A DNA stretch of 64,000 nucleotides from Armatimonadota bacterium. Lineage in GTDB: Bacteria > Armatimonadota > Fimbriimonadia > Fimbriimonadales > GBS-DC. A program made the translations under genes and the position numbers. The notes beneath the pieces are model-generated. The model saw only the letters and a list, made by a program, of their open reading frames with translations. It was not told the origin of the DNA and made no database searches. The stretch lies in NCBI GenBank assembly GCA_013359125.1, contig JABWCR010000008.1, positions 1 to 64,000 on the forward strand, written 5' to 3'. Shown here piece after piece: positions 1-64,000 of this stretch. Every line of letters starts with the position of its first letter. Position 1 is the first letter of the stretch.

Positions 1-686
1 GCCATTCCGCCCTGGCCCGGCATTGAACGTCTCATGCCCAGCGCCATAGTGATCGAAATCACCTTCTGCGTCTTAGGATCGAAGGTGAAGGCAACATTGG
101 TGCGATAGTATCGAACGGTGTACGTATCGCCTGCAAACTCGTGGTCGGTGGGATAGCCGTAGGCGTCGATCACTTGCTTGTAGGTCGAACCAAGGCCAAT
201 TCCGCGCTGAGTTCGAATGGAGGGGGAATGCTTGAGGCCGTAGGCGGAAATCTGAATGACCTTGCCGCCCTGTCCTACCAGAAACACATAGGTGTAGCCG
301 CCCTTGACTCGATAGGTGTAGCTGGTCATGTTGAGCAGCCGCGCGGTCGACTGGTCGGCCGCCGCAGGGGCTCCACCGCCGAATCCGCCCATTCCGCCGC
401 TCATGCCAGGAGGCCCTCCTGCCGGTCCGGACAGTCCGCCGCCACCGCCCATTCCGTCCTCTCGAGCGGCGCCGCCCATTCCGCCGGGCGCGTTTTGAGC
501 CGGGCCGCCAACCGTCGATTGCTGGAAGTTCACCTCGATCGGGTTCCCAAACATGCGCATGACTTTCCGCACGTCGTCCAACAGTCGGACGCCAAGAAAC
601 TGCGATTCGGGCTGGCCCTGGGCCATGGCGCTGGCGATCGCTCCAAACGCGGCCAAAGCCATCAATCCGGTGCGCATTGTTTTCAT
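1..686 (-). CDS. Secreted Gly/Met-rich protein (3' end outside window)
   Basis: Translated by hand from the minus strand. The start at 686 is chosen because AGGAGG lies 9 bases upstream; an in-frame ATG at 692 is too close to that site. A hydrophobic N-terminal segment with an Ala-Met-Ala-Gln cleavage-type end predicts export. A conserved-looking stretch of about 40 residues follows (VRLLDDVRKVMRMFGNP), then a linker of about 60 residues rich in Gly, Met and Pro with repeated GGMGG units, then a second globular part with Tyr-rich strands (SYTYRVKGGYTYVFLV; STYKQVIDAYGYPTD). The two globular parts both read like a 'GxPxxV/threshold' repeat seen in periplasmic small proteins, but I do not recognise the family. 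The reading frame is open at the window edge, so the C-terminus is unknown. Confidence 0.75.
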   Translation of the reverse strand, partial: MKTMRTGLMALAAFGAIASAMAQGQPESQFLGVRLLDDVRKVMRMFGNPIEVNFQQSTVGGPAQNAPGGMGGAAREDGMGGGGGLSGPAGGPPGMSGGMGGFGGGAPAAADQSTARLLNMTSYTYRVKGGYTYVFLVGQGGKVIQISAYGLKHSPSIRTQRGIGLGSTYKQVIDAYGYPTDHEFAGDTYTVRYYRTNVAFTFDPKTQKVISITMALGMRRSMPGQGGM

Positions 687-769
687 TGTCATAAGCCTCC
701 TGATGCGATGTCCGACCTAGATTCGGCGCAGTTCCGCCGATTCCTTCAAGACTCCGCGCGTCGATTTGC

Positions 770-775
770 TATTAT
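770..775 (+). promoter_or_regulatory. Candidate -10 box of the small membrane protein/YchF-like operon
   Basis: TATTAT lies 9 bases before the ATG at 785 with no Shine-Dalgarno sequence between. This fits a transcript that starts at or within a few bases of the start codon. No clear -35 element is seen. Confidence 0.4.
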
Positions 776-784
776 ACATGATGG

Positions 785-925
785 ATGAAGACGCGGAAAG
801 GTTCACTGGCTCGATGGATTTCAGGACTGGCTGCCTGTCTGGTTCTGTTTCTAACCTTGTACTTCATCTGGTATCTGCCCTCGCAACGCCCGTCGAAGGC
901 GCCGATTGTGGAGTTTAGTCGTTGA
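785..925 (+). CDS. Small single-span membrane protein, 46 residues
   Basis: A 46-codon frame starting ATG AAG ACG and ending TGA at 923-925. It encodes a basic N-terminus (MKTRKGSLARW), one hydrophobic helix at about residues 12-31 and a short polar tail ending EFSR. The stop overlaps the TTG start of the next gene by 4 bases (TTGA), a usual sign of translational coupling. Topology by the positive-inside rule is N-in. I do not recognise the family. The gene was found by reading the gap upstream of the YchF-like gene. Support comes from the single plausible TM helix, the 4-base overlap and a -10 box directly upstream; no homolog search was possible. Confidence 0.6.
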   Translation: MKTRKGSLARWISGLAACLVLFLTLYFIWYLPSQRPSKAPIVEFSR

Positions 926-1980
926 AAGTCGGTCTGATCGGATTTGCCGCTTCTGGCAAGAGCACGCTGTTCAGCGCAATTTCGCGCGGTTCTGCGCGCG
1001 ACGGGGTGGCCAGCGTGCCTGCGCCCGACGACCGACTGAATCGCATCGTTGACATTGTAAAGCCCAAGAAGGTCGTCTCCGTGCACATCGAGTGGCACGA
1101 CGATCTGCCCGATCCGCAGACCGAAGACAAGCCCAGCGCAAAGGCGACCTTGACGGCCGCGCGAGAGATGGAGGCTCTGGTGGTCGTTTTGCGATTGTTC
1201 GATACGCCGTTTGCGCCCTTTCATTCGGCGATCGATCCCTCGCGCGATCTCAGGTTCTTCTTGGACGAGTTCGCTCTTAGCGATCTGCAGGCCGTCGAGA
1301 ATCGAATCGAGCGGTTGCACAAACAGATCGGAACCCATCGCGAAGCGCCGTCGGACAAGACTGAGATGCTCTCGCTCGAGAGGATCATGAAGGCGCTGAA
1401 CTCCGGCAAGTCGGTCGCGGACGTTGAGGCTTCTAACGAGGACCGGCAGCGCCTGGCCAGCTTCTCGTTCCTTACGCAAAAACCAGTCGTCGTGGCGGCC
1501 AACGTGCCAGAGGGAATTCTCGGAAGAGAAACGAGCGATCAGGGATATGCTCGCTTGGCAGAACTTTGCACAGGATTAAATTTGCCTTTGGTCGCCCTCT
1601 CTGCAACGTTCGAGCATGAACACGCCATGGCGGAAGAACACGAGAAGGCTGAGTATTTGGAACTGGTGGGTTTGAGCGAAGCCCGTCTGGAATCGTTGCA
1701 GCAAGCGGTTTTCGGGCGATTTGGCAAGCAACTGTTCTATACGGTCGGCGACGATACGCGCTCTTGGCCGTTGCCGATCGGCGGGTCTGCGTTGGAGGCG
1801 GCAGGCATAATCCACTCGGATTTGGCCAGGGGCTTCATCCGTGCCGAGGTCTGCCACTATGAGGACTTTGTCGAGTGCGGCGGCTGGCAACCGGCGCACC
1901 ATGCCGGACGCACAAAGCTGGAAGGCCGCGAGTATCGCTTGAAAGACGGCGACGTGATCAACATTCGCTTCAAAGTCTGA
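922..1980 (+). CDS. Divergent YchF/OLA1-like P-loop protein
   Basis: 352 residues, close to the usual length of YchF (about 363). The P-loop G-F-A-A-S-G-K-S is at residues 7-14. Near residue 194 is N-V-P-E, matching the N-x-x-E G4 motif that gives YchF/OLA1 proteins ATP preference in place of the NKxD of GTPases. The last 85 residues are a clear YchF C-terminal TGS-like domain (AGIIHSDLARGFIRAEV, DGDVINIRFKV). The switch regions are not canonical: the D-x-A-G of the G3 motif and its following glycine-rich loop are absent, and the region reads VHIEWHDD. Inference: a paralog that may bind nucleotide but hydrolyse it poorly. The start is TTG, overlapping the preceding small gene. Confidence 0.8.
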   Translation: MKVGLIGFAASGKSTLFSAISRGSARDGVASVPAPDDRLNRIVDIVKPKKVVSVHIEWHDDLPDPQTEDKPSAKATLTAAREMEALVVVLRLFDTPFAPFHSAIDPSRDLRFFLDEFALSDLQAVENRIERLHKQIGTHREAPSDKTEMLSLERIMKALNSGKSVADVEASNEDRQRLASFSFLTQKPVVVAANVPEGILGRETSDQGYARLAELCTGLNLPLVALSATFEHEHAMAEEHEKAEYLELVGLSEARLESLQQAVFGRFGKQLFYTVGDDTRSWPLPIGGSALEAAGIIHSDLARGFIRAEVCHYEDFVECGGWQPAHHAGRTKLEGREYRLKDGDVINIRFKV

Positions 1981-3285
1981 CTAAGCGGCCAAAAGGGTAA
2001 TCAGACCGTTGTTGATCGCATGGATAAGGATTGGAGCCGCTAACGAACGGGTTCTCGCATAGGCCAGCGCCATGATGACGGCTAAAGCGGTTACCCCCAG
2101 CAGCCCGCCAATGAACTGCGGGTGAATGATTGCGAACGCAAACGCCGTGATCCAAGCAGAAAGATAAGGCCGACCGGTGCGTTGCCATAGGGCGACGAAC
2201 AGCCCGGCGCGAAAGACGATCTCCTCAGTAATCGGAGCGATAATGGAAGCCGTGAGGAACAAGGCGGTCGCGCTGGCCCATGGCATAGAGAGCAGATCGA
2301 CATCGCTTATCGCCGATTTGGGCTGCGGCAGATCCAGGGTTATCCAGATCGACAAGGCGAATAAGGGGAAGAGCAGCGCAGCAAAGCGGCAGTAGCCTGA
2401 AAGGGCTTCGTGCCAAGCGCGATCGCTATGGAATCGAAGCGGCGATTCTCCGCCCGCTCGCTGGATAACTCGGTGCATCCATGCCAGCGCCAACCAGACG
2501 CCGATCAAAAGGTTTGTCGGCATATGCCATCCTGACCCTGAGTCTCGCGGAGAAGGAATAAGGGCGATTGCGAGGATGTAGATGCCCGCCGCGGCCGCAA
2601 GCCCGTCGTACGCCCAAGGCGGCAGATTCAGGGCAGGCCTTGGGTCGATAGCCGCCGCCGCGCCGCGCTTCAGTCGAAGCAGCCAAAACACAAGGCCGAG
2701 AAGTGCGGCTAAGAGCATCGTCAAGATGACCAGGGCGCTGATCGACAGCCCGGCCAAAGCTTTGTTTTTGATTCGGTCTCTATCAGGGTCCTTGCCGAGC
2801 CGCTCGTCAAGGTGCGCTCGGGCTAAAACCCGCGACCAGCCCAGATCGGTCCGTGCGATCTCCTTCTTGATTTCTGCTTCGTCCACCGATGTCAGGGCGG
2901 ACTTGGAATAGAGTTTTCGCCAAGCTTCGGCGTTCTTGCCTTTCTCCTGGGTCAATTGCCAGTAGGCGGCGCTAGGGCCATAGAGTTTGTATTCGTGCTC
3001 AATTACGAGGCCGAGTCGAGAAGCCAGCGGTCGAGCCGGACCGGTCAAAGCGTTGAGTTCCTCTAAACTCTTCCAAGGATCGAACTTTTGCCCAAGCGCC
3101 GGCCCGCCTTCGACGAAATCTTGTTTGAGCCGGAACTCGATGCTCGATATGGCCGTAGCCTGGCGGGAAGTCGGTTGGTTTCTGGAGTTGCGACTAAATT
3201 CGTAGACGTTGAGCGCCACCATCGCGCCAATCACGAAGAGGGTAAAGAACCAAGCGCCCGGCATCGGCTTGATCGGCGGGTCCAT
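1981..3285 (-). CDS. CPBP-family intramembrane metalloprotease
   Basis: 434 residues. An N-terminal TM helix precedes a soluble region of about 130 residues, then a multi-span membrane domain. The C-terminal third carries the CPBP (Abi, CAAX protease-like) signatures: E-E-I-V-F-R in motif 1, a helix with F-A-I-I-H-P in motif 2, and H-A-I-N-N near the end. The glutamates and histidines are the expected zinc/catalytic residues. Members cleave substrates in the membrane, in prenyl-protein processing, bacteriocin immunity or stress signalling; the substrate here cannot be told. The gene ends base-to-base with the convergent YchF-like gene. A weak -10 (CAGAAT) lies 10 bases before the ATG. Confidence 0.85.
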   Translation of the reverse strand: MDPPIKPMPGAWFFTLFVIGAMVALNVYEFSRNSRNQPTSRQATAISSIEFRLKQDFVEGGPALGQKFDPWKSLEELNALTGPARPLASRLGLVIEHEYKLYGPSAAYWQLTQEKGKNAEAWRKLYSKSALTSVDEAEIKKEIARTDLGWSRVLARAHLDERLGKDPDRDRIKNKALAGLSISALVILTMLLAALLGLVFWLLRLKRGAAAAIDPRPALNLPPWAYDGLAAAAGIYILAIALIPSPRDSGSGWHMPTNLLIGVWLALAWMHRVIQRAGGESPLRFHSDRAWHEALSGYCRFAALLFPLFALSIWITLDLPQPKSAISDVDLLSMPWASATALFLTASIIAPITEEIVFRAGLFVALWQRTGRPYLSAWITAFAFAIIHPQFIGGLLGVTALAVIMALAYARTRSLAAPILIHAINNGLITLLAA

Positions 3286-3307
3286 AGCACAGGGGATTCT
3301 GACAGAA

Positions 3308-3402
3308 TGGCGGAGAGTCAGGGATTCGAACCCTGGGTAACAGCTCTACGCTGCTACAACCGCTTAGCAGGCGGCCCCTTTCGACCACTCAGGCAACTCT
3401 CC
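3308..3402 (-). tRNA. tRNA-Ser (anticodon GCT)
   Basis: On the minus strand the 7-bp acceptor stem is GGAGAGT with ACTCTCC, followed by discriminator G and an encoded CCA (3308-3310). The D-arm reads GCCTGAGTGGTCGAAAGGGGC, the anticodon loop CTGCTAA gives GCT, and the T-arm contains GGTTCGAATCC. A long variable arm lies between the anticodon and T stems, as in class II serine tRNAs. The gene lies between the CPBP and pheA genes, all on the minus strand. Confidence 0.96.
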
Positions 3403-3413
3403 GTCTAAGGCGA

Positions 3414-4487
3414 TTATACCATAGCCTCAGGGAAGGAACCGAGGGGCTGAACGTCCGCCGCATAGCGCTCGAGAGCCTCGATTGCCTCGGCTAAAGCGGC
3501 GTCGTCCCGGTGTCCCTGAATCTCGACGTAAAACATGTAGGAGAAGGGTTTTCGAGGGTGCGGGCGCGACTCGATCATCGTTAAATTGAGTTTTCTTTTG
3601 TTGAAGGCTCCCAATGCGCGGTAAAGCTGACCAGGCCGGTCCTTGACCGCAAACAGCAAGGCGGTTTTATCCTTGCCGGTCGGTCGGGGCTGATTGAAGC
3701 CAAGGATCAGAAAGCGCGTGGTGTTGCTCTCCTGGCTTTCGATTCCAATGGCCAAAACGTTGAGACCATAGAGTTTGGCCGCCTCCGCGCTGGCAATGGC
3801 TGCGGCGCCGTTCTTCTCCGCGGCCATTTGGGCGGCGCGAGACGAAGGCGAGCAGTCGATCAACTCTGCGCTCGGCAGATTGGCTTCGAGCCATCGCCGG
3901 CACTGCGCCTTAGGCTGAGGGCCGACATAGACCGCTTTGACTTTGGCAAGGTTTGTTTCTTTGCTGACCAGTGCATGAGAGATCGGAAGATAGATCTCGC
4001 CGCACAGCTTGGCCGTCGTGCGCAACAGACGGTCGAGCGATTCGACCACGACTCCGGCGATCGAGTTTTCAATCGGCAGCACGGCGTAGTCGGCCTGGCG
4101 CGTTTCGACCTTGGCGAAGGCCTCGTCCAAGTCGTCCACCGCGCTCAGTTCGGACCAGGCCCCAAAGGCGAGCTTCGCGGCCTGTTCGGAGTAGCTTCCT
4201 GGCGGCCCCCAATAGACCGCGCGGGGCGGTTTGGCCAGCGAGCGCGACGCAGAAATAATCTCTCGAAAGAGGGTCTGCAACTGCTCCTTCGACAAAGGGC
4301 CTGGGTTCTTCGAGGCCAGACGACGATGAATCTCGCTCTCTCGTTCGGGCGTGAAAAACGTTTCCTGCGCTGCGCCTTTCAACTGTCCGATCAGCTTGGA
4401 CAGTTCCGCGCGCTCGTTCAACATCGAAAGCAGTTGATCGTCCAGCGCATCGATGCGCTTTCGGAGTTTCTCAATCTTCTCGTTCAC
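3414..4487 (-). CDS. pheA: Bifunctional chorismate mutase/prephenate dehydratase (P-protein)
   Basis: 357 residues in three domains. Residues 1-85 are an AroQ-type chorismate mutase (RKRIDALDDQLLSMLNERAE). Residues 92-270 are prephenate dehydratase, opening with G-P-P-G-S-Y-S-E-Q-A and ending with N-T-T-R-F-L near residue 255, which contains the Thr-Arg-Phe catalytic motif. Residues 275-350 are an ACT domain with E-S-R-P-H-P, the phenylalanine-binding motif used in feedback inhibition. The product converts chorismate through prephenate to phenylpyruvate in the cytoplasm. The start is GTG at 4487; TAACCT lies 6 bases upstream and could be a leaderless-type -10. The stop is 11 bases from the tRNA-Ser gene. 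Confidence 0.95.
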   Translation of the reverse strand: MNEKIEKLRKRIDALDDQLLSMLNERAELSKLIGQLKGAAQETFFTPERESEIHRRLASKNPGPLSKEQLQTLFREIISASRSLAKPPRAVYWGPPGSYSEQAAKLAFGAWSELSAVDDLDEAFAKVETRQADYAVLPIENSIAGVVVESLDRLLRTTAKLCGEIYLPISHALVSKETNLAKVKAVYVGPQPKAQCRRWLEANLPSAELIDCSPSSRAAQMAAEKNGAAAIASAEAAKLYGLNVLAIGIESQESNTTRFLILGFNQPRPTGKDKTALLFAVKDRPGQLYRALGAFNKRKLNLTMIESRPHPRKPFSYMFYVEIQGHRDDAALAEAIEALERYAADVQPLGSFPEAMV

Positions 4488-4519
4488 CGCTTCAGGTTAC
4501 CTCGAACGAGCGCCATAGG

Positions 4520-4525
4520 TAGAAT
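4520..4525 (+). promoter_or_regulatory. Candidate nagA -10 box (leaderless arrangement)
   Basis: TAGAAT ends 7 bases before the nagA ATG, so transcription would begin on the start codon itself. TTACCT at 4497-4502 lies 17 bases upstream and is a weak -35 candidate. There is no ribosome binding site. Confidence 0.45.
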
Positions 4526-4532
4526 CGGGCCG

Positions 4533-5690
4533 ATGCATCGAGTTTTTTGCGGCGAACTGATTACGGACGGGGTTAACTTTGGCCCTAAATCTCTCCTAAT
4601 AGACGACGGCAAGATCGTCTCGCACGAAGAGTATTCGCCAGGCGTTCGGGTCGATTCCCCCGATATCGATCTAACAAGTCATGCCGTATTGCCCGGCATG
4701 ATCGACATTCATGTCCACGGCGGCGGCGGTCGCGACTTGATGGAAGGCACGGTCGAGGTCATTGAGTTTATGTCCAGAAGGCTGGCGAACTGTGGAGTTA
4801 CGGCCTTTCTATCGACGCCACTGACAGCCCCGCTAGATGCGATAGCGACCTGTTGCGCTGCCGCCGAAGATGCGATGAAAGGCGATTTGCCCGGCGCCCG
4901 GTTAGTGGGGCTTCACTTGGAAGGCCCCTATATCAACTTAAAGTACAAAGGCGCTCAGCCGCCCGAGTTCATTCGGACCCCGGATGCCAGCGAGTTCGAA
5001 GCGACGTTTGATCGATGGATGGACCTTATAAAAGTGGTTACCTTGGCGCCGGAAGTAGAAGGCGGCTTCGATTTGGTGAAGTTTCTGAGTAACCAGGGCA
5101 TCATCGCATCCGTCGGACATACGAACGCGACGTTCGATGAAGTCAGTCGAGCGATCGACATGGGCGCTCGGCACGCTACGCACTGCTTTTGCGCTATGCG
5201 GCCCATGCATCATCGCGATCCGGGCACGGTCGGCGCCGTGCTGGCTCGTGCCGAACTAAAGGCCGAACTGATCTGGGACAATGTGCACGTGGTGGAACCT
5301 ATTGCGAAGATTCTTTGTCAAATCAAAGGCGCTTCGCATGTGATCTGCGTCTCGGACGGCACGACGGGCGCTGGAATGCCGGAAGGCTATCGCTTCGAAC
5401 TTTGGGGCCATGGCGCCATAGTCAAGAACGGCGCAGCCCGATTGGAGGAGGACGAAACGACGCTGGCGGGCAGCGCGATCGGCATGGACGCATGCCTGAG
5501 AAACGCAGAATCGGCATTGGGATTAGAAGCCGCAACGCTGTTGTGTTGCGCAAATCCAGCCGAATCGTTGGGATTGCAGGGAAAGCTTGGAACTCTGGCT
5601 GTCGGCGCAGAGGCCGATTTTTTTGGTTGGAGCAGGAAAAGTCGTTCGATCGTCGAAACTTACATAGCGGGAAGGCGCGCACCGGCCTGA
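4533..5690 (+). CDS. nagA: N-acetylglucosamine-6-phosphate deacetylase
   Basis: 385 residues. The frame is open far upstream, but that part is antisense to pheA; the ATG at 4533 gives the normal family length and N-terminus (MHRVFCGELITDG). Amidohydrolase signatures in order: H-V-H-G-G-G-G near residue 60, L-E-G-P-Y-I near 128 (metal-binding Glu), V-G-H-T-N-A and A-T-H-C-F-C-A-M (metal His residues), and V-S-D-G-T-T-G-A-G near 271 (catalytic Asp). It deacetylates GlcNAc-6-phosphate to GlcN-6-phosphate in amino-sugar catabolism and peptidoglycan recycling. No nagB or uptake genes are adjacent. The pheA and nagA starts are divergent, 45 bases apart. Confidence 0.93.
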   Translation: MHRVFCGELITDGVNFGPKSLLIDDGKIVSHEEYSPGVRVDSPDIDLTSHAVLPGMIDIHVHGGGGRDLMEGTVEVIEFMSRRLANCGVTAFLSTPLTAPLDAIATCCAAAEDAMKGDLPGARLVGLHLEGPYINLKYKGAQPPEFIRTPDASEFEATFDRWMDLIKVVTLAPEVEGGFDLVKFLSNQGIIASVGHTNATFDEVSRAIDMGARHATHCFCAMRPMHHRDPGTVGAVLARAELKAELIWDNVHVVEPIAKILCQIKGASHVICVSDGTTGAGMPEGYRFELWGHGAIVKNGAARLEEDETTLAGSAIGMDACLRNAESALGLEAATLLCCANPAESLGLQGKLGTLAVGAEADFFGWSRKSRSIVETYIAGRRAPA

Positions 5691-5703
5691 TCGACTATGT
5701 GAG

Positions 5704-5709
5704 TATAAT
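5704..5709 (+). promoter_or_regulatory. Candidate -10 box of the PQQ-type propeller gene
   Basis: A perfect TATAAT 41 bases before the ATG at 5751, preceded by TGTGAG. No convincing -35 is seen 16-18 bases upstream. A strong ribosome binding site (GGAGGG) lies 8 bases before the ATG. Confidence 0.45.
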
Positions 5710-5750
5710 TCGCGCGCGGCTATCGATAAGTTCGCGCAGGAGGGAATAAG

Positions 5751-7295
5751 ATGAAGTCATCGTTTGCGCTTATGCTGATGTCTGGATTGGTCGCCTTGGG
5801 GATCGCCCAAAGGCCGCTGGAGTATCCGTTCACCGAGGACAGCGTCTGGCCGCAATGGGGCAAGGATTTGGCCATCACTCATCGCCAAGCGGCCGCCGCG
5901 GGGCCGTCCATACCGGTCATTTCCTACTCTTTCCCATTCGGTGGAGCCTCCGATGAAATCACTCACGATGGCGAACTCCTATGGGTGCCGCAAGCGTTTA
6001 GCAAGCCGCTATACAGAGGCTATTTGTTCCTGAATGGGGAGACTGGAGTCCTGGAGGGCACATACGGGCCGCTCTACGGATCGCCGACCACGACCTGCAT
6101 GACCTTGGCAGCCGTATGTTTGCGCGACCAGAACAATCAACCGGTCGACTTAGACGGCGACGGCTTCCCTGATCCCGATATGTATGTGCCGCTCTGGTAC
6201 GTCTCGGGCGGAAAGAACGACATTTTGATGCAGACGGTCAACCCAGTGACGGGCGCCGGAGTCGGCATTCCGATGCGACAGGTTCGGATCGGAAACAACG
6301 TCTTCATGGGCGATCAGTTTTCGTACAGGGCGAATCAGTTCAGCGTGTTTACGGGCAGCTTTTTTGCCGTGCTGGGTGGTTCGCACCAGTTTACGACCAC
6401 AGGCTTCGTGCAGACTCCGCCCGTCGTTAGCAGTCCCAACGGCGGATTTCCATTTGTAACCTTTGTAGACACCGGCGGCGTTCAGTGGTATGTCGGTTGG
6501 ATGTGGTATGTGCGCTATACCGCAGCAGGCAACCCGGTTACCTACACGTTTCAAGGCTACAATCTTTACCCGAACTTTGAAACGGCTTTGGCCGGCTTCT
6601 TTGGTCCCGCGGACGCTTTTCTCACAGGAATGCCGCACCAGGCCGTCGGGTCGTCCGCTTTCGACGCGACGAACAATCGGATCGTCTCTGGGTTGCGGAA
6701 CGGCTCGGTGCAAGTGCACGACGTCATCAGCAATCCGCAAGTGGGCACGATTCTTGCGCCGTCAAGGAACATGACGATCCGATCGCTGACTGGCGACGAA
6801 GTCATGAGCGACTCGTTCAACACCAACTCGGCGATCACGCCCGAAGGCTGGACCATTGTGGCGGCGACCATGTCGGGCCGACTGTTTCGCCTAAATCCCG
6901 CTCAGCAGAACCCCGTCGTTTGGCAAACTCAACTTGGGCACGCCATTTCGACCGGCCCGTCGATCAGCATTAACAACACAGCTTACGTTACTGCAGGCAA
7001 GCCGAACGCGCGCCTGTTCAACATCAACACTCAGGACGGCACGGTTCGATGGGAGCGTCAGCTTTCCGGCCCAAGCCGTTGCACTCCGCTCATCGACCGC
7101 GACGGCAACGTCTACGTCGGCGACGATCGGGGCAACCTGTTTTCGTTCGATCCCAACGGCACGCAGCGATGGGTGCTGGCTTTTCGCTACCCCATCTCCG
7201 TTACTCCGATCTTAGATGCCGACGGCGTATTGCACGTTTCGGTATCGAATCGGTATATCGTGGGAATTCGACAAGGGAACGCAGGCGGCAAGTAG
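5751..7295 (+). CDS. Secreted PQQ-like beta-propeller protein
   Basis: 514 residues with a signal peptide of about 20 residues ending Gly-Ile-Ala-Gln. The rest is beta-rich and ends in propeller blades of the PQQ/quinoprotein type: DGTVRWERQLSG, TPLIDRDGNVYVGDDRGNLF and TPILDADGVLHVS. Blades of this kind usually act as binding scaffolds; I see no W-motif set or cofactor cysteines that would argue for a true PQQ dehydrogenase. The gene is monocistronic: a good TATAAT box and ribosome binding site precede it and a rho-independent terminator follows 32 bases after the stop. The function is unknown. Confidence 0.75.
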   Translation: MKSSFALMLMSGLVALGIAQRPLEYPFTEDSVWPQWGKDLAITHRQAAAAGPSIPVISYSFPFGGASDEITHDGELLWVPQAFSKPLYRGYLFLNGETGVLEGTYGPLYGSPTTTCMTLAAVCLRDQNNQPVDLDGDGFPDPDMYVPLWYVSGGKNDILMQTVNPVTGAGVGIPMRQVRIGNNVFMGDQFSYRANQFSVFTGSFFAVLGGSHQFTTTGFVQTPPVVSSPNGGFPFVTFVDTGGVQWYVGWMWYVRYTAAGNPVTYTFQGYNLYPNFETALAGFFGPADAFLTGMPHQAVGSSAFDATNNRIVSGLRNGSVQVHDVISNPQVGTILAPSRNMTIRSLTGDEVMSDSFNTNSAITPEGWTIVAATMSGRLFRLNPAQQNPVVWQTQLGHAISTGPSISINNTAYVTAGKPNARLFNINTQDGTVRWERQLSGPSRCTPLIDRDGNVYVGDDRGNLFSFDPNGTQRWVLAFRYPISVTPILDADGVLHVSVSNRYIVGIRQGNAGGK

Positions 7296-7326
7296 CGGTA
7301 GACTGACGAAGTTAGCGTTTGGCGAT

Positions 7327-7358
7327 CCCCGCTGAAGCCTGGCGGGGTTTCGCTTCTT
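7327..7358 (+). terminator. Rho-independent terminator after the propeller gene
   Basis: CCCCGC (7327-7332) pairs with GCGGGG (7342-7347) around a 9-base loop and is followed by TTTCGCTTCTTT. Confidence 0.8.
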
Positions 7359-7427
7359 TGGGTTTGGAAGGAGACGCGATGAATGTGTCAAAATAGATAG
7401 CCGTTTCGTTAGGAGGATCTTTCGACC

Positions 7428-9014
7428 ATGCGTTTAGACGACGAGCAACAGCAGGCAGAGGGCGCTCAGCCAAACGAGCAGCCCGAGCCTATCGACCTGA
7501 TCAGCGACCAGCAATCTGAACAGACTGAAGTCTCCGTTGAGCCCATAACCCCAGTGGCGGCCCAACAGCCCATCGAGGAGCCAATAGCTCCGCCTGCCGT
7601 TCCTGGAGCCTCAGACCTCACGATGGAAGACGTCATGCGTCAAGTAGAAGACTCCGACGTGGGCGGCCGATCGCTCAAGCGGGGAGAGATGGTAGAGGGA
7701 AAGGTCGTCCAAGCCGATCGCGAAGGCGTGCTCGTAGACGTCGGTCTCAAGCATGAAATTAGGATCCCTTTGAACGAGTTGGCCGATGGCAATCTGACCA
7801 CTGCGGAAGGCGTATTTAGTCCCGATGACAAGATCAACGCCATTGTAACGGGGACGGCCCGAGAAAAAGAAGGCTTGCAGCTCAGCCATCGTCAAGCGCA
7901 ATTTGAGGACAAGTGGGAAGAGATCGAAGAGGCCATGCGCGACAAGAAAACCCTGCAAGCCATGGTGATCGAGCGTGTCAAGGGCGGCTTGGTCGTTGAT
8001 TTAGGCGTGCGAGGCTTCATCCCGGGCAGCCATGTGGGCGCCCACGGCGGCCTGAAGAATCTGGACCGATTTGTCGGCCAGAGCCTGCCTGTCAAGGTCT
8101 TGGAGATCGACCGCGAGAGGCGAAAGGTCGTCGTTTCCAATCGATTGGCCGAAGAACAGATGTTCGATCAGAAGCGCAAGGACCGCCAAGAACGGCAGTC
8201 GGCCATCTTTGCAAAGCTCCAGGAAGGGGACATTTTGGACGGCACGGTCAGGCGTTTTGCAGCCTACGGCGCATTCGTCGATATCGGCGGGTACGAGGGC
8301 CTGCTCCACATCAGCGAGATGTCGTGGAGCCGAGTGGAAGAACCCAAAGATGTGCTGAGCGAGGGCCAGCAGATTCAGGTCAAAGTGGTCAAGTTAGAGC
8401 GGGAGCGCGGCAAAGTGTCGCTCAGCTTAAGACAGGCCACGCCCGACCCATGGTCCGAAATACCCGATCACTACCAAGTCGGCGCGACCGTTACGGCGCC
8501 CATTAGCCGAGTCGTAAAGAGCGGCGCGTTCGTGAGGCTTCCCGAACAGGTCGAAGCGTTCATCCCCCTTTCCGAGATGGCGGCTCGAAGACCCAAAAAC
8601 GCCGAGGACGTGGTGCGGCTGGGACAAATCATCGAAGGAACCATCATCGAGCTCAACCCCAATGGACGGCGAATGGTCGTTAGCCTCAAGAATCAACAAG
8701 AGGAAGCCGACCGACGCGAGGCGGAGCGATTTCAGCAAAAGAATCGAGCGACACCGAGCGCAGGATTCACCATTGGCGACCGCCTGCAAGAAAAACTACA
8801 AGGCTTGATCGCCAAAGAATTGGGCGAGGAAACGCCTGCCGAACCATCGGCGCCTGTCTCTGATGCGCCAATGCCAGAGCCGGCGGCCGATGCCGCAGAA
8901 GAAGTTGCGGTCTCTGATGCGGCTGCTGAGCCGGCCGTGGCCGAAGCAGCCGAGGAACCTCAAGGCGAAGTCGAGGCGGAACCCAATGCCGAAGAAAAGC
9001 CGTCTGATGACTAA
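7428..9014 (+). CDS. rpsA: 30S ribosomal protein S1
   Basis: 528 residues. An acidic, Pro/Gln-rich N-terminal extension of about 65 residues precedes four S1 RNA-binding domains at roughly 85-150, 168-240, 262-335 and 348-420. The third is the most canonical (FAAYGAFVDIGGYEGLLHIS). The last 85 residues are Glu/Ala/Pro-rich and probably disordered. E. coli S1 has six domains, whereas four-domain forms are common outside Proteobacteria. It would bind mRNA on the 30S subunit and assist initiation on structured leaders. AGGAGG stands 12 bases before the ATG, the stop overlaps the likely coaE start, and a terminator follows coaE, so rpsA-coaE form a short operon. Confidence 0.92.
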   Translation: MRLDDEQQQAEGAQPNEQPEPIDLISDQQSEQTEVSVEPITPVAAQQPIEEPIAPPAVPGASDLTMEDVMRQVEDSDVGGRSLKRGEMVEGKVVQADREGVLVDVGLKHEIRIPLNELADGNLTTAEGVFSPDDKINAIVTGTAREKEGLQLSHRQAQFEDKWEEIEEAMRDKKTLQAMVIERVKGGLVVDLGVRGFIPGSHVGAHGGLKNLDRFVGQSLPVKVLEIDRERRKVVVSNRLAEEQMFDQKRKDRQERQSAIFAKLQEGDILDGTVRRFAAYGAFVDIGGYEGLLHISEMSWSRVEEPKDVLSEGQQIQVKVVKLERERGKVSLSLRQATPDPWSEIPDHYQVGATVTAPISRVVKSGAFVRLPEQVEAFIPLSEMAARRPKNAEDVVRLGQIIEGTIIELNPNGRRMVVSLKNQQEEADRREAERFQQKNRATPSAGFTIGDRLQEKLQGLIAKELGEETPAEPSAPVSDAPMPEPAADAAEEVAVSDAAAEPAVAEAAEEPQGEVEAEPNAEEKPSDD

Positions 9015-9582
9015 TTCGACCATGAAGATAGCGATAACAGGCGGAGCGGCCAGCGGCAAGAGCACGGTTCTAAGCCGATTCAAATCGCTCGGCGCCGCCG
9101 CCCTCGACTCGGATGCGCTCGTGCGAGACCTGCGAGCCGATCCCGACTGGTTGGCGCAAGTGAGAGCGATCTTCGGCAAAGAAGCCTTCGATAGCGACGG
9201 AAAGTTCGACGCCCAAGCGCTTGGGCGCATCGTCTTTGACAATCCGGAGGCTCGACGCTCGCTGAATGCGATCACCCATCCGATAGTCTTGCGTCGAATT
9301 CGCTCGCTTGCCGACGATCGCACGGTCGTGGAAGTCCCTCTTTTGGTCGAAACATCGCTTCAAGGAGAGTTCGATCAGATCGTTGCGACGGAGGCCGGTG
9401 CAGCGGCACAAAGGAAGCGCCTGGAGGCTCGGGGAGTTGCAAACGAGGTCGCAGAAGGGATTCTAAGGTCTCAATTGTCGGACGACGAGCGCAGGAACTT
9501 TGCCGATTGGGTGATTGATACCGGCAAAACTGTCGAAAATACCTATGGACAGGTGGATAAGATTTGGGCGTTACTTTCTTAG
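9007..9582 (+). CDS. coaE: Dephospho-CoA kinase
   Basis: Uses ATP to phosphorylate the 3'-OH of dephospho-CoA, the last step of CoA synthesis. The P-loop is G-G-A-A-S-G-K-S-T just after the start. Other family features are A-L-D-S-D near residue 30, the ITHP helix, V-P-L-L-V-E, and a C-terminal region with R-L-E-A-R and a late Gln before the ADEWVI-like segment (FADWVIDTGKTV). From the ATG at 9007 the protein has 191 residues; an ATG at 9022 would give 186 and is equally plausible. The 9007 start overlaps the rpsA stop by 8 bases. A terminator follows 20 bases after the stop. Confidence 0.93.
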   Translation: MTNSTMKIAITGGAASGKSTVLSRFKSLGAAALDSDALVRDLRADPDWLAQVRAIFGKEAFDSDGKFDAQALGRIVFDNPEARRSLNAITHPIVLRRIRSLADDRTVVEVPLLVETSLQGEFDQIVATEAGAAAQRKRLEARGVANEVAEGILRSQLSDDERRNFADWVIDTGKTVENTYGQVDKIWALLS

Positions 9583-9601
9583 CGGTTGCTCGTCTATCGT
9601 G

Positions 9602-9628
9602 CGAAGGGCAGTACCCCCTTCGTTTTTT
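9602..9628 (+). terminator. Rho-independent terminator after coaE
   Basis: CGAAGGG (9602-9608) pairs with CCCTTCG (9616-9622) around a 7-base loop, followed directly by TTTTTT. Confidence 0.88.
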
Positions 9629-9693
9629 GGGCATTCCGATTTTGCAAGGCGGGCAGGAGAATGAGTAAGCAGGCCGAAACTGGAGGATCAATC

Positions 9694-12600
9694 ATGTCCT
9701 TACGAAACATCGCACTCTTAGTAACGGTATCGTTGGTCGGATGGAGCTGGGGTCAAGACGGGGGCGGAACCGTTCCGGGAGCGCCCAGGCCCAAGTACGA
9801 CCGAAACAACCCTTACGTCATTCCTCAAAAGAACTATCGCGTTGCGCCCAACATGAACCCGGTTACAGGCCGGCTCAACGCTCAGAAGGAAAACAGAACC
9901 CTCAACAATACAAGAAGCTTTACGCCGCCAGCGCGCCAGCGGGCTAATGGAAGAGGTCCTCTGCAGGATCGAGACGTTACCAATGCGCTGAGCGACGAGA
10001 TCCATCCCGTATACAACGCCGACTTTAGGAACTTATTCGTCGCGTCCAATGCGACCGGCACCAACGCGGCAGGCCGTCTGACAGGCGTCGGCGGCGCCTA
10101 CCACATCTGGAGGATGGACAACGAAGGCGGTAGCGCGGTTCGGCTTACGGGAAATGTGCCCGAAGAGGCCAGCGGCGATCAAATTGAACCATCGGTCTCG
10201 GCGAACGCAATCCTGATGGCTTACGCCAACAGACCCGCCGCTGCCAACGCTAACTACAACATTATCTTTCGCACCGTACAGCCTGGCACGCGGATCGCCA
10301 TCACAAACGACTTGTTCGAAAATCGGCGGCCCACTCTGGCGCCCAACGGCAACCTCGTGGCATTCTCGTCGAACCGAGAAGGCGGCCAGTTCAAGATCTT
10401 CCTTGCGCGAACCGACGGCTTCCCGTTTGACGATGGGACGATGTACAGGCGACTTTCCAATCCGCCTGCCGGATTCCACGACATGGAACCTGCTTGGGCC
10501 CCCAATGGCGATCAAATCGCCTTTACAAGGGTGGCTGGAGACGGCTCGAGCAGCATCTACCTGATGGACTATCCCTCGGCGTTCGAGTTCCGATGGACCA
10601 ACTTCCCTCAGGCAAAGGATCGCCAGCCCGCATGGTCGGCCGATTCGGGAACGCTCTTATTTGCGTCCACCAGAAAGGCCACCGCGCTTGCTCAGCGAAC
10701 AACCTCGGTCGGCACGACGTTCGACATCTGGCGCATGTCGGCCAATCCATTGCCCGAAGACGATGCTAACAACATCAACCGACCGCTCGCATTGACCCTC
10801 GATCCGAGCAGTCCTGGCGCGGAGTATCCAACCTCCGCGATCCAGTTCAATCGATTTGCCTATCAATCGGCGCGACCGAACGCGACCAACACCCAGGGCG
10901 CGCACGACATCTGGGAATCGTTGGTCGAAGACCTGACGCCCCCAACTCTCGAAGAGCTGCCCGTAGTCACTCCGAAAGAGTCGTTGCCAGGCACTCCGAT
11001 CACCGTCAAAGCTCGTGTAACCGATTTTCAGAGCGGCATCCGCTCGGTCTACGCTCAGTTCAAAGACCCGGATAGCGCCGAACAAGATTTCGAGGGCTTG
11101 GAGCACAAGATATACCTGCTGGCGAGCATTCTGGTCGATACGTCGATCACAGTGCCTACTTTTGTCGAGATCGGCCAGCAAGCGATCGATCCTGTTACTG
11201 GCGAGTTTGTCGATTCATACGCCGTCTACCCGATCCTCGGCTTCCCGATCCCGAGCCAAGATCCACTGCCATCGGCCATTCGATTGTTCGACGACGGCCC
11301 AGTGTCCCTAGGCGGCAACGAGCCTGAAGGCGAGGTCGCGGGGGACGGCTGGTTCACGACAACTTGGATCACACCCTTGACGGCCAGCGACTTCTACGTC
11401 GATCTGATCGTGCGAGACAACGCCAACAACTTCTTCGTCTACGACAACATTGCCGGCTTTACAACGCTGAACTTTGCCGCCCGCAACAAGATTCTGCTGA
11501 TCGCCGATCACAGCGCGGGACAACAGTTCGTCCAAACGCGCGGCGCCCCGATCGGCGCTTCCGTCGCGCGCCCCACGTGGATCCCGACCGAGAGCTACCT
11601 GACGGACAACCCGACCGGCAAGTTCCCGTTCGACCTCGCGACCGTCGGCAATCAGCAGTTGCCAATATTTGGCGACGGACCGTTCCCTAGCCCGCGCAAC
11701 CCCTTGATGAGCATGCGCTCGGATACCTTGGGAATCAACACCACCAATGACGACACCTACGATCTCTATCGAGTCCAGTGCCGTTTGCCCCTCAATGCCG
11801 GATTGCTCGCGGGCTACCTGCCGCGTATGGAGCCGGAACCGATCGATCTGGTCGGCGGAACTCGACTCAAGTCGGTCGTCAAGAGAATGGTCTTGTTCTC
11901 CAGCCCTTACACCGGCGACGTGTGGGCCGGCCCTGGACATCTGCTGGATGTCAACGTTCAACAGGCATTGAGAACTTATATGCAGTCGGGCGGTCGCCTT
12001 GCAGTTACTGGTCAGGACATTGCGTGGGCCCTAAGTTTGAACGGAGGCCTGTCCAACGACTTCCTCCAGACAGTTCTAAGGATGACCTACGATTCTGACA
12101 CGGCAGAAGATGTCTTCTTGACGCCTTATGACGGTCTGCGCCACCGATTACTGGCCATCGTTCCCGCTGCTGGCGAAGCGAACTTCGTCGGGCAGAACGT
12201 TGGGGCGGGTTGTTGCTGGATACGCATTGTCGGCGGAACCGTCGAATGCGACGCTCCTGCCGACCTGAGGCTGGCCAACCCCGGCGTGTTCCAGATAGAC
12301 GATCAGGGCAACCTGATCACGTTCACGTTTGCCGCAATGCAGTCCATGCCGCTCGGCCCCTTCTTTATGGACGCCGCCTGGAATCAAGTCTGGATCGATA
12401 CCGTTACGGTCAACCCGACCGATCGGTCGCAGTATCGATACGGTACTCCTGGCACCACAGGCGCCAGCGACCGAGCCGGCTTCTACTACACCGACGCGGC
12501 AACGGGCGCAAGGCTGTCGGCATTCGCGTTTGGAATCGAAGGCGTCCATTCTCACTACAACCAGATGACCGGCGGCGTGTGGAATCGCTCTTATCGAAAC

Positions 12601-15033
12601 AAGATCATCCACAACATGGTCGCGGCCTACTTCACTTCCGAACTTACCGGCATCGTCCAGCAGTTCGATCCCGAAACGAACGAAGTGAAGCCTTTGCCCA
12701 GAGCGCTTGTCAGAGTAACGGCGCTGGCGCCGGCAACGATAGCCGGTCAAATCATGGGATACGGCATCACAGACAGCGAAGGCCGCTATCTCATCCAAGG
12801 TCTCGAAGCCGGCCTTTACTTGGTCGATGCCGAGCGAGTCGGCTTTAGGACCCAACACCCTGAGACGATCAGTTGGTGCGATCCCGGCTTGTACACAATG
12901 AACCTAATGATGCTCAAGGTGCCGCCGGGAACGATCCGCGCGCGCGTCGTCGACATCAACGGCACGCCCGTCCAAGGCGCCATAGCGACCGCTACCAGCC
13001 TTGACGATGTGGCCGAACCCGCGATAACAAGCATAACTGGCCCCGATGGCGTTGTCGAACTGAACCGCGTGCCGGTGGGCGACTGGCGCGTAACCGCGGA
13101 CGCTGCGGCGCTTGGCTTCCAGCCAGGCAGCACGCCACCGTTCCAAGACGCGGCCGTTACGCCCGGAGCAGTCCTAACATTGCCGCAAGACTTCGTGGTC
13201 GAACCATTGCCTGGGACAATCGACGGAACGGTCATCGCAGATGCGACCGGACTGCCGATTGCGGGCGCCCAGCTTAGAGTGTTGGCTGGCACCATCGAGC
13301 GCGGCAGCGCAGTTTCTGATGCGAACGGCGCCTTCAGCATGGTAGTCCCAGCGGGCACTTACGAAGTTACAGCCGTTGCGCCCGGCTTCCAGCCTGGCTC
13401 CCTCGGCGCCGTGTTGCAAGCAGGTCAGACCGTTACGCTCACCTTCCGGCTGTTGAACCTGCCGCCCGGTTCGGTGATCGGTACCGTGCGACGCAAGATC
13501 GACAATGCCGGAGAGCCCAACGTTCTAATGGAACTGGTATTCGCCGGAGCGGTCAAGTACACCGCGACGACAAACGCAAACGGCCAGTACACCTTCCCAA
13601 GCGTCGATGCTGCCGACTACGTCATCAGACCTTCGAAAACCGGCTTCACCTTTACGCCGATGACCCGCAACATCACGGTCAACTCCGGCGCCCAGACGAA
13701 TGTGGCCGACTTTATCGGCGAGCCGTTGCGCACCTTCCCCAAAGGTCTGTCTCTGGTTTCGTCGCCGTACGATTACGCACAAGATATCGCCGACTTGCTC
13801 GGAGTGTCTCAAGGCGATCGCGGCACGGCCAACTTCCTGTTCTACGGCTGGGACGCGGCAAACGGCAAATACATCTTCCACCCGATCGCGCCGGCAACCA
13901 CCTTCAAGCATGGCCGAGGCTACTGGATCCAAACCGCCAACAACCTCAGTCTGACGATCGAAGGCACGTTGGCCAACGAAACGCAGGATCAGCCGATCGC
14001 GCTCAAGCAAGGCTGGAACCTGATCGGCGATCCGTTCCGATTCGCGATCAGCTGGTCGGCGACCCGAGTGGTCGATCCCGATAACGGCCAGCAGATCACA
14101 AACCAGCAAGCCGTTGCGAAGGGCTTGATTGCGAACAGCCTCTGGGGCTTCCAATCCGGACAATATCAAGCGGCGCAAACCCAGATCGATCCTTGGCGCG
14201 GATACTGGATATTCGCCTATCGCGATCTGACGCTTATCATCCCGCCTGGGGCTCAGGTTTCGTCGGCGGCCGGGCGCGCCGTTCCAAGAACGGCATCGGA
14301 ATGGCGCATGGCGATTGTGGCCAACACGAGCGACTATGCGGACACCATCCTGGTCGGTGCGGCCAGCTCTGCGACGGACGGATTTGACAACGTGCACGAT
14401 CTGTTGAAACCGCCTCCGGTGGGCGACGAATATCTCTATCTCGTCATGCCGCGCAACGATTGGGGCGGGCACAGCGGTCCCTATGGCGTCGATATCCGAA
14501 ACAAGGGTCGAGCCGCCAGCTGGGACTTTATGGTCGACACAAACGTGGCCGGAGCCGAAATAACGCTCCGTTGGCCAGAGATCACGCGAGCGCCCAGGAC
14601 GGTCAATCCAGTGCTCGTCGATCTTGAAACCAACGAACGGCGCTACATGAGGACGACCGGCGCTTACACATTCCGCGCATCCGCCAGCGGCGGCCAGCAT
14701 CGGTTTAGGATCGAAATGGCGCCCAGCAGCGGCCTGTTGCGGATCAATAACACGCAGGTCACAGGCGGTCGAGCGACGAACGGCGCGCACACGGTTTCGT
14801 ACTCCATCACGCGCGATGCGCAGGTAGAAGTCCGAATCTTGTCCGGCGGCAAGGTTGTGCGCACCCTGGAGAACAGGGCGGGACGCAGCGCGGGCGCCAA
14901 CCAGGCAGTATGGGACGGCCGCAACCAAAGCGGCATCGCCCTGCCGCCCGGTCAGTACACGGTCGAGATCAGAGCCTCAACCACGGACGGCCAAGCCGCC
15001 CGAAGCGTTGCGCCGCTGGTCCTGACGAGATAG
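9694..15033 (+). CDS. Giant secreted propeller/GATase-like/CarboxypepD_reg protein with shared C-terminal module
   Basis: 1779 residues. ATG at 9694 is chosen because GGAGG precedes it by 9 bases and it begins a clean signal peptide; an ATG at 9661 would only add a polar extension. Domains by reading: TolB/PD40-type propeller blades (about 110-380; PNGNLVAFSSNREG, EPAWAPNGDQIAFTR); an Ig-like segment (415-590); a flavodoxin/GATase-like region with NKILLIADHSAG near 597 and the motif G-Q-D-I near 767; four carboxypeptidase-regulatory-like Ig repeats starting near 986, 1075, 1172 and 1258; then the C-terminal module shared with the genes at 16914 and 19879, with G-W-N-L-I-G-D-P and two G-Y-W-I motifs; and a FlgD-like Ig domain ending VAPLVLTR. 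No catalytic site is evident, so a structural or adhesive surface role is inferred. It heads a six-gene run of exported proteins. Confidence 0.82.
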   Translation: MSLRNIALLVTVSLVGWSWGQDGGGTVPGAPRPKYDRNNPYVIPQKNYRVAPNMNPVTGRLNAQKENRTLNNTRSFTPPARQRANGRGPLQDRDVTNALSDEIHPVYNADFRNLFVASNATGTNAAGRLTGVGGAYHIWRMDNEGGSAVRLTGNVPEEASGDQIEPSVSANAILMAYANRPAAANANYNIIFRTVQPGTRIAITNDLFENRRPTLAPNGNLVAFSSNREGGQFKIFLARTDGFPFDDGTMYRRLSNPPAGFHDMEPAWAPNGDQIAFTRVAGDGSSSIYLMDYPSAFEFRWTNFPQAKDRQPAWSADSGTLLFASTRKATALAQRTTSVGTTFDIWRMSANPLPEDDANNINRPLALTLDPSSPGAEYPTSAIQFNRFAYQSARPNATNTQGAHDIWESLVEDLTPPTLEELPVVTPKESLPGTPITVKARVTDFQSGIRSVYAQFKDPDSAEQDFEGLEHKIYLLASILVDTSITVPTFVEIGQQAIDPVTGEFVDSYAVYPILGFPIPSQDPLPSAIRLFDDGPVSLGGNEPEGEVAGDGWFTTTWITPLTASDFYVDLIVRDNANNFFVYDNIAGFTTLNFAARNKILLIADHSAGQQFVQTRGAPIGASVARPTWIPTESYLTDNPTGKFPFDLATVGNQQLPIFGDGPFPSPRNPLMSMRSDTLGINTTNDDTYDLYRVQCRLPLNAGLLAGYLPRMEPEPIDLVGGTRLKSVVKRMVLFSSPYTGDVWAGPGHLLDVNVQQALRTYMQSGGRLAVTGQDIAWALSLNGGLSNDFLQTVLRMTYDSDTAEDVFLTPYDGLRHRLLAIVPAAGEANFVGQNVGAGCCWIRIVGGTVECDAPADLRLANPGVFQIDDQGNLITFTFAAMQSMPLGPFFMDAAWNQVWIDTVTVNPTDRSQYRYGTPGTTGASDRAGFYYTDAATGARLSAFAFGIEGVHSHYNQMTGGVWNRSYRNKIIHNMVAAYFTSELTGIVQQFDPETNEVKPLPRALVRVTALAPATIAGQIMGYGITDSEGRYLIQGLEAGLYLVDAERVGFRTQHPETISWCDPGLYTMNLMMLKVPPGTIRARVVDINGTPVQGAIATATSLDDVAEPAITSITGPDGVVELNRVPVGDWRVTADAAALGFQPGSTPPFQDAAVTPGAVLTLPQDFVVEPLPGTIDGTVIADATGLPIAGAQLRVLAGTIERGSAVSDANGAFSMVVPAGTYEVTAVAPGFQPGSLGAVLQAGQTVTLTFRLLNLPPGSVIGTVRRKIDNAGEPNVLMELVFAGAVKYTATTNANGQYTFPSVDAADYVIRPSKTGFTFTPMTRNITVNSGAQTNVADFIGEPLRTFPKGLSLVSSPYDYAQDIADLLGVSQGDRGTANFLFYGWDAANGKYIFHPIAPATTFKHGRGYWIQTANNLSLTIEGTLANETQDQPIALKQGWNLIGDPFRFAISWSATRVVDPDNGQQITNQQAVAKGLIANSLWGFQSGQYQAAQTQIDPWRGYWIFAYRDLTLIIPPGAQVSSAAGRAVPRTASEWRMAIVANTSDYADTILVGAASSATDGFDNVHDLLKPPPVGDEYLYLVMPRNDWGGHSGPYGVDIRNKGRAASWDFMVDTNVAGAEITLRWPEITRAPRTVNPVLVDLETNERRYMRTTGAYTFRASASGGQHRFRIEMAPSSGLLRINNTQVTGGRATNGAHTVSYSITRDAQVEVRILSGGKVVRTLENRAGRSAGANQAVWDGRNQSGIALPPGQYTVEIRASTTDGQAARSVAPLVLTR

Positions 15034-15077
15034 CAAACAATGAGACGAACTCGGTACACCAAGGAGGAGCGACCGTA

Positions 15078-16865
15078 GTGAATAACTGGACTAAAGCGGT
15101 CTCGGTCAAGATGTTAACGTGGGCGGCAGTGGCGAACCTGGCAATCATGCCATGCCTGTTGCCCTTTGCTTCGGCTGCCTATGCGCAGCCCGGGTTCGAA
15201 ACGGCGCCGACAGCGGCCGTTTTGGACTTCAACAACACCAGCGGCTATGGAGGCGCCGGCTTGGCTCGCGCCGCTGCCGATGCCGTTGGCCTTGAGATTC
15301 GAAAGTCCAATCGGTTCGCTCTTATGCAACAGAGCGCGGTCGACCGACAGCTCAGCGATCTCGGGCTCGCAACGCCTCTCAATCGCGTGGGCTACTTGCG
15401 ATTGGGGCAAGCCCTCCGCACCGACACCTTTATCACGGGCGATGTCCGCTCGGTCACCTTCTCCGGCACGCCGCGCCAATGCCGCGTGATCCTTGAGGTT
15501 CGGTTTGTCGATACGGCGTCGGGCGAAACTGTGAACGGTTCCGTCAAAGCGGGTATGAGCAACCCTCGGCCAGGCTACAGCGGCGAGGACGACACGCTTC
15601 TTAACGAAGCGATCGGGAACGCCGCGTTCGAAGCCGTTCGAGAAGTGCTGACCTATACGATCCCCGAATCGACAGTCCTCAACACCCGTGCGGCCAGAGA
15701 GGTCATCCTCAACTCCGGTCTCCGAAGCGGCATCAAGGAAGGCATGGAGATGATCATCATTCGGCGCGGTGAAGAAGTCGCGCGCGTTCGTGTGCGCCGC
15801 GTCTCCGATCATGACGCCGAAGCGATCATCATCGCCGAAACCCGCGGCGTGCGACCCGAAGACAAAGCCCGAGCGATCTTCCGTATCCCAGAAGTCAGCG
15901 TCGATCGAGCCAGTGGCCGCGTTATCGAGCATTCCACTTCTCGCTCCCGATCCAAAGGTCTTGGCGCTATCGGCAGCGTTTTGCTCGCCGTTGGCGTCAT
16001 CTATGCCGTCACCAAGATGGCCAGCGGCAACAACGAAGCCGCGGGCAAAGTCGTTGCCGAGCCCGGACGCGACCGCAACGGTCTGCCGATCATGCAGGTT
16101 ACTTGGAGCCCCAGCATCTTTGCCAAGAGCGACGTTAATCGCATCCAATGGCAGATCTATCGAAGCGACGTGCAGACCACCGATGGCAACGGCGCGCGCG
16201 TTCCCGTTGGAGTGTTGCAGGGCAACCAAACGACCTTCATCGACACCCTTATTCCGGCCACTTTCGTCTATGCGAGTTTGCCTCATCACGAGCAGGCTGC
16301 CGAAGACCCGAACTACACTGACGGTACGGGCGTCGCGATCACTCCCGGAGTCAACTACACCTACGAGGTTGCGCTGACCTACTCGCAACTGCAAGTTACG
16401 GGTGGCCAGTCCCAGACGGTGTTCAGGACTAGCCGCGCTACGGGCAACGCATCCGCAACAGTGATAGCGCCTCCTACCATCGTTACGCCGCTCAACCGAA
16501 GCCAAGATGTGGATCCGCGCGACGTTCAGTTCACCTGGACGACCAGCGCAGGCGCTAACGAATACGTGGTGGAAGTATCGTACGACAAGACCTTCATCAA
16601 TCGCGCTCAGACGTTCGTGTCGCCGATCATCTCATCGACAGGCGGCGGCGGAATCAGTCTGAGCACCGAGCGACTCAATATCGAGGGCGCGCCGCTGAAC
16701 ATAAACCGCGGCCAACGGGTCCGATTGTTCTGGAGGGTTGGAGCGCGCAGCGCTTTCGACCGTCCCGGCCCCCGACCCGATCCGGCCGGAAACGGCTCGC
16801 GCTTCGTTTTCAGCGATCCGTTCGAGTTCGATACGCAGGAACTGCCGCCTCCTCCCAATCAATAG
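15078..16865 (+). CDS. CsgG/FlgT-like secreted protein with internal TM segment and FnIII-like domains
   Basis: 595 residues from a GTG with AGGAGG 9 bases upstream. A signal peptide (about 1-38) precedes a CsgG-type domain: A-V-L-D-F-N-N-T-S near residue 47, helices that read as nucleotide-free CsgG/TolB-N fold (FALMQQSAVDRQL), and D-T-F-I-T-G-D-V. A FlgT-C-like segment follows (GLRSGIKEGMEMIIIRRGEE). Near residue 295 a hydrophobic helix of about 20 residues could cross a membrane. The C-terminal half has two FnIII-like domains (YEVALTYSQLQV; VQFTWTTSAGANEYVVEVS) and a proline-rich end. CsgG is the curli export channel and FlgT a flagellar periplasmic factor. The position between two module-bearing surface proteins suggests an export or assembly role, but this is inference. 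Confidence 0.7.
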   Translation: MNNWTKAVSVKMLTWAAVANLAIMPCLLPFASAAYAQPGFETAPTAAVLDFNNTSGYGGAGLARAAADAVGLEIRKSNRFALMQQSAVDRQLSDLGLATPLNRVGYLRLGQALRTDTFITGDVRSVTFSGTPRQCRVILEVRFVDTASGETVNGSVKAGMSNPRPGYSGEDDTLLNEAIGNAAFEAVREVLTYTIPESTVLNTRAAREVILNSGLRSGIKEGMEMIIIRRGEEVARVRVRRVSDHDAEAIIIAETRGVRPEDKARAIFRIPEVSVDRASGRVIEHSTSRSRSKGLGAIGSVLLAVGVIYAVTKMASGNNEAAGKVVAEPGRDRNGLPIMQVTWSPSIFAKSDVNRIQWQIYRSDVQTTDGNGARVPVGVLQGNQTTFIDTLIPATFVYASLPHHEQAAEDPNYTDGTGVAITPGVNYTYEVALTYSQLQVTGGQSQTVFRTSRATGNASATVIAPPTIVTPLNRSQDVDPRDVQFTWTTSAGANEYVVEVSYDKTFINRAQTFVSPIISSTGGGGISLSTERLNIEGAPLNINRGQRVRLFWRVGARSAFDRPGPRPDPAGNGSRFVFSDPFEFDTQELPPPPNQ

Positions 16866-16913
16866 AGAGACGACAGGCGAATACATCCCATGCACTCCAA
16901 TGAGGGTATCAAG

Positions 16914-19850
16914 ATGATGAAATCAATGTGGATCGCGGTAGTGGCGACCGGACTGTTGGGATTCGCCAACAGTCAGCCTCGCCAGATCGAATTTGTGCCC
17001 GGCCAAATCGTGTTGACGGCAAAGCCCGGCGTTCTGTTGACCACGGTGCGCCAAATTGCGTCCACGGTCGGCGCCGAGGCCAAACCGATTCTGTGCCAGG
17101 ATACCTATCTGCTGACTCTGCCTGCGGGCGGGAGCGATGCGGCCGCTATGAGACAGCGGACGCTGACCGCCGTCGAGAGCCTAAGGGCGCATCAGCAGGT
17201 CTGGCTAGTACGGCCCAATTACCTCGATCGTCCTCTTGATACCGTCCCCAACGATCCGCGATACCCCGATCAGTGGGCCCTGCCCATGATCAATGCGCCC
17301 CAAGCATGGGACATAGAACTGGGCGACGCGGCCGTCAAGGTTGGCGTCATCGATACCAACTTTCGGTCTACCCATCCCGACATGGTGGGCCGATACGACA
17401 CCACCCTCAGCCGCAACTTCGTGGCCGAGCCGCCCGACAATAACATCGATCCGGGCGGCGGCGGATCATCGCACGGTACCGGCGTCGCAAGCGTCATCGT
17501 GGCCAATGCGAACAACGGGATCGGGATGGCGGGCTTATGCTGGGAAAACGTCCAAGTCGTCGCCATGAAGACGAACAACAACGACGGCGGGCTGCCCTTC
17601 TCCAACATTTTACAGGCATACCAGCACGTCAACGACAACGTCGCCGTCATCGACGCCGTTAACATGAGCTACGGCGGCTTTCGACCGCCCGACCAGCAAG
17701 AGGAAGGCTTCTTCCAAAACTGGATTCAGAACGGCTGTGTGCCGGTCGCCGCAGCAGGCAACGACAACACCGACTCTCGAAGCTTCCAACCCGCAGGCTC
17801 AGATCGAGTCATCACAGTCGCGGCAGTAGGCCCGACGATGAACAAAGCAAGCTATTCGAACTACGGAAAGATCGACCTGGCTGCCCCTGGCGGAGATATG
17901 CAAAACGCGCTCAATCAGGGCGTATTGGTGGCCACCCCGCAAGGCGACTACGAGTTCACCCAAGGCACCTCGTTCGCATCGCCCTATGTGGCGGCTGCAG
18001 TGGGCCTGCTACGATCCGCCGGGGTGCCTCGCACGGTTCGAAGAGCGCCTAACGGACGCGACTTCCCCGAAGCCGCCGTCGTCCTTATGGAGACGGCTAA
18101 TAGCCTTGGTCGGCGAGTGCCCGACCCTGAATTTGGCAGCGGACTGATCGACATGTTCGCTGGCATCAAAGGCGCTGGCGCGTTCTGCGTCATAGACGCC
18201 CCGATCAACGGCAGAACGTTCGACACTCTTCGAAATCGGGTTACTATGCACTTTGGCGGCACGGCCCCCGATCTTATCACCATTACGCTGAACGGCAACA
18301 ACCTGCCAACCTCCGAGTGGCAGCCGTTGTTGGTGCCCGATCAACAGGATCCAGGCAGATTCGACCTGTCGTACGTCAAGCAGTTCAGTACCGGACGGCA
18401 AGAATTGAGCGCGCGAGTAGTCAGCACGGTCGATCCGACGGTTACGGCCAGTGCGTCGACGGTATTCTTCGTTTCGCCTCACAAAGTGATCGCCGGCCTC
18501 GACATCTTCGCCACGCCTTACGGCGTTCCGGCAGCGCCCGAAGAGACGCTTGGCGTCGATTTTGCCATGGCGCGCTGGATTACTGATCCGCAGCATCCCA
18601 ATGGCGGCTTCTACGCCCGCTACTTCGGCGATGGAGAGAAGGACGCCCGAGCAAGCTTTGCGCCTCCGGGCACCGATGTTCGGCCAGACGGCGAAACCAT
18701 ACCAACGCCGCCGAGAGGCCTTGGCTATTTCCTTAGCCTCAACAACGACATCGTCATCCAAGCTATGGACCCGATCGAACTGACGCAGGCTTATCGAATA
18801 CCCCTGACGCCGGGCTGGAACATGATCGGCAATCCGTTCCCGTTCGACGTCGATTGGAACGGCTGCGAAGTGGAAATCATCGGCGACGGCGCCATACCGC
18901 AACGGCTGTCGCTGATCCAAGCCGCCGACCAAGGCTACGTCCGGCTACAAATCTATCGCTACCTGCCATTCGAAGGCGATTACACCTGGAAAACTGCGCC
19001 TTTAGGCGAGATGCTTCGCTGGTCCGGACACTGGGTCCGCGCGCTCAAAGCCTGTACGCTCGTCGTGCCGCCTTTGGCATCGCGCTCTCGGTCGGTCGCA
19101 GGACGCGCCGCCCCAAGCCTCTCCGAAGGCTGGGCAATGCGATTGACCGCATCGACGGCCGACCGATCCAGCGCAAACGTGTTCATCGGCGCATCAAGGC
19201 AAGCGAACGACTCGATCGGCAGAGAAGACGTGGAGAAACCGCCCGTGTGGCGAAGCTACTTGAGAGTAGCCGTGCGATCCGAAGATTCGCGCGACTGGCT
19301 GGCGCAAGACATCCGTAAGATGGATAGCCGTCGCAAGACTTGGATCGTCGAAGTCAGTTGCGATCAGCCAGACGCGGACGTCTCGATGAACTGGAGCCAA
19401 GAACTGGCGCTGCCCAACGGCGCGCGTCTCGTTATCGAAGACATGTTGACAGGCCGCAAAGTCAGCATGACCCAAGAGAGCGGCTATCGCTTCCGAATGA
19501 ACGGCCAAACCTCTCGGACGTTTAAGGTTACGGCCGAAAGCATGGTTCGCTCAAGAGTGATGATCAGCGATCTGTCCGTCGCCCCGTCTCGAGCAAGAGG
19601 GTCGTACGATGTTCGATATAACCTTACCGGGTCGGCCTTGGTCAACGTCCAAGTAACCACCGTATCGGGCCAAGCCGTGGCGCGTCTAAACTCTGGATCG
19701 CGCTCGGCCGGATCGAACTCGGTTACATGGAACGGTCGAAACGAGGCAGGCATCGCGCTTCCATCGGGCGCCTATCTGGTTAACGTAACCGCAGTAACAG
19801 AAGAAGGCGAGACGGTGAGACGAGTAGCGCCGGTTGTGATTTCGCGATAA
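16914..19850 (+). CDS. Secreted subtilisin-like (S8) protease with shared C-terminal module
   Basis: 978 residues from the ATG at 16914, which has GAGGG upstream; an in-frame ATG at 16890 has no such site. After a signal peptide comes an I9-like propeptide region, then the S8 domain: Asp in V-G-V-I-D-T near 146, His in S-S-H-G-T-G near 187, oxyanion Asn in A-A-G-N-D-N near 280, and Ser in G-T-S-F-A-S-P near 353. All four catalytic positions are intact, so an active extracellular protease is expected. The remaining 550 residues carry an Ig-like domain, the duplicated module with G-W-N-M-I-G-N-P (18813-18839), and a FlgD-like Ig domain ending VAPVVISR. Possible jobs are nutrient protein degradation or processing of the neighbouring surface proteins. 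Confidence 0.92.
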   Translation: MMKSMWIAVVATGLLGFANSQPRQIEFVPGQIVLTAKPGVLLTTVRQIASTVGAEAKPILCQDTYLLTLPAGGSDAAAMRQRTLTAVESLRAHQQVWLVRPNYLDRPLDTVPNDPRYPDQWALPMINAPQAWDIELGDAAVKVGVIDTNFRSTHPDMVGRYDTTLSRNFVAEPPDNNIDPGGGGSSHGTGVASVIVANANNGIGMAGLCWENVQVVAMKTNNNDGGLPFSNILQAYQHVNDNVAVIDAVNMSYGGFRPPDQQEEGFFQNWIQNGCVPVAAAGNDNTDSRSFQPAGSDRVITVAAVGPTMNKASYSNYGKIDLAAPGGDMQNALNQGVLVATPQGDYEFTQGTSFASPYVAAAVGLLRSAGVPRTVRRAPNGRDFPEAAVVLMETANSLGRRVPDPEFGSGLIDMFAGIKGAGAFCVIDAPINGRTFDTLRNRVTMHFGGTAPDLITITLNGNNLPTSEWQPLLVPDQQDPGRFDLSYVKQFSTGRQELSARVVSTVDPTVTASASTVFFVSPHKVIAGLDIFATPYGVPAAPEETLGVDFAMARWITDPQHPNGGFYARYFGDGEKDARASFAPPGTDVRPDGETIPTPPRGLGYFLSLNNDIVIQAMDPIELTQAYRIPLTPGWNMIGNPFPFDVDWNGCEVEIIGDGAIPQRLSLIQAADQGYVRLQIYRYLPFEGDYTWKTAPLGEMLRWSGHWVRALKACTLVVPPLASRSRSVAGRAAPSLSEGWAMRLTASTADRSSANVFIGASRQANDSIGREDVEKPPVWRSYLRVAVRSEDSRDWLAQDIRKMDSRRKTWIVEVSCDQPDADVSMNWSQELALPNGARLVIEDMLTGRKVSMTQESGYRFRMNGQTSRTFKVTAESMVRSRVMISDLSVAPSRARGSYDVRYNLTGSALVNVQVTTVSGQAVARLNSGSRSAGSNSVTWNGRNEAGIALPSGAYLVNVTAVTEEGETVRRVAPVVISR

Positions 19851-19878
19851 TGAGGATTAGGTTAGAGGAGGAGTTGCA

Positions 19879-22572
19879 ATGAAGTATCGTTATTTTGCGT
19901 TGGTTGGTTTGGCTAGCTTGGCTCTGGGGGCCATTGGGCAAAGCATCTACAACCCGAACGCGGGCGGAAGCCTTTGTTCGTGCCCAGACCTGCAGCCGGG
20001 CGATACCGGCGTCAGCGACGACTATGGCGCGAACGGGGTTACCAACGGCTTCATCACGGCCCTTTTGGCGTCGAGCGGGTCCGTGCAGTGGGCTACAGGC
20101 TGCTTCCCCATCGCGGGCGGAAACTGCGTTACGCTGCAGGCGCCTGGCGCGATCGCCATCGGTACGGGAGCCCAAGGCTCTGCTCTGTTGGGCGCCGCCG
20201 ACCGAAACTATGCAATGACCTCTACCTATCCTTGGCCCACTCGGCCGGGCGGTATCTTTATCACCCTTCAGCATCAGGTTGTGGGCGAAGACGCCGTAAC
20301 GACGGAGATCTGGGGCGACGAAGGCGCCGACTTCCAGCGCGTTTACAACGGCGCGAGCGGCCCCTACGTGCGCGAACAGTGGTACAAAGGCAACTTGATC
20401 ACCGACATGCGCATGGAGATCATCCAAAACGTCGTGCGGTTCCGATTGCAGATCCGCAACGGAAGCGCAACGGACAGCATCGATCTTGGAGCGCGCTTCG
20501 CGTCCGACGTCGAAGCGGGAGAAGAATCTCGACCTCAATTCTTGTACACGGGCCAAGGCCGACCGATACGAGTCGATACCAACATCGTCGGCGCAAACGT
20601 GCCCCAAACGGTCGAATTCTACAACACTCGATCCGACCTGGTCGCAGCATCCCGCTACATACTAGCGCCCCAAGCCGGATTTGAAGATGCGACTCGGGCA
20701 GACCGAATCGTCCTCGGAAAGTGGTTCTTCGTCATGGGCACTTCCAACTGGGAACCCGTGCTCTTCGAGGACAACCTCATCAACGATCCGGCGCTGCTGA
20801 TCTTCCACAACCCGCGCCGAATCGGCCCCGGACAACAGATCGAGTTTGTCTGGTACGTCTCGATGGTCCCCGCAACCGTTAACACCGGTCGACCGGTGGC
20901 CTTGGGCACCGAGGCAGAGCCGGTGCTCGACTTTGATCCGGCAGGAACCAACGGATTGCGAAACAACCCGACCACCATCTATGCTCACGTCTCTAACCAA
21001 TACTTTGACATTGGCCAAGAGCTTGAACTAAAGGACGTAAGCGTCGACATCTCCCTCCCGCCCGGTTTGGCGTTAGAGCCTGGAGAACTCAGAACAAAGA
21101 CGATACCCCTATTGAGAGCCGATCAAACAGTCTCTGTGTCGTGGCGCGTCAGAGCCTCAGGCCAGGTTACAGGCCCGCTCACCTACAGAGTCTCTGTCTC
21201 TGCGCCCCCCGCACCATCAAAATCTGTATCCCGTACTATGGTGATTGCGGGCACAAACAGAAAACGGTACGAACCCGGATTCCAGATGATCTCGTTCCCG
21301 TTCAATCTACAAGACAACCTGGCACAAGTTCTTGGGCTGAGCACAGAACAGTTCTCGGCGCGTACTTGGGTGCCCGAACGGAATCGCTACGAGGCCATAA
21401 CCAGCATCGTTCCAGGTCATGGCATGTGGCTCTTCATGCCCGATACGGCGTTCGATACAACGCTGTCCAGCATCCAGCAGGTGCAGGGCACATTCAACGA
21501 CACCTATACCATTCGCCTGACCAAAGGCTGGAACCAGATCGGCAATCCTTGGGTCTATAGTCTGCCCTGGGGACAGTTAGTCATGGTGGCCGGAGAAGAC
21601 CCGACAAGAACGCTAACCCTCGCCGAGGCCGTCAACCGCGGGATCATTCGCGGCGTCCTCTACTACTGGGACGAGTTCTCGCGCGAGTACAAGTTCTCGT
21701 CAGACCTGACCGCCTTGCTGAATCCGCACCGGGGATATTGGATCAAACTCAACTCGAACATCGATCTCAGCTTTCCGCCCATCTTCATCCCTGGCTCTGG
21801 CCAATCCGGCACGCCGAGATCGGCCTTGCCAGAACCGATGACCAAGAACAACTGGAAACTGCAAGTTGTGGCCAACATGGGCGACCTGATCGATTCGCAA
21901 AACTTTATCGGCATCTCGCCAAACGCGCAATCGGGTGTCGATTCGCTCGATGTCGAAGAGCCGCCGGCAGGCTTCAACGACCTCAACCTTTCGCTCATGC
22001 CCTCGCTAGAATCGGGGCAGGGCTACATGCAAGACCTGCGGTCGGCCAGCGACGCGCGCTGGGAGTACGACTTTGTGGTGCGCGCGACGCCGGGCGAAGA
22101 AGTAGCGCTGACTTGGCCGAATGCGCGAACGATCGGCAAGGATTACAACATCCGCCTGATCGATCAGCAAACAGGTCGCGCAATCAGCATGGGCAACGTA
22201 GCCGAGCATCGGTTCAGAGCGAGCGGAACGGATTGGTTCAAGGTGTCGATCGACCGTCGCTCGAAGGGCACGGCAGTCATCACAGCGATGAATGTGAGCC
22301 CAGCCGGTCGAGGCGTTAACAGCGTGGCGATCAACTACTCGCTGTCCGCCGACGCCAATGCCGAGGTGCGAATAACGAGCACTAACGGTAAGGCTATCGC
22401 AACCTTGGATAGAGGCCGATCGGCAACCCGGGGCGTCAACACCATCAATTGGAACCTAAGAGATGGCGGCGGCAGGGCCGTTCCATCGGGCGCCTACATG
22501 GTCGAGGTGATTGCCACCACCGAAGGCGGCGAGCGAGCTCGTGCCGTCAGGCCGATCGTCGTAACGCGATAG
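19879..22572 (+). CDS. Secreted protein of unknown function with shared C-terminal module
   Basis: 897 residues, with a strong ribosome binding site (GAGGAGGAG) and a signal peptide ending Gly-Ala-Ile-Gly-Gln. The N-terminal 330 residues form a beta-rich domain I do not recognise, with an early Cys-x-Cys (SLCSCPDLQ) and a later Cys pair. An Ig-like domain follows (about 360-455; LKDVSVDISLPPGL), then the module common to the genes at 9694 and 16914: two half-repeats (GFQMISFPF and GWNQIGNPW), two G-x-x-W-L/I motifs, and a FlgD-like Ig domain ending VRPIVVTR. Codon use and direction match its neighbours. It is probably the third cargo of one surface-localisation pathway. Confidence 0.72.
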   Translation: MKYRYFALVGLASLALGAIGQSIYNPNAGGSLCSCPDLQPGDTGVSDDYGANGVTNGFITALLASSGSVQWATGCFPIAGGNCVTLQAPGAIAIGTGAQGSALLGAADRNYAMTSTYPWPTRPGGIFITLQHQVVGEDAVTTEIWGDEGADFQRVYNGASGPYVREQWYKGNLITDMRMEIIQNVVRFRLQIRNGSATDSIDLGARFASDVEAGEESRPQFLYTGQGRPIRVDTNIVGANVPQTVEFYNTRSDLVAASRYILAPQAGFEDATRADRIVLGKWFFVMGTSNWEPVLFEDNLINDPALLIFHNPRRIGPGQQIEFVWYVSMVPATVNTGRPVALGTEAEPVLDFDPAGTNGLRNNPTTIYAHVSNQYFDIGQELELKDVSVDISLPPGLALEPGELRTKTIPLLRADQTVSVSWRVRASGQVTGPLTYRVSVSAPPAPSKSVSRTMVIAGTNRKRYEPGFQMISFPFNLQDNLAQVLGLSTEQFSARTWVPERNRYEAITSIVPGHGMWLFMPDTAFDTTLSSIQQVQGTFNDTYTIRLTKGWNQIGNPWVYSLPWGQLVMVAGEDPTRTLTLAEAVNRGIIRGVLYYWDEFSREYKFSSDLTALLNPHRGYWIKLNSNIDLSFPPIFIPGSGQSGTPRSALPEPMTKNNWKLQVVANMGDLIDSQNFIGISPNAQSGVDSLDVEEPPAGFNDLNLSLMPSLESGQGYMQDLRSASDARWEYDFVVRATPGEEVALTWPNARTIGKDYNIRLIDQQTGRAISMGNVAEHRFRASGTDWFKVSIDRRSKGTAVITAMNVSPAGRGVNSVAINYSLSADANAEVRITSTNGKAIATLDRGRSATRGVNTINWNLRDGGGRAVPSGAYMVEVIATTEGGERARAVRPIVVTR

Positions 22573-22598
22573 TCGTCGGATAGAATGGTAAATTGCGA

Positions 22599-22628
22599 GC
22601 CGCGAAAGGCGTCAAAACCTTTCGCGGC
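22599..22628 (+). other. Perfect 11-bp hairpin between genes
   Basis: GCCGCGAAAGG (22599-22609) and CCTTTCGCGGC (22618-22628) pair perfectly around an 8-base loop. No T-run follows, so it is not a classic terminator. It lies between the stop of the large secreted gene and the TTG start at 22662. It may stabilise or process the mRNA, or end transcription weakly. TAGAAT at 22581-22586 just upstream could be a -10. Confidence 0.6.
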
Positions 22629-22661
22629 ATCGCGCATAATAGGAGTCTGAGGAGGGTAACC

Positions 22662-23351
22662 TTGAGATACGGAAGTCTGATCCTAATCCTGATCGGCCTG
22701 CTGACGGCGAGCGCTTTCGGCCAGAACAGAAGCTTGGCAATCTTGCCCCTAAATTTGGGCAGCGGCGTGTCAAGCCCCGAAAAGTTCAATGCCTCCACCG
22801 AGGCTACGGGCGCCCTGTACAGCGCTTTGCAAAAGGCGTCGGGCGTCATGGTCTACCGTGCGAGGGCCAATCATCCGTCCCTTAGCCGCGCCGTTGCAGA
22901 AGGTCGGCTTCGACGCGAAAGGCTCGACCCGCCCTACACAGGCAGAGAGGTGGACGGAACATGGGTCGGCGTCCGCTTGGGGAGAGAACTCAGCGCAGAC
23001 TACGTTATCGTCGGTACCGTCGAGGAGTTCTCTTCGGCCGATGGCGGCAAGTCGGCCCGAGTTACCCTCAACATCGATCTGCTCGAAGTCAAGACCAATC
23101 GATTGGTGCTTTCGTCGGCCGAGTCGGGCGTTGGCCGAATCAGCGACGATCAGCCCGTCGGCAATCAAGCATATATCAGCGCGCTCAACGATGCGGCGTC
23201 AAAAATCAAAGCAGGCGTGCTCGAGGCCGTCGGCGTTACCGAACAATCGCCGGAAGCACAAAAGCGCAACAAACGCCAAGGCGAACTGGGCGTAGCCGCG
23301 CTGTTTGGCGTGTCGTTCCTAATCGGATTGCGCTTGCTCACGCAGCGATAG
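22662..23351 (+). CDS. Second CsgG-like secreted protein with C-terminal TM helix
   Basis: 229 residues. The TTG at 22662 is chosen because GAGGAGG lies 8 bases upstream and it gives a compact signal peptide; the longer frame would translate the hairpin at 22599-22628. The mature protein starts NRSLAILPLNLGSG and carries Y-V-I-V-G-T-V near residue 112, the fold pattern of CsgG/TolB-N domains. The last 20 residues before the end form a hydrophobic helix followed by a short basic tail (LLTQR), suggesting tail anchoring. It is much shorter than the CsgG-like protein at 15078 and lacks its FnIII-like domains. It lies 13 bases before the outer-membrane barrel gene and is likely co-translated with it. 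Confidence 0.65.
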   Translation: MRYGSLILILIGLLTASAFGQNRSLAILPLNLGSGVSSPEKFNASTEATGALYSALQKASGVMVYRARANHPSLSRAVAEGRLRRERLDPPYTGREVDGTWVGVRLGRELSADYVIVGTVEEFSSADGGKSARVTLNIDLLEVKTNRLVLSSAESGVGRISDDQPVGNQAYISALNDAASKIKAGVLEAVGVTEQSPEAQKRNKRQGELGVAALFGVSFLIGLRLLTQR

Positions 23352-23364
23352 TCTAACGGCCACT

Positions 23365-25317
23365 GTGGGAAGTCTCAAGGCCCTCCATCTGCTCGGCTGG
23401 TGGGCCTTGATGCTGTTTGTGGCCGGCATGCCGGCATTCGGTCAGGCTGGATCGGTGCGGCTGACCGCCTATCCCGAAGCTGCCGTCGCAGACGGTCGCA
23501 GCATCATCCTACTGACGGCGGAGTGCTACCGAAGGGATGGGAAACCCGTTCCCGATGGTACCACCGTCTTCTTCAATGCAACGCTCGGACAGTTCCGAGA
23601 GCAGATCGTCAAGACCGAGGGCGGTGCGGCAAGAGCGACTCTGATCGCAGGCTCGGTACCTGGCGTTTCAAAAATAACGGCGACTGTCGAAGGCGGCGTC
23701 GGCACGGGAGAGATCCAAGTACTCTTCGTCGGCGATCAGAAGGAACTGCTGAACATTTCCGAGTTCGTAGAAGTCGCGGGCAGCGAATATCTGGGCTACG
23801 CCGTCGAAACGAACATCATGGCCGCCTCGGGCGTGCGGGGCGGCGCCTCGGTAAGGTACCGGTTCTGCACGATAGTCGCAGACGACCTGCAGGTCGACTG
23901 CTCGACATTGGTCGTGGTCGCTCGAAACGCGATCGTCTCATACGGCTCGACAAGCTTCGAGTACGTGCAAGCGCAAATCAATATCCGCAGCGGGGAAGGA
24001 GTTGCGATGGCGCGCCGCGAGGGCGAGCTAGTCGCCATGCAGTTCAAGCGTGGCGAGGAAACCTCGATAGATCGCCCTGTTTCGCCCAGCACGTTCCAAT
24101 TTGCCGATCTCTCGGCCAGTCAACTGGTCATTGTGGCGTCAAGCGCTTGGTTCTATCCCGGCGAACGTATTCAGTTTCGCAGAGCCAACTTCTACGTAGA
24201 GGGCGAACGCGCTTTCACGCTCCCGCTCTATTCTCATGCAGTCTTCGGGTCGGCCGCTTCTCTCAGCGACAATCTGTTTGGAATACGCGACGGCAAATTC
24301 TATGTCGATGTGCCCTACTACTATACGCTAACCCCAGAGACCGAAGGCGCGCTGAAACTTAGAACGCAACGCAGATATGGCCGGGGCATTGGCGCATCCT
24401 CGGGGCTCTTCATGGACCTAGAGCACGCCTATCGCGGCAAGAATCGCAGCAGCGGACAGTTCACCACGGCGGGATTGCTTCGGTCGGATTGGGGCGCCAA
24501 CTGGAGGCACTACCAACCGATCGGAACCGACTCCCAACTCTACCTCTACCTCGATTCGCCGTCCCACACCGGCCTCTTTGGGTCGGTCAATTGGAACAAG
24601 CAGTGGACCGCGCTCTCGACGGGCCTCAGTCTGTCTGGCGGACGTCAGTGGAGCGGGTCGCGCTCTAGCTCTCAGCGCGCCGAGATATACATCGCCACCA
24701 TGCCTCGCCCCGTGGCCGATCTGCCGCTTCGCTTCTCTATGTCGATCAATGCCGGCACAAGCGTAACGCAGACGACCGGAGCGCCGCGCATCCGACGCGA
24801 CGGCATTGGCGTAAGAAGCCGCCTCCAATCCATCCCGTGGCGAATAGGCAACGGCGGCAGCCTCTCGTCGGCCCTTTCCTTTGGCCGCTACTTTGGCAAT
24901 ACGGGCATCCAATCTTGGGAAACTCTTTTCACCGCCACCTATTCGGGCTACTTGGGAGGTTTAGGCACAATCATGCTCGGTTACGACTTTAGCCAAGACC
25001 CGCTGAGCAGCACCGTATTGGGCAAGCATCGATTGACGGCTAACCTCTACTCAAACTATTCAGGGCGCATCTACATGAGCGGCTACTTGGCGCGGGGTTT
25101 AGACGTGCCGGCCACTACGCTCATAGGCGATGCAAGCTACCGATTGGCCGACCTCTGGCGCATAGGCGTCGGCATTACTTGGACGGAATATTCAAACTCC
25201 AGATTCAACGACTACTACTTGACTCTTGGGTATCGAATCGGTCTAAGAGAACTGGCGCTATCCTGGTCGAGGGCTACGCAGCGGCTCAGCATCGACATTT
25301 TGGCCGCTTCGTTCTAA
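23365..25317 (+). CDS. Outer-membrane beta-barrel protein with N-terminal Ig (Big_1-like) domain; LptD/OstA-like features
   Basis: 650 residues from a GTG; signal peptide of about 26 residues. Residues 28-120 form an Ig fold of the invasin/Big_1 type (DGRSIILLTAECYRRDGKPV; GTTVFFNATLGQF). The middle contains strands reminiscent of OstA/LptD (FRRANFYVEGERAFTLPLYS; FYVDVPYYYTLTPETEG). The C-terminal 250 residues alternate aromatic and polar residues as in transmembrane strands, and the last residue is Phe (RLSIDILAASF), the beta-signal recognised by BamA. Inference: an outer-membrane channel or anchor. LptD itself is much longer and has conserved cysteines not seen here, so lipopolysaccharide export is not claimed. 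No ribosome binding site precedes the start, so coupling to the upstream CsgG-like gene is likely. Confidence 0.68.
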   Translation: MGSLKALHLLGWWALMLFVAGMPAFGQAGSVRLTAYPEAAVADGRSIILLTAECYRRDGKPVPDGTTVFFNATLGQFREQIVKTEGGAARATLIAGSVPGVSKITATVEGGVGTGEIQVLFVGDQKELLNISEFVEVAGSEYLGYAVETNIMAASGVRGGASVRYRFCTIVADDLQVDCSTLVVVARNAIVSYGSTSFEYVQAQINIRSGEGVAMARREGELVAMQFKRGEETSIDRPVSPSTFQFADLSASQLVIVASSAWFYPGERIQFRRANFYVEGERAFTLPLYSHAVFGSAASLSDNLFGIRDGKFYVDVPYYYTLTPETEGALKLRTQRRYGRGIGASSGLFMDLEHAYRGKNRSSGQFTTAGLLRSDWGANWRHYQPIGTDSQLYLYLDSPSHTGLFGSVNWNKQWTALSTGLSLSGGRQWSGSRSSSQRAEIYIATMPRPVADLPLRFSMSINAGTSVTQTTGAPRIRRDGIGVRSRLQSIPWRIGNGGSLSSALSFGRYFGNTGIQSWETLFTATYSGYLGGLGTIMLGYDFSQDPLSSTVLGKHRLTANLYSNYSGRIYMSGYLARGLDVPATTLIGDASYRLADLWRIGVGITWTEYSNSRFNDYYLTLGYRIGLRELALSWSRATQRLSIDILAASF

Positions 25318-25331
25318 AGGAGGAGCAATGC

Positions 25332-25676
25332 ATGATACAAGTAGGAAATGTCCGATTGACCGCCCAATGGCGACGTTTTGGCGGGGACGAAGGAGTCGAC
25401 CTGCAAATCCATGTCCAGCAGAACGGAACGTGGCGCGAGGCGATCCGATTCGATTGCTTCTTGCGCCATCCGCACTACCATCTCGACCCGTATGGCCATG
25501 AGAGAATACTGGACATCGCCGACCCCGATCCTTTAGGCTGGAGCCTAAAGCAGATCGAAACCCAATTGCCAGAATTGCTGGCCAAAGCCGGATATGCGAA
25601 CGTTGAAATCGAACAAGACGAGTTGACAGCCGCGTTCCCCAAAATCGTCGAAATGGCAGAGGCTGCAAACCGGTGA
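25332..25676 (+). CDS. Small conserved-looking cytoplasmic protein (RFDCF...PHYH core)
   Basis: 114 residues with no signal peptide. The ATG at 25332 is preceded by AAGGAGGAG. The core contains R-F-D-C-F, then P-H-Y-H and D-P within 15 residues, a clustered Cys/His set that could bind metal. It vaguely recalls DUF7700, but I am not sure. The TGA overlaps the GTG of the next gene by 4 bases, so it is translationally coupled to the CapA-like phosphoesterase. Function unknown. Confidence 0.7.
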   Translation: MIQVGNVRLTAQWRRFGGDEGVDLQIHVQQNGTWREAIRFDCFLRHPHYHLDPYGHERILDIADPDPLGWSLKQIETQLPELLAKAGYANVEIEQDELTAAFPKIVEMAEAANR

Positions 25677-26581
25677 GGCTTGGATTCGTCGGCGACCTGA
25701 TGCTCGTTGGATCGCTCTCTCGGCGGCTCGCTAAGGGTTGGGACCCGTTCGAGAAATGCGCTAAACTGCTCAAAACCTTCGATTCCGCGATCGGCAACTT
25801 AGAAGGCCCCCTCACATCCGCCCACTCTCCGACAAAGCTAAAGTCTGCGGAGGATGTCAAAGCTAAGAAGCAGTACATCTTGAGAGGACCTCCAATTGGC
25901 CTTAGAAGGTTGGCCGAAGCGAACATCTATACGCTCACCCTCGGCAACAATCACTCAATGGACCATGGCTGGGAAGGTCTCAACGACTCCCTGGCGACGA
26001 TGCAACGACTCAATCTGCGCTGGTCGGGAGCGGGCCAGACGATCTCAAAGGCTCGGCAGGGAACAGTTATCGATGGCGAAGTCGCGATCCTTTCGTATCT
26101 GGCCTATCGATCTTGGCCCGCCATTCAAGCCTGCGGCCCAGCCAGCGATAGCAAACCCGGAATCGCCTATATGCCGCCGCTTACGCCAAAGGGAGTTAAC
26201 CCAAAGGCATTGCAATGGCTGAAGGAAGACATTGAGAGCGCAGGCACGGAGCGCGTCATCGTCGCCTTTCATTGGGGCGACGAAGGCGCCACAAAGCCGC
26301 ACCCCTATCAAACGCAACTGGCCAAAGCCGCAATAGATCGGGGCGCCGCGGCTGTGATCGGCCACCATCCCCATGTGCTTCAGCCGACAGAGCGTTATAA
26401 AGGCCGACCGATCGCCTATAGCCTGGGCAACTTCGTCGCCGCAAGGTGTCAGGGCGCGCTTGGCGATACAGCGATTCTGGCTCTAGAATTTCAGGACAAT
26501 GGCGCTATAAGGGCGCTTTGGCATCCCGTTCGTATCGTCGCAGGGATGCCGGAACCCCGAGGCAAGGCAGTCGTAATATAG
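25673..26581 (+). CDS. CapA-family metallophosphoesterase-like protein
   Basis: 302 residues, covering one PGA_cap domain. Motifs in order: G-D-L-M-L at the N-terminus, G-N-L-E near residue 43, G-N-N-H near 90, H-W-G-D-E near 201, G-H-H-P-H near 226, and Y-S-L-G-N-F near 245. These match the metal ligands of the CapA/PgsA calcineurin-like family linked to poly-gamma-glutamate and capsule synthesis. Unlike classical CapA, which is membrane-anchored, this one starts directly with the catalytic domain and has no signal peptide or TM helix, so a cytoplasmic role is possible. No capB or capC is in the window. Confidence 0.85.
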   Translation: MRLGFVGDLMLVGSLSRRLAKGWDPFEKCAKLLKTFDSAIGNLEGPLTSAHSPTKLKSAEDVKAKKQYILRGPPIGLRRLAEANIYTLTLGNNHSMDHGWEGLNDSLATMQRLNLRWSGAGQTISKARQGTVIDGEVAILSYLAYRSWPAIQACGPASDSKPGIAYMPPLTPKGVNPKALQWLKEDIESAGTERVIVAFHWGDEGATKPHPYQTQLAKAAIDRGAAAVIGHHPHVLQPTERYKGRPIAYSLGNFVAARCQGALGDTAILALEFQDNGAIRALWHPVRIVAGMPEPRGKAVVI

Positions 26582-26600
26582 GGAGACGCGGGAGGCAGCG

Positions 26601-27056
26601 ATGCAGTTAGAAGATTTAGAGAAGGACTTGCTAAAGATCGGTTCCGTCGTGCCCAATTCCGATGTGCAGATTGTCGGCGGCCGACGAACCAAGGTGTTGG
26701 ATCTCATCAGGCCGAGCCGTATCAGCATCGTCAATTTCTGGTTCTTAGGCTGCGGCGGATGCATGGAAGAACTGCCAGAACTGCAGAAGATCTATGCAAA
26801 GGTCGGTGCCAAATCGCTTGGCATCCTCCCGATCAACCGAGGCGACAAGGCCGCCGACATCCAAACCTACTGGCGAAAGCAAAAGTACTCGTTTGCCGCC
26901 ATCATGGCCGAAAACAAAGTCCATGACGCATATCAAGCATACGCCTATCCGACCAACTACATCGTCGATGCAAAAGGCAAAATACTTTCGCGCATGATCG
27001 GGTACGACCACAAACGACTGGTCGATGCGCTGAAGAAGGCGGGCCTAAGGTTGTAA
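26601..27056 (+). CDS. TlpA/AhpC-like thioredoxin-fold protein
   Basis: 151 residues. The thioredoxin fold is shown by I-V-N-F-W-F-L-G-C-G-G-C-M-E-E-L-P, where Cys-Gly-Gly-Cys stands at the usual WCxxC site, and by a cis-Pro-like segment (YAYPTNYIVDAKGKI). It lacks a signal peptide, so unlike most TlpA proteins it may be cytoplasmic. GGAGG lies 6 bases before the ATG and it follows the CapA-like gene by 19 bases. The stop codon overlaps the -35 box of the promoter for the next gene. Confidence 0.82.
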   Translation: MQLEDLEKDLLKIGSVVPNSDVQIVGGRRTKVLDLIRPSRISIVNFWFLGCGGCMEELPELQKIYAKVGAKSLGILPINRGDKAADIQTYWRKQKYSFAAIMAENKVHDAYQAYAYPTNYIVDAKGKILSRMIGYDHKRLVDALKKAGLRL

Positions 27057-27080
27057 ATCGGTCGCTCCTTCATGTAGAAT
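27051..27080 (+). promoter_or_regulatory. Candidate sigma-70 promoter of the prolyl oligopeptidase operon
   Basis: TTGTAA (27051-27056) and TAGAAT (27075-27080) with an 18-base spacer. The gene start at 27110 has its own ribosome binding site (GGAGGAGG). Confidence 0.5.
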
Positions 27081-27109
27081 CGAATACTCTCATGGAGGAG
27101 GTCGAACCA

Positions 27110-29152
27110 ATGCCCTCAAGGCTCAACCCAAGCGCCGCAAAGCCGCCCGTTGCCGCTAAAAAGCCGCACACGACCCAGATTCACGGCGAAACGCTCATCG
27201 ACGACTACTTTTGGCTTCGCGACAAGAAGAACCCTGCCGTAGCCGCCTACCTTCAGGCCGAGAACAAATATGCGCAGTCGGTCATGGCGCCGTTGGCCGA
27301 TCTCAAGAAAACGCTGTACGCCGAGATGGTGGGCCGAATGAAAGAGACCGACGTGTCCGCCCCCAACCCGCGCGATGGATGGCTCTACTACTACCGTACA
27401 AAGAAAGGCAAACAGTTCCGGATCTACTGCCGAAAGCGCCCGAACGGTAAAGAAGAAACGCTGCTCGACCTGAACGAGTTGATCAAGGGGCACAAATACA
27501 TATCGCTGGGCGTGTTCGAACCCAGCGACGACGGCAATATACTGATGTACTCGCTCGACTTTACCGGATTTCGTGAATATTCGCTCTATTTCAAGGACTT
27601 GACAACGGGGCGAGATCTGGTCGATCGTGTCCCCAAGGTAACTACGGCTTTCTGGGCGCCAGATAACAAGACCTTCTTTTACGCAACCGAGGACAAGGCT
27701 AAGCGAAGCTACCGCGTCTATCGGCGAAAATTGGGTGCCAAGTCCGGCACATTGATCAAAGAAGAACCGGACCAACTCTACTGGCTTTACCCCTATCGAT
27801 CCTCCGATCGCAAAGCCCTAATGCTGCTCTCGGTCAGTTCGGAAACCACGGAGACCAGCGTTGTGCCCATGGCCGACCCGACCAGCAAGCCGCGATTGCT
27901 GCTAAAGAGAGAAGAAGGCGTCGAAGATCACTTCGACCGGCACGACGATGCTTGGATCGTGCGCTCGAATCGCGATGCGAAAAACTTCAAGATCGCCTCC
28001 GCGCCGATCGATGATCCAAGCCCTGCAAAGTGGACGATTCTGCTAGAGCACGATCCGGCCATCAAGCGCGAAGAGACGACGATATTCAAGAATCACATGG
28101 TCGTGTCGGAGTGGCAAGACGGTCTGCCGCATCTGAGGGTTTTCGACTTCGCCACAGGTCAATCGACTCGCATTCCGCCCGCCGAGCCGATCTACGCTCT
28201 CAATGCCGGTACGAACGACGACTATGACACGGACACCTTCAGGTTCACATACGACTCTTTTACAACCCCGCAGACGCACATCGACTACAACCTGAAGACG
28301 GGCGCCCAAAAGATCGTGAAACAGGTCGAGGTCAAAGGCTTCGTGCCTTCCAAGTATGTCGCTAAGCGGCTGTTGGCGACAGCGTCGGATGGAACGAAGG
28401 TGCCCATCGGCCTTGTGCATCGAAAGGACATCAAGCCCAACCGCAAGACGCCGACGCTGCTGTATGGCTACGGAAGCTACGGCGCCTCAATGGACTTTGG
28501 CTTTTCGTCCAATGTTATCAGCCTGCTCGATCGGGGATTCGTGTTCGCTGTAGCACAAATTCGAGGCGGCGGCGAGATGGGCGAGCAGTGGCACGATCAG
28601 GGCAAGATGATGCAGAAGATGAACACATTCACCGACTTCGTCGCCTGCGCCGAAAAACTGTTCGAAGAGAAAATCGCGTCGCCCGATCATTTGGGCATTC
28701 AGGGCGGTAGCGCAGGCGGCCTCTTGATCGGCGCGGTCGTCAACCTAAGGCCCAACCTGTCCCGAGCCGCCGTGCTCGAGGTGCCTTTCGTGGATGTGAT
28801 CAACACGATGCTGGACGAGACATTGCCCTTGACCGTGGGCGAGTTTCTGGAATGGGGGAACCCGAAGATTAAGGAGCAGTACGACTACATCAAGCAGTAC
28901 TGCCCTTATACCAATATCCAAGCGCGAAAGTACGCCGATCTGATGGTTCGCACCAGCTTTAACGACAGCCAAGTGATGTATTGGGAGCCGGCAAAATATG
29001 TGGCCAAGATGCGTGCGATGCGCAAGGACGACGGCATCGTCCTACTGATAACCAACATGGACGCTGGGCACGGCGGTTCGGCCGGTCGATACGACTATCT
29101 AAAGGAGCGCGCCGAAGTCTATGCGTTCCTAATTGCGACCTTGGCCGAGTGA
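27110..29152 (+). CDS. Prolyl oligopeptidase (S9A)
   Basis: 680 residues from the ATG at 27110, which has GGAGGAGG at a normal distance; an upstream in-frame ATG at 27092 lies inside that site. The N-terminus is classical (HGETLIDDYFWLRDKKNP). A seven-bladed propeller region follows, then the alpha/beta-hydrolase domain with the catalytic Ser in G-G-S-A-G-G near 533, Asp in T-S-F-N-D-S-Q-V near 620, and His in D-A-G-H-G-G near 651. No signal peptide is seen, so it is cytoplasmic and cleaves short peptides after proline. It starts a plus-strand run with two oxidoreductase genes and an esterase. Confidence 0.95.
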   Translation: MPSRLNPSAAKPPVAAKKPHTTQIHGETLIDDYFWLRDKKNPAVAAYLQAENKYAQSVMAPLADLKKTLYAEMVGRMKETDVSAPNPRDGWLYYYRTKKGKQFRIYCRKRPNGKEETLLDLNELIKGHKYISLGVFEPSDDGNILMYSLDFTGFREYSLYFKDLTTGRDLVDRVPKVTTAFWAPDNKTFFYATEDKAKRSYRVYRRKLGAKSGTLIKEEPDQLYWLYPYRSSDRKALMLLSVSSETTETSVVPMADPTSKPRLLLKREEGVEDHFDRHDDAWIVRSNRDAKNFKIASAPIDDPSPAKWTILLEHDPAIKREETTIFKNHMVVSEWQDGLPHLRVFDFATGQSTRIPPAEPIYALNAGTNDDYDTDTFRFTYDSFTTPQTHIDYNLKTGAQKIVKQVEVKGFVPSKYVAKRLLATASDGTKVPIGLVHRKDIKPNRKTPTLLYGYGSYGASMDFGFSSNVISLLDRGFVFAVAQIRGGGEMGEQWHDQGKMMQKMNTFTDFVACAEKLFEEKIASPDHLGIQGGSAGGLLIGAVVNLRPNLSRAAVLEVPFVDVINTMLDETLPLTVGEFLEWGNPKIKEQYDYIKQYCPYTNIQARKYADLMVRTSFNDSQVMYWEPAKYVAKMRAMRKDDGIVLLITNMDAGHGGSAGRYDYLKERAEVYAFLIATLAE

Positions 29153-29185
29153 AGGATCAAAGCAGCCCGCGCCGAACCTAAAGCC

Positions 29186-30166
29186 ATGGTTCGAGTTGGG
29201 ATCGTAGGCGTAGGAAACATGGGCAAAGTGCACGCCCGAGCCTATTCCAAGATGCCGGACGTGCAACTGGTCGGCGGTTTTGACAGCCACTCCGAACGGC
29301 TCGCAGCCTTCTCGCAAGAGTTCGGCGCAGAAGCCAGTCCCAGTATGGATTCGCTCTTAGCTTCGGTAGACGTTGTCGATGTCTGCGTGCCGACCCACCG
29401 TCATGCCGAGTACGCTCTCCGCGCGATCGAAGCGGGAAAGGCCGTCGTTTGCGAAAAGCCGATGGCCCGAACTGTCGCCGAATGCGAAACGATCTGCGAG
29501 GCCGCGGCTCGTAAAGGAACGACCTTTATGCCCGCACAGGTGCTGCGCTTTTTCCCGGAGTTCAAAAAAGCCCAAGAGATGGTCGCCTCTGGCTCGGTTG
29601 GCAACGTCGCAACGGTGAGAACTCGAAGAGGCGGAGACTTTCCTCGCGCTGCCGCCGATTGGTACGCCGATTTCGATAAGAGCGGTGGCGCGATGTTGGA
29701 CCTGATCATCCACGACTTCGATTGGATACGGTGGACGTTCGGCCCGATTCAAAGGGTCTTTGCCCGCGCGATCACCTTTGACGGATACGACCATCTGGAC
29801 TACGCGCTGGTCATGATGAAAACCAAGTCGGGCGCGATCGTGCATACAGAGGGCATCTGGTGCGAGCCGACCGGCTTTCGCGTTGCATTTGAGATCTGCG
29901 GAGACCGCGGAATGCTAGAGTACGACAGCGGCAAGTCGGCGCCCTTGATCACGGCGGTTAGAGAGGAGGCCGGGTCGATAGCGGGCGTGTCGATTCCGGA
30001 AAGCCCGTCGAACACCGATCCCTATTTCGACGAGCTTCGCCACTTCATTGACTGCGTTCAATCAGGCGCCTCGCCAGACGTATCGGCGCAGGATGGCTTG
30101 GAAGCAGTCAGGATTTCGTTGGCAGCTATCGAATCGGTCAAAACGGGCAGGGCGGTGTATCTATGA
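29186..30166 (+). CDS. Gfo/Idh/MocA-family oxidoreductase (first of pair)
   Basis: 326 residues. The Rossmann NAD(P) motif G-I-V-G-V-G-N-M-G-K-V-H is at the start, the E-K-P motif (V-V-C-E-K-P-M) near residue 92, and the C-terminal Gfo/Idh/MocA domain has G-G-A-M-L-D-L-I-I-H-D, where the Asp-x-x-x-His pair is typical of sugar or inositol dehydrogenases. The substrate is unknown. It overlaps the next gene by 4 bases (ATGA), so the two products may form a heteromer or act in sequence. Confidence 0.93.
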   Translation: MVRVGIVGVGNMGKVHARAYSKMPDVQLVGGFDSHSERLAAFSQEFGAEASPSMDSLLASVDVVDVCVPTHRHAEYALRAIEAGKAVVCEKPMARTVAECETICEAAARKGTTFMPAQVLRFFPEFKKAQEMVASGSVGNVATVRTRRGGDFPRAAADWYADFDKSGGAMLDLIIHDFDWIRWTFGPIQRVFARAITFDGYDHLDYALVMMKTKSGAIVHTEGIWCEPTGFRVAFEICGDRGMLEYDSGKSAPLITAVREEAGSIAGVSIPESPSNTDPYFDELRHFIDCVQSGASPDVSAQDGLEAVRISLAAIESVKTGRAVYL

Positions 30167-31137
30167 GCGTGCGAATTGGTCTAATGGGCGTCGCGCATCT
30201 ACACGCTGCCAGCTACGCTTCTAGCGTAACGCGCCATCCTGGCGCAGAGTTGGTCGGCGTGTCGGATCACGACCCCGACCTTGCTGCGGAGACGGCGGCT
30301 CGCTTTAGAACGCAGGCTCTTTCGCACGAAAACCTGCTGACGGACGCGGACGCGGTCATCATCGCTTCAGAAAACATCCGGCACCGGGAGCTTGCCCTTA
30401 TGGCTGCGAGCGCAGGCAAGCACGTCCTTTGCGAGAAGCCGTTGGCTACCACGATCGAGGACGGCCAAGCCATGATCAATGCGTGCGAAGAGGCAGGCGT
30501 CCGTCTCTTCACCGCGTTCCCCTGTCGATTCTCGCCCGTAATGCAGAAAATGCGCGCATCGACCGGCAAACTCGGCAAACTTTTCGCCATGATGGGGACT
30601 AATCGAGGCATCAATCCTCTCGGGTGGTTTGTAGACAAGTCGCTTTCGGGCGGCGGCGCGATGATGGACCATACGGTGCATGTGGCCGACCTCATTCGTT
30701 GGACTTTGGGCGCAGAGGCCGTAGAAGTATACGCAGAAACGAATAACAACATGCGCAACGGCATAACGGACGACTGCGCCATGCTTTCGATCAAGTTCTC
30801 GAATGGCGCGTTCGCTACAATTGACGCCAGCTGGTCGCGGCCGCAAACTTTTACCACTTGGGGCGACGTAACCCTGAAGGCGATTGGGGATCAAGGCGTC
30901 TCGTCAATGGACATGTTTGCGCAACGAATCTTATACTTTGACGACGGTACGGGCCGAGTCCGCGAACGATTCTGGGGAGACGACGTGGATTACGCCATGA
31001 TCCATGAATTTGTCGGCGCGATCCAGGGCAATCCAGCGCCGACTTTGGCGACTGGAAAGGACGGGCTGAAAGCTGCAGAAATGGCGATAACCGGCTATCG
31101 CTCTGCTGAGATCGGCCAGCCGGTCAGGATCGACTAG
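30163..31137 (+). CDS. Gfo/Idh/MocA-family oxidoreductase (second of pair)
   Basis: 324 residues. It starts with a Rossmann motif variant G-L-M-G-V-A-H-L-H-A, in which the usual second and third glycines are replaced. C-E-K-P-L lies near residue 90 and G-G-G-A-M-M-D-H-T-V-H-V-A-D near 160. The altered dinucleotide-binding loop may change cofactor preference. It overlaps its partner upstream by 4 bases, and its last base is the first base of the esterase start, so all three are translationally coupled. Confidence 0.92.
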   Translation: MSVRIGLMGVAHLHAASYASSVTRHPGAELVGVSDHDPDLAAETAARFRTQALSHENLLTDADAVIIASENIRHRELALMAASAGKHVLCEKPLATTIEDGQAMINACEEAGVRLFTAFPCRFSPVMQKMRASTGKLGKLFAMMGTNRGINPLGWFVDKSLSGGGAMMDHTVHVADLIRWTLGAEAVEVYAETNNNMRNGITDDCAMLSIKFSNGAFATIDASWSRPQTFTTWGDVTLKAIGDQGVSSMDMFAQRILYFDDGTGRVRERFWGDDVDYAMIHEFVGAIQGNPAPTLATGKDGLKAAEMAITGYRSAEIGQPVRID

Positions 31138-33452
31138 TGCGCTGGGTTACAGGCTTCGTCGTGGCGGCCACGGTCGCCTTTGGGCAGCCCATCGAGATCA
31201 AAGAAGTCTGGGTAGGAACGAGCCAAGGCCGAGGCGGTCGGCAGGCTCTTACTTTCGATCAAGTTCAGACCCAGATGGCGCGCGGCGTCTGGACTTTGCC
31301 GTCTGACTGGAAGCAAGTTCAAGGCGATGGAACCTTTACGGACAACGCGCTGCGAAACGGATATGCCTATGCCGTCGTAACGAGCGATCGCGCCCGAGCC
31401 GTGATTCTCGAGGCCCAGCATCACAACATGGTCTATGTGAACGGCGAGCCGCGCATGGGCGATCCATACGGATGGGGTTTTGTTAAACTCCCGATCAAAC
31501 TCCGCGTCGGCCAAAATCACCTGCTTTTCGCTTGTGCGCGCGGAAGGCTCCAAGCGCGGTTTACAGAACCTCTCGGCGATGTCTATCTGCTTGGGGACGA
31601 TCTGACATTTCCAGACATCGTCTCGGGCGAACGCCATGCTCTCAGCGGCGCGATCGTCGCCATCAATGCAACCGACCGGGCTGTCAAGGGAATAGAACTG
31701 ATCGCTTCGGGCAGGGGCTTCCGGCGAACGGTCAGTAGAGCAACCGAACTTCAGCCGTTGTCGATCAGAAAACTACAGTTCAATTTCGCCTCATCATCGA
31801 ACGAACTGGGCGAGCGGATTCTGAAGATCGAATTGGCAGTCAATCGCAAGATCGTTTCGACCCAAGAAGTCAAAGTGCGATGCGTAAATAGGACGGACAA
31901 TCATCGCCGCACATTCATCAGCGATATCGACGAATCTGTGCAATATTACGCGGCTAATCCTATACAAAACGATCCGGGCGATTACCGGCCGCCTGCGCTC
32001 GTCTTGTCGCTCCATGGCGCTGGCGTCGAAGCGTTGGGGCAGGCGAATGCCTACTCCTCCAAGTCCTGGGCGACGCTCATAGCGCCGACCAATCGCCGGC
32101 CATACGGATTCGATTGGGAGGATTGGGGCCGCCTCGATGCGATCGAAGCGCTGGAACATGCAGAGCGCCTCTATCGCACAGACCCGAAAAGGGTCTATCT
32201 GACCGGCCACAGCATGGGCGGGCACGGAACCTGGCATCTGGGCGTTACTTTTCCGGACCGCTTTGCGGCGATCGCTCCATGTGCAGGATGGATCAGTTTC
32301 TTCTCCTACGGCGGAGCGCGTCGGCCGGACGAACTCACACCGTTCGACCGTGCGGCATCGGCCAGCGACACGATGGCGTTACTGCACAATCTTAGACCGA
32401 GGGGCGTTTACATCTTGCACGGCGGCGCCGATTCTACTGTCCCGCCGCGAGAGGCGCGACAGATGTTCGAAGCGCTCAAGGCTTTTCATACCGATGTTGC
32501 CTACCACGAAGAAGAAGGCCAAGGTCATTGGTACGACACCGATCCAGAGCCGGGCGCCAACTGCGTCGATTGGGCGCCGATATTCGAGCTCTTTGCCAGG
32601 CGAACAATTCCAGACGACCGAAGCGTGCTGGAGATCGACTTTCGGACAGCAGCGCCTTCCGTTTCTTCGCGAATGCACTGGCTAACGATTGAGAGCCAAG
32701 TGAAGCCGTTTGAGACGACGCGCGTTGCCATCAAGGCCTCGCCGCATCTGCGGTCGATAGAAGGCACGACCGAGAACGCGCATGTCGTCAGTTTCGCTTT
32801 AGACGCCCTTATCAGAGGCCCGAGCGTTACGATCAGCCTTGACGGACAGAAGCTGGAAAACGTGTCATGGCCAAGCGACAATCGCCTCTACCTCGAAAAG
32901 ACCGACCAGTGGCGGGTCGTGTCGCGTCCTCCGCCCGAAAAGAAGAACCCATCGCGATCCGGCCCGTTCAAGGATGCGTTTCGCAATCGAGCCGTACTGG
33001 TCTATGGCACGATGGGAACATTAGAGGAGAACGCCTGGTCGTTTGCTAAGGCCCGATACGACGCAGAGCAGTTCTATGTGCGCGGCAATGGCTCGTTCGA
33101 TTTAGTCGCCGACAGAGACTTCCGTCCTACTGAATACAAGGATCGGAATGTGATCATCTACGGAAATCGAACCACTAACTCTGTCTATACGGCTATGGTC
33201 GGCGGCAAAGCGCCGAGCTATGAAGACTTGCCAAACGCTTCGGCGCTCTTCATACGGCCGAGAGCCGATTCTAATACGGCCTTGATCGCGGTCATTGGCG
33301 GCGCAAGCCTGCAAGGGATGAAAGCGACCGACCGCTTGCCTTACTTTGTATCGGGCACGGGATACCCGGACTATGCGATCTTGCGTCTGGGCGACGAAGG
33401 CTGGGAAACGCTCAAGGCAGGCTTCTACAACAACGATTGGAAACTCGATTAG
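31137..33452 (+). CDS. Secreted alpha/beta-hydrolase esterase (S9-like/carbohydrate-esterase-like)
   Basis: 771 residues from a GTG with a signal peptide (VTGFVVAATVAFGQ). The N-terminal 270 residues are beta-rich and resemble the galactose-binding/Ig modules that precede secreted esterases. The hydrolase domain has Ser in G-H-S-M-G-G-H-G near 360, Asp in H-G-G-A-D-S-T near 430, and His in G-Q-G-H-W-Y near 463, a complete triad. The C-terminal 270 residues form a further unknown domain (VIYGNRTTNSVY). Coupling to two sugar-type dehydrogenases suggests ester removal from a plant or microbial glycan before oxidation, but a peptidase role is not excluded. Confidence 0.8.
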   Translation: MRWVTGFVVAATVAFGQPIEIKEVWVGTSQGRGGRQALTFDQVQTQMARGVWTLPSDWKQVQGDGTFTDNALRNGYAYAVVTSDRARAVILEAQHHNMVYVNGEPRMGDPYGWGFVKLPIKLRVGQNHLLFACARGRLQARFTEPLGDVYLLGDDLTFPDIVSGERHALSGAIVAINATDRAVKGIELIASGRGFRRTVSRATELQPLSIRKLQFNFASSSNELGERILKIELAVNRKIVSTQEVKVRCVNRTDNHRRTFISDIDESVQYYAANPIQNDPGDYRPPALVLSLHGAGVEALGQANAYSSKSWATLIAPTNRRPYGFDWEDWGRLDAIEALEHAERLYRTDPKRVYLTGHSMGGHGTWHLGVTFPDRFAAIAPCAGWISFFSYGGARRPDELTPFDRAASASDTMALLHNLRPRGVYILHGGADSTVPPREARQMFEALKAFHTDVAYHEEEGQGHWYDTDPEPGANCVDWAPIFELFARRTIPDDRSVLEIDFRTAAPSVSSRMHWLTIESQVKPFETTRVAIKASPHLRSIEGTTENAHVVSFALDALIRGPSVTISLDGQKLENVSWPSDNRLYLEKTDQWRVVSRPPPEKKNPSRSGPFKDAFRNRAVLVYGTMGTLEENAWSFAKARYDAEQFYVRGNGSFDLVADRDFRPTEYKDRNVIIYGNRTTNSVYTAMVGGKAPSYEDLPNASALFIRPRADSNTALIAVIGGASLQGMKATDRLPYFVSGTGYPDYAILRLGDEGWETLKAGFYNNDWKLD

Positions 33453-33460
33453 AAAATCGA

Positions 33461-33488
33461 GGTGCCCAGGAGCCTGGCTCTGGGCACC
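33461..33488. terminator. Bidirectional terminator between convergent genes
   Basis: A perfect 9-bp stem, GGTGCCCAG (33461-33469) with CTGGGCACC (33480-33488), around a 10-base loop. The flanks give CTTGATG on the plus strand and TCGATTTTC on the minus strand. It lies between the esterase stop and the convergent small membrane protein stop. Confidence 0.75.
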
Positions 33489-33517
33489 TTGATGACAAAA
33501 CGACGGAGAACCTAAAC

Positions 33518-33742
33518 TTAGCCGCGCTCAGCCAACCATCGAGGTATGCGCGAGCCGACCGACTGCACCTGGCGCAAGCCGCGCTCGTATGCCTTGTCAG
33601 CCAGATACTCGGGCTCCAAATGACGCTGCTGAAAACGCTTGTAAACCAACATCGCGGTAACCGCTCCGGCGACGATCGCGCCGCCAAACAACCACTTCGC
33701 TAATGAGCCGCGACTCTCACAGTTCAAATCGACTTTCACCAT
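33518..33742 (-). CDS. Small single-span membrane protein after the response regulator
   Basis: 74 residues from the ATG at 33742; a longer frame to 33781 would overlap the upstream gene more deeply. A polar start (MVKVDLNCESRG) is followed by a TM helix at about residues 15-32 (LFGGAIVAGAVTAMLVY) and a basic, helical C-terminal part (EPEYLADKAYERGLRQVQ). The start overlaps the end of the receiver-domain gene by 26 bases, which suggests coupled translation. Family unknown. Confidence 0.6.
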   Translation of the reverse strand: MVKVDLNCESRGSLAKWLFGGAIVAGAVTAMLVYKRFQQRHLEPEYLADKAYERGLRQVQSVGSRIPRWLAERG

Positions 33743-34124
33743 CTTCACCCGTTTCCTTCGCTCTGAATATTCTTTTGACAAAGGTGATGAGTTCTTGCGG
33801 GTTGAAAGGCTTGGTCAGGTACATATCGACCCCTTCCTGCCACCCTCTGAACACATCCTGATCCTGTGCCTTTGCCGTCAACATGATCACGGGCAGTTCG
33901 CGCGTCTCCGGTTCCTTCCGAAGGGTGCGCAACACCTCGAAACCATCCATGTACGGCATCATCACGTCGAGCACGACCAGGTCCGGATTCTCGGCTGCCA
34001 CCTTCTCCAGAGCCTCTTTGCCGTCGTGCGCAGTAACCACGTTGTAGCCCTGCCTCTCCAGATTAACCTGAATCAGCCGAACTATGTGGCGCTCGTCGTC
34101 AACAACCAGTACCTTACGGGACAT
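33717..34124 (-). CDS. Orphan CheY-like response regulator receiver
   Basis: 135 residues consisting of one receiver domain. Acidic pocket D9-D10, phospho-acceptor D53 in V-V-L-D-V-M-M-P, conserved Thr in V-I-M-L-T-A-K and Lys in L-T-K-P-F are all present, so phosphorylation is expected. There is no output domain; the last 15 residues are a polar tail. No histidine kinase is in the window. It probably works by protein-protein interaction, like CheY, Spo0F or DivK. TACAAT at 34152-34157 and GGAGGAG before the ATG support its expression as the first gene of a two-gene unit. Confidence 0.92.
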   Translation of the reverse strand: MSRKVLVVDDERHIVRLIQVNLERQGYNVVTAHDGKEALEKVAAENPDLVVLDVMMPYMDGFEVLRTLRKEPETRELPVIMLTAKAQDQDVFRGWQEGVDMYLTKPFNPQELITFVKRIFRAKETGEDGESRFEL

Positions 34125-34151
34125 TCAATCTCCTCCGTCGTTTTCTCGCCT

Positions 34152-34157
34152 ATTGTA
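34152..34157 (-). promoter_or_regulatory. Candidate -10 box of the response regulator gene
   Basis: TACAAT on the minus strand, 27 bases before the ATG at 34124, with GGAGGAG in between. No clear -35. Confidence 0.4.
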
Positions 34158-34227
34158 CCCAACGACGGCCTCAGGAGGGCAGTTCTAACCGCCTACCTTA
34201 GATTGTCGGCGAGTTCAAAATTGTTCC

Positions 34228-35361
34228 TCAGCGCCTATTTTCTTTGACAATCTCATTTTCGCTCAAACGCGCAACTTTTATCGATTCAAGGCCGCCCTTC
34301 GACCAACTGTACGAGACAATGAGCTCGCCGCCGCTCGTTTCGATGATCGAAGGATACGAAAACGAGCCGCTTTCGTCTTGCTCAATGGCCGTTTTCCATC
34401 GCCAAGTCTTGCCCTCGTCGTCCGACAGCCACAACGATAACCGCTGCCGTCCCTCTTCTGTATCGTTGTGGACCAGCGCCCATCGACCCGAATGCAGCCG
34501 AATCCACTCAAGCCCCGACCCAGGGTTGGGAATCTCGCTGTCCCTAACGGGCGACCAGGTCTCGCCTCCATCGCTCGATTCGCTGATCATGGCCCGTTGC
34601 GGCGGCGGACCATTGTCTCGCATAATCGCGACCAGCGTTCCGTCTTTGCGCTCGATAACGCTGGGCTGGACGCCGCCGCGACTGATCAGAGGATCGGATG
34701 GGCTCCAACTCTTACCCTCGTCGTCGCTCAAGAGCATGATCGAGAAGTCAAATCCGTCCGAATAGAGAGGCAATATCCAACGACCCTTGGAAGCAACCGT
34801 CGGTCGAGCGCGCGTCATCCAGCCGAGACGCTGGTTCAGCTTGATCGAAGCCTTCCTGCGCCGTTCTTTGTAATAATCCAGTTCGGTTTGCGCTTTCTTC
34901 TCTTCGATATCGCAATCTGCGTCCACTCGGCTCTGAAAATCCGACTTCGGGATCGCGTGCAATACGTCTCCGCCGTCCCAAACAGGTCGGCCAGACTCAT
35001 CGAACTTCGAGGCTGTGCGATACTTGAGCAGCGACGATTCCCACTCGTTGTCCTGAACCGTGATCCACCACAGCCATAGACGGCCGTCCGGAGCAACCAT
35101 CATACAGGGGTTGCAGTCGGGCATTCCGGGCGTGTCGACAAGAACAAACCGTTCGCTCCAGTCGTCCGATCCCTTGCGCAGGACGGCGCCTTCGATTCTC
35201 ACGTCGTCGGCCTTTCGCTCTCCCGAACCGCTGTACCAGCAAGCGAACAGGTCGCCGCTCTTCAGTTCGACGATGCAAGAGCCGTGATTATGCTTCTTTT
35301 CGGGTGGAAATACAAACGGGCCATCGATCATTGTCAGACAGAGGCTGGCCAGAAAGAGCAT
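34228..35361 (-). CDS. Sialidase-fold (BNR/Asp-box) protein, probably secreted
   Basis: 377 residues from the ATG at 35361, one base after the adaptor-protein stop (TGATATG). The N-terminus (MLFLASLCLTM) is a short hydrophobic segment that may be a minimal signal peptide. Three Asp boxes S-D-D-E-G-K-S-W, S-S-D-G-G-E-T-W and S-D-D-E-G-K-T-W mark a six-bladed sialidase propeller. The opening segment K-H-N-H-G-S-C-I-V-E and P-D-C-N-P-C resemble the exo-alpha-sialidase/BNR-like glycosidase families found in Bacteroidetes and Planctomycetes. The full arginine triad was not verified, so substrate is uncertain. Its coupling to an efflux adaptor is unusual. Confidence 0.82.
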   Translation of the reverse strand: MLFLASLCLTMIDGPFVFPPEKKHNHGSCIVELKSGDLFACWYSGSGERKADDVRIEGAVLRKGSDDWSERFVLVDTPGMPDCNPCMMVAPDGRLWLWWITVQDNEWESSLLKYRTASKFDESGRPVWDGGDVLHAIPKSDFQSRVDADCDIEEKKAQTELDYYKERRRKASIKLNQRLGWMTRARPTVASKGRWILPLYSDGFDFSIMLLSDDEGKSWSPSDPLISRGGVQPSVIERKDGTLVAIMRDNGPPPQRAMISESSDGGETWSPVRDSEIPNPGSGLEWIRLHSGRWALVHNDTEEGRQRLSLWLSDDEGKTWRWKTAIEQDESGSFSYPSIIETSGGELIVSYSWSKGGLESIKVARLSENEIVKENRR

Positions 35362-35362
35362 A

Positions 35363-37048
35363 TCAACGGAATCCGCGCGGCCTGCCCCCGCCGCCAAACC
35401 CTCCGCCGCCGAGCGGCGATGACTGACCCTGCCGTTGACTAGTCGCCTGCACCGGCTGGTTGACGCCCGTTACAACGACTTCGCCTTCAGATACGCCTTC
35501 CGTAATCTCGGTCGAATCGTTGCCGCTGATGCCTGTCTTGACCGTCTTGCGCTCGGGTTTGCCGTTGACTAACACTTCTACGTACTTGCCCTCGTTCGAG
35601 TTCTTTATGGCCTCGTTGGGCGCCTTGATCACATCGTCTTTGCGCTTGATAATGAACTCGCAACTGGCGTTCATGCCGGGCTTCAGTCGCGCATCGCTGT
35701 TGATCACTTCCACTCGAACGTAGACGACCGTAACGTTTTGTTCGACGATCGCTTGTGGCTCGATGCGAGTTACCTTTCCTTCGAAAATCTCATCCGGATA
35801 GGCATCGACCGTAACGTCTACGATCTGCTCCTCTTCGACCGCGGCAATATCGGCCTCGTCTACCGAAACGTTGACGAACATGCGAGAAGTGTCCGCGATC
35901 TGTACGATGCTGGTGCCTTGCGCAAAGACCGAGGTGCCGGGAGGAATGATCGTGCCTTCCTCTACAAACTTCTTGATGACGACGCCGGAACGCGGCGCCG
36001 TTATGGTCGTACTGTCCAACTGAACCTTGGCATTGTAAACGCCTGCCTCCGAGCGAGCCACCTGAGCCTTGGCCGATGTGATGTCGGCGGCGCGAATCTG
36101 AATCTGCCGCAAGTTGGCCTTTGCTTGGCGCAGGGTCGCTTCGGCTTGGGTCAGCGCCGCTTGCGACTCTTTCAAGGACTGCTCGGTCAGTTGAATCTGT
36201 ATCTGGTTCGCCTTAGCAGAATCCAAGCCCGACTCGGCTTCTTTCAGCCTCACTTTGGCGTTGGACGACTGCACGCGAAGGTCGTCCTCGATCGTCTTTA
36301 GCCGTTGCTCTGCGGTCAGGTAGGCGCTTCGAGCCGACTCGAACTGCGCTTCGGCGTTGTCCACCGCTTGCTGAGAGACGTAGCCCTTTTTCAGCAGCTC
36401 CTGCGCGCGATCGTAGTTGCGCTGAGACGTTTCGTATTGAGTTCTGGCCGAATCGAACGTTGTTTGAGCGCTCTTTCGCGATTGGGGGATCGTTACTTTT
36501 TCGAGTTGCTCGACGTTGTACCTTGCTGTTTGTACGGCGGCCTCGGCTTGCTGCAATTGAGCTTCGGAGAGTTTGGGTTGCACTTTGTTCCTTTCTTCGG
36601 CTTGTCGCAAACGGGCTCGGGCCGCTTCCAATCCGGCTTCGGCCTGCTTAACAGCGATCTCGCTCTGTTCCTTCTGAATCTCTAAGTTTTCCTTGGCTTG
36701 CAAAACTCGTGCATGAGACGCATCAAGGTCCGCTCGAGCCTGGTTGTAGCTCGATTCGGTGTCAGAGGGATCGATCTTGGCGATCAATTGCCCAACTTCG
36801 ACCTCCGACCCCACATCGACCAAGAGGCTGTCGATGCGACCGCCCGCCTTTGATTTAACGTCTACGATCAGATCGGCCTGCAGTACGCCTGTGGCCGAAA
36901 TCGAACTGACGACCGATCCGCGTTCGACCTCCGCCGTGCGATAAGAAACTTCGTTGGTCTCCTTGGCGCGCACCTTGGCGATCCACCAATAGCCGCCGAA
37001 TCCGGCAAAGAGGACAATGGCGAGAAGAACGTATCGATTTGGCTTCAT
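35363..37048 (-). CDS. Periplasmic adaptor (HlyD/MacA-like membrane fusion protein) with extended coiled coil
   Basis: 561 residues, well above the 370-400 typical of MacA/AcrA. One N-terminal TM helix (about 6-24) is followed by the lipoyl half-motif GGRIDSLLVDVGSEVEVGQ. About 250 residues of heptad-rich coiled coil with many Gln/Ala/Glu repeats come next, then the second lipoyl half (ITAPRSGVVIKKFVEEGTIIPPG), a beta-barrel domain and a membrane-proximal domain. The C-terminus is a glycine-rich tail (GGGGFGGGGRPRGFR). It overlaps the tolC-type gene by 4 bases and is followed one base later by the sialidase. The inner-membrane transporter that such adaptors need is not encoded nearby. Confidence 0.9.
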   Translation of the reverse strand: MKPNRYVLLAIVLFAGFGGYWWIAKVRAKETNEVSYRTAEVERGSVVSSISATGVLQADLIVDVKSKAGGRIDSLLVDVGSEVEVGQLIAKIDPSDTESSYNQARADLDASHARVLQAKENLEIQKEQSEIAVKQAEAGLEAARARLRQAEERNKVQPKLSEAQLQQAEAAVQTARYNVEQLEKVTIPQSRKSAQTTFDSARTQYETSQRNYDRAQELLKKGYVSQQAVDNAEAQFESARSAYLTAEQRLKTIEDDLRVQSSNAKVRLKEAESGLDSAKANQIQIQLTEQSLKESQAALTQAEATLRQAKANLRQIQIRAADITSAKAQVARSEAGVYNAKVQLDSTTITAPRSGVVIKKFVEEGTIIPPGTSVFAQGTSIVQIADTSRMFVNVSVDEADIAAVEEEQIVDVTVDAYPDEIFEGKVTRIEPQAIVEQNVTVVYVRVEVINSDARLKPGMNASCEFIIKRKDDVIKAPNEAIKNSNEGKYVEVLVNGKPERKTVKTGISGNDSTEITEGVSEGEVVVTGVNQPVQATSQRQGQSSPLGGGGFGGGGRPRGFR

Positions 37049-38325
37049 TGTTTTTCCTCGGGCAGGTCTGCCCCAATCGCGAGCCGAAGTTGCAGCTCGG
37101 CGACGTAAAAATCATAGACGGCTTGGATAAAACTCGTCTCTGCCGTTACCAGCGAGACTTGCGCAGTCAACACTTCGATCACCGTGCCCGCTCCCTCTGC
37201 CAACGAATCGCGAGCGGCCTCATAGTTCTTTTGAGCCGCGGCGACCGCCTTTTTGCTCGCCTCGGCGCGCCGCTCGCTCTCCGTGTAGTTTAACAGAGTT
37301 TGTTCGACCTCTGCTTGAGCGTCGCGCTCCGATTGCTCGTATCGATACCTGGCTGCGTCGTAAGACGCCTGCGCTTCTCGATGGTTGGCACGGGTCAGGC
37401 CGGCGTCAAACAGAGGATAACTTGCAACAACGCTAATTTGGCCCGTATCGGAACGATTCGGATCGATGCGGCTGACGCCCGATGCGACCACCTGAAGGCT
37501 GGGCAACAGGCGCAACTTGGCCGATTGCAACCCTAAGCGCTGAAGCTGAAGAGACAGCGCCTCTTGCCGGATGTCCGGCCGGTCCCTCAGCGCCACTTGC
37601 CAAAGCTGCTCCAAAGAAGGCTTATCGGCAACGGGCTGAATCTCGGGAGTCGGCTCCAATTCGGGCAACGGTTTTCTCAAGTCCCAACCGATCAGCCTCT
37701 TCAACTCGGTAGTCGAGGTCTCGAAGCTGTTTTGGGCGCTGATCAGCTGGACTTGGCTGTTCGCCAGATCGGCTTCAGCTTGCAGCACGTCTTTTTGAGG
37801 CGCGGTGCCGATGGCCGGATCCGCTTGAAACTTGGCCAAGTCGTACAACCGTTGAGATCGCTCGACCGAGGCCTGCGCAACCCTCAGCAATTCCTTGCGA
37901 CGGGTAACGTCGTAGTAGGCGCGAATAGTGAGGAAGATCAGTTGCTTGGTGGCGAAGCGTTGAGCTTCAATGCTCGAACTAAGCGACGTTCTCGCCTGCT
38001 GATAGCTCAGGTTTCTCTGACCCGTGTCAAGCGCAAGCCAATCGGCCGATACGTCGAAAACGCGAGAATCGCCCGAAGTCGTCTGACCGTTTGCGCGGGT
38101 GGCAAAGGTCTGATATCGATAGTTGGGCGAGACCGTTGGAAAGTACTGCGACTTTGCGCCATCGGTTCTTGCGCGCGCGGCTTCTGTGTTCAACCGCGAG
38201 GCGATCAGATCGCCGTTATGTTCCAGCGCCAGCCTAACCGCTTGGTTCAATGTGAGTTGTTCCTGACTGATTATTTGCCCTGCCAACAGCGCTAGGGCGA
38301 TGGTCGCAATCCAGCGATAGCTCAT
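37045..38325 (-). CDS. TolC-family outer-membrane channel
   Basis: 426 residues from the ATG at 38325, which has GAGGAGGAG just upstream; longer in-frame starts would run through the hairpin at 38354-38389. Signal peptide ends about Ile-Ile-Ser-Gln. Two OEP repeats with the helix pattern LTLNQAVRLALEHNGDL and a second copy near residue 250 (RPDIRQEALSLQLQRLGLQSAK) identify the family. It would form a trimeric outer-membrane/periplasmic tunnel with the adaptor encoded by the overlapping next gene. Substrate and energy source are unknown. Confidence 0.92.
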   Translation of the reverse strand: MSYRWIATIALALLAGQIISQEQLTLNQAVRLALEHNGDLIASRLNTEAARARTDGAKSQYFPTVSPNYRYQTFATRANGQTTSGDSRVFDVSADWLALDTGQRNLSYQQARTSLSSSIEAQRFATKQLIFLTIRAYYDVTRRKELLRVAQASVERSQRLYDLAKFQADPAIGTAPQKDVLQAEADLANSQVQLISAQNSFETSTTELKRLIGWDLRKPLPELEPTPEIQPVADKPSLEQLWQVALRDRPDIRQEALSLQLQRLGLQSAKLRLLPSLQVVASGVSRIDPNRSDTGQISVVASYPLFDAGLTRANHREAQASYDAARYRYEQSERDAQAEVEQTLLNYTESERRAEASKKAVAAAQKNYEAARDSLAEGAGTVIEVLTAQVSLVTAETSFIQAVYDFYVAELQLRLAIGADLPEEKQ

Positions 38326-38346
38326 GCTCCTCCTCGATCTTCCGTG

Positions 38347-38389
38347 AAAAAAGGGCGCGCAATCCGCTAAATCAGCCATTTTGCGTGCC
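38347..38389 (-). terminator. Rho-independent terminator or attenuator just upstream of the tolC-type gene
   Basis: On the minus strand GGCACGCAA (38389-38381) pairs with TTGCGCGCC (38362-38354) with one mismatch, followed by C and TTTTTT (38352-38347). It follows the HD-domain gene but ends only 21 bases before the tolC-type start codon, leaving no room for a separate promoter downstream. Confidence 0.7.
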
Positions 38390-38427
38390 AATTGAACTAC
38401 GAGATGCCCAGCCCTCGGTTCCAATGC

Positions 38428-39093
38428 TCAGCCTATCCGAACGCCGTTGATGGTCAGCCGAAACTGGCATCCAAGCAGTTCGGCAGCGTTGCGGCACATC
38501 ACCATTCGAGAGAGAAAGATCTCGAAGTAGTGCATCACAGTCGCCACGCTAGTGTCGATGGTCAAGGTCAGGTTTATACACTCCTCTTTGGGCAGGCATC
38601 GGAGCTGGGCGCGGCGCACAGCGCTGTTGACCCGATCGTGAATGTCGTATGCCTCCGGATCGGGATTGCGAACGCGACTGTAGTGCACATCCGACTTGTC
38701 GGCCAAAATGACGGCTGCAGAGGCATAGCTGACCGGCGTGCCGCTCACTTCCTCGTGATTGCCGATCGCGCCCAAAATCAAAGCAATCTCTTCCGCATCC
38801 ATGCCCATCTCCGTCAAAATGCGAAAGGCCATCAGAGCGCCGCTCTGACCATGCCCGTGCCGGTTGACCACATTGCCCATGTCGTGCATAAAGCCTGCAA
38901 TGGCAGCCAGTTCGCTCTCGCGGGGAGAGTAGTCGAGCTTCAAGCAGATCATCCGTGCGACGTTGGCCACAATCCCGGCATGGCGCAGCCCGTGCTCCGT
39001 ATAGCCCATCCGGTCTAGAAAGCGGTTCGCGCTCTCTATGTAGGCCCGAACATCGGGGTTATGGCGAACATCCGCGAGCGAAATGGTCGACAT
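38428..39093 (-). CDS. HD-domain phosphohydrolase
   Basis: 221 residues. The HD signature is F-M-H-D-M-G-N near residue 69, with earlier His in H-G-L-R-H-A-G near 35-38, and later His in N-H-E-E and a following Asp (L-A-D-K-S-D). This set matches metal-dependent HD hydrolases of nucleotides or cyclic dinucleotides. The conserved H-x-x-x-H-G-H-G-Q-S-G stretch after the HD pair fits an HDc family with tight metal binding. It lies 38 bases after the DUF4097 gene but has its own -10 box, TAAACT at 39103-39108, 9 bases before the ATG. Confidence 0.88.
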   Translation of the reverse strand: MSTISLADVRHNPDVRAYIESANRFLDRMGYTEHGLRHAGIVANVARMICLKLDYSPRESELAAIAGFMHDMGNVVNRHGHGQSGALMAFRILTEMGMDAEEIALILGAIGNHEEVSGTPVSYASAAVILADKSDVHYSRVRNPDPEAYDIHDRVNSAVRRAQLRCLPKEECINLTLTIDTSVATVMHYFEIFLSRMVMCRNAAELLGCQFRLTINGVRIG

Positions 39094-39102
39094 CTCGCGT
39101 AG

Positions 39103-39108
39103 AGTTTA
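39103..39108 (-). promoter_or_regulatory. Candidate -10 box of the HD-domain gene (leaderless arrangement)
   Basis: TAAACT on the minus strand with 9 bases between it and the ATG at 39093. No ribosome binding site follows. Confidence 0.4.
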
Positions 39109-39131
39109 CTCAACCGCGATGCCTGGCGAGA

Positions 39132-40358
39132 TCAGCCTTGAGGTTCTGAGTCGGTCGCTCGGAGAGAGGCCGAGACGTCGCCATGAACCGTGGAGAGCCT
39201 CAAGGAGCCTGTGCCGTTGCCGCAGATAGCCGTGAATCGCTGACGCTGTCGGTCGGCTTCGCGCACGGGCAGGCCGCATTCCAAATCGCCCATCACCGTC
39301 GTCAGGCTGACCTGGCAATCGCCGCCGTCGGGCATCTGAAAAGCCACATCGCCCGAAACCGAACTCCCGACTAGCGAACCGTGCAACGATTCGCTCAAGT
39401 CGATCGATACGTCTCCGCTGATCGTCTCGACGGTAACGTCCTGGCTGGCTGCCTTGTCTAAATCGATGTCGCCCTTGGCCGAACGCGCCGTCAAACGTTG
39501 AGCGCGAACCAACTTGACCGAGATGTCGCCGTTCTGCGAATCGAGCGCCGCCTCGCTTCCTTCAAAGTCGTTCATCGAGATGTCGCCATGGGCGGTGTTC
39601 AAAGCCAACGAACCGCGCGCGCCTTCGACCTGGATGTCGCCGCTGCCGGCGTTGACTCTGGTCGAAGCCCCAGTCTTGACGATCTTGACATCGCCTTTGC
39701 CGGTCTTCGCTTCAACGCTCACGCCGGTCGGAACCTCGATCTTTAGGTCGATCGTGGCCGAGGTGTGCGGATCGGAGCTCGGCGGCCGGATCACGACCGC
39801 CTCCTCAGATTGTTCGACCATGAGAGTCCAGCCCTGGGCCATTTCTTGCGCGATTTTGTCTGTCGGCGCGCGCAAGGTCGCCTCAGCTTCGACCCGTCCC
39901 CCGTCGAAACCGCCCGTGATTTCCACGTCGCCAGCAGGAATCTCAACCCTCATGGTCTGGCCAGGCGAAACTTGGAAAGAGATCTCGCGCTTGGCCGAGG
40001 CATGCGGTCCCCACCGAAAGCCCTTTGGCCAATCGCCCTTTTCAATCTCGTCCAATGCTCGCTTGACTTCTTGCGAAACTCGTTGCGTATGGCCCTTGAT
40101 GGTCTCTTGAAGACCTTGCCAATCGATCCCCTTGAACGCTTCGCCGAGCGACTTGCTCACGCGGTCGAACACGTTCTCGTCGCCTTCTTCAGCCTTGGGC
40201 CCATCGGCAGTCGCCTGTTCGGTCGTGCGCTCCTCGGCCGCTTCGCCTTGAAAGGCGCTTTCCGGATACTCGAGCGCCTCCAGCAAACTGGCCGCTTCTT
40301 CTGGGCGCAATCGCCCTTGTTCGACCAATCGAAGGATCCTGATCTTTTCCTCTCTCAT
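39132..40358 (-). CDS. DUF4097-family beta-repeat protein with N-terminal SHOCT-like helix
   Basis: 408 residues. The N-terminal 35 residues (REEKIRILRLVEQGRLRPEEAASLLEALE) form the short helical SHOCT/YvlB-N element. A helical linker of about 100 residues follows, then a right-handed beta-repeat domain with recurring G-D-I/V-x-x units (KTGKGDVKIVKTGAS, AKGDIDLDK, ISGDVSIDL, GDVAFQMPDG), typical of DUF4097 and LiaX/YvlB-like envelope-stress proteins. No signal peptide or TM helix is seen. Downstream partner of the DUF2089 gene; probably part of one small stress-sensing or regulatory unit. Confidence 0.88.
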   Translation of the reverse strand: MREEKIRILRLVEQGRLRPEEAASLLEALEYPESAFQGEAAEERTTEQATADGPKAEEGDENVFDRVSKSLGEAFKGIDWQGLQETIKGHTQRVSQEVKRALDEIEKGDWPKGFRWGPHASAKREISFQVSPGQTMRVEIPAGDVEITGGFDGGRVEAEATLRAPTDKIAQEMAQGWTLMVEQSEEAVVIRPPSSDPHTSATIDLKIEVPTGVSVEAKTGKGDVKIVKTGASTRVNAGSGDIQVEGARGSLALNTAHGDISMNDFEGSEAALDSQNGDISVKLVRAQRLTARSAKGDIDLDKAASQDVTVETISGDVSIDLSESLHGSLVGSSVSGDVAFQMPDGGDCQVSLTTVMGDLECGLPVREADRQRQRFTAICGNGTGSLRLSTVHGDVSASLRATDSEPQG

Positions 40359-40373
40359 TGTTCGGTGCTTCTC

Positions 40374-40754
40374 CTATCGAGCGCCTTGCAGTTCCTGGCG
40401 AGCCTCGTCTGCGGTAATCTCGCCGGCTTCCAGCCTTTCTAAAACTCTTCGCTGCTTCTCGGCAATCTCTTCTCGGCGGTCGGGAGCGCCCCCATAGCCG
40501 AGAGCATTGAGCAGGGCATCGAGCCTCGACCGGACAGTAGGATAACTGATGCCCAATTCGCGCTCCATGCTGCTGAGCACGCCTCGGCAGCGTAGAAAGG
40601 TCTCGAGAAACTTCATCTGGTCTGCGTCTAAGCCGCTGATCGGACTTTGGCTAAAGACACCGTGAATCTCGCTGCCGCAAGAAGAGCAGGCGACCACCTT
40701 CACATGAGTGGCGCCGCCGCAGACCGGGCATTGATTAGGCGCTTGGCGTTCCAT
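40374..40754 (-). CDS. DUF2089 zinc-ribbon/HTH protein
   Basis: 126 residues from the ATG at 40754, which follows GAGGTG. Two Cys-x-x-Cys pairs, N-Q-C-P-V-C-G-G and A-C-S-S-C-G, form a zinc ribbon at residues 8-30. A helix-turn-helix-like region follows (LETFLRCRGVLSSMERELGISYPTVRSRLD), then a C-terminal SHOCT-like helix (VLERLEAGEITADEARQEL) that mirrors the start of the downstream DUF4097 protein. DUF2089 proteins are thought to be transcription factors, often next to DUF4097 genes. The strong promoter upstream and the shared helix suggest autoregulation and interaction, both inferred. Confidence 0.9.
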   Translation of the reverse strand: MERQAPNQCPVCGGATHVKVVACSSCGSEIHGVFSQSPISGLDADQMKFLETFLRCRGVLSSMERELGISYPTVRSRLDALLNALGYGGAPDRREEIAEKQRRVLERLEAGEITADEARQELQGAR

Positions 40755-40772
40755 CTTCACCTCAACATTGAG

Positions 40773-40802
40773 AGTTTAGCACATCCAAATGAAGATTGTC
40801 AA
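40773..40802 (-). promoter_or_regulatory. Strong sigma-70-type promoter of the DUF2089-DUF4097 operon
   Basis: Minus strand: perfect -35 TTGACA (40802-40797), 18-base spacer, -10 TAAACT (40778-40773), then ribosome binding site and ATG at 40754. This is the best -35/-10 pair in the window. Confidence 0.75.
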
Positions 40803-40836
40803 CCCCTGGGCCAAAAATCTTTAGGATTGCTAATGT

Positions 40837-41739
40837 CTACTGAGGATTCTTGCGAGCCTCTTCGGTTACGATGACCACGTTGAGCTTCTTTAGAAAGCCG
40901 GTCTTTGCCTCTTCGGCCAGGATCATCGCGGCATCGGCGCTAGAGATGATGACTTCGGTGCTGGCCGCGTCTCGGCGCTGCGCGCCGATAGCCTTGACGA
41001 CGAGAGGGTTGGCGCCCGATCTCGAGTGTTTGATGCCGTCCTCGAGGGTTACGGTGTAAACTGCCATCCCGTACTCGATCACTCGGTCAGGATCGATATT
41101 GCCAGAACCATAGATGACCGCTTTGTCCGGCGTCATGACTTTGGGCAGCATGCTTGGGGATATCTTGAGCCCGCTGGCGTCGACGACTAGGCCGGTGTAG
41201 TTGCCTTGGATTTCTATTCTTTCCGGCGCAGGCACATCAGGGTCGCGCAGGTCGATTCGCGGCTCGTTGGCAGCCCGGACAATGGTCGAGAGCGAGCCGG
41301 AGGGAAAGATCAGCGCCATTAGACCCTTAGCCCCATAGAGCGGGACGGAAACTTCGACTTCGACCGCAGGATGCCCTTTTAGAACGATCTCGCGCTCGCC
41401 GATGATGAGAGCTGTCCTCAGGGCGGCCAGCAGCTTTGTCCTGACCTCTGGGTTCTTAAGAGTCAACTGTTCGCTGGTGAATTTGGCGTCGACCTGAATC
41501 TGATCGACGAGAGCGATCAGATTGACTCTGGCATCCACCAGGGCGTAATTCTTCGCGTCCGCATACGCCTTTGCTCGATTGGTTTCGGCGTCAGAAATGT
41601 AGCCGACGCCCTTTGCTCTGGCTATCCCGGCAGTCCAATTGACGATAGCGAATTGCGCCTGTTTAGACAGGCTCGCGAGCGGCTGCGAGAAGCCTGCAGC
41701 GATTATCAAGGCAAGCGATATTGAAAGTCCAAGTTTCAT
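40837..41739 (-). CDS. Secreted LPP20/FlgT-N-like protein
   Basis: 300 residues from the ATG at 41739 that opens a signal peptide (KLGLSISLALIIAAGF). The N-terminal domain has the helix R-A-K-A-Y-A-D-A-K-N-Y-A-L-V-D-A-R-V-N-L followed by a strand-rich part with V-E-V-E-V-S-V-P-L-Y, the pattern of LPP20/FlgT-type domains in which an alanine-rich helix packs on a sheet. Domain two includes YTGLVVDASGLKISPSMLPKV, typical of the same family. No lipobox Cys is apparent. Function unknown; it lies 91 bases after the GT2 gene. Confidence 0.72.
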   Translation of the reverse strand: MKLGLSISLALIIAAGFSQPLASLSKQAQFAIVNWTAGIARAKGVGYISDAETNRAKAYADAKNYALVDARVNLIALVDQIQVDAKFTSEQLTLKNPEVRTKLLAALRTALIIGEREIVLKGHPAVEVEVSVPLYGAKGLMALIFPSGSLSTIVRAANEPRIDLRDPDVPAPERIEIQGNYTGLVVDASGLKISPSMLPKVMTPDKAVIYGSGNIDPDRVIEYGMAVYTVTLEDGIKHSRSGANPLVVKAIGAQRRDAASTEVIISSADAAMILAEEAKTGFLKKLNVVIVTEEARKNPQ

Positions 41740-41830
41740 CTGAGTCTTTTGTGCCACTGTGCGCAATGTCCGCGGCAAGCAATAGCGCCGTTCAAAAGAA
41801 TATACGCCGCAAATGAGCCAGAATCCTTCG

Positions 41831-42580
41831 TTAGCCGGACTTTTTCGAGGCCAACTTCTGGCGCCTTTGCCAGGCAGTCGCACGAAGCCAGATCAAATCT
41901 CGGATCATCTTCGGTCCATCGCGGATGGGCACGACTTTTGAACCGGGCTGATGCATCCAGCGGATAGGAACCTCGGCGATCTTGAATCCAAGCAGTCGGG
42001 CCGTGTACAGCGCTTCGAAGTCGAAGCTAAAGCCGTTCAACCGGCATCGACTAAAGACCTCTTTGGCCGCCGCGGATTCAAAGAGCTTAAAGCCGCATTG
42101 CGTGTCGTGGATGCCCTTGACCGCCAGCATCTGAACGGCCTTATTGAACATCCGGCCCAGCATCTCGCGCAGAAACGGCTGACGAACGACTAATTCTGAA
42201 TCTTTAAGCGGCCGAGAGCCGATCGCGATCGACCAGCCCTCGTTCAAATACGGTTCTAACTTCTCGATCTCTTCGATCGGGGTTGCCAGGTCCGCGTCGC
42301 AGAACAGAATCCGCGCTCCGCCAGCCCTCAAAATGCCATATCGCACGGCGTAGCCCTTGCCCCTGTTTGGCTCGTAGGCCAGCAATTTGACCGACGGATG
42401 CGCCTGGGCAAAACGCTCGCAAATACTATTAGTCGCGTCCGTGCTGCCGTCCGAAACGACAAGAACTTCGTAGGAATCGCCTCGCCCATCGAAGTACTCT
42501 AAGACTCGGTCGAGCGTTCGGGCAATCCTCGCCTCTTCATTGTAGGCCGGGATGACAACGGACAGGCCGACCTCGATCAT
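41831..42580 (-). CDS. Family 2 glycosyltransferase (polyprenyl-phosphate glucosyl/mannosyltransferase-like)
   Basis: 249 residues from the ATG at 42580, which overlaps the purM stop by 4 bases (ATGA). GT2 features: S-V-V-I-P-A-Y-N-E-E at the start, V-S-D-G-S-T-D, F-C-D-A-D-L-A-T (the DxD metal motif), and C-G-F-K-L-F in the acceptor region. It resembles Alg5/DPM1-like enzymes that load a sugar on a polyprenyl phosphate. No TM helix follows, so it would be a soluble or peripheral cytoplasmic enzyme. Its coupling to a purine gene is not explained by function. Confidence 0.9.
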   Translation of the reverse strand: MIEVGLSVVIPAYNEEARIARTLDRVLEYFDGRGDSYEVLVVSDGSTDATNSICERFAQAHPSVKLLAYEPNRGKGYAVRYGILRAGGARILFCDADLATPIEEIEKLEPYLNEGWSIAIGSRPLKDSELVVRQPFLREMLGRMFNKAVQMLAVKGIHDTQCGFKLFESAAAKEVFSRCRLNGFSFDFEALYTARLLGFKIAEVPIRWMHQPGSKVVPIRDGPKMIRDLIWLRATAWQRRQKLASKKSG

Positions 42581-43599
42581 ACGATCTGGACTTCCTTCGA
42601 GCCTCGGACTATTTCTCCGATTATCCATGCATCGTGTCCGGTCAAGCGGTCTAAAACCGACTGTGCAGCGCCGCGGTCGACGATCAGCACAAAGCCGACG
42701 CCCATATTGAACGTGCGATACATCTCGTTGTCCGGCACGTTGCCGGAGCGTTGAACAAGATCAAAAATGGGGAGAGGCGTCCATTGTCGTCGATCGATCA
42801 TGGCGCGCAGCTCTGTCGGCAGAGCCCGCGGAATGTTCTCGTACAACCCTCCGCCCGTTATGTGCGCCATCCCGTGCAGATACTCTTGACCGATATGCGG
42901 CCAGACGGCGTCGAAGTAGCTTGTATGGGGCCTTAGGAGCCATTCCCCCAGACTGATTCCGTCAACGCTATGGTCCACGGACAAACCGGCAGCGTCAAAG
43001 AGCGCTCGCCTGGCCAACGTGTAGCCATTAGTGTGCAGGCCGTTCGACGCTAGGCCGATCGCCGCATCCCCCGCTTGAACCTGCTCGGGCCTCGGCACAT
43101 GGCTCTTTTCCGCAATGCCCACTAAGCATCCCGCGATGTCGATCTCGCCCGGCACGTATATGTCGGGCATCTCCGCCGTCTCCCCGCCCAACAGTGCGAT
43201 ACCGTGCGTTCGACACGCCTTCGCCGCGCCCTCGATGACCTCCGTCAAGCATTTCGGCTCCAATCGAGCCGTGGCAAAGTAATCGAGAAAGAACAGTCCT
43301 CGCGCCCCCATCGCCAATAAATCGTTCGCCGAATGGTGAACAATATCGAAACCCAAACCCTCGAACTGGCCCATCATCCGCGCGATTCTCGTCTTGGTGC
43401 CGACTCCGTCGATCGTTGCCGCAAGCACAGGCTCCCGATAAGTAGGAAACGAGCCGGAGAAAAGTCCACCAAACGCACCCACATCGGAGACGACGCCGTC
43501 TGTGAAAGTGCTTCGGATGGTCGCCTTCGCCCGCTCCAAAGCGTCCGTAGCGGCATCGATGTCCACCCCGGCTCCCCGATAGGTCAGAGACTCGCTCAT
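42577..43599 (-). CDS. purM: Phosphoribosylformylglycinamidine cyclo-ligase (AIR synthetase)
   Basis: 340 residues from the ATG at 43599 (MSESLTYRGAGVDIDAATDA), the normal family start and length. Family motifs: Y-R-G-A-G-V-D-I-D near the N-terminus, D-G-V-G-T-K near residue 60, L-L-G-G-E-T-A-E-M-P near 140, and H-I-T-G-G-G-L-Y-E-N-I-P-R near 240. It closes the imidazole ring in de novo purine synthesis (FGAM to AIR). TATACT sits 9 bases before the start with no ribosome binding site. No other pur genes are nearby. Confidence 0.95.
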   Translation of the reverse strand: MSESLTYRGAGVDIDAATDALERAKATIRSTFTDGVVSDVGAFGGLFSGSFPTYREPVLAATIDGVGTKTRIARMMGQFEGLGFDIVHHSANDLLAMGARGLFFLDYFATARLEPKCLTEVIEGAAKACRTHGIALLGGETAEMPDIYVPGEIDIAGCLVGIAEKSHVPRPEQVQAGDAAIGLASNGLHTNGYTLARRALFDAAGLSVDHSVDGISLGEWLLRPHTSYFDAVWPHIGQEYLHGMAHITGGGLYENIPRALPTELRAMIDRRQWTPLPIFDLVQRSGNVPDNEMYRTFNMGVGFVLIVDRGAAQSVLDRLTGHDAWIIGEIVRGSKEVQIV

Positions 43600-43608
43600 T
43601 CCAAGCGG

Positions 43609-43614
43609 AGTATA
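43609..43614 (-). promoter_or_regulatory. Candidate purM -10 box (leaderless arrangement)
   Basis: TATACT on the minus strand, with 9 bases before the ATG at 43599 and no ribosome binding site. Confidence 0.45.
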
Positions 43615-43630
43615 CCTTTGGAGCAGGAAG

Positions 43631-45748
43631 TTGACCCTCCGACGGCGAATCGCCAGCATTATGCGACCATTCGTTATCTTGCTCCTCGTTTTCCTCGTAG
43701 CCAATGCTCAAGAGCGCGTAAAGTCCATGCCCGGATACGAGCGGTATATGGAAATGCGCGGCCAGATTCGCGGCTCCATTCACCTAGCCGCTTTTACGCC
43801 GACTTGGATCGATGAGGGCAAAGCGCTACAGTTCGACTTCATGGGCAAGCGGTATCGATATGACGTGGAGCAGCGCAAACGCACCGAGATTGGCGCTGCG
43901 GTCGAAGAAGCGTCGATAGAAGACGATTTTGTCCCATCATTCGGCCCAGCGCAGGCAAGGGGCCGGCAAGCCGAATCGGCCAATTCGCCAAACGGGCAAT
44001 GGACGGCTCGCTATCGCGATCGCAATCTGTTTCTATCCAAACGCCAGGGCGACGAGACGATCCAGGTTACGCATGACGGAAGCGCCGAAAAGCGCATCAA
44101 GAACGGCTCGGCCAGTTGGGTCTATGGGGAGGAGCTCTTTCAACGCACGGCCATCTGGTGGTCGCCCGACAGCAAGAAGGTCGCTTTCTATCGCTTTGAT
44201 GAAAGCAAGGTGGAAGACTACTTCCTAACGTTGGGCTTGACGGAGCGCCAGAGCCGCTTGGACATCGAGCCTTTTCCTAAACCCGGCACGGCGAACCCCG
44301 TGGCAGACATCCTGATCTATGATTTGGAGACCAAATCGACGATCACGGTGGACATCCGCGACGGCAAGCCCTTCGCCGACGACGTGGTAGGGCACTATGC
44401 CTACGCTCCAAGATGGCGCGCCAACGGCTCAGAACTGCTGATTCAGCGGATGAACCGTCTGCAAAACGTCTGGGAGTTGGTCGCGGCGGATGCGAACACC
44501 GGCAAAGCGCGCGTCGTTGTTAGGGAAGAGAACCCCGGAGGTTGGGTCGATACCACGCCGACTATTCGATGGCTGGACGACCAGCGCTTCATCTTCTCGA
44601 CCCGGCGAAACGGCTGGCGCAACTTCGACCTGTACGATCTGGACAAGGGACGGCTGAACTCGATCACGTCCAACAACTTCAATGCCGATCAGATCATACG
44701 AATCGAGGAGAAGTCAGGATGGCTCTACTACATGGCCCGGAGCGGCGAAAATCCCTACTATCTCCAATTGCATCGGGCCACCCTGGACGGCAAGGCCGAT
44801 AGGCGGCTGACCGATCCGAAATTCAATCATCGCGTGCACATCGCGCCCGATCAGAGCTGCTTTGTCGACATCGCGCAGACGCATCGAGACCCGCCCGAAG
44901 CCCGATTGGTCGGCTTTGATGGCAAACTGATCGACGTATTGGCGGTTAGCGAAACAACCCTTTTTGAGCGCAGACTGTTGCAGCGTGCTGTGCGATTTGA
45001 GTACATGGCGGCCGACGGAAAGACCCAACTGTACGGCTATGCCTCTCGTCCCTCAAACTTCGATCCGAACCGCAAATATCCTGTGGTCATCGGCGTCTAT
45101 GGCGGACCGGAAAGCCGGGATGTGAACGAGGACTTTGCCTTCCCCGATGCGCTCACCGAGTTCGGGCTTATCTATGTTCGGCTCGACACCCGCGCCTCGA
45201 ACGCGCGCGGATTGGACGCGCTCAACCAACTCTATCGCAATCTGGGCGTGGCAGAGATCGACGACATGGCCGAAGGGGTCAAAGCGCTGATCAAGCTTCC
45301 TTACGTCGATTCCCGCAAGATCGGCATTTACGGCACGTCTTACGGCGGGTATGCGGCGATCATGTGCCTGTTGCGCCATCCCGATCTTTTCACCGCCGCT
45401 TGCGGCTCGTCCCCGACGACCGATTGGAAAATGTACGACACCATCTATACCGAGCGCTACATGGGATTGCCGGACGACAATCAGAACGGCTACCTGCAGG
45501 GCAATGCCATCCAACACGCCAAAAACCTCAAAGGCCGCCTAATGATCTACTACGGCACCGCGGACAACAACGTGCATCCTTGCCATTCGCTCGGCCTGAT
45601 CGCGGCGCTAATGAGGGAGAACAAGAGCTTCGACGTGCAAGTCGGGCCGGATAGGGGCCATACGGGCCTCAATCAAATGCGCATGATGGAGTTCTTCATC
45701 GAAGCCTTTAACGACCCGTTCAGCGGCGCGAAAACGGGTGTACAATAA
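43631..45748 (+). CDS. Secreted dipeptidyl peptidase IV-like serine peptidase (S9B)
   Basis: 705 residues from a TTG at 43631 with GGAGCAGGA just upstream, giving a signal peptide with a basic n-region; ATG at 43661 is an alternative. A DPP-IV-type eight-bladed propeller region (SWVYGEELFQRTAIWWSPDSKK) is followed by the hydrolase domain with Ser in G-T-S-Y-G-G near 569, Asp in G-T-A-D-N-N near 643, and His in R-G-H-T-G near 677. Typical members release X-Pro dipeptides or other short peptides from N-termini. It is divergent from purM, 31 bases away, and may be transcribed together with the two downstream dockerin genes. Confidence 0.93.
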   Translation: MTLRRRIASIMRPFVILLLVFLVANAQERVKSMPGYERYMEMRGQIRGSIHLAAFTPTWIDEGKALQFDFMGKRYRYDVEQRKRTEIGAAVEEASIEDDFVPSFGPAQARGRQAESANSPNGQWTARYRDRNLFLSKRQGDETIQVTHDGSAEKRIKNGSASWVYGEELFQRTAIWWSPDSKKVAFYRFDESKVEDYFLTLGLTERQSRLDIEPFPKPGTANPVADILIYDLETKSTITVDIRDGKPFADDVVGHYAYAPRWRANGSELLIQRMNRLQNVWELVAADANTGKARVVVREENPGGWVDTTPTIRWLDDQRFIFSTRRNGWRNFDLYDLDKGRLNSITSNNFNADQIIRIEEKSGWLYYMARSGENPYYLQLHRATLDGKADRRLTDPKFNHRVHIAPDQSCFVDIAQTHRDPPEARLVGFDGKLIDVLAVSETTLFERRLLQRAVRFEYMAADGKTQLYGYASRPSNFDPNRKYPVVIGVYGGPESRDVNEDFAFPDALTEFGLIYVRLDTRASNARGLDALNQLYRNLGVAEIDDMAEGVKALIKLPYVDSRKIGIYGTSYGGYAAIMCLLRHPDLFTAACGSSPTTDWKMYDTIYTERYMGLPDDNQNGYLQGNAIQHAKNLKGRLMIYYGTADNNVHPCHSLGLIAALMRENKSFDVQVGPDRGHTGLNQMRMMEFFIEAFNDPFSGAKTGVQ

Positions 45749-45775
45749 CTTGGTACCCATCTAAGGAGGGCATGG

Positions 45776-46837
45776 ATGTTCTTGAGACTGCTATCGCTTG
45801 TCGCCGCCTCTTCGTTGCTGTTTGCCGCCGCGTCGGCCCAACTGCTGGGTTACGACTTCACAATCAATTCTTCTTCCAGCGGATTGACGGGCGAACTGAA
45901 CTTCTCTGCCGATACTTCCGGCACATTGATAGGGAACTGGGATCCCGACGCCAATGCGACCGGCACTCGGACCAAGCCGGGCTTGTCGGGTTCTTTCGGC
46001 GAGACAGAAAACCTTCCAGTCAACGCTTGGCTCACGTTGGGGCTGAACGACGATGTGGACACCGACGCGACGGGCCGATTCAGAATGCTGGTCGATCTCG
46101 ATTCGGGCGTTGCGATCGTGATGGGCTTTCGGGCAGACTATCTGGGCGGCCAAACGCTCTCCATTCCAGCTACGCTGACTATTCGCTATGATTCTTTCCG
46201 AACGCGCCAGCCCTCTTCCATCTTTGTCGGCGGGTTTCCCATCCCAATCCCGTTTGGCAGCGTGGACGTTACGGTAATGGAGGCGGCGCAGAATCAACCG
46301 TTGGCCTTCGGCACGGTAACTCCAGACGGTCTTGGAGGCTACGACGTTGCCGTGATCGTGCCGACCGCTTTGACCGCCGAAATGACCTTCCTGGGCAATC
46401 CATTGTCGTTGCCCGGCGTGCCGTTCGCCGTGCCGTTAGTCGGCAAGCTTGCTCCAAATGGTTCGACGGCGACGATGCAATCGCAGCAGCCCATAACCTT
46501 TGGCCAGGAGATCGAGATCGGCCAAGCGCTGCCCCAGTTACCGTTGGACATACCAACGATCCTGCCGCCCGGCAGCACGGCGCACCTGTTGTTCGACCTG
46601 ACGCTCGACCGCATCGTTGCCGGGTTCGACGGCTCGACGCAAATGAACGCAAACGGGACGTTTGTTCTGTTGGGCGATGTGAACTTGGACGGCATCGTCG
46701 ATGACAAGGACCTCGCGATGGTGTTAGAGGCTTATGCGTTGCTGGGGGGAGGCAATCCAGCGGACATTAATTTGGACGGCGTCGTGGACGACGCCGACGT
46801 AACGATTGTTTTGATGATGTTTGGGGCAGAGGGCTAA
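45776..46837 (+). CDS. Secreted protein with C-terminal type I dockerin-like domain
   Basis: 353 residues. AAGGAGGG precedes the ATG, and TACAAT at 45741-45746, within the end of the upstream gene, is a candidate -10. Signal peptide ends about Ser-Ala-Gln. The middle is a beta-rich domain of unknown type. The last 60 residues are a dockerin with two Ca-binding loops, GDVNLDGIVDDKDLAMVL and ADINLDGVVDDADVTIVL, matching D-x-N-x-D-G-x-x-D-x-x-D. No cohesin is found in the window, so the partner is unknown. Confidence 0.85.
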   Translation: MFLRLLSLVAASSLLFAAASAQLLGYDFTINSSSSGLTGELNFSADTSGTLIGNWDPDANATGTRTKPGLSGSFGETENLPVNAWLTLGLNDDVDTDATGRFRMLVDLDSGVAIVMGFRADYLGGQTLSIPATLTIRYDSFRTRQPSSIFVGGFPIPIPFGSVDVTVMEAAQNQPLAFGTVTPDGLGGYDVAVIVPTALTAEMTFLGNPLSLPGVPFAVPLVGKLAPNGSTATMQSQQPITFGQEIEIGQALPQLPLDIPTILPPGSTAHLLFDLTLDRIVAGFDGSTQMNANGTFVLLGDVNLDGIVDDKDLAMVLEAYALLGGGNPADINLDGVVDDADVTIVLMMFGAEG

Positions 46838-46866
46838 CGGGCGGCGAAAGAAAAGGAAATTACAAA

Positions 46867-49005
46867 GTGAAAAACGCCGTTTGCATGACCCTTTGCTGGC
46901 TTTGTGCCGGCTGGACGTTAGCCCAGGTCAAAACCTGGACGACCACTCAAGACTTCAACGAGGGTCTCTACTTTAACACCAACAGCACGGCAGTCCCGGG
47001 CGAGATTCGTCTCAATCGTCTGGGCACGGCGCCGGTGCCGTTTATCAACATTCCTGTGGGCGGGCCCGAACTGGCAGCTCGGGGTTGGAATCCGTCTCCC
47101 GGTCGCATCGTTCGGGTCAACACCGATACGGGCGTCGTGGCGGGCGAGTATCGCCTCACGCCCGAAGCGCTTAGCTCGGCGCCGTCGCGAGCCGTGGTGG
47201 ACAGCCAAGGCAACGTTTGGGTTACAAACCGATACGAGGCCAGCGGCACGCATTCGGTTACAAAGATCGGCGTCATCGTGGGCGGTACGCGCTACTACCG
47301 CCCTCTCCCCGGCGTCTACATCCCCCATCCATTGGGCGAGTACGTGAGGGAGCCGCTTTATACAACCGGAGTCGATCGAGACGGCGACGGATACATAAGA
47401 ACTTCAGCCGGTTTGGGCAATCTGCTGCCTTGGGTCGGGACGGCAGGCAACGACCTCGATTCAAGCGTGCCGCCCGATGCGGTCGGAACGGTGCGCCAAG
47501 CAGCGGACGAATTGATAACGGTGTTTAAGCGGCTATCCACCGGTGGAAACAGAACCCGGGCCGTCGCGATCGATGAGAACGACGACATTTGGGTCGGTAA
47601 CGACCCTGGCGGAGCCTTTCAGGTATGGAAGTTAGACGGTGATGACGGCCGTCGGCTCCAGGCAATTACGGTTGGCGGATCCTACGTCTACTCAATGTTC
47701 TATCAAGGCGGTTTTCTATGGGTGTCGCAAACGGCTGAAGGCGTACGTAGAGTGGATGTTACTACCGGTGCCGTTGTTGCGGTTTCAGGCACGAATGTGG
47801 GCGATTTGTCGACCGTTACTCCTTATGACGACAACAAACTGATCACCGCCGGAGCCCAAAACCATTCCCCGGCCGAGTGGATGATGGTCGATGCGGCGAC
47901 CGCTTCTGTGATCAGCCGAACGACGACGCCTGGAAGCACCGACATTCGAGGCGTTACGGTCGATCAATCGGGCAATGTGTGGGTTACCTCCCGCGGGCTT
48001 TGGTCAGGCGGCGACTTTCGCGTGTACAAGTACACGCCGGGCGGCCTGCTCATCAACCAGTTTTATACGGGCGACCGACCCTGCGGGCTTGGACGAGATT
48101 CGAACGGTTTGATTTGGGTTACGCATGTAGGCAACCCCGGCAACTTGAGCAATGGCAACTGGGCTACGGTCATTGACCCTGAGGCTAATGACGGCATGGG
48201 CGCCATTATCGGCTATGTGGGGCTGGGCACCGGCTCGTACAACTACAGCGACGGTACGGGCGCCACAACCTCGCAGATCGCTCGCGAGGGCGAGTGGCGG
48301 GTGGTCTACGATTCGTTCCGCCCCAATCTGAAGTGGGGCGTGATCACTTGGCTCGCTGATGTGCCCGCGCAGACATCGCTTCAGGTCTACGCCCGTGCGG
48401 CCAACACCCGATTGGGGCTGAACCAAGCCACCTTCTACCAGTATCAGCAGAGCGGGGACGATCCAGAGGGCGCTGTCGCGGGCCGTTATGTCGAGATCAG
48501 AGTGCGGCTATCGCGCGAACTCGGCACGCCCCAGGATCTGACGCCGGCTCTTCAAAGCCTGACGATCCGCTATGCAAAGGGCACGGTGAGCGGTACGGTG
48601 GGCTTGGGCAACTGGCTGTCTCTGCAGTTCCCGAACGCGAACTTTATCCTCCGCCCCGTCGAAGGGGGTTCCGATATTGCCATCAACGACATCGAACTGG
48701 GACCGTTCGGAGCCTTTGCCTTCACCACGCCCGCAAGGGGAACCTACTTCCTACTGGCGCAGTCGTCGCATTGGCTGAGACAACGGCTGACGGTGCCGAT
48801 CGTCATCACCGACGATGGATCGCACGGCAATGTGTTTGCGTTGCACAACGGGGATATCGACCGGGACAACGCGATTACAGACTCGGATCTTGCGATCATT
48901 CTGTCGACCTATGGTCTCGTAACCGACGACCTGACCGGCGACGGCCTCGTTGACGATTCGGACCTGGCCGTTGTCTTGTTCAACTTCGGCCTGATCGGGG
49001 ACTAG
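46867..49005 (+). CDS. Secreted NHL/SMP-30-like propeller with C-terminal dockerin-like domain
   Basis: 712 residues from a GTG with AAGGAAA upstream. A signal peptide (CMTLCWLCAGWTLAQ) is followed by a long propeller with repeated 'D-x-x-G-N-V-W-V-T' blades (VVDSQGNVWVTNRY; TVDQSGNVWVTSRG; RDSNGLIWVTHVG), as in NHL and SMP-30/gluconolactonase folds. A further Ig-like part leads to a dockerin with GDIDRDNAITDSDLAIIL and LTGDGLVDDSDLAVVL. It follows the other dockerin gene by 29 bases, so the two are likely co-expressed and sorted the same way. Confidence 0.85.
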   Translation: MKNAVCMTLCWLCAGWTLAQVKTWTTTQDFNEGLYFNTNSTAVPGEIRLNRLGTAPVPFINIPVGGPELAARGWNPSPGRIVRVNTDTGVVAGEYRLTPEALSSAPSRAVVDSQGNVWVTNRYEASGTHSVTKIGVIVGGTRYYRPLPGVYIPHPLGEYVREPLYTTGVDRDGDGYIRTSAGLGNLLPWVGTAGNDLDSSVPPDAVGTVRQAADELITVFKRLSTGGNRTRAVAIDENDDIWVGNDPGGAFQVWKLDGDDGRRLQAITVGGSYVYSMFYQGGFLWVSQTAEGVRRVDVTTGAVVAVSGTNVGDLSTVTPYDDNKLITAGAQNHSPAEWMMVDAATASVISRTTTPGSTDIRGVTVDQSGNVWVTSRGLWSGGDFRVYKYTPGGLLINQFYTGDRPCGLGRDSNGLIWVTHVGNPGNLSNGNWATVIDPEANDGMGAIIGYVGLGTGSYNYSDGTGATTSQIAREGEWRVVYDSFRPNLKWGVITWLADVPAQTSLQVYARAANTRLGLNQATFYQYQQSGDDPEGAVAGRYVEIRVRLSRELGTPQDLTPALQSLTIRYAKGTVSGTVGLGNWLSLQFPNANFILRPVEGGSDIAINDIELGPFGAFAFTTPARGTYFLLAQSSHWLRQRLTVPIVITDDGSHGNVFALHNGDIDRDNAITDSDLAIILSTYGLVTDDLTGDGLVDDSDLAVVLFNFGLIGD

Positions 49006-49017
49006 CCGGCAATTGGG

Positions 49018-49090
49018 GCTCGCCCGCCCGATTAGCACGTCCGGGAGGGCGAGCGTCCCCGCGAGCCAAAGACTCACGCTGGGCGGGCGA
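49018..49090. repeat. GC-rich nested inverted repeats in an intergenic region
   Basis: GCTCGCCC (49018-49025) with GGGCGAGC (49047-49054), and TCGCCCGCCC (49020-49029) with GGGCGGGCGA (49081-49090), both perfect. The two pairings compete, so two alternative structures are possible. The element lies between convergent genes. It looks like a dispersed intergenic repeat, but only one copy is in this window. No T-run follows. Confidence 0.6.
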
Positions 49091-49135
49091 CCGTCCACAA
49101 GGCGAGATTCGTACCTGATTTTGTGCTACAAATCG

Positions 49136-50857
49136 TTACAATCCCGTTCGCGCGATAAACCCCAACGCGGGCGCCCGGTTTCGTCCCTTGCCTTTCGGGT
49201 CGATGCCCGAGAGCGACAGCGCGGTCGAGTAGGCATGGCCGTGGTTGGGCACAAACGAGCGCGGGTTGGCCTTCGCGCCTTCCTTCAATTCGCCGGTCAA
49301 GGGGTCGAATGCCGGATCCATCGATCCGTCCGGCAAAAGCGGTATTGGGTTCAGCGTCTTTTCGCCCGCGCCGCCGAACTGCTTGTTGCCCGCCACAGTG
49401 CCGCCCATAAAGAAGCAACTGGTAACCGGCCAGTGCTGGCAGATGTCTTGATCGTTGATCATCTGTTGCTTCTGCTCTTCTGGCAGATTCATCTTCACAA
49501 TGTCCTTTACATCGCCGTGGATGCTGCGGCCAAACTCCGAAGTAACGAGAATCGTCGTGCAGTCCCAAAGGCTCTTGTTTGTCCCTTTGGCGGGCGTGTT
49601 CTTAAGAAGTTCGACAAAACTCTTGAGCGGATCCCACAGGTGCCGTCGCATCATCTGGGTTTGGTCGGTCTGGCCTTGCGGCTTGCCCTCCTTGTTCCAA
49701 AGATGCCCGCGATTCCGATGGCTGTCGAACAGGCGAATATCGCGCGATTCGATCCAGAACGTGCAGGAGAGGTTCTCTCGCATCAGCTCGTAGGCCATCA
49801 TGGCTTGGACGTTGGTCATGGGGGCATATTTGGTGCGCGCCTTGTTGCCGTTGACGCTGCTGTAAGTCATCAGCTCGTCTTCGGGCGCGATCTTGAACCG
49901 CTCTCGCAGGGCGTCGTCGCGGAACAGGTTGGCTATCTGAGCGCCGTCCAGCCGTCCGCCCATGTTCGAGAGGCTCTTGTAGGCGTCGAGCGCGGCGACG
50001 TAGCTTTTGACCGTTGCTACGTGGTCGTCCTTCAGTACGGCGCGATGCGATTCGTCCAAGAAATTCTGTACGGCTCTAAAGGCAGGACTGGCGGCTTCTT
50101 CGCGCATGCGCGAGAGGAATCGGCGCAGATTGGCAGGCGTGCCGCCATAGATCGTATGCGCCCAGACCGGACCGAGCGCGTGGTAGAAGCCCCTTCGCCC
50201 CGTGTATTGCGCTTCGTTCAGTTCGCCGTCCGACAGCCACCAGTGCCAGGCGATGTTTGGCAATAGGCAGCTCTGTCCGACCGCCTCGGCAAAGGCTTGG
50301 TTGATCGAGCGCTCGTCCGGCTCGCGCTCTTTGCTCAACTCCAGCCGATACTCGCCCATGTGCGACTTCAGCCGCTCGCCCGAATGGAACGTGCCCGTGC
50401 TCATGGAGGCGACGATCGACATATCTTTGAAAAGCTCCTTGCCGTCCTCGGCCAGGTAGCCGTAGCGGATCGGACCGTGCGTCTTGATGCGATAGAAATC
50501 GTCCTGGTCCCACTTCAGCACGCGATACCGCTCTTCGCTGACGTTGCTGAGGCGGTTGAGCACATGGTTGGGCGTGTTGACCGGGCTGAACATATCGTAG
50601 CTGAGCCACCCGCCTTCCAAAAACCAAACGACCAAGTAGCGGGGATCGGCATTGGCGCGGGCGGCCTGCTCGGTCATGCGGCGCGCCTTGGATGCAAGAT
50701 TGGGAACGCCAAACCGCTTAAAATAGGCGAGGAACTGGCTAGGGGTTAGGGTCGATGGCGTCGCGGCATGGGCAAAGATGGAGCGTACCGCACTGTCCGA
50801 AAGCGGATGGATGCGGCGATCAAGGCTCTCAACCGGCCCTACGCGACACGATGCCAT
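49136..50857 (-). CDS. DUF1501-like protein
   Basis: 573 residues. The overall build matches the DUF1501 group of the alkaline-phosphatase/sulfatase-like superfamily, often seen beside DUF1800 genes: V-V-W-F-L-E-G-G-W near residue 76, a helical middle with MAYELMRENLSCTFWI, D-S-H-R-N-R-G-H-L, then T-T-I-L-V-T-S-E-F-G-R-S and a late W-P-V-T-S-C-F-F-M-G-G. No clear signal peptide was seen at the chosen start, though a later start is possible. The usual DUF1800 partner is not adjacent. TATACT at 50871-50876 is a candidate -10 with 13 bases to the ATG. Confidence 0.62.
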   Translation of the reverse strand: MASCRVGPVESLDRRIHPLSDSAVRSIFAHAATPSTLTPSQFLAYFKRFGVPNLASKARRMTEQAARANADPRYLVVWFLEGGWLSYDMFSPVNTPNHVLNRLSNVSEERYRVLKWDQDDFYRIKTHGPIRYGYLAEDGKELFKDMSIVASMSTGTFHSGERLKSHMGEYRLELSKEREPDERSINQAFAEAVGQSCLLPNIAWHWWLSDGELNEAQYTGRRGFYHALGPVWAHTIYGGTPANLRRFLSRMREEAASPAFRAVQNFLDESHRAVLKDDHVATVKSYVAALDAYKSLSNMGGRLDGAQIANLFRDDALRERFKIAPEDELMTYSSVNGNKARTKYAPMTNVQAMMAYELMRENLSCTFWIESRDIRLFDSHRNRGHLWNKEGKPQGQTDQTQMMRRHLWDPLKSFVELLKNTPAKGTNKSLWDCTTILVTSEFGRSIHGDVKDIVKMNLPEEQKQQMINDQDICQHWPVTSCFFMGGTVAGNKQFGGAGEKTLNPIPLLPDGSMDPAFDPLTGELKEGAKANPRSFVPNHGHAYSTALSLSGIDPKGKGRNRAPALGFIARTGL

Positions 50858-50870
50858 GGCCTATATGAAG

Positions 50871-50876
50871 AGTATA
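50871..50876 (-). promoter_or_regulatory. Candidate -10 box of the DUF1501-like gene
   Basis: TATACT on the minus strand, 13 bases before the ATG at 50857. No clear -35. Confidence 0.35.
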
Positions 50877-50904
50877 CACCGGGTTAGGGCGCTGGGCTAC
50901 AGGT

Positions 50905-51603
50905 TTAGCGACGGTCTGGCTCTGGCCATTGCCATTGAGCGCCGGACGACAAACGTATCTTGCTGGGAGACTCGGGAGGCTCGTCCGATTCGACGTTCTT
51001 GAACCGTCTCGATCGATATTCCAGGTTCTTAAAACGTCGAGCAATTTCTCGGACTAGTTCGATCCTGCCGTTGTAGGTCAGCGCCGTAGGATTCACATGA
51101 AGGTCGCCAATTGCGGGCATTGCTAAACCCGATCGATACCCTGGCTTCAATAGTCGGTCTCTTTGCTTGGTTAAGAACGCTCGCCATTCCGAAACGCTTT
51201 TGTCTTGACGTTGGATGGAACCTAACAAGAGTTCTTCCAGTTTTAGAGCGAGCGCTTGAGCTTCCAGCGTTCGCTTCAGGTCGACAACGATCTCCTGAAT
51301 TTGAGATTCGTCCAATTCTTCTTTCTTCGCATAGAGTATTTGGCTGAGATCGTTGTTAAGAAAGATCAGCGTTAGATTGAGCGCTCGGGCCGCCATGAGG
51401 GCTTCCGCGTTGCCGGTCTTTAAGTCCCGCTCCAAGTTTGTCAGAAGCGCTGAAATGGTTTGCCCGCCCTGCACAGCTTCCGTTACGACTTTCTCGTTCG
51501 ATGCCCCCAAACTGGGCAGATGGGTGCCTTCGATCAATCTGCCTTGTGTAAAAAAAGCGGTCGAAAACAGTACGGCGCCAGCTAGAAGAATCTTCAGTCC
51601 CAT
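50905..51603 (-). CDS. Secreted helical protein of unknown function
   Basis: 232 residues with a signal peptide (GLKILLAGAVLFSTAFF). The mature protein is mostly alpha-helical, rich in Leu, Glu and Gln (ALNLTLIFLNNDLSQILYAKKEELDE; VVDLKRTLEAQALALKLEELL) and could form helical bundles or coiled coils. It has no cysteines in the helical part and no recognised motifs. The last 35 residues are polar and disordered. It lies in a minus-strand run of small exported proteins. Confidence 0.68.
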   Translation of the reverse strand: MGLKILLAGAVLFSTAFFTQGRLIEGTHLPSLGASNEKVVTEAVQGGQTISALLTNLERDLKTGNAEALMAARALNLTLIFLNNDLSQILYAKKEELDESQIQEIVVDLKRTLEAQALALKLEELLLGSIQRQDKSVSEWRAFLTKQRDRLLKPGYRSGLAMPAIGDLHVNPTALTYNGRIELVREIARRFKNLEYRSRRFKNVESDEPPESPSKIRLSSGAQWQWPEPDRR

Positions 51604-51643
51604 GGCCTCATTCTTCCATTTTGGCCATTTGTCGGTATAAACC

Positions 51644-51871
51644 TCACCTGCGCACCGAGCCGCGATAGGCCGAAACGGGCGGCCTGTTCAATTCGCAAAC
51701 TCGTTTGCAAAGCACTTTAGAGCCTGTCGAACTTTTGCACTGATTGCATGCGATGCCGCAGGCCACGCCGCCGCTGACCGAATCGTTGAAGCATTCCCAA
51801 AAATCATGCCCCGGCCCGGCCCAACTTGCGGCAGTAATCAGGCATGCCAATGCGACAATGGCGGTTTTCAT
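51644..51871 (-). CDS. Small secreted six-cysteine peptide
   Basis: 75 residues from the ATG at 51871, preceded by GGAGG. An 18-residue signal peptide (KTAIVALACLITAASWA) leaves a mature peptide of about 57 residues with six cysteines, enough for three disulfides, and a basic C-terminus. The start overlaps the stop of the upstream gene by 4 bases (ATGA). DsbD in the same window would support disulfide isomerisation in the periplasm. I do not recognise the family; roles such as an inhibitor, toxin or structural peptide are guesses. Confidence 0.65.
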   Translation of the reverse strand: MKTAIVALACLITAASWAGPGHDFWECFNDSVSGGVACGIACNQCKSSTGSKVLCKRVCELNRPPVSAYRGSVRR

Positions 51872-52536
51872 TGAAACCTCCAAGAAATGGGCAGCCAAGA
51901 CTCTCGATAGGTTGGTCGACCCTGCTTTGAGACGATAACAGAGAGGATCATGCGCGGCGAGTGGCCGGCTTCGATCGTAACGGTTCGATTGGGCGTCTTT
52001 ACGACGTATCGGGTTAGCGGGATCGTTACTTGGCGCACCTGGTCGTTCCCTGTATCGACGGCGAACGACAGGCAGTCATCGGTTTCACTAACCGAAAGAA
52101 CCTGCTCGTTTTTCCACAACGAAGCGGGGGAGAATGTTGAGGAGAACATCGCTTGTCCGACGAAGGAGTCTCCAAAAGGCCCCATCCAATCGGCGCGAAT
52201 GTCCAACGGGTTTGGCGGATTCCTTAGGCTTGTTGGGCCTTCGTCGTCCCACCAGAGCGCCTCAGCAGGGCCGACGATGTAGGTCGACCCGTAGTGCGCC
52301 GAAGAGATGGCCAACTGGGTGACGGTCCGTTCCGAGCGATTCAACCAGATGCCAAATCGGTCTAGTTCTATACGAGACGTTGCCGCATTGTAGACTTCGA
52401 TGTCAAACTCTGCATGGAGTTCGTCCAGCATCTTCATAGAAGACGCGACCCAGGACAGCTCCTTTAAGACCTTCGAATCCGCTTGCCCAAAAGCGACCGT
52501 CACGGCTACTAAAGCGCATGCGAGAATCCTCCCCAT
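51868..52536 (-). CDS. Secreted beta-rich protein of unknown function
   Basis: 222 residues with a signal peptide ending Ala-Phe-Gly-Gln; GGAGGGAG lies 8 bases before the ATG. Mature sequence is beta-rich, with single cysteine and Trp-rich stretches (AEALWWDDEGP; ESWLPISWRFQ). No family recognised. It is the first gene of a minus-strand run with a clear promoter and a palindrome upstream, and is translationally coupled to the six-cysteine peptide gene. Confidence 0.68.
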   Translation of the reverse strand: MGRILACALVAVTVAFGQADSKVLKELSWVASSMKMLDELHAEFDIEVYNAATSRIELDRFGIWLNRSERTVTQLAISSAHYGSTYIVGPAEALWWDDEGPTSLRNPPNPLDIRADWMGPFGDSFVGQAMFSSTFSPASLWKNEQVLSVSETDDCLSFAVDTGNDQVRQVTIPLTRYVVKTPNRTVTIEAGHSPRMILSVIVSKQGRPTYRESWLPISWRFQ

Positions 52537-52567
52537 GGCTACTCCCTCCGCCAGGCCGTAATGGCGC

Positions 52568-52597
52568 AGAGTACCACTTTTCGGGCTACAATGTCAA
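52568..52597 (-). promoter_or_regulatory. Sigma-70-type promoter of the small secreted-protein operon
   Basis: Minus strand: perfect -35 TTGACA (52597-52592), 18-base spacer, -10 TACTCT (52573-52568), then GGAGGGAG and the ATG at 52536. Confidence 0.6.
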
Positions 52598-52600
52598 CGT

Positions 52601-52623
52601 AGACAAATGTATCAAATTTGTCT
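52601..52623. promoter_or_regulatory. Perfect 8-bp inverted repeat next to the -35 box (candidate operator)
   Basis: AGACAAAT (52601-52608) and ATTTGTCT (52616-52623) with a 7-base spacer, 3 bases upstream of the -35 box on the minus strand. The centre-to-centre spacing of 15 bp suits an activator or repressor dimer. It could also be a weak end-of-transcript hairpin for the GlmL gene, but no T-run follows. Confidence 0.5.
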
Positions 52624-52651
52624 GTTGAGAAGTTTCACAGACTTATTTCGA

Positions 52652-54430
52652 CTACGGCATCGGCAGGTTGAAGGCGGCCAGCCACTCTTTCAGCTTCTTG
52701 GTGCGCTGGTCGTTCTCTGTAGGCAGAACCATCGGGCGACCGCGACCGTCGAACACCAGCCCCACCACGCCGCCTTCTAACTCCATCTCCCGCGTTCGTC
52801 CTTTGCCTTCGCCAACATCAAAGTTCTTGTTCGGCTTGATCACGGCCTTAACCTTTTCGCCCACGCCTAGCGGCACGACTTTGATCTCGCCGACCGAGAC
52901 CGAAACGGATTGCCCAGCCAGATCGACCGTCATGCAGAGTTCGCCCTCTTTGCCTTGCCCGACCGGACAGACGGAGTGGCCCAGGCGGATTAGGCAGTCG
53001 CGATCGAACACTTGCGCCGCCGCGACCGGATGCACGGTCGAAAGCACGCCCAACTGAGGCATCATAAAGATCGAATCGACCGCAAGCATCGTAACGCCTT
53101 CGGGCTGATAAGCATCGAGCACCATCAGGGCCGATTGGGCGCGCTCGGGCGCATGGCTCAGCACGCCGCCGCTGCCGACGATCATGTCCAGTTCCATTAG
53201 GTTAACCAGCGTCTCGCCCGTATCCTTTTGGTCCAGGGCATCGCCAATAGTGCGCTGTTGTTGAATGCCTTTCAGTCCGCGCGCCAAGTCCTTATGGTGG
53301 ATGAAAGCGAGGCGCAGCGCCTCGCGAGCGGCAGCCTGTTCCAGCAATAGGTCGTGGTACGTTTGAGGGATGGTAGTGGGGCGAATCATCTTGTTGCGCA
53401 GGCGATTGCGCACTTCCATCGGGTCGATGTCGAACGGCAGCCACCTTCGGATATTCTCGATGCCGGTTTCTAGCATCACGTTGCATATCGAGTAGCTCAT
53501 GCCAAGGTTGGCGCTCACCGTTCGCGTATAGTTGCCGTGGAAAACGGAGAACACGTCGGTCGTCGCGCCTCCGATATCGACGCCCAAGATGTTGATCCCG
53601 CGCTGTTCGGCGATGGTCACCATGATCTTGCCGACGGCATTGGGGGTGGACATAATATCCGCAGAAGTCCAAGTCATCAGCTTGCCATAGCCCGGCGCCT
53701 GCTGCATCACGTGCTCCAAAAAGAGTTCGTGCACGGCCTCTCTGGCCGGCCCAAGGTCCTCTTTGTCCAGCGTCGGTCGAAGATTGTTGACCACGCGCAC
53801 GTCAAATCGCTTCTCGGAGATCTCCGTAACGGGCTCCACTGCGTCCTTGTTGCCTGCATAGATCACGGGAAGGTTCATCGTGCCGAACCTCGGCCGAGGG
53901 TCGGCCGACAGCAAAAGCTCGGCCAGATCGACCAAGTGCGTTACCGTGCCGCCGTCCGTACCGCCCGACATCAGCACAATGTCGGGTCGAAGCGCTCGCA
54001 ATCGCTCGATCTTTTGATAATCTTTGCGTCCGTCGTCGATGGCGATCGTGTCCATAATGATCGCGCCCGCGCCCAGCGCCGCGCGCTGGCCGCTTTCGGC
54101 AGACATTTGGCGCACCACGCCCATCACCATCATCTGTAGCCCGCCGCCCGCGCTGGATGTCGAAAGATAGAGGTCTACGCCTGTCTTCTCGTCCTGCTGT
54201 GGAACGATGATGCGTCCGCTATCGACCAGAGTCCGGCCCGACAGCTCCTCGACTTCGCTGACGGCGTTCAGCACGCCTATCGTCACATCGTCAAAGGGCG
54301 CCTCGACGGTGGTCGGCGCTTCTCCTCGAAACCTCAGGCGATACTCATCGCCCAACTTCTCGATTAAGATGGCTTTTGTGGTGGTGCTGCCGCAATCGGT
54401 AGCCAAGATGGATCGAACGTTATCGGACAT
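52652..54430 (-). CDS. GlmL/MutL-type ASKHA ATPase (adenosylcobalamin mutase reactivation-like)
   Basis: 592 residues from the ATG at 54430, preceded by GGAGG. ASKHA motifs: A-T-D-C-G-S-T-T-T-K-A at the N-terminus (phosphate 1), L-G-V-D-I-G-G-A-T-T-D-V near residue 291, and S-G-G-T-D-G-G-T near 150. The family (GlmL, MutL) is encoded next to glutamate mutase or ornithine/lysine aminomutases and is thought to reactivate their B12 cofactor. No mutase S/E or Ora/Kam genes are in the window. The gene is alone on its transcript. Confidence 0.88.
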   Translation of the reverse strand: MSDNVRSILATDCGSTTTKAILIEKLGDEYRLRFRGEAPTTVEAPFDDVTIGVLNAVSEVEELSGRTLVDSGRIIVPQQDEKTGVDLYLSTSSAGGGLQMMVMGVVRQMSAESGQRAALGAGAIIMDTIAIDDGRKDYQKIERLRALRPDIVLMSGGTDGGTVTHLVDLAELLLSADPRPRFGTMNLPVIYAGNKDAVEPVTEISEKRFDVRVVNNLRPTLDKEDLGPAREAVHELFLEHVMQQAPGYGKLMTWTSADIMSTPNAVGKIMVTIAEQRGINILGVDIGGATTDVFSVFHGNYTRTVSANLGMSYSICNVMLETGIENIRRWLPFDIDPMEVRNRLRNKMIRPTTIPQTYHDLLLEQAAAREALRLAFIHHKDLARGLKGIQQQRTIGDALDQKDTGETLVNLMELDMIVGSGGVLSHAPERAQSALMVLDAYQPEGVTMLAVDSIFMMPQLGVLSTVHPVAAAQVFDRDCLIRLGHSVCPVGQGKEGELCMTVDLAGQSVSVSVGEIKVVPLGVGEKVKAVIKPNKNFDVGEGKGRTREMELEGGVVGLVFDGRGRPMVLPTENDQRTKKLKEWLAAFNLPMP

Positions 54431-54510
54431 AGGGAGAGCCTCCGTGCATGATCGCGAGATGTCCTGTAATTTTAGCACCCTTTTGGCTCCCAAATTGCCA
54501 AAAACTGCGG

Positions 54511-54516
54511 TACAAT
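54511..54516 (+). promoter_or_regulatory. Candidate -10 box of the PEP-CTERM gene pair
   Basis: TACAAT, 40 bases before the ATG at 54557, which has AAAGGAGGT as ribosome binding site. No -35 at the usual distance. Confidence 0.4.
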
Positions 54517-54556
54517 CTGTGGACATCCCAGTTTGGATGGTAAAGGAGGTCTAGAT

Positions 54557-55165
54557 ATGACCCGGCGCATCTTGCCTATTGCGGCCGCCGCGTTAGCGAT
54601 CTTTAGCGGTGCAAAGGCCGATGTCTTTTTTGATCAGCCGTTTGCTACTGGTTCGCTGGCTGCGGGCGCTTCGATCAGTTCAGGCGCATTCGATATCGAC
54701 TTTTTCTTGCAGAACGCCCAGGTGGGCGATCCGCCGCTTCCGACGCGAATCGGGAATCTCGTATTGGGCTTCAACGCCTACTCGGACGTTGCGCTGATGA
54801 GCGAGGAGATCACGCTCTTTTCGACCGGCCAACTGCGGGGCAGCGGCATTCTCTACTTCAACCAGACGGTCGTTGATATTTCAGACCCGTTTAACCCGGT
54901 CGAGATCGCGAGCTTCAGCGCGGTGCTGACTTCGGCCAACACGCTGCCGTTTTCTCATCTGCTGACGTTCAGCCAGCCTTCGACGGCCATCAAGGTGCGC
55001 AAGTCGTTTGTCTTGGCCGCGCCCGATACGCCCGAGGACGACTACTCCGGTTTTGGCCAGTTGAACGGTCGGTTCGAACAGGTTCCTGAGCCAACCAGCA
55101 TTGCGGCGCTCCTGATGGGCGGCGCACTGATGGCTCGACGACTACGAAAGGGGGTCAAGCGATGA
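54557..55165 (+). CDS. PEP-CTERM exported protein 1
   Basis: 202 residues from the ATG at 54557. Signal peptide ends about Gly-Ala-Lys-Ala. The mature part is beta-rich. The C-terminus is a textbook PEP-CTERM tag: V-P-E-P-T-S followed by a 13-residue hydrophobic helix and a basic cluster (ARRLRKGVKR). Exosortase cleaves such proteins at the membrane and sorts them to the surface or extracellular matrix. No exosortase gene is in the window. The stop overlaps the start of the next gene by 4 bases. Confidence 0.9.
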   Translation: MTRRILPIAAAALAIFSGAKADVFFDQPFATGSLAAGASISSGAFDIDFFLQNAQVGDPPLPTRIGNLVLGFNAYSDVALMSEEITLFSTGQLRGSGILYFNQTVVDISDPFNPVEIASFSAVLTSANTLPFSHLLTFSQPSTAIKVRKSFVLAAPDTPEDDYSGFGQLNGRFEQVPEPTSIAALLMGGALMARRLRKGVKR

Positions 55166-55749
55166 TTCGCAAATCTCTGCTGGCATTGGCGGGCGCTTGC
55201 GCCCTAACCATGAGTGCCTCGGCTGTAACCTACAGCCAGTTGTCCGTCGACGGGCAATTGGCCGATGGATGGTCGCTGGTCTTTTCGCCCATCGATCTGA
55301 CGCTCTTCTACCCCGAGGCGTTTGCGGGCGACCTCTCTCCGACCCGTCAGGGCGACATCGACGTGAAGTTCGTCGCGTCCGACCCTTCGGGCATCACGAT
55401 GGTCTCGCTGACATGGATGGGCGCGTTAGAAGGGCTTGGCTCGTTCCACATGCGGGGCACCATTGAGGACTTTACCGACTCGAACAATCCGATCCAGATC
55501 GGAGCGTTCGATTTCTCGGTTCTGGACCATTCGGAGCTGCCCAGTACTCGACACGTTGCCATAGCGCCGACCACCGTGATCCGAATTACTCATGCGATCA
55601 CGCTGTCTGCGCCCGATCAGACCGATCCGAGCGGACTGGACATAGCCGCGCTGACGCTGACGGACCACACCTTCCAAGTCGTGCCCGAGCCCGCCTCGAT
55701 CATCGGTCTGGCTCTGGGCGCCGCGGCGCTCATCCGACGCCGACGGTAG
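55162..55749 (+). CDS. PEP-CTERM exported protein 2
   Basis: 195 residues. A signal peptide (RKSLLALAGACALTMSASA) precedes a beta-rich domain with the same kind of layout as its upstream neighbour (long strands, an SLTWMG turn; VIRITHAITLSAPDQTDP resembles AIKVRKSFVLAAPDTPED of protein 1). The end is V-P-E-P-A-S, a hydrophobic helix, then IRRRR. The two are probably ancient tandem duplicates. A strong terminator follows. Confidence 0.9.
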   Translation: MIRKSLLALAGACALTMSASAVTYSQLSVDGQLADGWSLVFSPIDLTLFYPEAFAGDLSPTRQGDIDVKFVASDPSGITMVSLTWMGALEGLGSFHMRGTIEDFTDSNNPIQIGAFDFSVLDHSELPSTRHVAIAPTTVIRITHAITLSAPDQTDPSGLDIAALTLTDHTFQVVPEPASIIGLALGAAALIRRRR

Positions 55750-55759
55750 TCTATAAACC

Positions 55760-55801
55760 TTGCGCCTGGCGGAAACTAGTCCGCTAGGCGCAAACCTTTT
55801 T
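55760..55801 (+). terminator. Rho-independent terminator after the PEP-CTERM pair
   Basis: A 14-bp stem, 55760-55773 with 55780-55793, perfect except for one G-U pair, with a 6-base loop AACTAG, then ACCTTTTTCT. Confidence 0.9.
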
Positions 55802-55818
55802 CTCCCTCGTTCGTATGG

Positions 55819-55824
55819 TATCCT
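55819..55824 (+). promoter_or_regulatory. Candidate dsbD -10 box (leaderless arrangement)
   Basis: TATCCT, 8 bases before the dsbD ATG at 55833. No ribosome binding site. Confidence 0.35.
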
Positions 55825-55832
55825 GAGACATC

Positions 55833-57629
55833 ATGAAGGGGATACTGCTTGTACTTCTGTGCGGCGCAGTCGCGTTTGCCCAACCGCCCAAAATCGATCT
55901 AAGCCCGAAGCTCCTGCTCCAAGTCGATCGTGCGAAGCCGGGCTCGACCGTCGAAGCGGCACTGCTGTTAGACATCAAACACCCGTTGCACATCAACGCT
56001 GTGCCGCCCTCTAGCGAGGACTTAATCCCCACTACTTGGGAAGCCGAAAAGTCGAACGCCTATAAGTTCGACAAAATCACTTTCCCGCCCGGCAAACTGA
56101 TGTCGTTTTCGTTCACTTCGGGCGAACAGATCAACGTCTACGAGGGCAAGGTTGCAGTTCGCTTTCAAGTGGTCTTGGATCCAAAGGCCAAGTTGGGGGA
56201 TCTAAAGGTCTCCGGCAAGTTGGGCTTTCAGGCTTGCAACGACTCCGTCTGCTTTCCGCCTAACAACGAAACCGTTACGGCAAAACTGAAGCTGGTGGCC
56301 GATCCTAAAGGCGCGGTCATGTCTAAAGACCCCGTCTTTGCCGTGCCCGTACAAAAGGCGCCCATGTCCGAACCGACCGGCAAGCAGAAAGAGGCGGGTT
56401 TGGTCCGCACCGTCCAAGAGCTGTACGAGTCGGGTCAATGGCCGCTCTACTTTGGTGTGATTTTGCTCATGGGGCTCGGCCTCAACCTCACGCCCTGCGT
56501 GTTTCCGCTCATCCCAATCACGGTCGGCTTCTTCAGTTCGCAATCGCACGGCAGTCGGTCCTTGCGGTTCGGGCTGGCGGCGACCTATGCCTTGACCATG
56601 GCCATGGTTTATGCCGTGTTGGGCGCCGTTGCAGGATTGGCCGGCAAAGCGTTCGGATTCCAGCTTCAAAACCCGATCGTAACCATCGTGCTCTGCGCGA
56701 TTATCGTCGCGCTGGCGCTTTCAATGTTTGGTCTCTATCGATTTCAGCCGCCCCAGTTTCTAATGCAGAAAGTGGGCGCCAAGTCCGGCTTGTTCGGCGC
56801 GGTCGCCATGGGCAGCGTGGCCGGGATCGCGGCGGCGCCTTGCGTCGGCCCGGTCGTCGTCGCGCTCTTGGCGATCATTGCCGCGTCGAACAACGCGGTT
56901 TTCAGTTTCTTTACTTTCTTGGCGTTGGGCCTGGGTCTGGGCCTGCCGTTCTTCATCATGGGGCTGTACTTTGAGAAGCTTCAAGGCAAACTGCCCAAGT
57001 CGGGCGGCTGGATGCTGGTGATCGAGCGCATCTTTGGCGTCATGATGATCGGCGTCGCGATCTTCTTTCTGCAAGGCTTGTTAAGGGTGAAGTTTGGAGC
57101 CGATTTCGTAACCTGGACCTGGTTCGCGTTTGCAGCAGCGTTTGCCGTCTACTTCTTGGTCGCCGATCGCAGCGAGCATCGAAACCGAGGAGTCTTGCGG
57201 GCGAAGCAAAGTTTATCAATGATTTTGGCGGCCTTCGCCGTCTACGTCGGCTATTCGGCAATGAGCGAGGCGCCCGGCATCGTGTGGGACAAATACGACT
57301 CGGCCAAGATCGAAAAAGCGATGCAAGAGGGAAAGCCGGTCTTGATCGACTTTGACGCCAGCTGGTGCTTGGCCTGCAGAGAGTTGGAAAAGTTCACCTA
57401 CACCGACAATCAAGTCATGACTGAAGCAAGCCGCTTCGTCAAACTCAAAATGGATGGTAGCGTTACCACGCCCGAATACACCGAAGCGGCAGAGAGATTC
57501 AAGGTGCAAGGGTTGCCCACAGTCATCTTCATCGGCCCGGACGGAAAAGAGCTCGAACAGTTAAGGCTGACCGGCTACGAGCCGGCCAGCGCGTTCCTAG
57601 AGCGGCTAAGACAAGTGCCTAATTCTTAA
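55833..57629 (+). CDS. dsbD: Thiol:disulfide interchange protein DsbD
   Basis: 598 residues, the usual length. A signal peptide precedes the alpha domain (about 18-165) with the redox pair in G-F-Q-A-C-N-D-S-V-C. The central domain (about 195-470) has eight TM helices including L-T-P-C-V-F-P-L and A-A-P-C-V-G-P, whose cysteines relay electrons. The gamma thioredoxin domain has F-D-A-S-W-C-L-A-C near 511-514. All six catalytic cysteines are in place. It passes electrons from cytoplasmic thioredoxin to the periplasm to reduce isomerases and cytochrome c maturation factors. Confidence 0.96.
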   Translation: MKGILLVLLCGAVAFAQPPKIDLSPKLLLQVDRAKPGSTVEAALLLDIKHPLHINAVPPSSEDLIPTTWEAEKSNAYKFDKITFPPGKLMSFSFTSGEQINVYEGKVAVRFQVVLDPKAKLGDLKVSGKLGFQACNDSVCFPPNNETVTAKLKLVADPKGAVMSKDPVFAVPVQKAPMSEPTGKQKEAGLVRTVQELYESGQWPLYFGVILLMGLGLNLTPCVFPLIPITVGFFSSQSHGSRSLRFGLAATYALTMAMVYAVLGAVAGLAGKAFGFQLQNPIVTIVLCAIIVALALSMFGLYRFQPPQFLMQKVGAKSGLFGAVAMGSVAGIAAAPCVGPVVVALLAIIAASNNAVFSFFTFLALGLGLGLPFFIMGLYFEKLQGKLPKSGGWMLVIERIFGVMMIGVAIFFLQGLLRVKFGADFVTWTWFAFAAAFAVYFLVADRSEHRNRGVLRAKQSLSMILAAFAVYVGYSAMSEAPGIVWDKYDSAKIEKAMQEGKPVLIDFDASWCLACRELEKFTYTDNQVMTEASRFVKLKMDGSVTTPEYTEAAERFKVQGLPTVIFIGPDGKELEQLRLTGYEPASAFLERLRQVPNS

Positions 57630-58933
57630 ACCCCAAAATAGAACCGCGGCGCATGAAAGAACGCCCAAGCCTGAAAGATCGCCAAGAGATTCAGGCCGAT
57701 CAGAAGCGCCAAAACAAAAGGCAATCGCTTGGGATGGAACAGATTGGCCATCCCTTGCCCGACAACCCACGAGATAGGCGCAAGCACAGGGAAGAGAAAA
57801 CGCCCCTGCGCCTGCTCGAACGTTAGATTGTAGTAAACCACCGAGCAGGCCGCCAGTGCGATGCACCAGAGCGCGAACCAAAATCGCCCGTCGCGAGACC
57901 CCAAAATGATCCCAAGCGCCGATGCCAACGCCAGAAACAGATAGGCCAAATAGCCCAGCCATGGCAGACCGACGCTCATCCAGCCCAAACGACAGACGAA
58001 GGACATGAAGAGAACCTTCCAAAACGACCCTGCAAAGTAGGGCGAAAAGAGGCTCTTTTCATCCACCAAATGGGCCAAAGTCTCGCGCTCCATCTGAGTG
58101 CCCAACGGATCGCCGTATCGCGCATGGGTTGCCAGCATCAGCCCCACAATCGACACTGCGCCGACAGCCAGCGCCACAACCCACTTTCGACCCTTGCCCG
58201 TACCCATCGCGCTCCAGCCCAACGGAATCAATGCAGGCAAGAGGATGAGGAGGGTCTTTTTCGTCCAGGGTGCCAGCAGAAGCGCGAACGCCAACAATGC
58301 AAAAGGCCACCGGCCCGCAGATTGCTGATAGGCGACCGCAACCGCATAAAAAGCCGCCCCAGAGATCAGCAAAGCCATCGAATCGTTGTTGATCGCCCCG
58401 GAAAGACCCTGCAGTTGAGGCAATGTCGCCACGAACGCAAATGCGTACGCGCGCGGCTCGGGGTCGGCAAACCACCGAGCCGCAGCGCTCAGCATCAACC
58501 AAACGGCGAAAGCGGAAAGCAACCAAGAAAGCAGCCGCAAAGAGAAAAACGAGCGCCGGTCCGTCTCGCCGAGAAAACGAGCCGAGAGATACTTGGGCGC
58601 CCTTGGATCCGGTTGCGAGCGACGAACAAGTTCGTACTCGATCTTGGCGTCCATCTCGATCAGTCTTAATAGCCCGGCCAATGTCAGATAATAGAGAGGC
58701 GGCTGATGCCCCTCGCCTTCCACCCGCTTTTCCTTCGACAGTTGGTTGGGCAATTGACGCTGGGTCGCCACAAAGTTGACATAATCCAAGTGGTGAGGCT
58801 CGTCCGGCGCCTCGAACGGCGGCGTGACGAACAGGAAAAGAAGCGAAAGAGCGCAATACTGCGCCATCCACCATCGCCGATGCGTCCATGGCTGGCGAGG
58901 CGCAAGAAAGAGACTAAGGCCGCTCGTCTTCAT
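57626..58933 (-). CDS. DUF2142-family multi-span membrane protein (GT-C-like)
   Basis: 435 residues with about ten predicted TM helices. The first extracytoplasmic loop has P-F-E-A-P-D-E-P-H-H, and later H-Q-P-P-L-Y-Y, both signatures of DUF2142/GT-C glycosyltransferases that use polyprenyl-linked sugars; the Asp-Glu after the first TM is the expected catalytic acid. It could add sugars to surface polymers or proteins. It is convergent with dsbD, the two sharing a palindromic TTAA as stop codons (57626-57629). Confidence 0.82.
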   Translation of the reverse strand: MKTSGLSLFLAPRQPWTHRRWWMAQYCALSLLFLFVTPPFEAPDEPHHLDYVNFVATQRQLPNQLSKEKRVEGEGHQPPLYYLTLAGLLRLIEMDAKIEYELVRRSQPDPRAPKYLSARFLGETDRRSFFSLRLLSWLLSAFAVWLMLSAAARWFADPEPRAYAFAFVATLPQLQGLSGAINNDSMALLISGAAFYAVAVAYQQSAGRWPFALLAFALLLAPWTKKTLLILLPALIPLGWSAMGTGKGRKWVVALAVGAVSIVGLMLATHARYGDPLGTQMERETLAHLVDEKSLFSPYFAGSFWKVLFMSFVCRLGWMSVGLPWLGYLAYLFLALASALGIILGSRDGRFWFALWCIALAACSVVYYNLTFEQAQGRFLFPVLAPISWVVGQGMANLFHPKRLPFVLALLIGLNLLAIFQAWAFFHAPRFYFGV

Positions 58934-58973
58934 GACGGATGCGCCCCCATTCTGACACAGAAGCCCTACTCGG

Positions 58974-58979
58974 TATACT
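58974..58979 (+). promoter_or_regulatory. Candidate -10 box of the ACT-lysC operon (leaderless arrangement)
   Basis: TATACT, 7 bases before the GTG at 58987, so transcription would begin at the start codon. No ribosome binding site. Confidence 0.45.
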
Positions 58980-58986
58980 TCTGAGC

Positions 58987-59469
58987 GTGGCGAATAGGGA
59001 ACGGCTCAGTTTCGAGCGCGAGCGGGGTATTCGTGAGATTCGTGCGATCTCCGGCATTGCGCACGTCTCTGTGCGCAATGCGGCAACCATCGACGAGCGC
59101 CTGAAAGCGCTATCCGAACTCAAAAACGATGGAATCAGTATCTTCTTGCTCAAATTTCATAACGGCGGGCTGAGCTTTGCGCTCAATGCAAGCCGAATCG
59201 ATAGAACGGTCGATCTTCTTCGCAAAGCGGGATTCGAATGCGTAACCAATCCGGGCTGCGTGCTGGTCTCACTTTTTGCCCAGAACGTGCGCGAAATGCC
59301 CGACGCCTTCGCCCGAATGTCGGAAGCGCTGTTCGAGTGCGGCGCCCCGGTCGTCCAAACGGGCGACGCCCATGATCGCATCAACTGTCTGATTCCCGGC
59401 CAACATGCGCAGGATGCCGTGGAGAACCTGAGAGCCCGGTTTGGCGTCGATCGGGTGAGTTGGGAGTGA
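58987..59469 (+). CDS. Stand-alone tandem ACT-domain protein
   Basis: 160 residues from the GTG at 58987; an in-frame ATG at 58939 would overlap the likely promoter. Two ACT-like units follow: FLLKFHNGGLSFALNASRID belongs to the first, and CVLVSLFAQNVREMPDAFAR plus R-I-N-C-L-I-P-G to the second, the same order as the regulatory half of aspartokinases (ACT_7/ACT_9 types). No catalytic domain. Its stop overlaps the aspartokinase start by 4 bases. Inference: a separate allosteric subunit for that enzyme. Confidence 0.8.
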   Translation: MANRERLSFERERGIREIRAISGIAHVSVRNAATIDERLKALSELKNDGISIFLLKFHNGGLSFALNASRIDRTVDLLRKAGFECVTNPGCVLVSLFAQNVREMPDAFARMSEALFECGAPVVQTGDAHDRINCLIPGQHAQDAVENLRARFGVDRVSWE

Positions 59470-60815
59470 GAATCCGCGTCCTGAAGTTCGGGGGAACGAG
59501 CGTCGATTCGCACGAGCATCGGCTGATGGCGGCGCGAAAGGTAGCGCAGGCAAAAGAGGCCGGCTATGCCCCTGTCGTCGTCGTCTCGGCCATAGGGCGC
59601 AAGGGAGCGCCCTACGCGACCGACACGCTGGTGGAGTTTCTGCGCTCTATCGATCCCAGCGTCGATCCTGCGATGAGAGACCGCGACCTGATGATGGCCT
59701 GCGGCGAGATCATCTCTACCGTCATCATGGCCCACACCTTGCGCACGCTCGGGCACTCTGCCGTGCCGATGACCGGCGGCCAAGCAGGCATCTATACGGA
59801 CGAAGAGTACGGCGCCGCAAGGATCGTCGCCATCAATAACGAGAACGTCATGAGAATAATTGCGGACGGCGCCGTGCCGGTCGTAGCAGGCTTCCAGGGC
59901 GTCCATGCCAATGGCAACGGCGTCGAATCGGGAACCGTTACGACCCTAGGCCGCGGCGGCAGCGACACGACGGCGGCCGCGCTAGGCGCCGCGCTGGGGG
60001 CAGAGGCCGTCGAGATTTTTACCGACGTAGACGGCGTCAAAACGGCCGACCCCGACTATGTGCCTGAAGCCTCGACGCTCCAAGAAGTAACCTACGAAGA
60101 GGTCGCGGAAATAGCCCACCAAGGGGCGCGAGTGTTGCATCCTCGGGCTGCCGAAGCCGCGATGGATTACGATATCCCGCTCTATGTTCGGAACACCTTT
60201 TCCGACGAGCCGGGAACCCTGGTCGTCTCTTCATCCTCCCGCCGTCGCTTCTCTGCGGTAACGCACACGGGCAAGGTCGTCAGCCTTCAGATTTCGGCGC
60301 CGTGGGTAGAGCACAAAAGCCATCTGGAACTGGAGATGTTCCGACTCCTGGGCATGGCCCAAGTGAACGTGCAACTGGTCAGCATCGACCAAGAAGGATT
60401 CTCGCTCGCATTCTCCCGCGAGCACTTTCCCCGCGTCCGCCAGATGCTGGACGGCCTGATCATCCCCATCGCAAAGCAGAACGAGGAGCCGCAGCTCTAC
60501 ATCCTGCGATTCAGCGCAGAAACGGGGTCGAACTTCGTCGTGCAGCACGGCTTGTTAGAGAAGGCCGGCATGGGCGGCGCCTTGCGCACCGTTTCGATCG
60601 AGTTCACCGAAGGGCTGACGATGGTCTCCGTCATCGCGCCGGGCTACAGCGGCGAACCGGGCGTATTCTACGAGGCGATCAAAACGCTGAACGAGGCCGG
60701 GATCGCCGTCATCCAGGCCGCCGACTCCGATTTGTCTCTGTCGTGCTTGGTGCCCGAGAGCGAGGTGCATCGAGCCGTGAGGATCCTCCATGACCGATTC
60801 GCAATTACCGCCTGA
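59466..60815 (+). CDS. lysC: Aspartate kinase
   Basis: 449 residues from the GTG at 59466 (4-base overlap with the ACT gene); a TTG at 59460 is possible. K-F-G-G-T-S-V at residues 7-13 and G-R-G-G-S-D-T-T-A-A near 160 are the kinase signatures. F-T-D-V-D-G-V-K-T-A-D-P confirms the aspartokinase subgroup. Two ACT domains occupy about 310-449. It phosphorylates aspartate, first step to lysine, threonine and methionine. No other pathway genes are adjacent; the unusual partner is the upstream ACT-only protein. Confidence 0.94.
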   Translation: MRIRVLKFGGTSVDSHEHRLMAARKVAQAKEAGYAPVVVVSAIGRKGAPYATDTLVEFLRSIDPSVDPAMRDRDLMMACGEIISTVIMAHTLRTLGHSAVPMTGGQAGIYTDEEYGAARIVAINNENVMRIIADGAVPVVAGFQGVHANGNGVESGTVTTLGRGGSDTTAAALGAALGAEAVEIFTDVDGVKTADPDYVPEASTLQEVTYEEVAEIAHQGARVLHPRAAEAAMDYDIPLYVRNTFSDEPGTLVVSSSSRRRFSAVTHTGKVVSLQISAPWVEHKSHLELEMFRLLGMAQVNVQLVSIDQEGFSLAFSREHFPRVRQMLDGLIIPIAKQNEEPQLYILRFSAETGSNFVVQHGLLEKAGMGGALRTVSIEFTEGLTMVSVIAPGYSGEPGVFYEAIKTLNEAGIAVIQAADSDLSLSCLVPESEVHRAVRILHDRFAITA

Positions 60816-61134
60816 CAAAGAACTCCCAGAGTTTCCCGAGGTTCCCAAACCGCCCGAACTGCCCTTGCCGCCAGAGGTGAACATCGAACGGCCCAAGCAA
60901 AGGGAGAATCGCCCAACCGAAGGCGCCAAACAGGCCGGCGCATTGGGCATGGCGGCCGCGGTCGGCACGTCGCTCGCCGCTCCGATCATCGTTGGAGCGC
61001 TGATCGGCGTCTATCTGGACCGATGGCTAAAAACCGACCCGTGGCTGACCATGATCTTCCTGTTTGTCGGCATCGTGTCGGGCTTTATCCAGATGATTCG
61101 AACCCTTAACCGAGTGGAGCAACTGAACAAATGA
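60790..61134 (+). CDS. AtpZ/AtpI-like membrane protein 1
   Basis: 114 residues. A proline-rich N-terminal half (PEFPEVPKPPELPLPPEV) precedes two TM helices with AAPIIVGALIGVYLDRWL and TMIFLFVGIVSGFIQMIR, and D-R-W-L, the pattern of AtpZ/AtpI family proteins. It overlaps the lysC end by 26 bases and the next gene by 4. Such proteins usually open ATP synthase operons and assist c-ring assembly or ion loading. Confidence 0.78.
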   Translation: MTDSQLPPDKELPEFPEVPKPPELPLPPEVNIERPKQRENRPTEGAKQAGALGMAAAVGTSLAAPIIVGALIGVYLDRWLKTDPWLTMIFLFVGIVSGFIQMIRTLNRVEQLNK

Positions 61135-61577
61135 GCGGATCGCTAAAGACGATCGATCGCGCGCTGTCGGGCGCCTTCTGGCTGGCAATCGCCGTGGGCG
61201 CAGCGCTGTTGGCGATCAAACAAGGCTATGCGGCGGTCGGCTACATGGTCGGCGTCGGCGTCGCGGCAGGCATCACCGCGCTCTATCGCCGCATGATTCC
61301 CCATTTTGTCAATCCCGGCGCCAACTCGATCCTGGTGCGACGACGGCTGATGTTTATCGCTCTCCTCAAGTATCCCGTGTTGCTGCTGATCGTTTGGTGG
61401 GTGGTGAGCTTGGGCATGGTCGCGGCCCTCAGCTTTCTGGCGGGCACAACCAGCTTCCTGTTCCTGATCGCCGCGGCGGGATTGACCCAGAATACGAATT
61501 CAAAAGAAGATGGGACGGCAGTAAAAGGAGAGCAAAGCCTGCCGCCCCACAAAGTTGAAGAGGATAACAGACCATAG
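61131..61577 (+). CDS. AtpI-like membrane protein 2 (ATP synthase subunit I-type)
   Basis: 148 residues with four TM helices (FWLAIAVGAALLAI, AAVGYMVGVGVAAGI, LLIVWWVVSLGMVAALSF, FLFLIAAAGL), the shape of the ATP synthase I family, and a charged tail. It forms a pair with the AtpZ-like gene upstream, as often seen before atpB, but here trmFO follows and no ATP synthase structural gene is within the window. Confidence 0.65.
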   Translation: MSGSLKTIDRALSGAFWLAIAVGAALLAIKQGYAAVGYMVGVGVAAGITALYRRMIPHFVNPGANSILVRRRLMFIALLKYPVLLLIVWWVVSLGMVAALSFLAGTTSFLFLIAAAGLTQNTNSKEDGTAVKGEQSLPPHKVEEDNRP

Positions 61578-61632
61578 ATTACCCGCTCTGACAAGGCAAA
61601 TGCAAGGGCAAAGGCAAGAAATCCTCACAGGG

Positions 61633-61638
61633 TAGAAT
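61633..61638 (+). promoter_or_regulatory. Candidate trmFO -10 box (leaderless arrangement)
   Basis: TAGAAT, 9 bases before the ATG at 61648, without ribosome binding site. No -35 found. Confidence 0.45.
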
Positions 61639-61647
61639 CGGCCTTCG

Positions 61648-62979
61648 ATGAGAGCGGTTACCGTGATCGGGGCTGGGTTTGCGGGGTCCGAAGCGGCCTG
61701 GGCCATCGCCCAGCGCGGCGTCCCCGCGCGCCTTGTCGAAATGCGTCCCGCTAAGATGACCCCTGCCCACCAGACCGGATATTGTGCCGAACTGGTCTGC
61801 TCCAACTCGTTCAAGTCGCTCTCCCCAACGTCGCCCGCCGGCAGGCTCAAGATCGAGATGGAGCAGTTGGGCTCGCTCACCGTGCCCATTGCAAAGGAGC
61901 ATGCCGTGCCCGCGGGCGAAGCCCTGGCCGTCGATCGCGAACTCTTTGCCAAGGCCGTATCGGAGGCCATCGCCCGCCATCCAAATATCGAACGGATCGA
62001 AGAAGAAACGACCGAAGTCCCCAGCGATGGCCCGACTATCATAGCCACAGGCCCCCTTACGTCGGACGCCTTGGCGCAATCGATCTCGCAGATCACTGGA
62101 CAAGAGAGACTGCACTTCTTCGACGCCGTTTCGCCCATTGTCGATGCGGCGAGCATCGATTACGACAAGGTTTTCACCTCGAGCCGGTACGACAAGGGCG
62201 ATCCGGGCTATCTCAATTGCCCAATGGACAAGGAACAGTACGAGGCGTTCGTTGCCGCAATCCGCGAGGCCGAGCGAACTCCGTTGCACAGTTTCGAAGA
62301 CACGCGCTTCTTCGAGGGCTGCGTGCCGTTGGAAGAATTGGCGGACCGGGGTCTCAAGACCTTATCGTTCGGCCCAATGAAACCGGTCGGATTGACCGAT
62401 CCGCGCACCGGGCGGCGACCCTATGCCGTGTTGCAATTGCGGCCCGAAAACGCCCAGAAGACGATGTACAGTCTAGTTGCCTGCCAAACTCGGCTGAAGT
62501 GGGGCGAACAGAAACGAATCTTTCAGATGGCGCCTGGGTTGGAAAACGCCGAGTTTGTGCGACTGGGCGTGATCCATCGAAACACCTACCTCGATTCGCC
62601 GCGCCTGTTAGACGCGACTTTGCAACTGCGGACTAGAAAGGACCTCTTCTTCGCTGGTCAACTGACGGGCGTGGAAGGCTATCTAGAATCGGCCGCATCG
62701 GGCATCATCGCGGGCATCAACGCCGCACGGCTGGCGCTGGGCCAAGAGCCCGTCGCGCCCCCGCCCGAAACGGTTTTAGGTTCGCTTTTGTGCTACATTA
62801 GCAGTTACGACCACCAACCCTTTCCGCCGATGAACGCCAGCTGGGGCCTGTTGCCGCATCCCGAACCCATGATCAAAGACAAGGGCGCTCGCAGAGCCAA
62901 GCAGCTAGAATCGGCAATCTCGGCAATGGACGAATTTGCGCGCAATCTAAACGAACGGAGCAAGAATGGCCACAGTTAG
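61648..62979 (+). CDS. trmFO: Methylenetetrahydrofolate-tRNA-(uracil-54-C5)-methyltransferase (FAD)
   Basis: 443 residues, typical length. The FAD-binding G-x-G-x-x-G is V-I-G-A-G-F-A-G-S-E at the N-terminus. The catalytic cysteines correspond to V-C-S-N-S-F-K near residue 51 and F-F-E-G-C-V-P near 224, and G-P-M-K-P-V-G-L is present. It makes m5U54 in tRNA T-loops using folate rather than SAM, a trait of Gram-positives and deep-branching diderms. Its end overlaps the next gene by 14 bases. Confidence 0.96.
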   Translation: MRAVTVIGAGFAGSEAAWAIAQRGVPARLVEMRPAKMTPAHQTGYCAELVCSNSFKSLSPTSPAGRLKIEMEQLGSLTVPIAKEHAVPAGEALAVDRELFAKAVSEAIARHPNIERIEEETTEVPSDGPTIIATGPLTSDALAQSISQITGQERLHFFDAVSPIVDAASIDYDKVFTSSRYDKGDPGYLNCPMDKEQYEAFVAAIREAERTPLHSFEDTRFFEGCVPLEELADRGLKTLSFGPMKPVGLTDPRTGRRPYAVLQLRPENAQKTMYSLVACQTRLKWGEQKRIFQMAPGLENAEFVRLGVIHRNTYLDSPRLLDATLQLRTRKDLFFAGQLTGVEGYLESAASGIIAGINAARLALGQEPVAPPPETVLGSLLCYISSYDHQPFPPMNASWGLLPHPEPMIKDKGARRAKQLESAISAMDEFARNLNERSKNGHS

Positions 62980-64000
62980 ACCCTTCAAAGCCTTAAGATA
63001 TAGCGACGTGAGCGAACAGGTCGTCGCGCCGCCCTACGACGTGATCGGACCGGAGCGCAGACAGCAGCTGATGCAGAGCAGCGCTCATAACATCGTCTGG
63101 CTGACCTTGCCAGAGGGCGATGGCGACAAGTACGAGACGGCCGTCCAAACCTTGGCCCGATGGATCGATGAGGGCGCAGTGAGGGACGACGATCGCCCCG
63201 GGTTCTATCGGTACGTCCAGACTTTCCGGCATCCTTTGACCGGGCAGGAGGTTTCTCGAACGGGACTGATCGTAACGCTGAAGACCGAGCCTTATGAGAG
63301 GGGCGTCGTACTGCCGCACGAGCAGACCTTCCCAGGCGTCAAAGAGGATCGATTTCGCCTGTTGCAGGCGACGCGAACGCATCTGGAGAGCATTTTTGGC
63401 CTTTACGAATCGAACTCTGCGCTGCAAGATTCGCTCGGGCGCGCGTCTTTCCGACCGCTCGCTCAACTCGATCATCCCGATCTGCCCGAGGGCTACAGCC
63501 AGCGATTGGAGGTTGCGGACGAACCGAGCGACACCGAGGCAATTGCCGGCGCCTTTGAGCCGCTTCGCATCTGGATCGCCGACGGCCATCATCGCTACGA
63601 GACCGCGCTCCGATACGGCATGGAGTCGGGCGACGAAAACTCTCCGACGCGCTTTCTTCCCATTCTCTTGGTCTCGATGGATGATCCCGGCCTGGTGATT
63701 CTGCCCACGCACCGCGCGCTGACGAGCGACCCTGCGCCCGATTGGCAAAGCGCGATCGGCGAGCGTTTCGACGCGCGCGCCGTTTCCCTGTCCGGCCTCC
63801 TTAACGAGATGGAGCGCGCGGCCGATGCAGCCAACCCAGGCATCGGGTTCGTCAACCGAGAACAGGCCTGGCTCATTACCCCGCGAGGGGGTCTGGAAAT
63901 GCGCTCGATATTGGGAGATGGCGTTTCCGACGCTTTGGCCAACTTGGATGTGAACGTGCTGCACCAGGCGCTGATGCCCGCGATGGGCTTTGGAGACGCT
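62966..64000 (+). CDS. DUF1015-family protein (3' end outside window)
   Basis: At least 345 residues; the frame runs off the window. It starts MATVRPFKALRYSDV, then V-A-P-P-Y-D-V-I, and contains L-P-H-E-Q-T near residue 115 and the family hallmark I-A-D-G-H-H-R-Y-E-T-A near 210. DUF1015 proteins are cytoplasmic and widespread in Thermotogae, Firmicutes and related phyla. They have been linked to the ParB/SerK-like fold, but I do not assign a reaction. The ATG lies inside the end of trmFO, so the two are probably co-translated. Confidence 0.9.
   Translation, partial: MATVRPFKALRYSDVSEQVVAPPYDVIGPERRQQLMQSSAHNIVWLTLPEGDGDKYETAVQTLARWIDEGAVRDDDRPGFYRYVQTFRHPLTGQEVSRTGLIVTLKTEPYERGVVLPHEQTFPGVKEDRFRLLQATRTHLESIFGLYESNSALQDSLGRASFRPLAQLDHPDLPEGYSQRLEVADEPSDTEAIAGAFEPLRIWIADGHHRYETALRYGMESGDENSPTRFLPILLVSMDDPGLVILPTHRALTSDPAPDWQSAIGERFDARAVSLSGLLNEMERAADAANPGIGFVNREQAWLITPRGGLEMRSILGDGVSDALANLDVNVLHQALMPAMGFGDA

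Follow-up and report, generated by a model that had tools for sequence, protein, structure and literature searches.

Three large proteins encoded in one gene cluster of an Armatimonadota bacterium end in nearly the same eight residues, VAPLVLTR, VAPVVISR and VRPIVVTR, which raises the question of whether these C-termini act as a sorting signal, as the original prediction for this DNA proposed, or serve another purpose. The cluster lies in a stretch of 64,000 nucleotides that was analysed as a whole (the window). The translations confirm the three ends, at positions 15033, 19850 and 22572, and each closes a Pfam FlgD_ig domain (PF13860) that scores 36–52 bits against a gathering cut-off of 27. 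The genes for the three proteins, here called A, B and C, are arranged in the order A (with tail), CsgG-like, B (with tail), C (with tail), short CsgG/LpoB-like and large barrel, and the features of this region are:

7428-9014, + strand: S1-domain protein, upstream conserved neighbour
8863-9582, + strand: dephospho-CoA kinase CoaE, upstream conserved neighbour; the frames overlap the S1 gene and the true start is later
9586-15033, + strand: protein A, with PD40 propeller repeats, four CarboxypepD_reg domains, a GWNLIG-type module and an FlgD-like tail ending VAPLVLTR
14731-15030, + strand: FlgD-like C-terminal domain of A, final 8 codons at 15007-15030
15075-16865, + strand: long CsgG-like protein, predicted to be exported, with a C-terminal fn3/SusE-like region
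16890-19850, + strand: protein B, predicted exported subtilase with a GWNMIG module and an FlgD-like tail ending VAPVVISR
19548-19847, + strand: FlgD-like C-terminal domain of B, final 8 codons at 19824-19847
19879-22572, + strand: protein C, predicted to be exported, with an N-terminal fold without assignment, a GWNQIG module and an FlgD-like tail ending VRPIVVTR
22267-22569, + strand: FlgD-like C-terminal domain of C, final 8 codons at 22546-22569, forming the last β-strand
22593-23351, + strand: short CsgG/LpoB-like protein, predicted to be exported (LpoB E = 6.6e-4, under its cut-off), conserved in position
23365-25317, + strand: outer-membrane barrel protein with an N-terminal Invasin_D3/Big_1 domain and a barrel of about 22-24 strands in the model

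The frame of A opens at 9586 and the likely true start is 9694 (MSLRNIALLV..., a signal peptide). For the long CsgG-like gene we infer a start at 15075; its open frame extends back to 14910, overlapping A. In the window sequence, A, B, C and their neighbours have signal peptides that are obvious by eye. The S1 and CoaE genes (7428..9582) are not thought to be part of the system.

A scan of C-termini had been suggested as a check on the motif. As a stand-in for a proteome-wide scan, we searched the 2.82 Mb genome for DNA able to encode V-x-P-[LIV]-V-[LIV]-[ST]-R-stop (a degenerate, back-translated pattern) and ran a profile scan. The pattern occurs four times and the reversed control gives 0 occurrences. 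The fourth copy, on contig C2, ends VAPVVVSR and likewise belongs to an FlgD_ig protein. The genome holds four family-level FlgD_ig matches over the cut-off, all in large exported multidomain tail proteins, and the strict pattern and the terminal domain thus coincide one to one. The description of these proteins as unrelated had to be given up: all four have a common C-terminal module of ~415 residues, composed of a GWNLIGNPF-type region and FlgD_ig, with 28–31% identity to the first sequence and 46 invariant columns. Their N-terminal parts do differ, with PD40 and CarboxypepD_reg domains in A, a subtilase in B and a fold without assignment in C.

The claim that the last eight residues are conserved more strictly than the remainder of the domain does not hold either. 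Over 98 relatives their mean conservation is 2.57 bits, compared to 2.21 bits for the preceding domain and 3.0–3.15 bits for the domain core W-x-x-R / P-P-G-x-Y. We modelled the C-terminal 430 residues of C with AlphaFold2 (mean pLDDT 84). In this model the motif forms the final β-strand of an Ig-like sandwich, at residues 419-428, and Thr-Arg is the free end. A free-standing eight-residue tag was therefore rejected: the motif belongs to the Ig fold as its last strand, and most tails deviate from the strict pattern even in the order, where 20/97 fit it, as against 6/128 in other families. The last 30 residues of the tails are β-strands without a hydrophobic helix, unlike PEP-CTERM sorting signals, which combine a short motif with a transmembrane helix and a basic cluster. 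Foldseek searches of the PDB with the C-terminal module return generic β-sandwiches, among them type IX PorU and PorZ, and the match is unspecific.

A motif that forms the terminal strand of an Ig fold, with conservation moderately above the domain average and under that of the core, is what would be expected if the tail were a structural Ig-like cap that provides stability or docks to an adjacent domain or partner, while the proteins leave by general routes. The terminal Arg would then close the last strand or have another structural reason. FlgD_ig is moreover a widespread fold whose best PDB match is flagellar FlgD, and the tails of A, B and C follow their orthologues. We regard such a cap as possible but rather unlikely, in view of the distribution of the tail described next and of the pattern of its loss discussed further below.

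We followed the tail through 101 genomes, i.e. the window's own and 100 relatives from the order Fimbriimonadales, using a profile built from the four tails. It matches in 92/101 of these genomes, and in 40/44 genomes of a phylum sample, with 1 to 46 matches per genome. The pattern might have been a peculiarity of three close paralogues, and the 225 distinct tail ORFs sampled across Armatimonadota show that it is not. The terminal Arg is present in 215 of the 225, comprising 97/97 unique tails within the order and 118/128 tails from the phylum's other families, compared to 13.4% of 688 other ORFs of at least 200 residues from the same regions, a background set that includes some spurious frames. 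All six Arg codons occur at tail ends, which places the constraint on the residue. Even the weakest of the ten exceptions that lack Arg scores 48 bits, which means that the inclusion of these ORFs did not hinge on their last residue. From the order to the rest of the phylum, P at position -6 falls from 97% to 43%, and Arg at -1 from 100% to 92%. The FlgD-like domain is never found internally (0 copies among 227 tail ORFs), in regions that were picked by profile matches, a choice that gives too little weight to internal or poorly matching copies. A structural cap leaves unexplained both why the domain is never internal and why Arg ends 215/225 tails while adjacent strand residues drift.

The passengers that carry the tail include subtilases, PD40 and WD40 propellers, an M6 peptidase, a β-helix protein, a Disaggr_assoc protein and some proteins without a known domain. 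An uncharged hydrophobic N-terminal stretch is present in 97/113 tail rows longer than 400 residues versus 172/323 other long ORFs in the order, a crude proxy for signal peptides, as frames were read from stop to stop, duplicates were kept in the tail list and spurious frames are among the others. The proposal of a C-terminal sorting signal thus gains from the fixed C-terminal position, the interchangeable passengers, the Arg that is near-invariant phylum-wide and the up to 46 copies per genome.

The claim that the signal is new stands less well, as the domain is akin to the type IX type-A C-terminal domain (CTD) and its motif is an Ig-fold strand; the tail is better described as type-IX-like, in a phylum where no type IX translocon was detected. 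Like type-A CTDs, it is a C-terminal Ig-like β-sandwich that caps varied exported proteins, has many copies in some genomes, and has a conserved last strand and a basic residue at or near the end. It differs from them in that the terminal Arg is almost invariant at the exact end, and in that the tail genes go with CsgG-like genes and a different barrel. In type IX secretion the final residues matter to export: RgpB lacking its two C-terminal residues stays periplasmic, whereas a C-terminal extension is tolerated (PMC11285876). Since an extension is tolerated, likeness to type IX alone would not explain an invariant last residue. Profile searches place the tail closest to the Ig-like domain of FlgD: all 25 tails match PF13860 and thus belong to the same sequence family, and 0/25 match PF18962 (Por_Secre_tail). 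Unlike in flagellar FlgD, the domain here caps large exported multidomain proteins. In a search of the PDB with the tail profile, flagellar FlgD is the best match and PorZ and PorU are weak ones, that to PorU extending to three residues from the chain end. Against TIGR04183 (cut-off 23) the B tail alone scores 24.4 bits, full-length B 19.2 bits and two other tails 18.4 and 15.5 bits. Type IX tails, annotated as such or putative, encoded on Runella and Rhodothermus plasmids score 43–46 bits and match FlgD_ig too; that of Rhodothermus is in register with the tails studied here and ends ...KKIVLVK, and that of Runella ends ...TTKVLKN.

These similarities invite the view that a genuine type IX system is present, with translocon parts too diverged for the profiles used. 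The original prediction had noted that Por genes are missing. None were indeed found: the conserved cluster contains no Por genes, SprA_N matches 0/291 phylum genomes at E ≤ 1e-3, and neither the PorV family nor Peptidase_C25 (PorU-type) is found in the window's genome. However, the SprA, PorV and C25 searches had no proper positive control: those for SprA and C25 matched none of 14 control genomes, so their sensitivity is unproven, and PorV gave a weak match in one control genome. SprA, PorV and a PorU-type peptidase are therefore probably absent as far as searched, and since searches for the translocon gave no match, we do not class the tails as type IX. A hidden type IX system would draw on the borderline TIGR04183 score of the B tail, on the matching of the PorU and PorZ CTDs to near their ends and on the silent controls. 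It is opposed by the absence of SprA_N, PorV and C25 matches, by the lack of any PF18962 match among the tails and by a conserved cluster without Por genes, and we consider it very improbable. A review confines type IX tails to Bacteroidota, where their distribution follows that of the type IX machine (PMC10202324). If a related, strictly C-terminal tail occurs across a phylum without a detected SprA, either the signal predates the machine or there is a second machine by which the tail is read. We found nothing on point in the literature on FlgD-like sorting domains or type IX secretion in Armatimonadota.

The neighbourhood of the tail genes offers candidates for such a second machine. In the order Fimbriimonadales the cluster comes after S1 and CoaE, and the arrangement S1 - CoaE - [A] - CsgG-like - [B] - C - [short CsgG-like] - barrel is conserved order-wide, with much of this order kept phylum-wide; the complete cluster order is found again in distant families of the phylum. 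Orthologues of A are present at 15/15 f1/f2 cluster loci examined. The sampled loci of family f3 are limited to CsgG-like - C - barrel, with C as the tail protein retained.

The long CsgG-like gene is found in 272/291 phylum genomes (191/194 good ones). Its family resembles the CsgG curli secretion channel in showing weak CsgG similarity and in being predicted to be exported: PF03783 CsgG matches 3/17 family members, with a best E of 5.5e-7, and the window protein falls below the threshold. It differs from CsgG in its long extra C-terminal region, in that most family members stay below detection, and in that the window protein has, by eye, no lipobox Cys after its signal sequence ...LPFASAAYAQ. 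A PDB sequence search with the CsgG-like profile gave nothing significant. In several f3 genomes (G040, G047, G051, G056, G058, G075 and G053) the CsgG-like match crosses one in-frame stop (TAA/TAG), which may simply mark where a shorter protein naturally ends.

The barrel profile matches in 277/291 phylum genomes (188/194 good ones; 151/156 genera), mostly as a single copy, and genomes with up to 46 tail copies carry one full-length barrel. The protein at 23365-25317 is thus, judging from its sequence family, a near-universal and mostly single-copy outer-membrane protein of Armatimonadota. All 17 barrel family members examined have the N-terminal Invasin_D3 domain, and the modelled barrel has roughly 22-24 strands, counted from secondary structure. 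LptD and chaperone-usher barrels are its best Foldseek matches (E about 1e-13 and 1e-7). It is nevertheless unlike either of them, with TM-scores of about 0.2-0.3, an N-terminal Invasin_D3/Big_1 domain and 0 Pfam matches to either. The near-universal barrel and the CsgG-like proteins can accordingly be named as candidates for secretion in a poorly studied phylum.

The barrel could also serve as an anchor for proteins exported in another way. Three secretin genes are present in the window's genome (C6:39515-40006, C2:70719-71210 and C20:371-865), which may belong to type II secretion or to a type IV pilus, and a type II route is therefore open. The proteins would then be exported by a type II or other secretin system and the tail would anchor them at the surface, putatively by binding the large barrel or some other component of the envelope. 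A shared signal sequence is not required of type II substrates, and the barrel adjoins the tail genes in the conserved cluster. Against this, the secretins may be type IV pilus parts and the barrel persists without tails; we consider this combination improbable.

Lineages that lack the tail bear on several of these views. In the f34/f35 samples (L128 and L129), B and C are present and the tail is absent, and in the f11 samples (L126 and L143) A, B, C and tail genes are all missing from the cluster; in both cases the CsgG-like and barrel genes are retained. This implies that the CsgG-like protein and the barrel have a role beyond the tails, and it counts against a simple machine-plus-signal view. 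Within the order, protein C of G023 (L058:5865-8372, - strand) ends exactly ahead of the FlgD domain, with 36 bases from its end to the open frame of the next gene, and B of the same genome keeps its tail. Read from the sequence, this is a clean natural tail loss. Together with the tail-less B and C it indicates that the tail can be lost, and as the loss affects C alone it counts against the signal reading and agrees with a structural cap. The parallel absence of the tail from B and C in the f34/f35 samples is left unexplained by a structural cap; it would fit if a reader common to both had been lost, and that reader may be another gene.

Taken together, we favour the reading that the FlgD-like domain serves, in the manner of a type IX type-A CTD, as a C-terminal signal for export or attachment, because of the Arg ends in 215/225 tails, the fixed C-terminal place, the varied passengers and the conserved cluster, and we put its probability at about 0.5. 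A tail protein would enter the periplasm via Sec, consistent with the signal peptides read by eye and with the crude hydrophobicity count. An outer-membrane apparatus would recognise the folded Ig-like tail by its last strand and by the free Arg at its end, and would move the passenger to the cell surface or fix it there. This apparatus would differ from a detectable SprA/PorV translocon, and its prime candidate would be the CsgG-like proteins with the single large barrel. Export or attachment through the tail makes a single-residue prediction, the terminal Arg. A more far-reaching and quite speculative possibility is that Armatimonadota have an outer-membrane secretion or attachment system of their own, in which the CsgG-like proteins and the phylum-wide barrel handle up to dozens of Arg-ended tail proteins; type IX tails and this system would then share an ancestral signal domain and have different translocons. 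Counting against the favoured reading, most genomes of family f3 carry one or two tail proteins only, which is hardly a general sorting route.

The highest tail numbers are found in G246 and G275 (families f37 and f44), with 46 and 45 matches scattered over many contigs. We also considered concerted evolution of the tails within a genome, expected if all tails track one local receptor, and rejected it, as the tails follow orthologues instead. At locus L121 (G206), two large tail proteins of one cluster end in the same nine residues, RGITMFNLR, which suggests a recent duplication or conversion of the tail.
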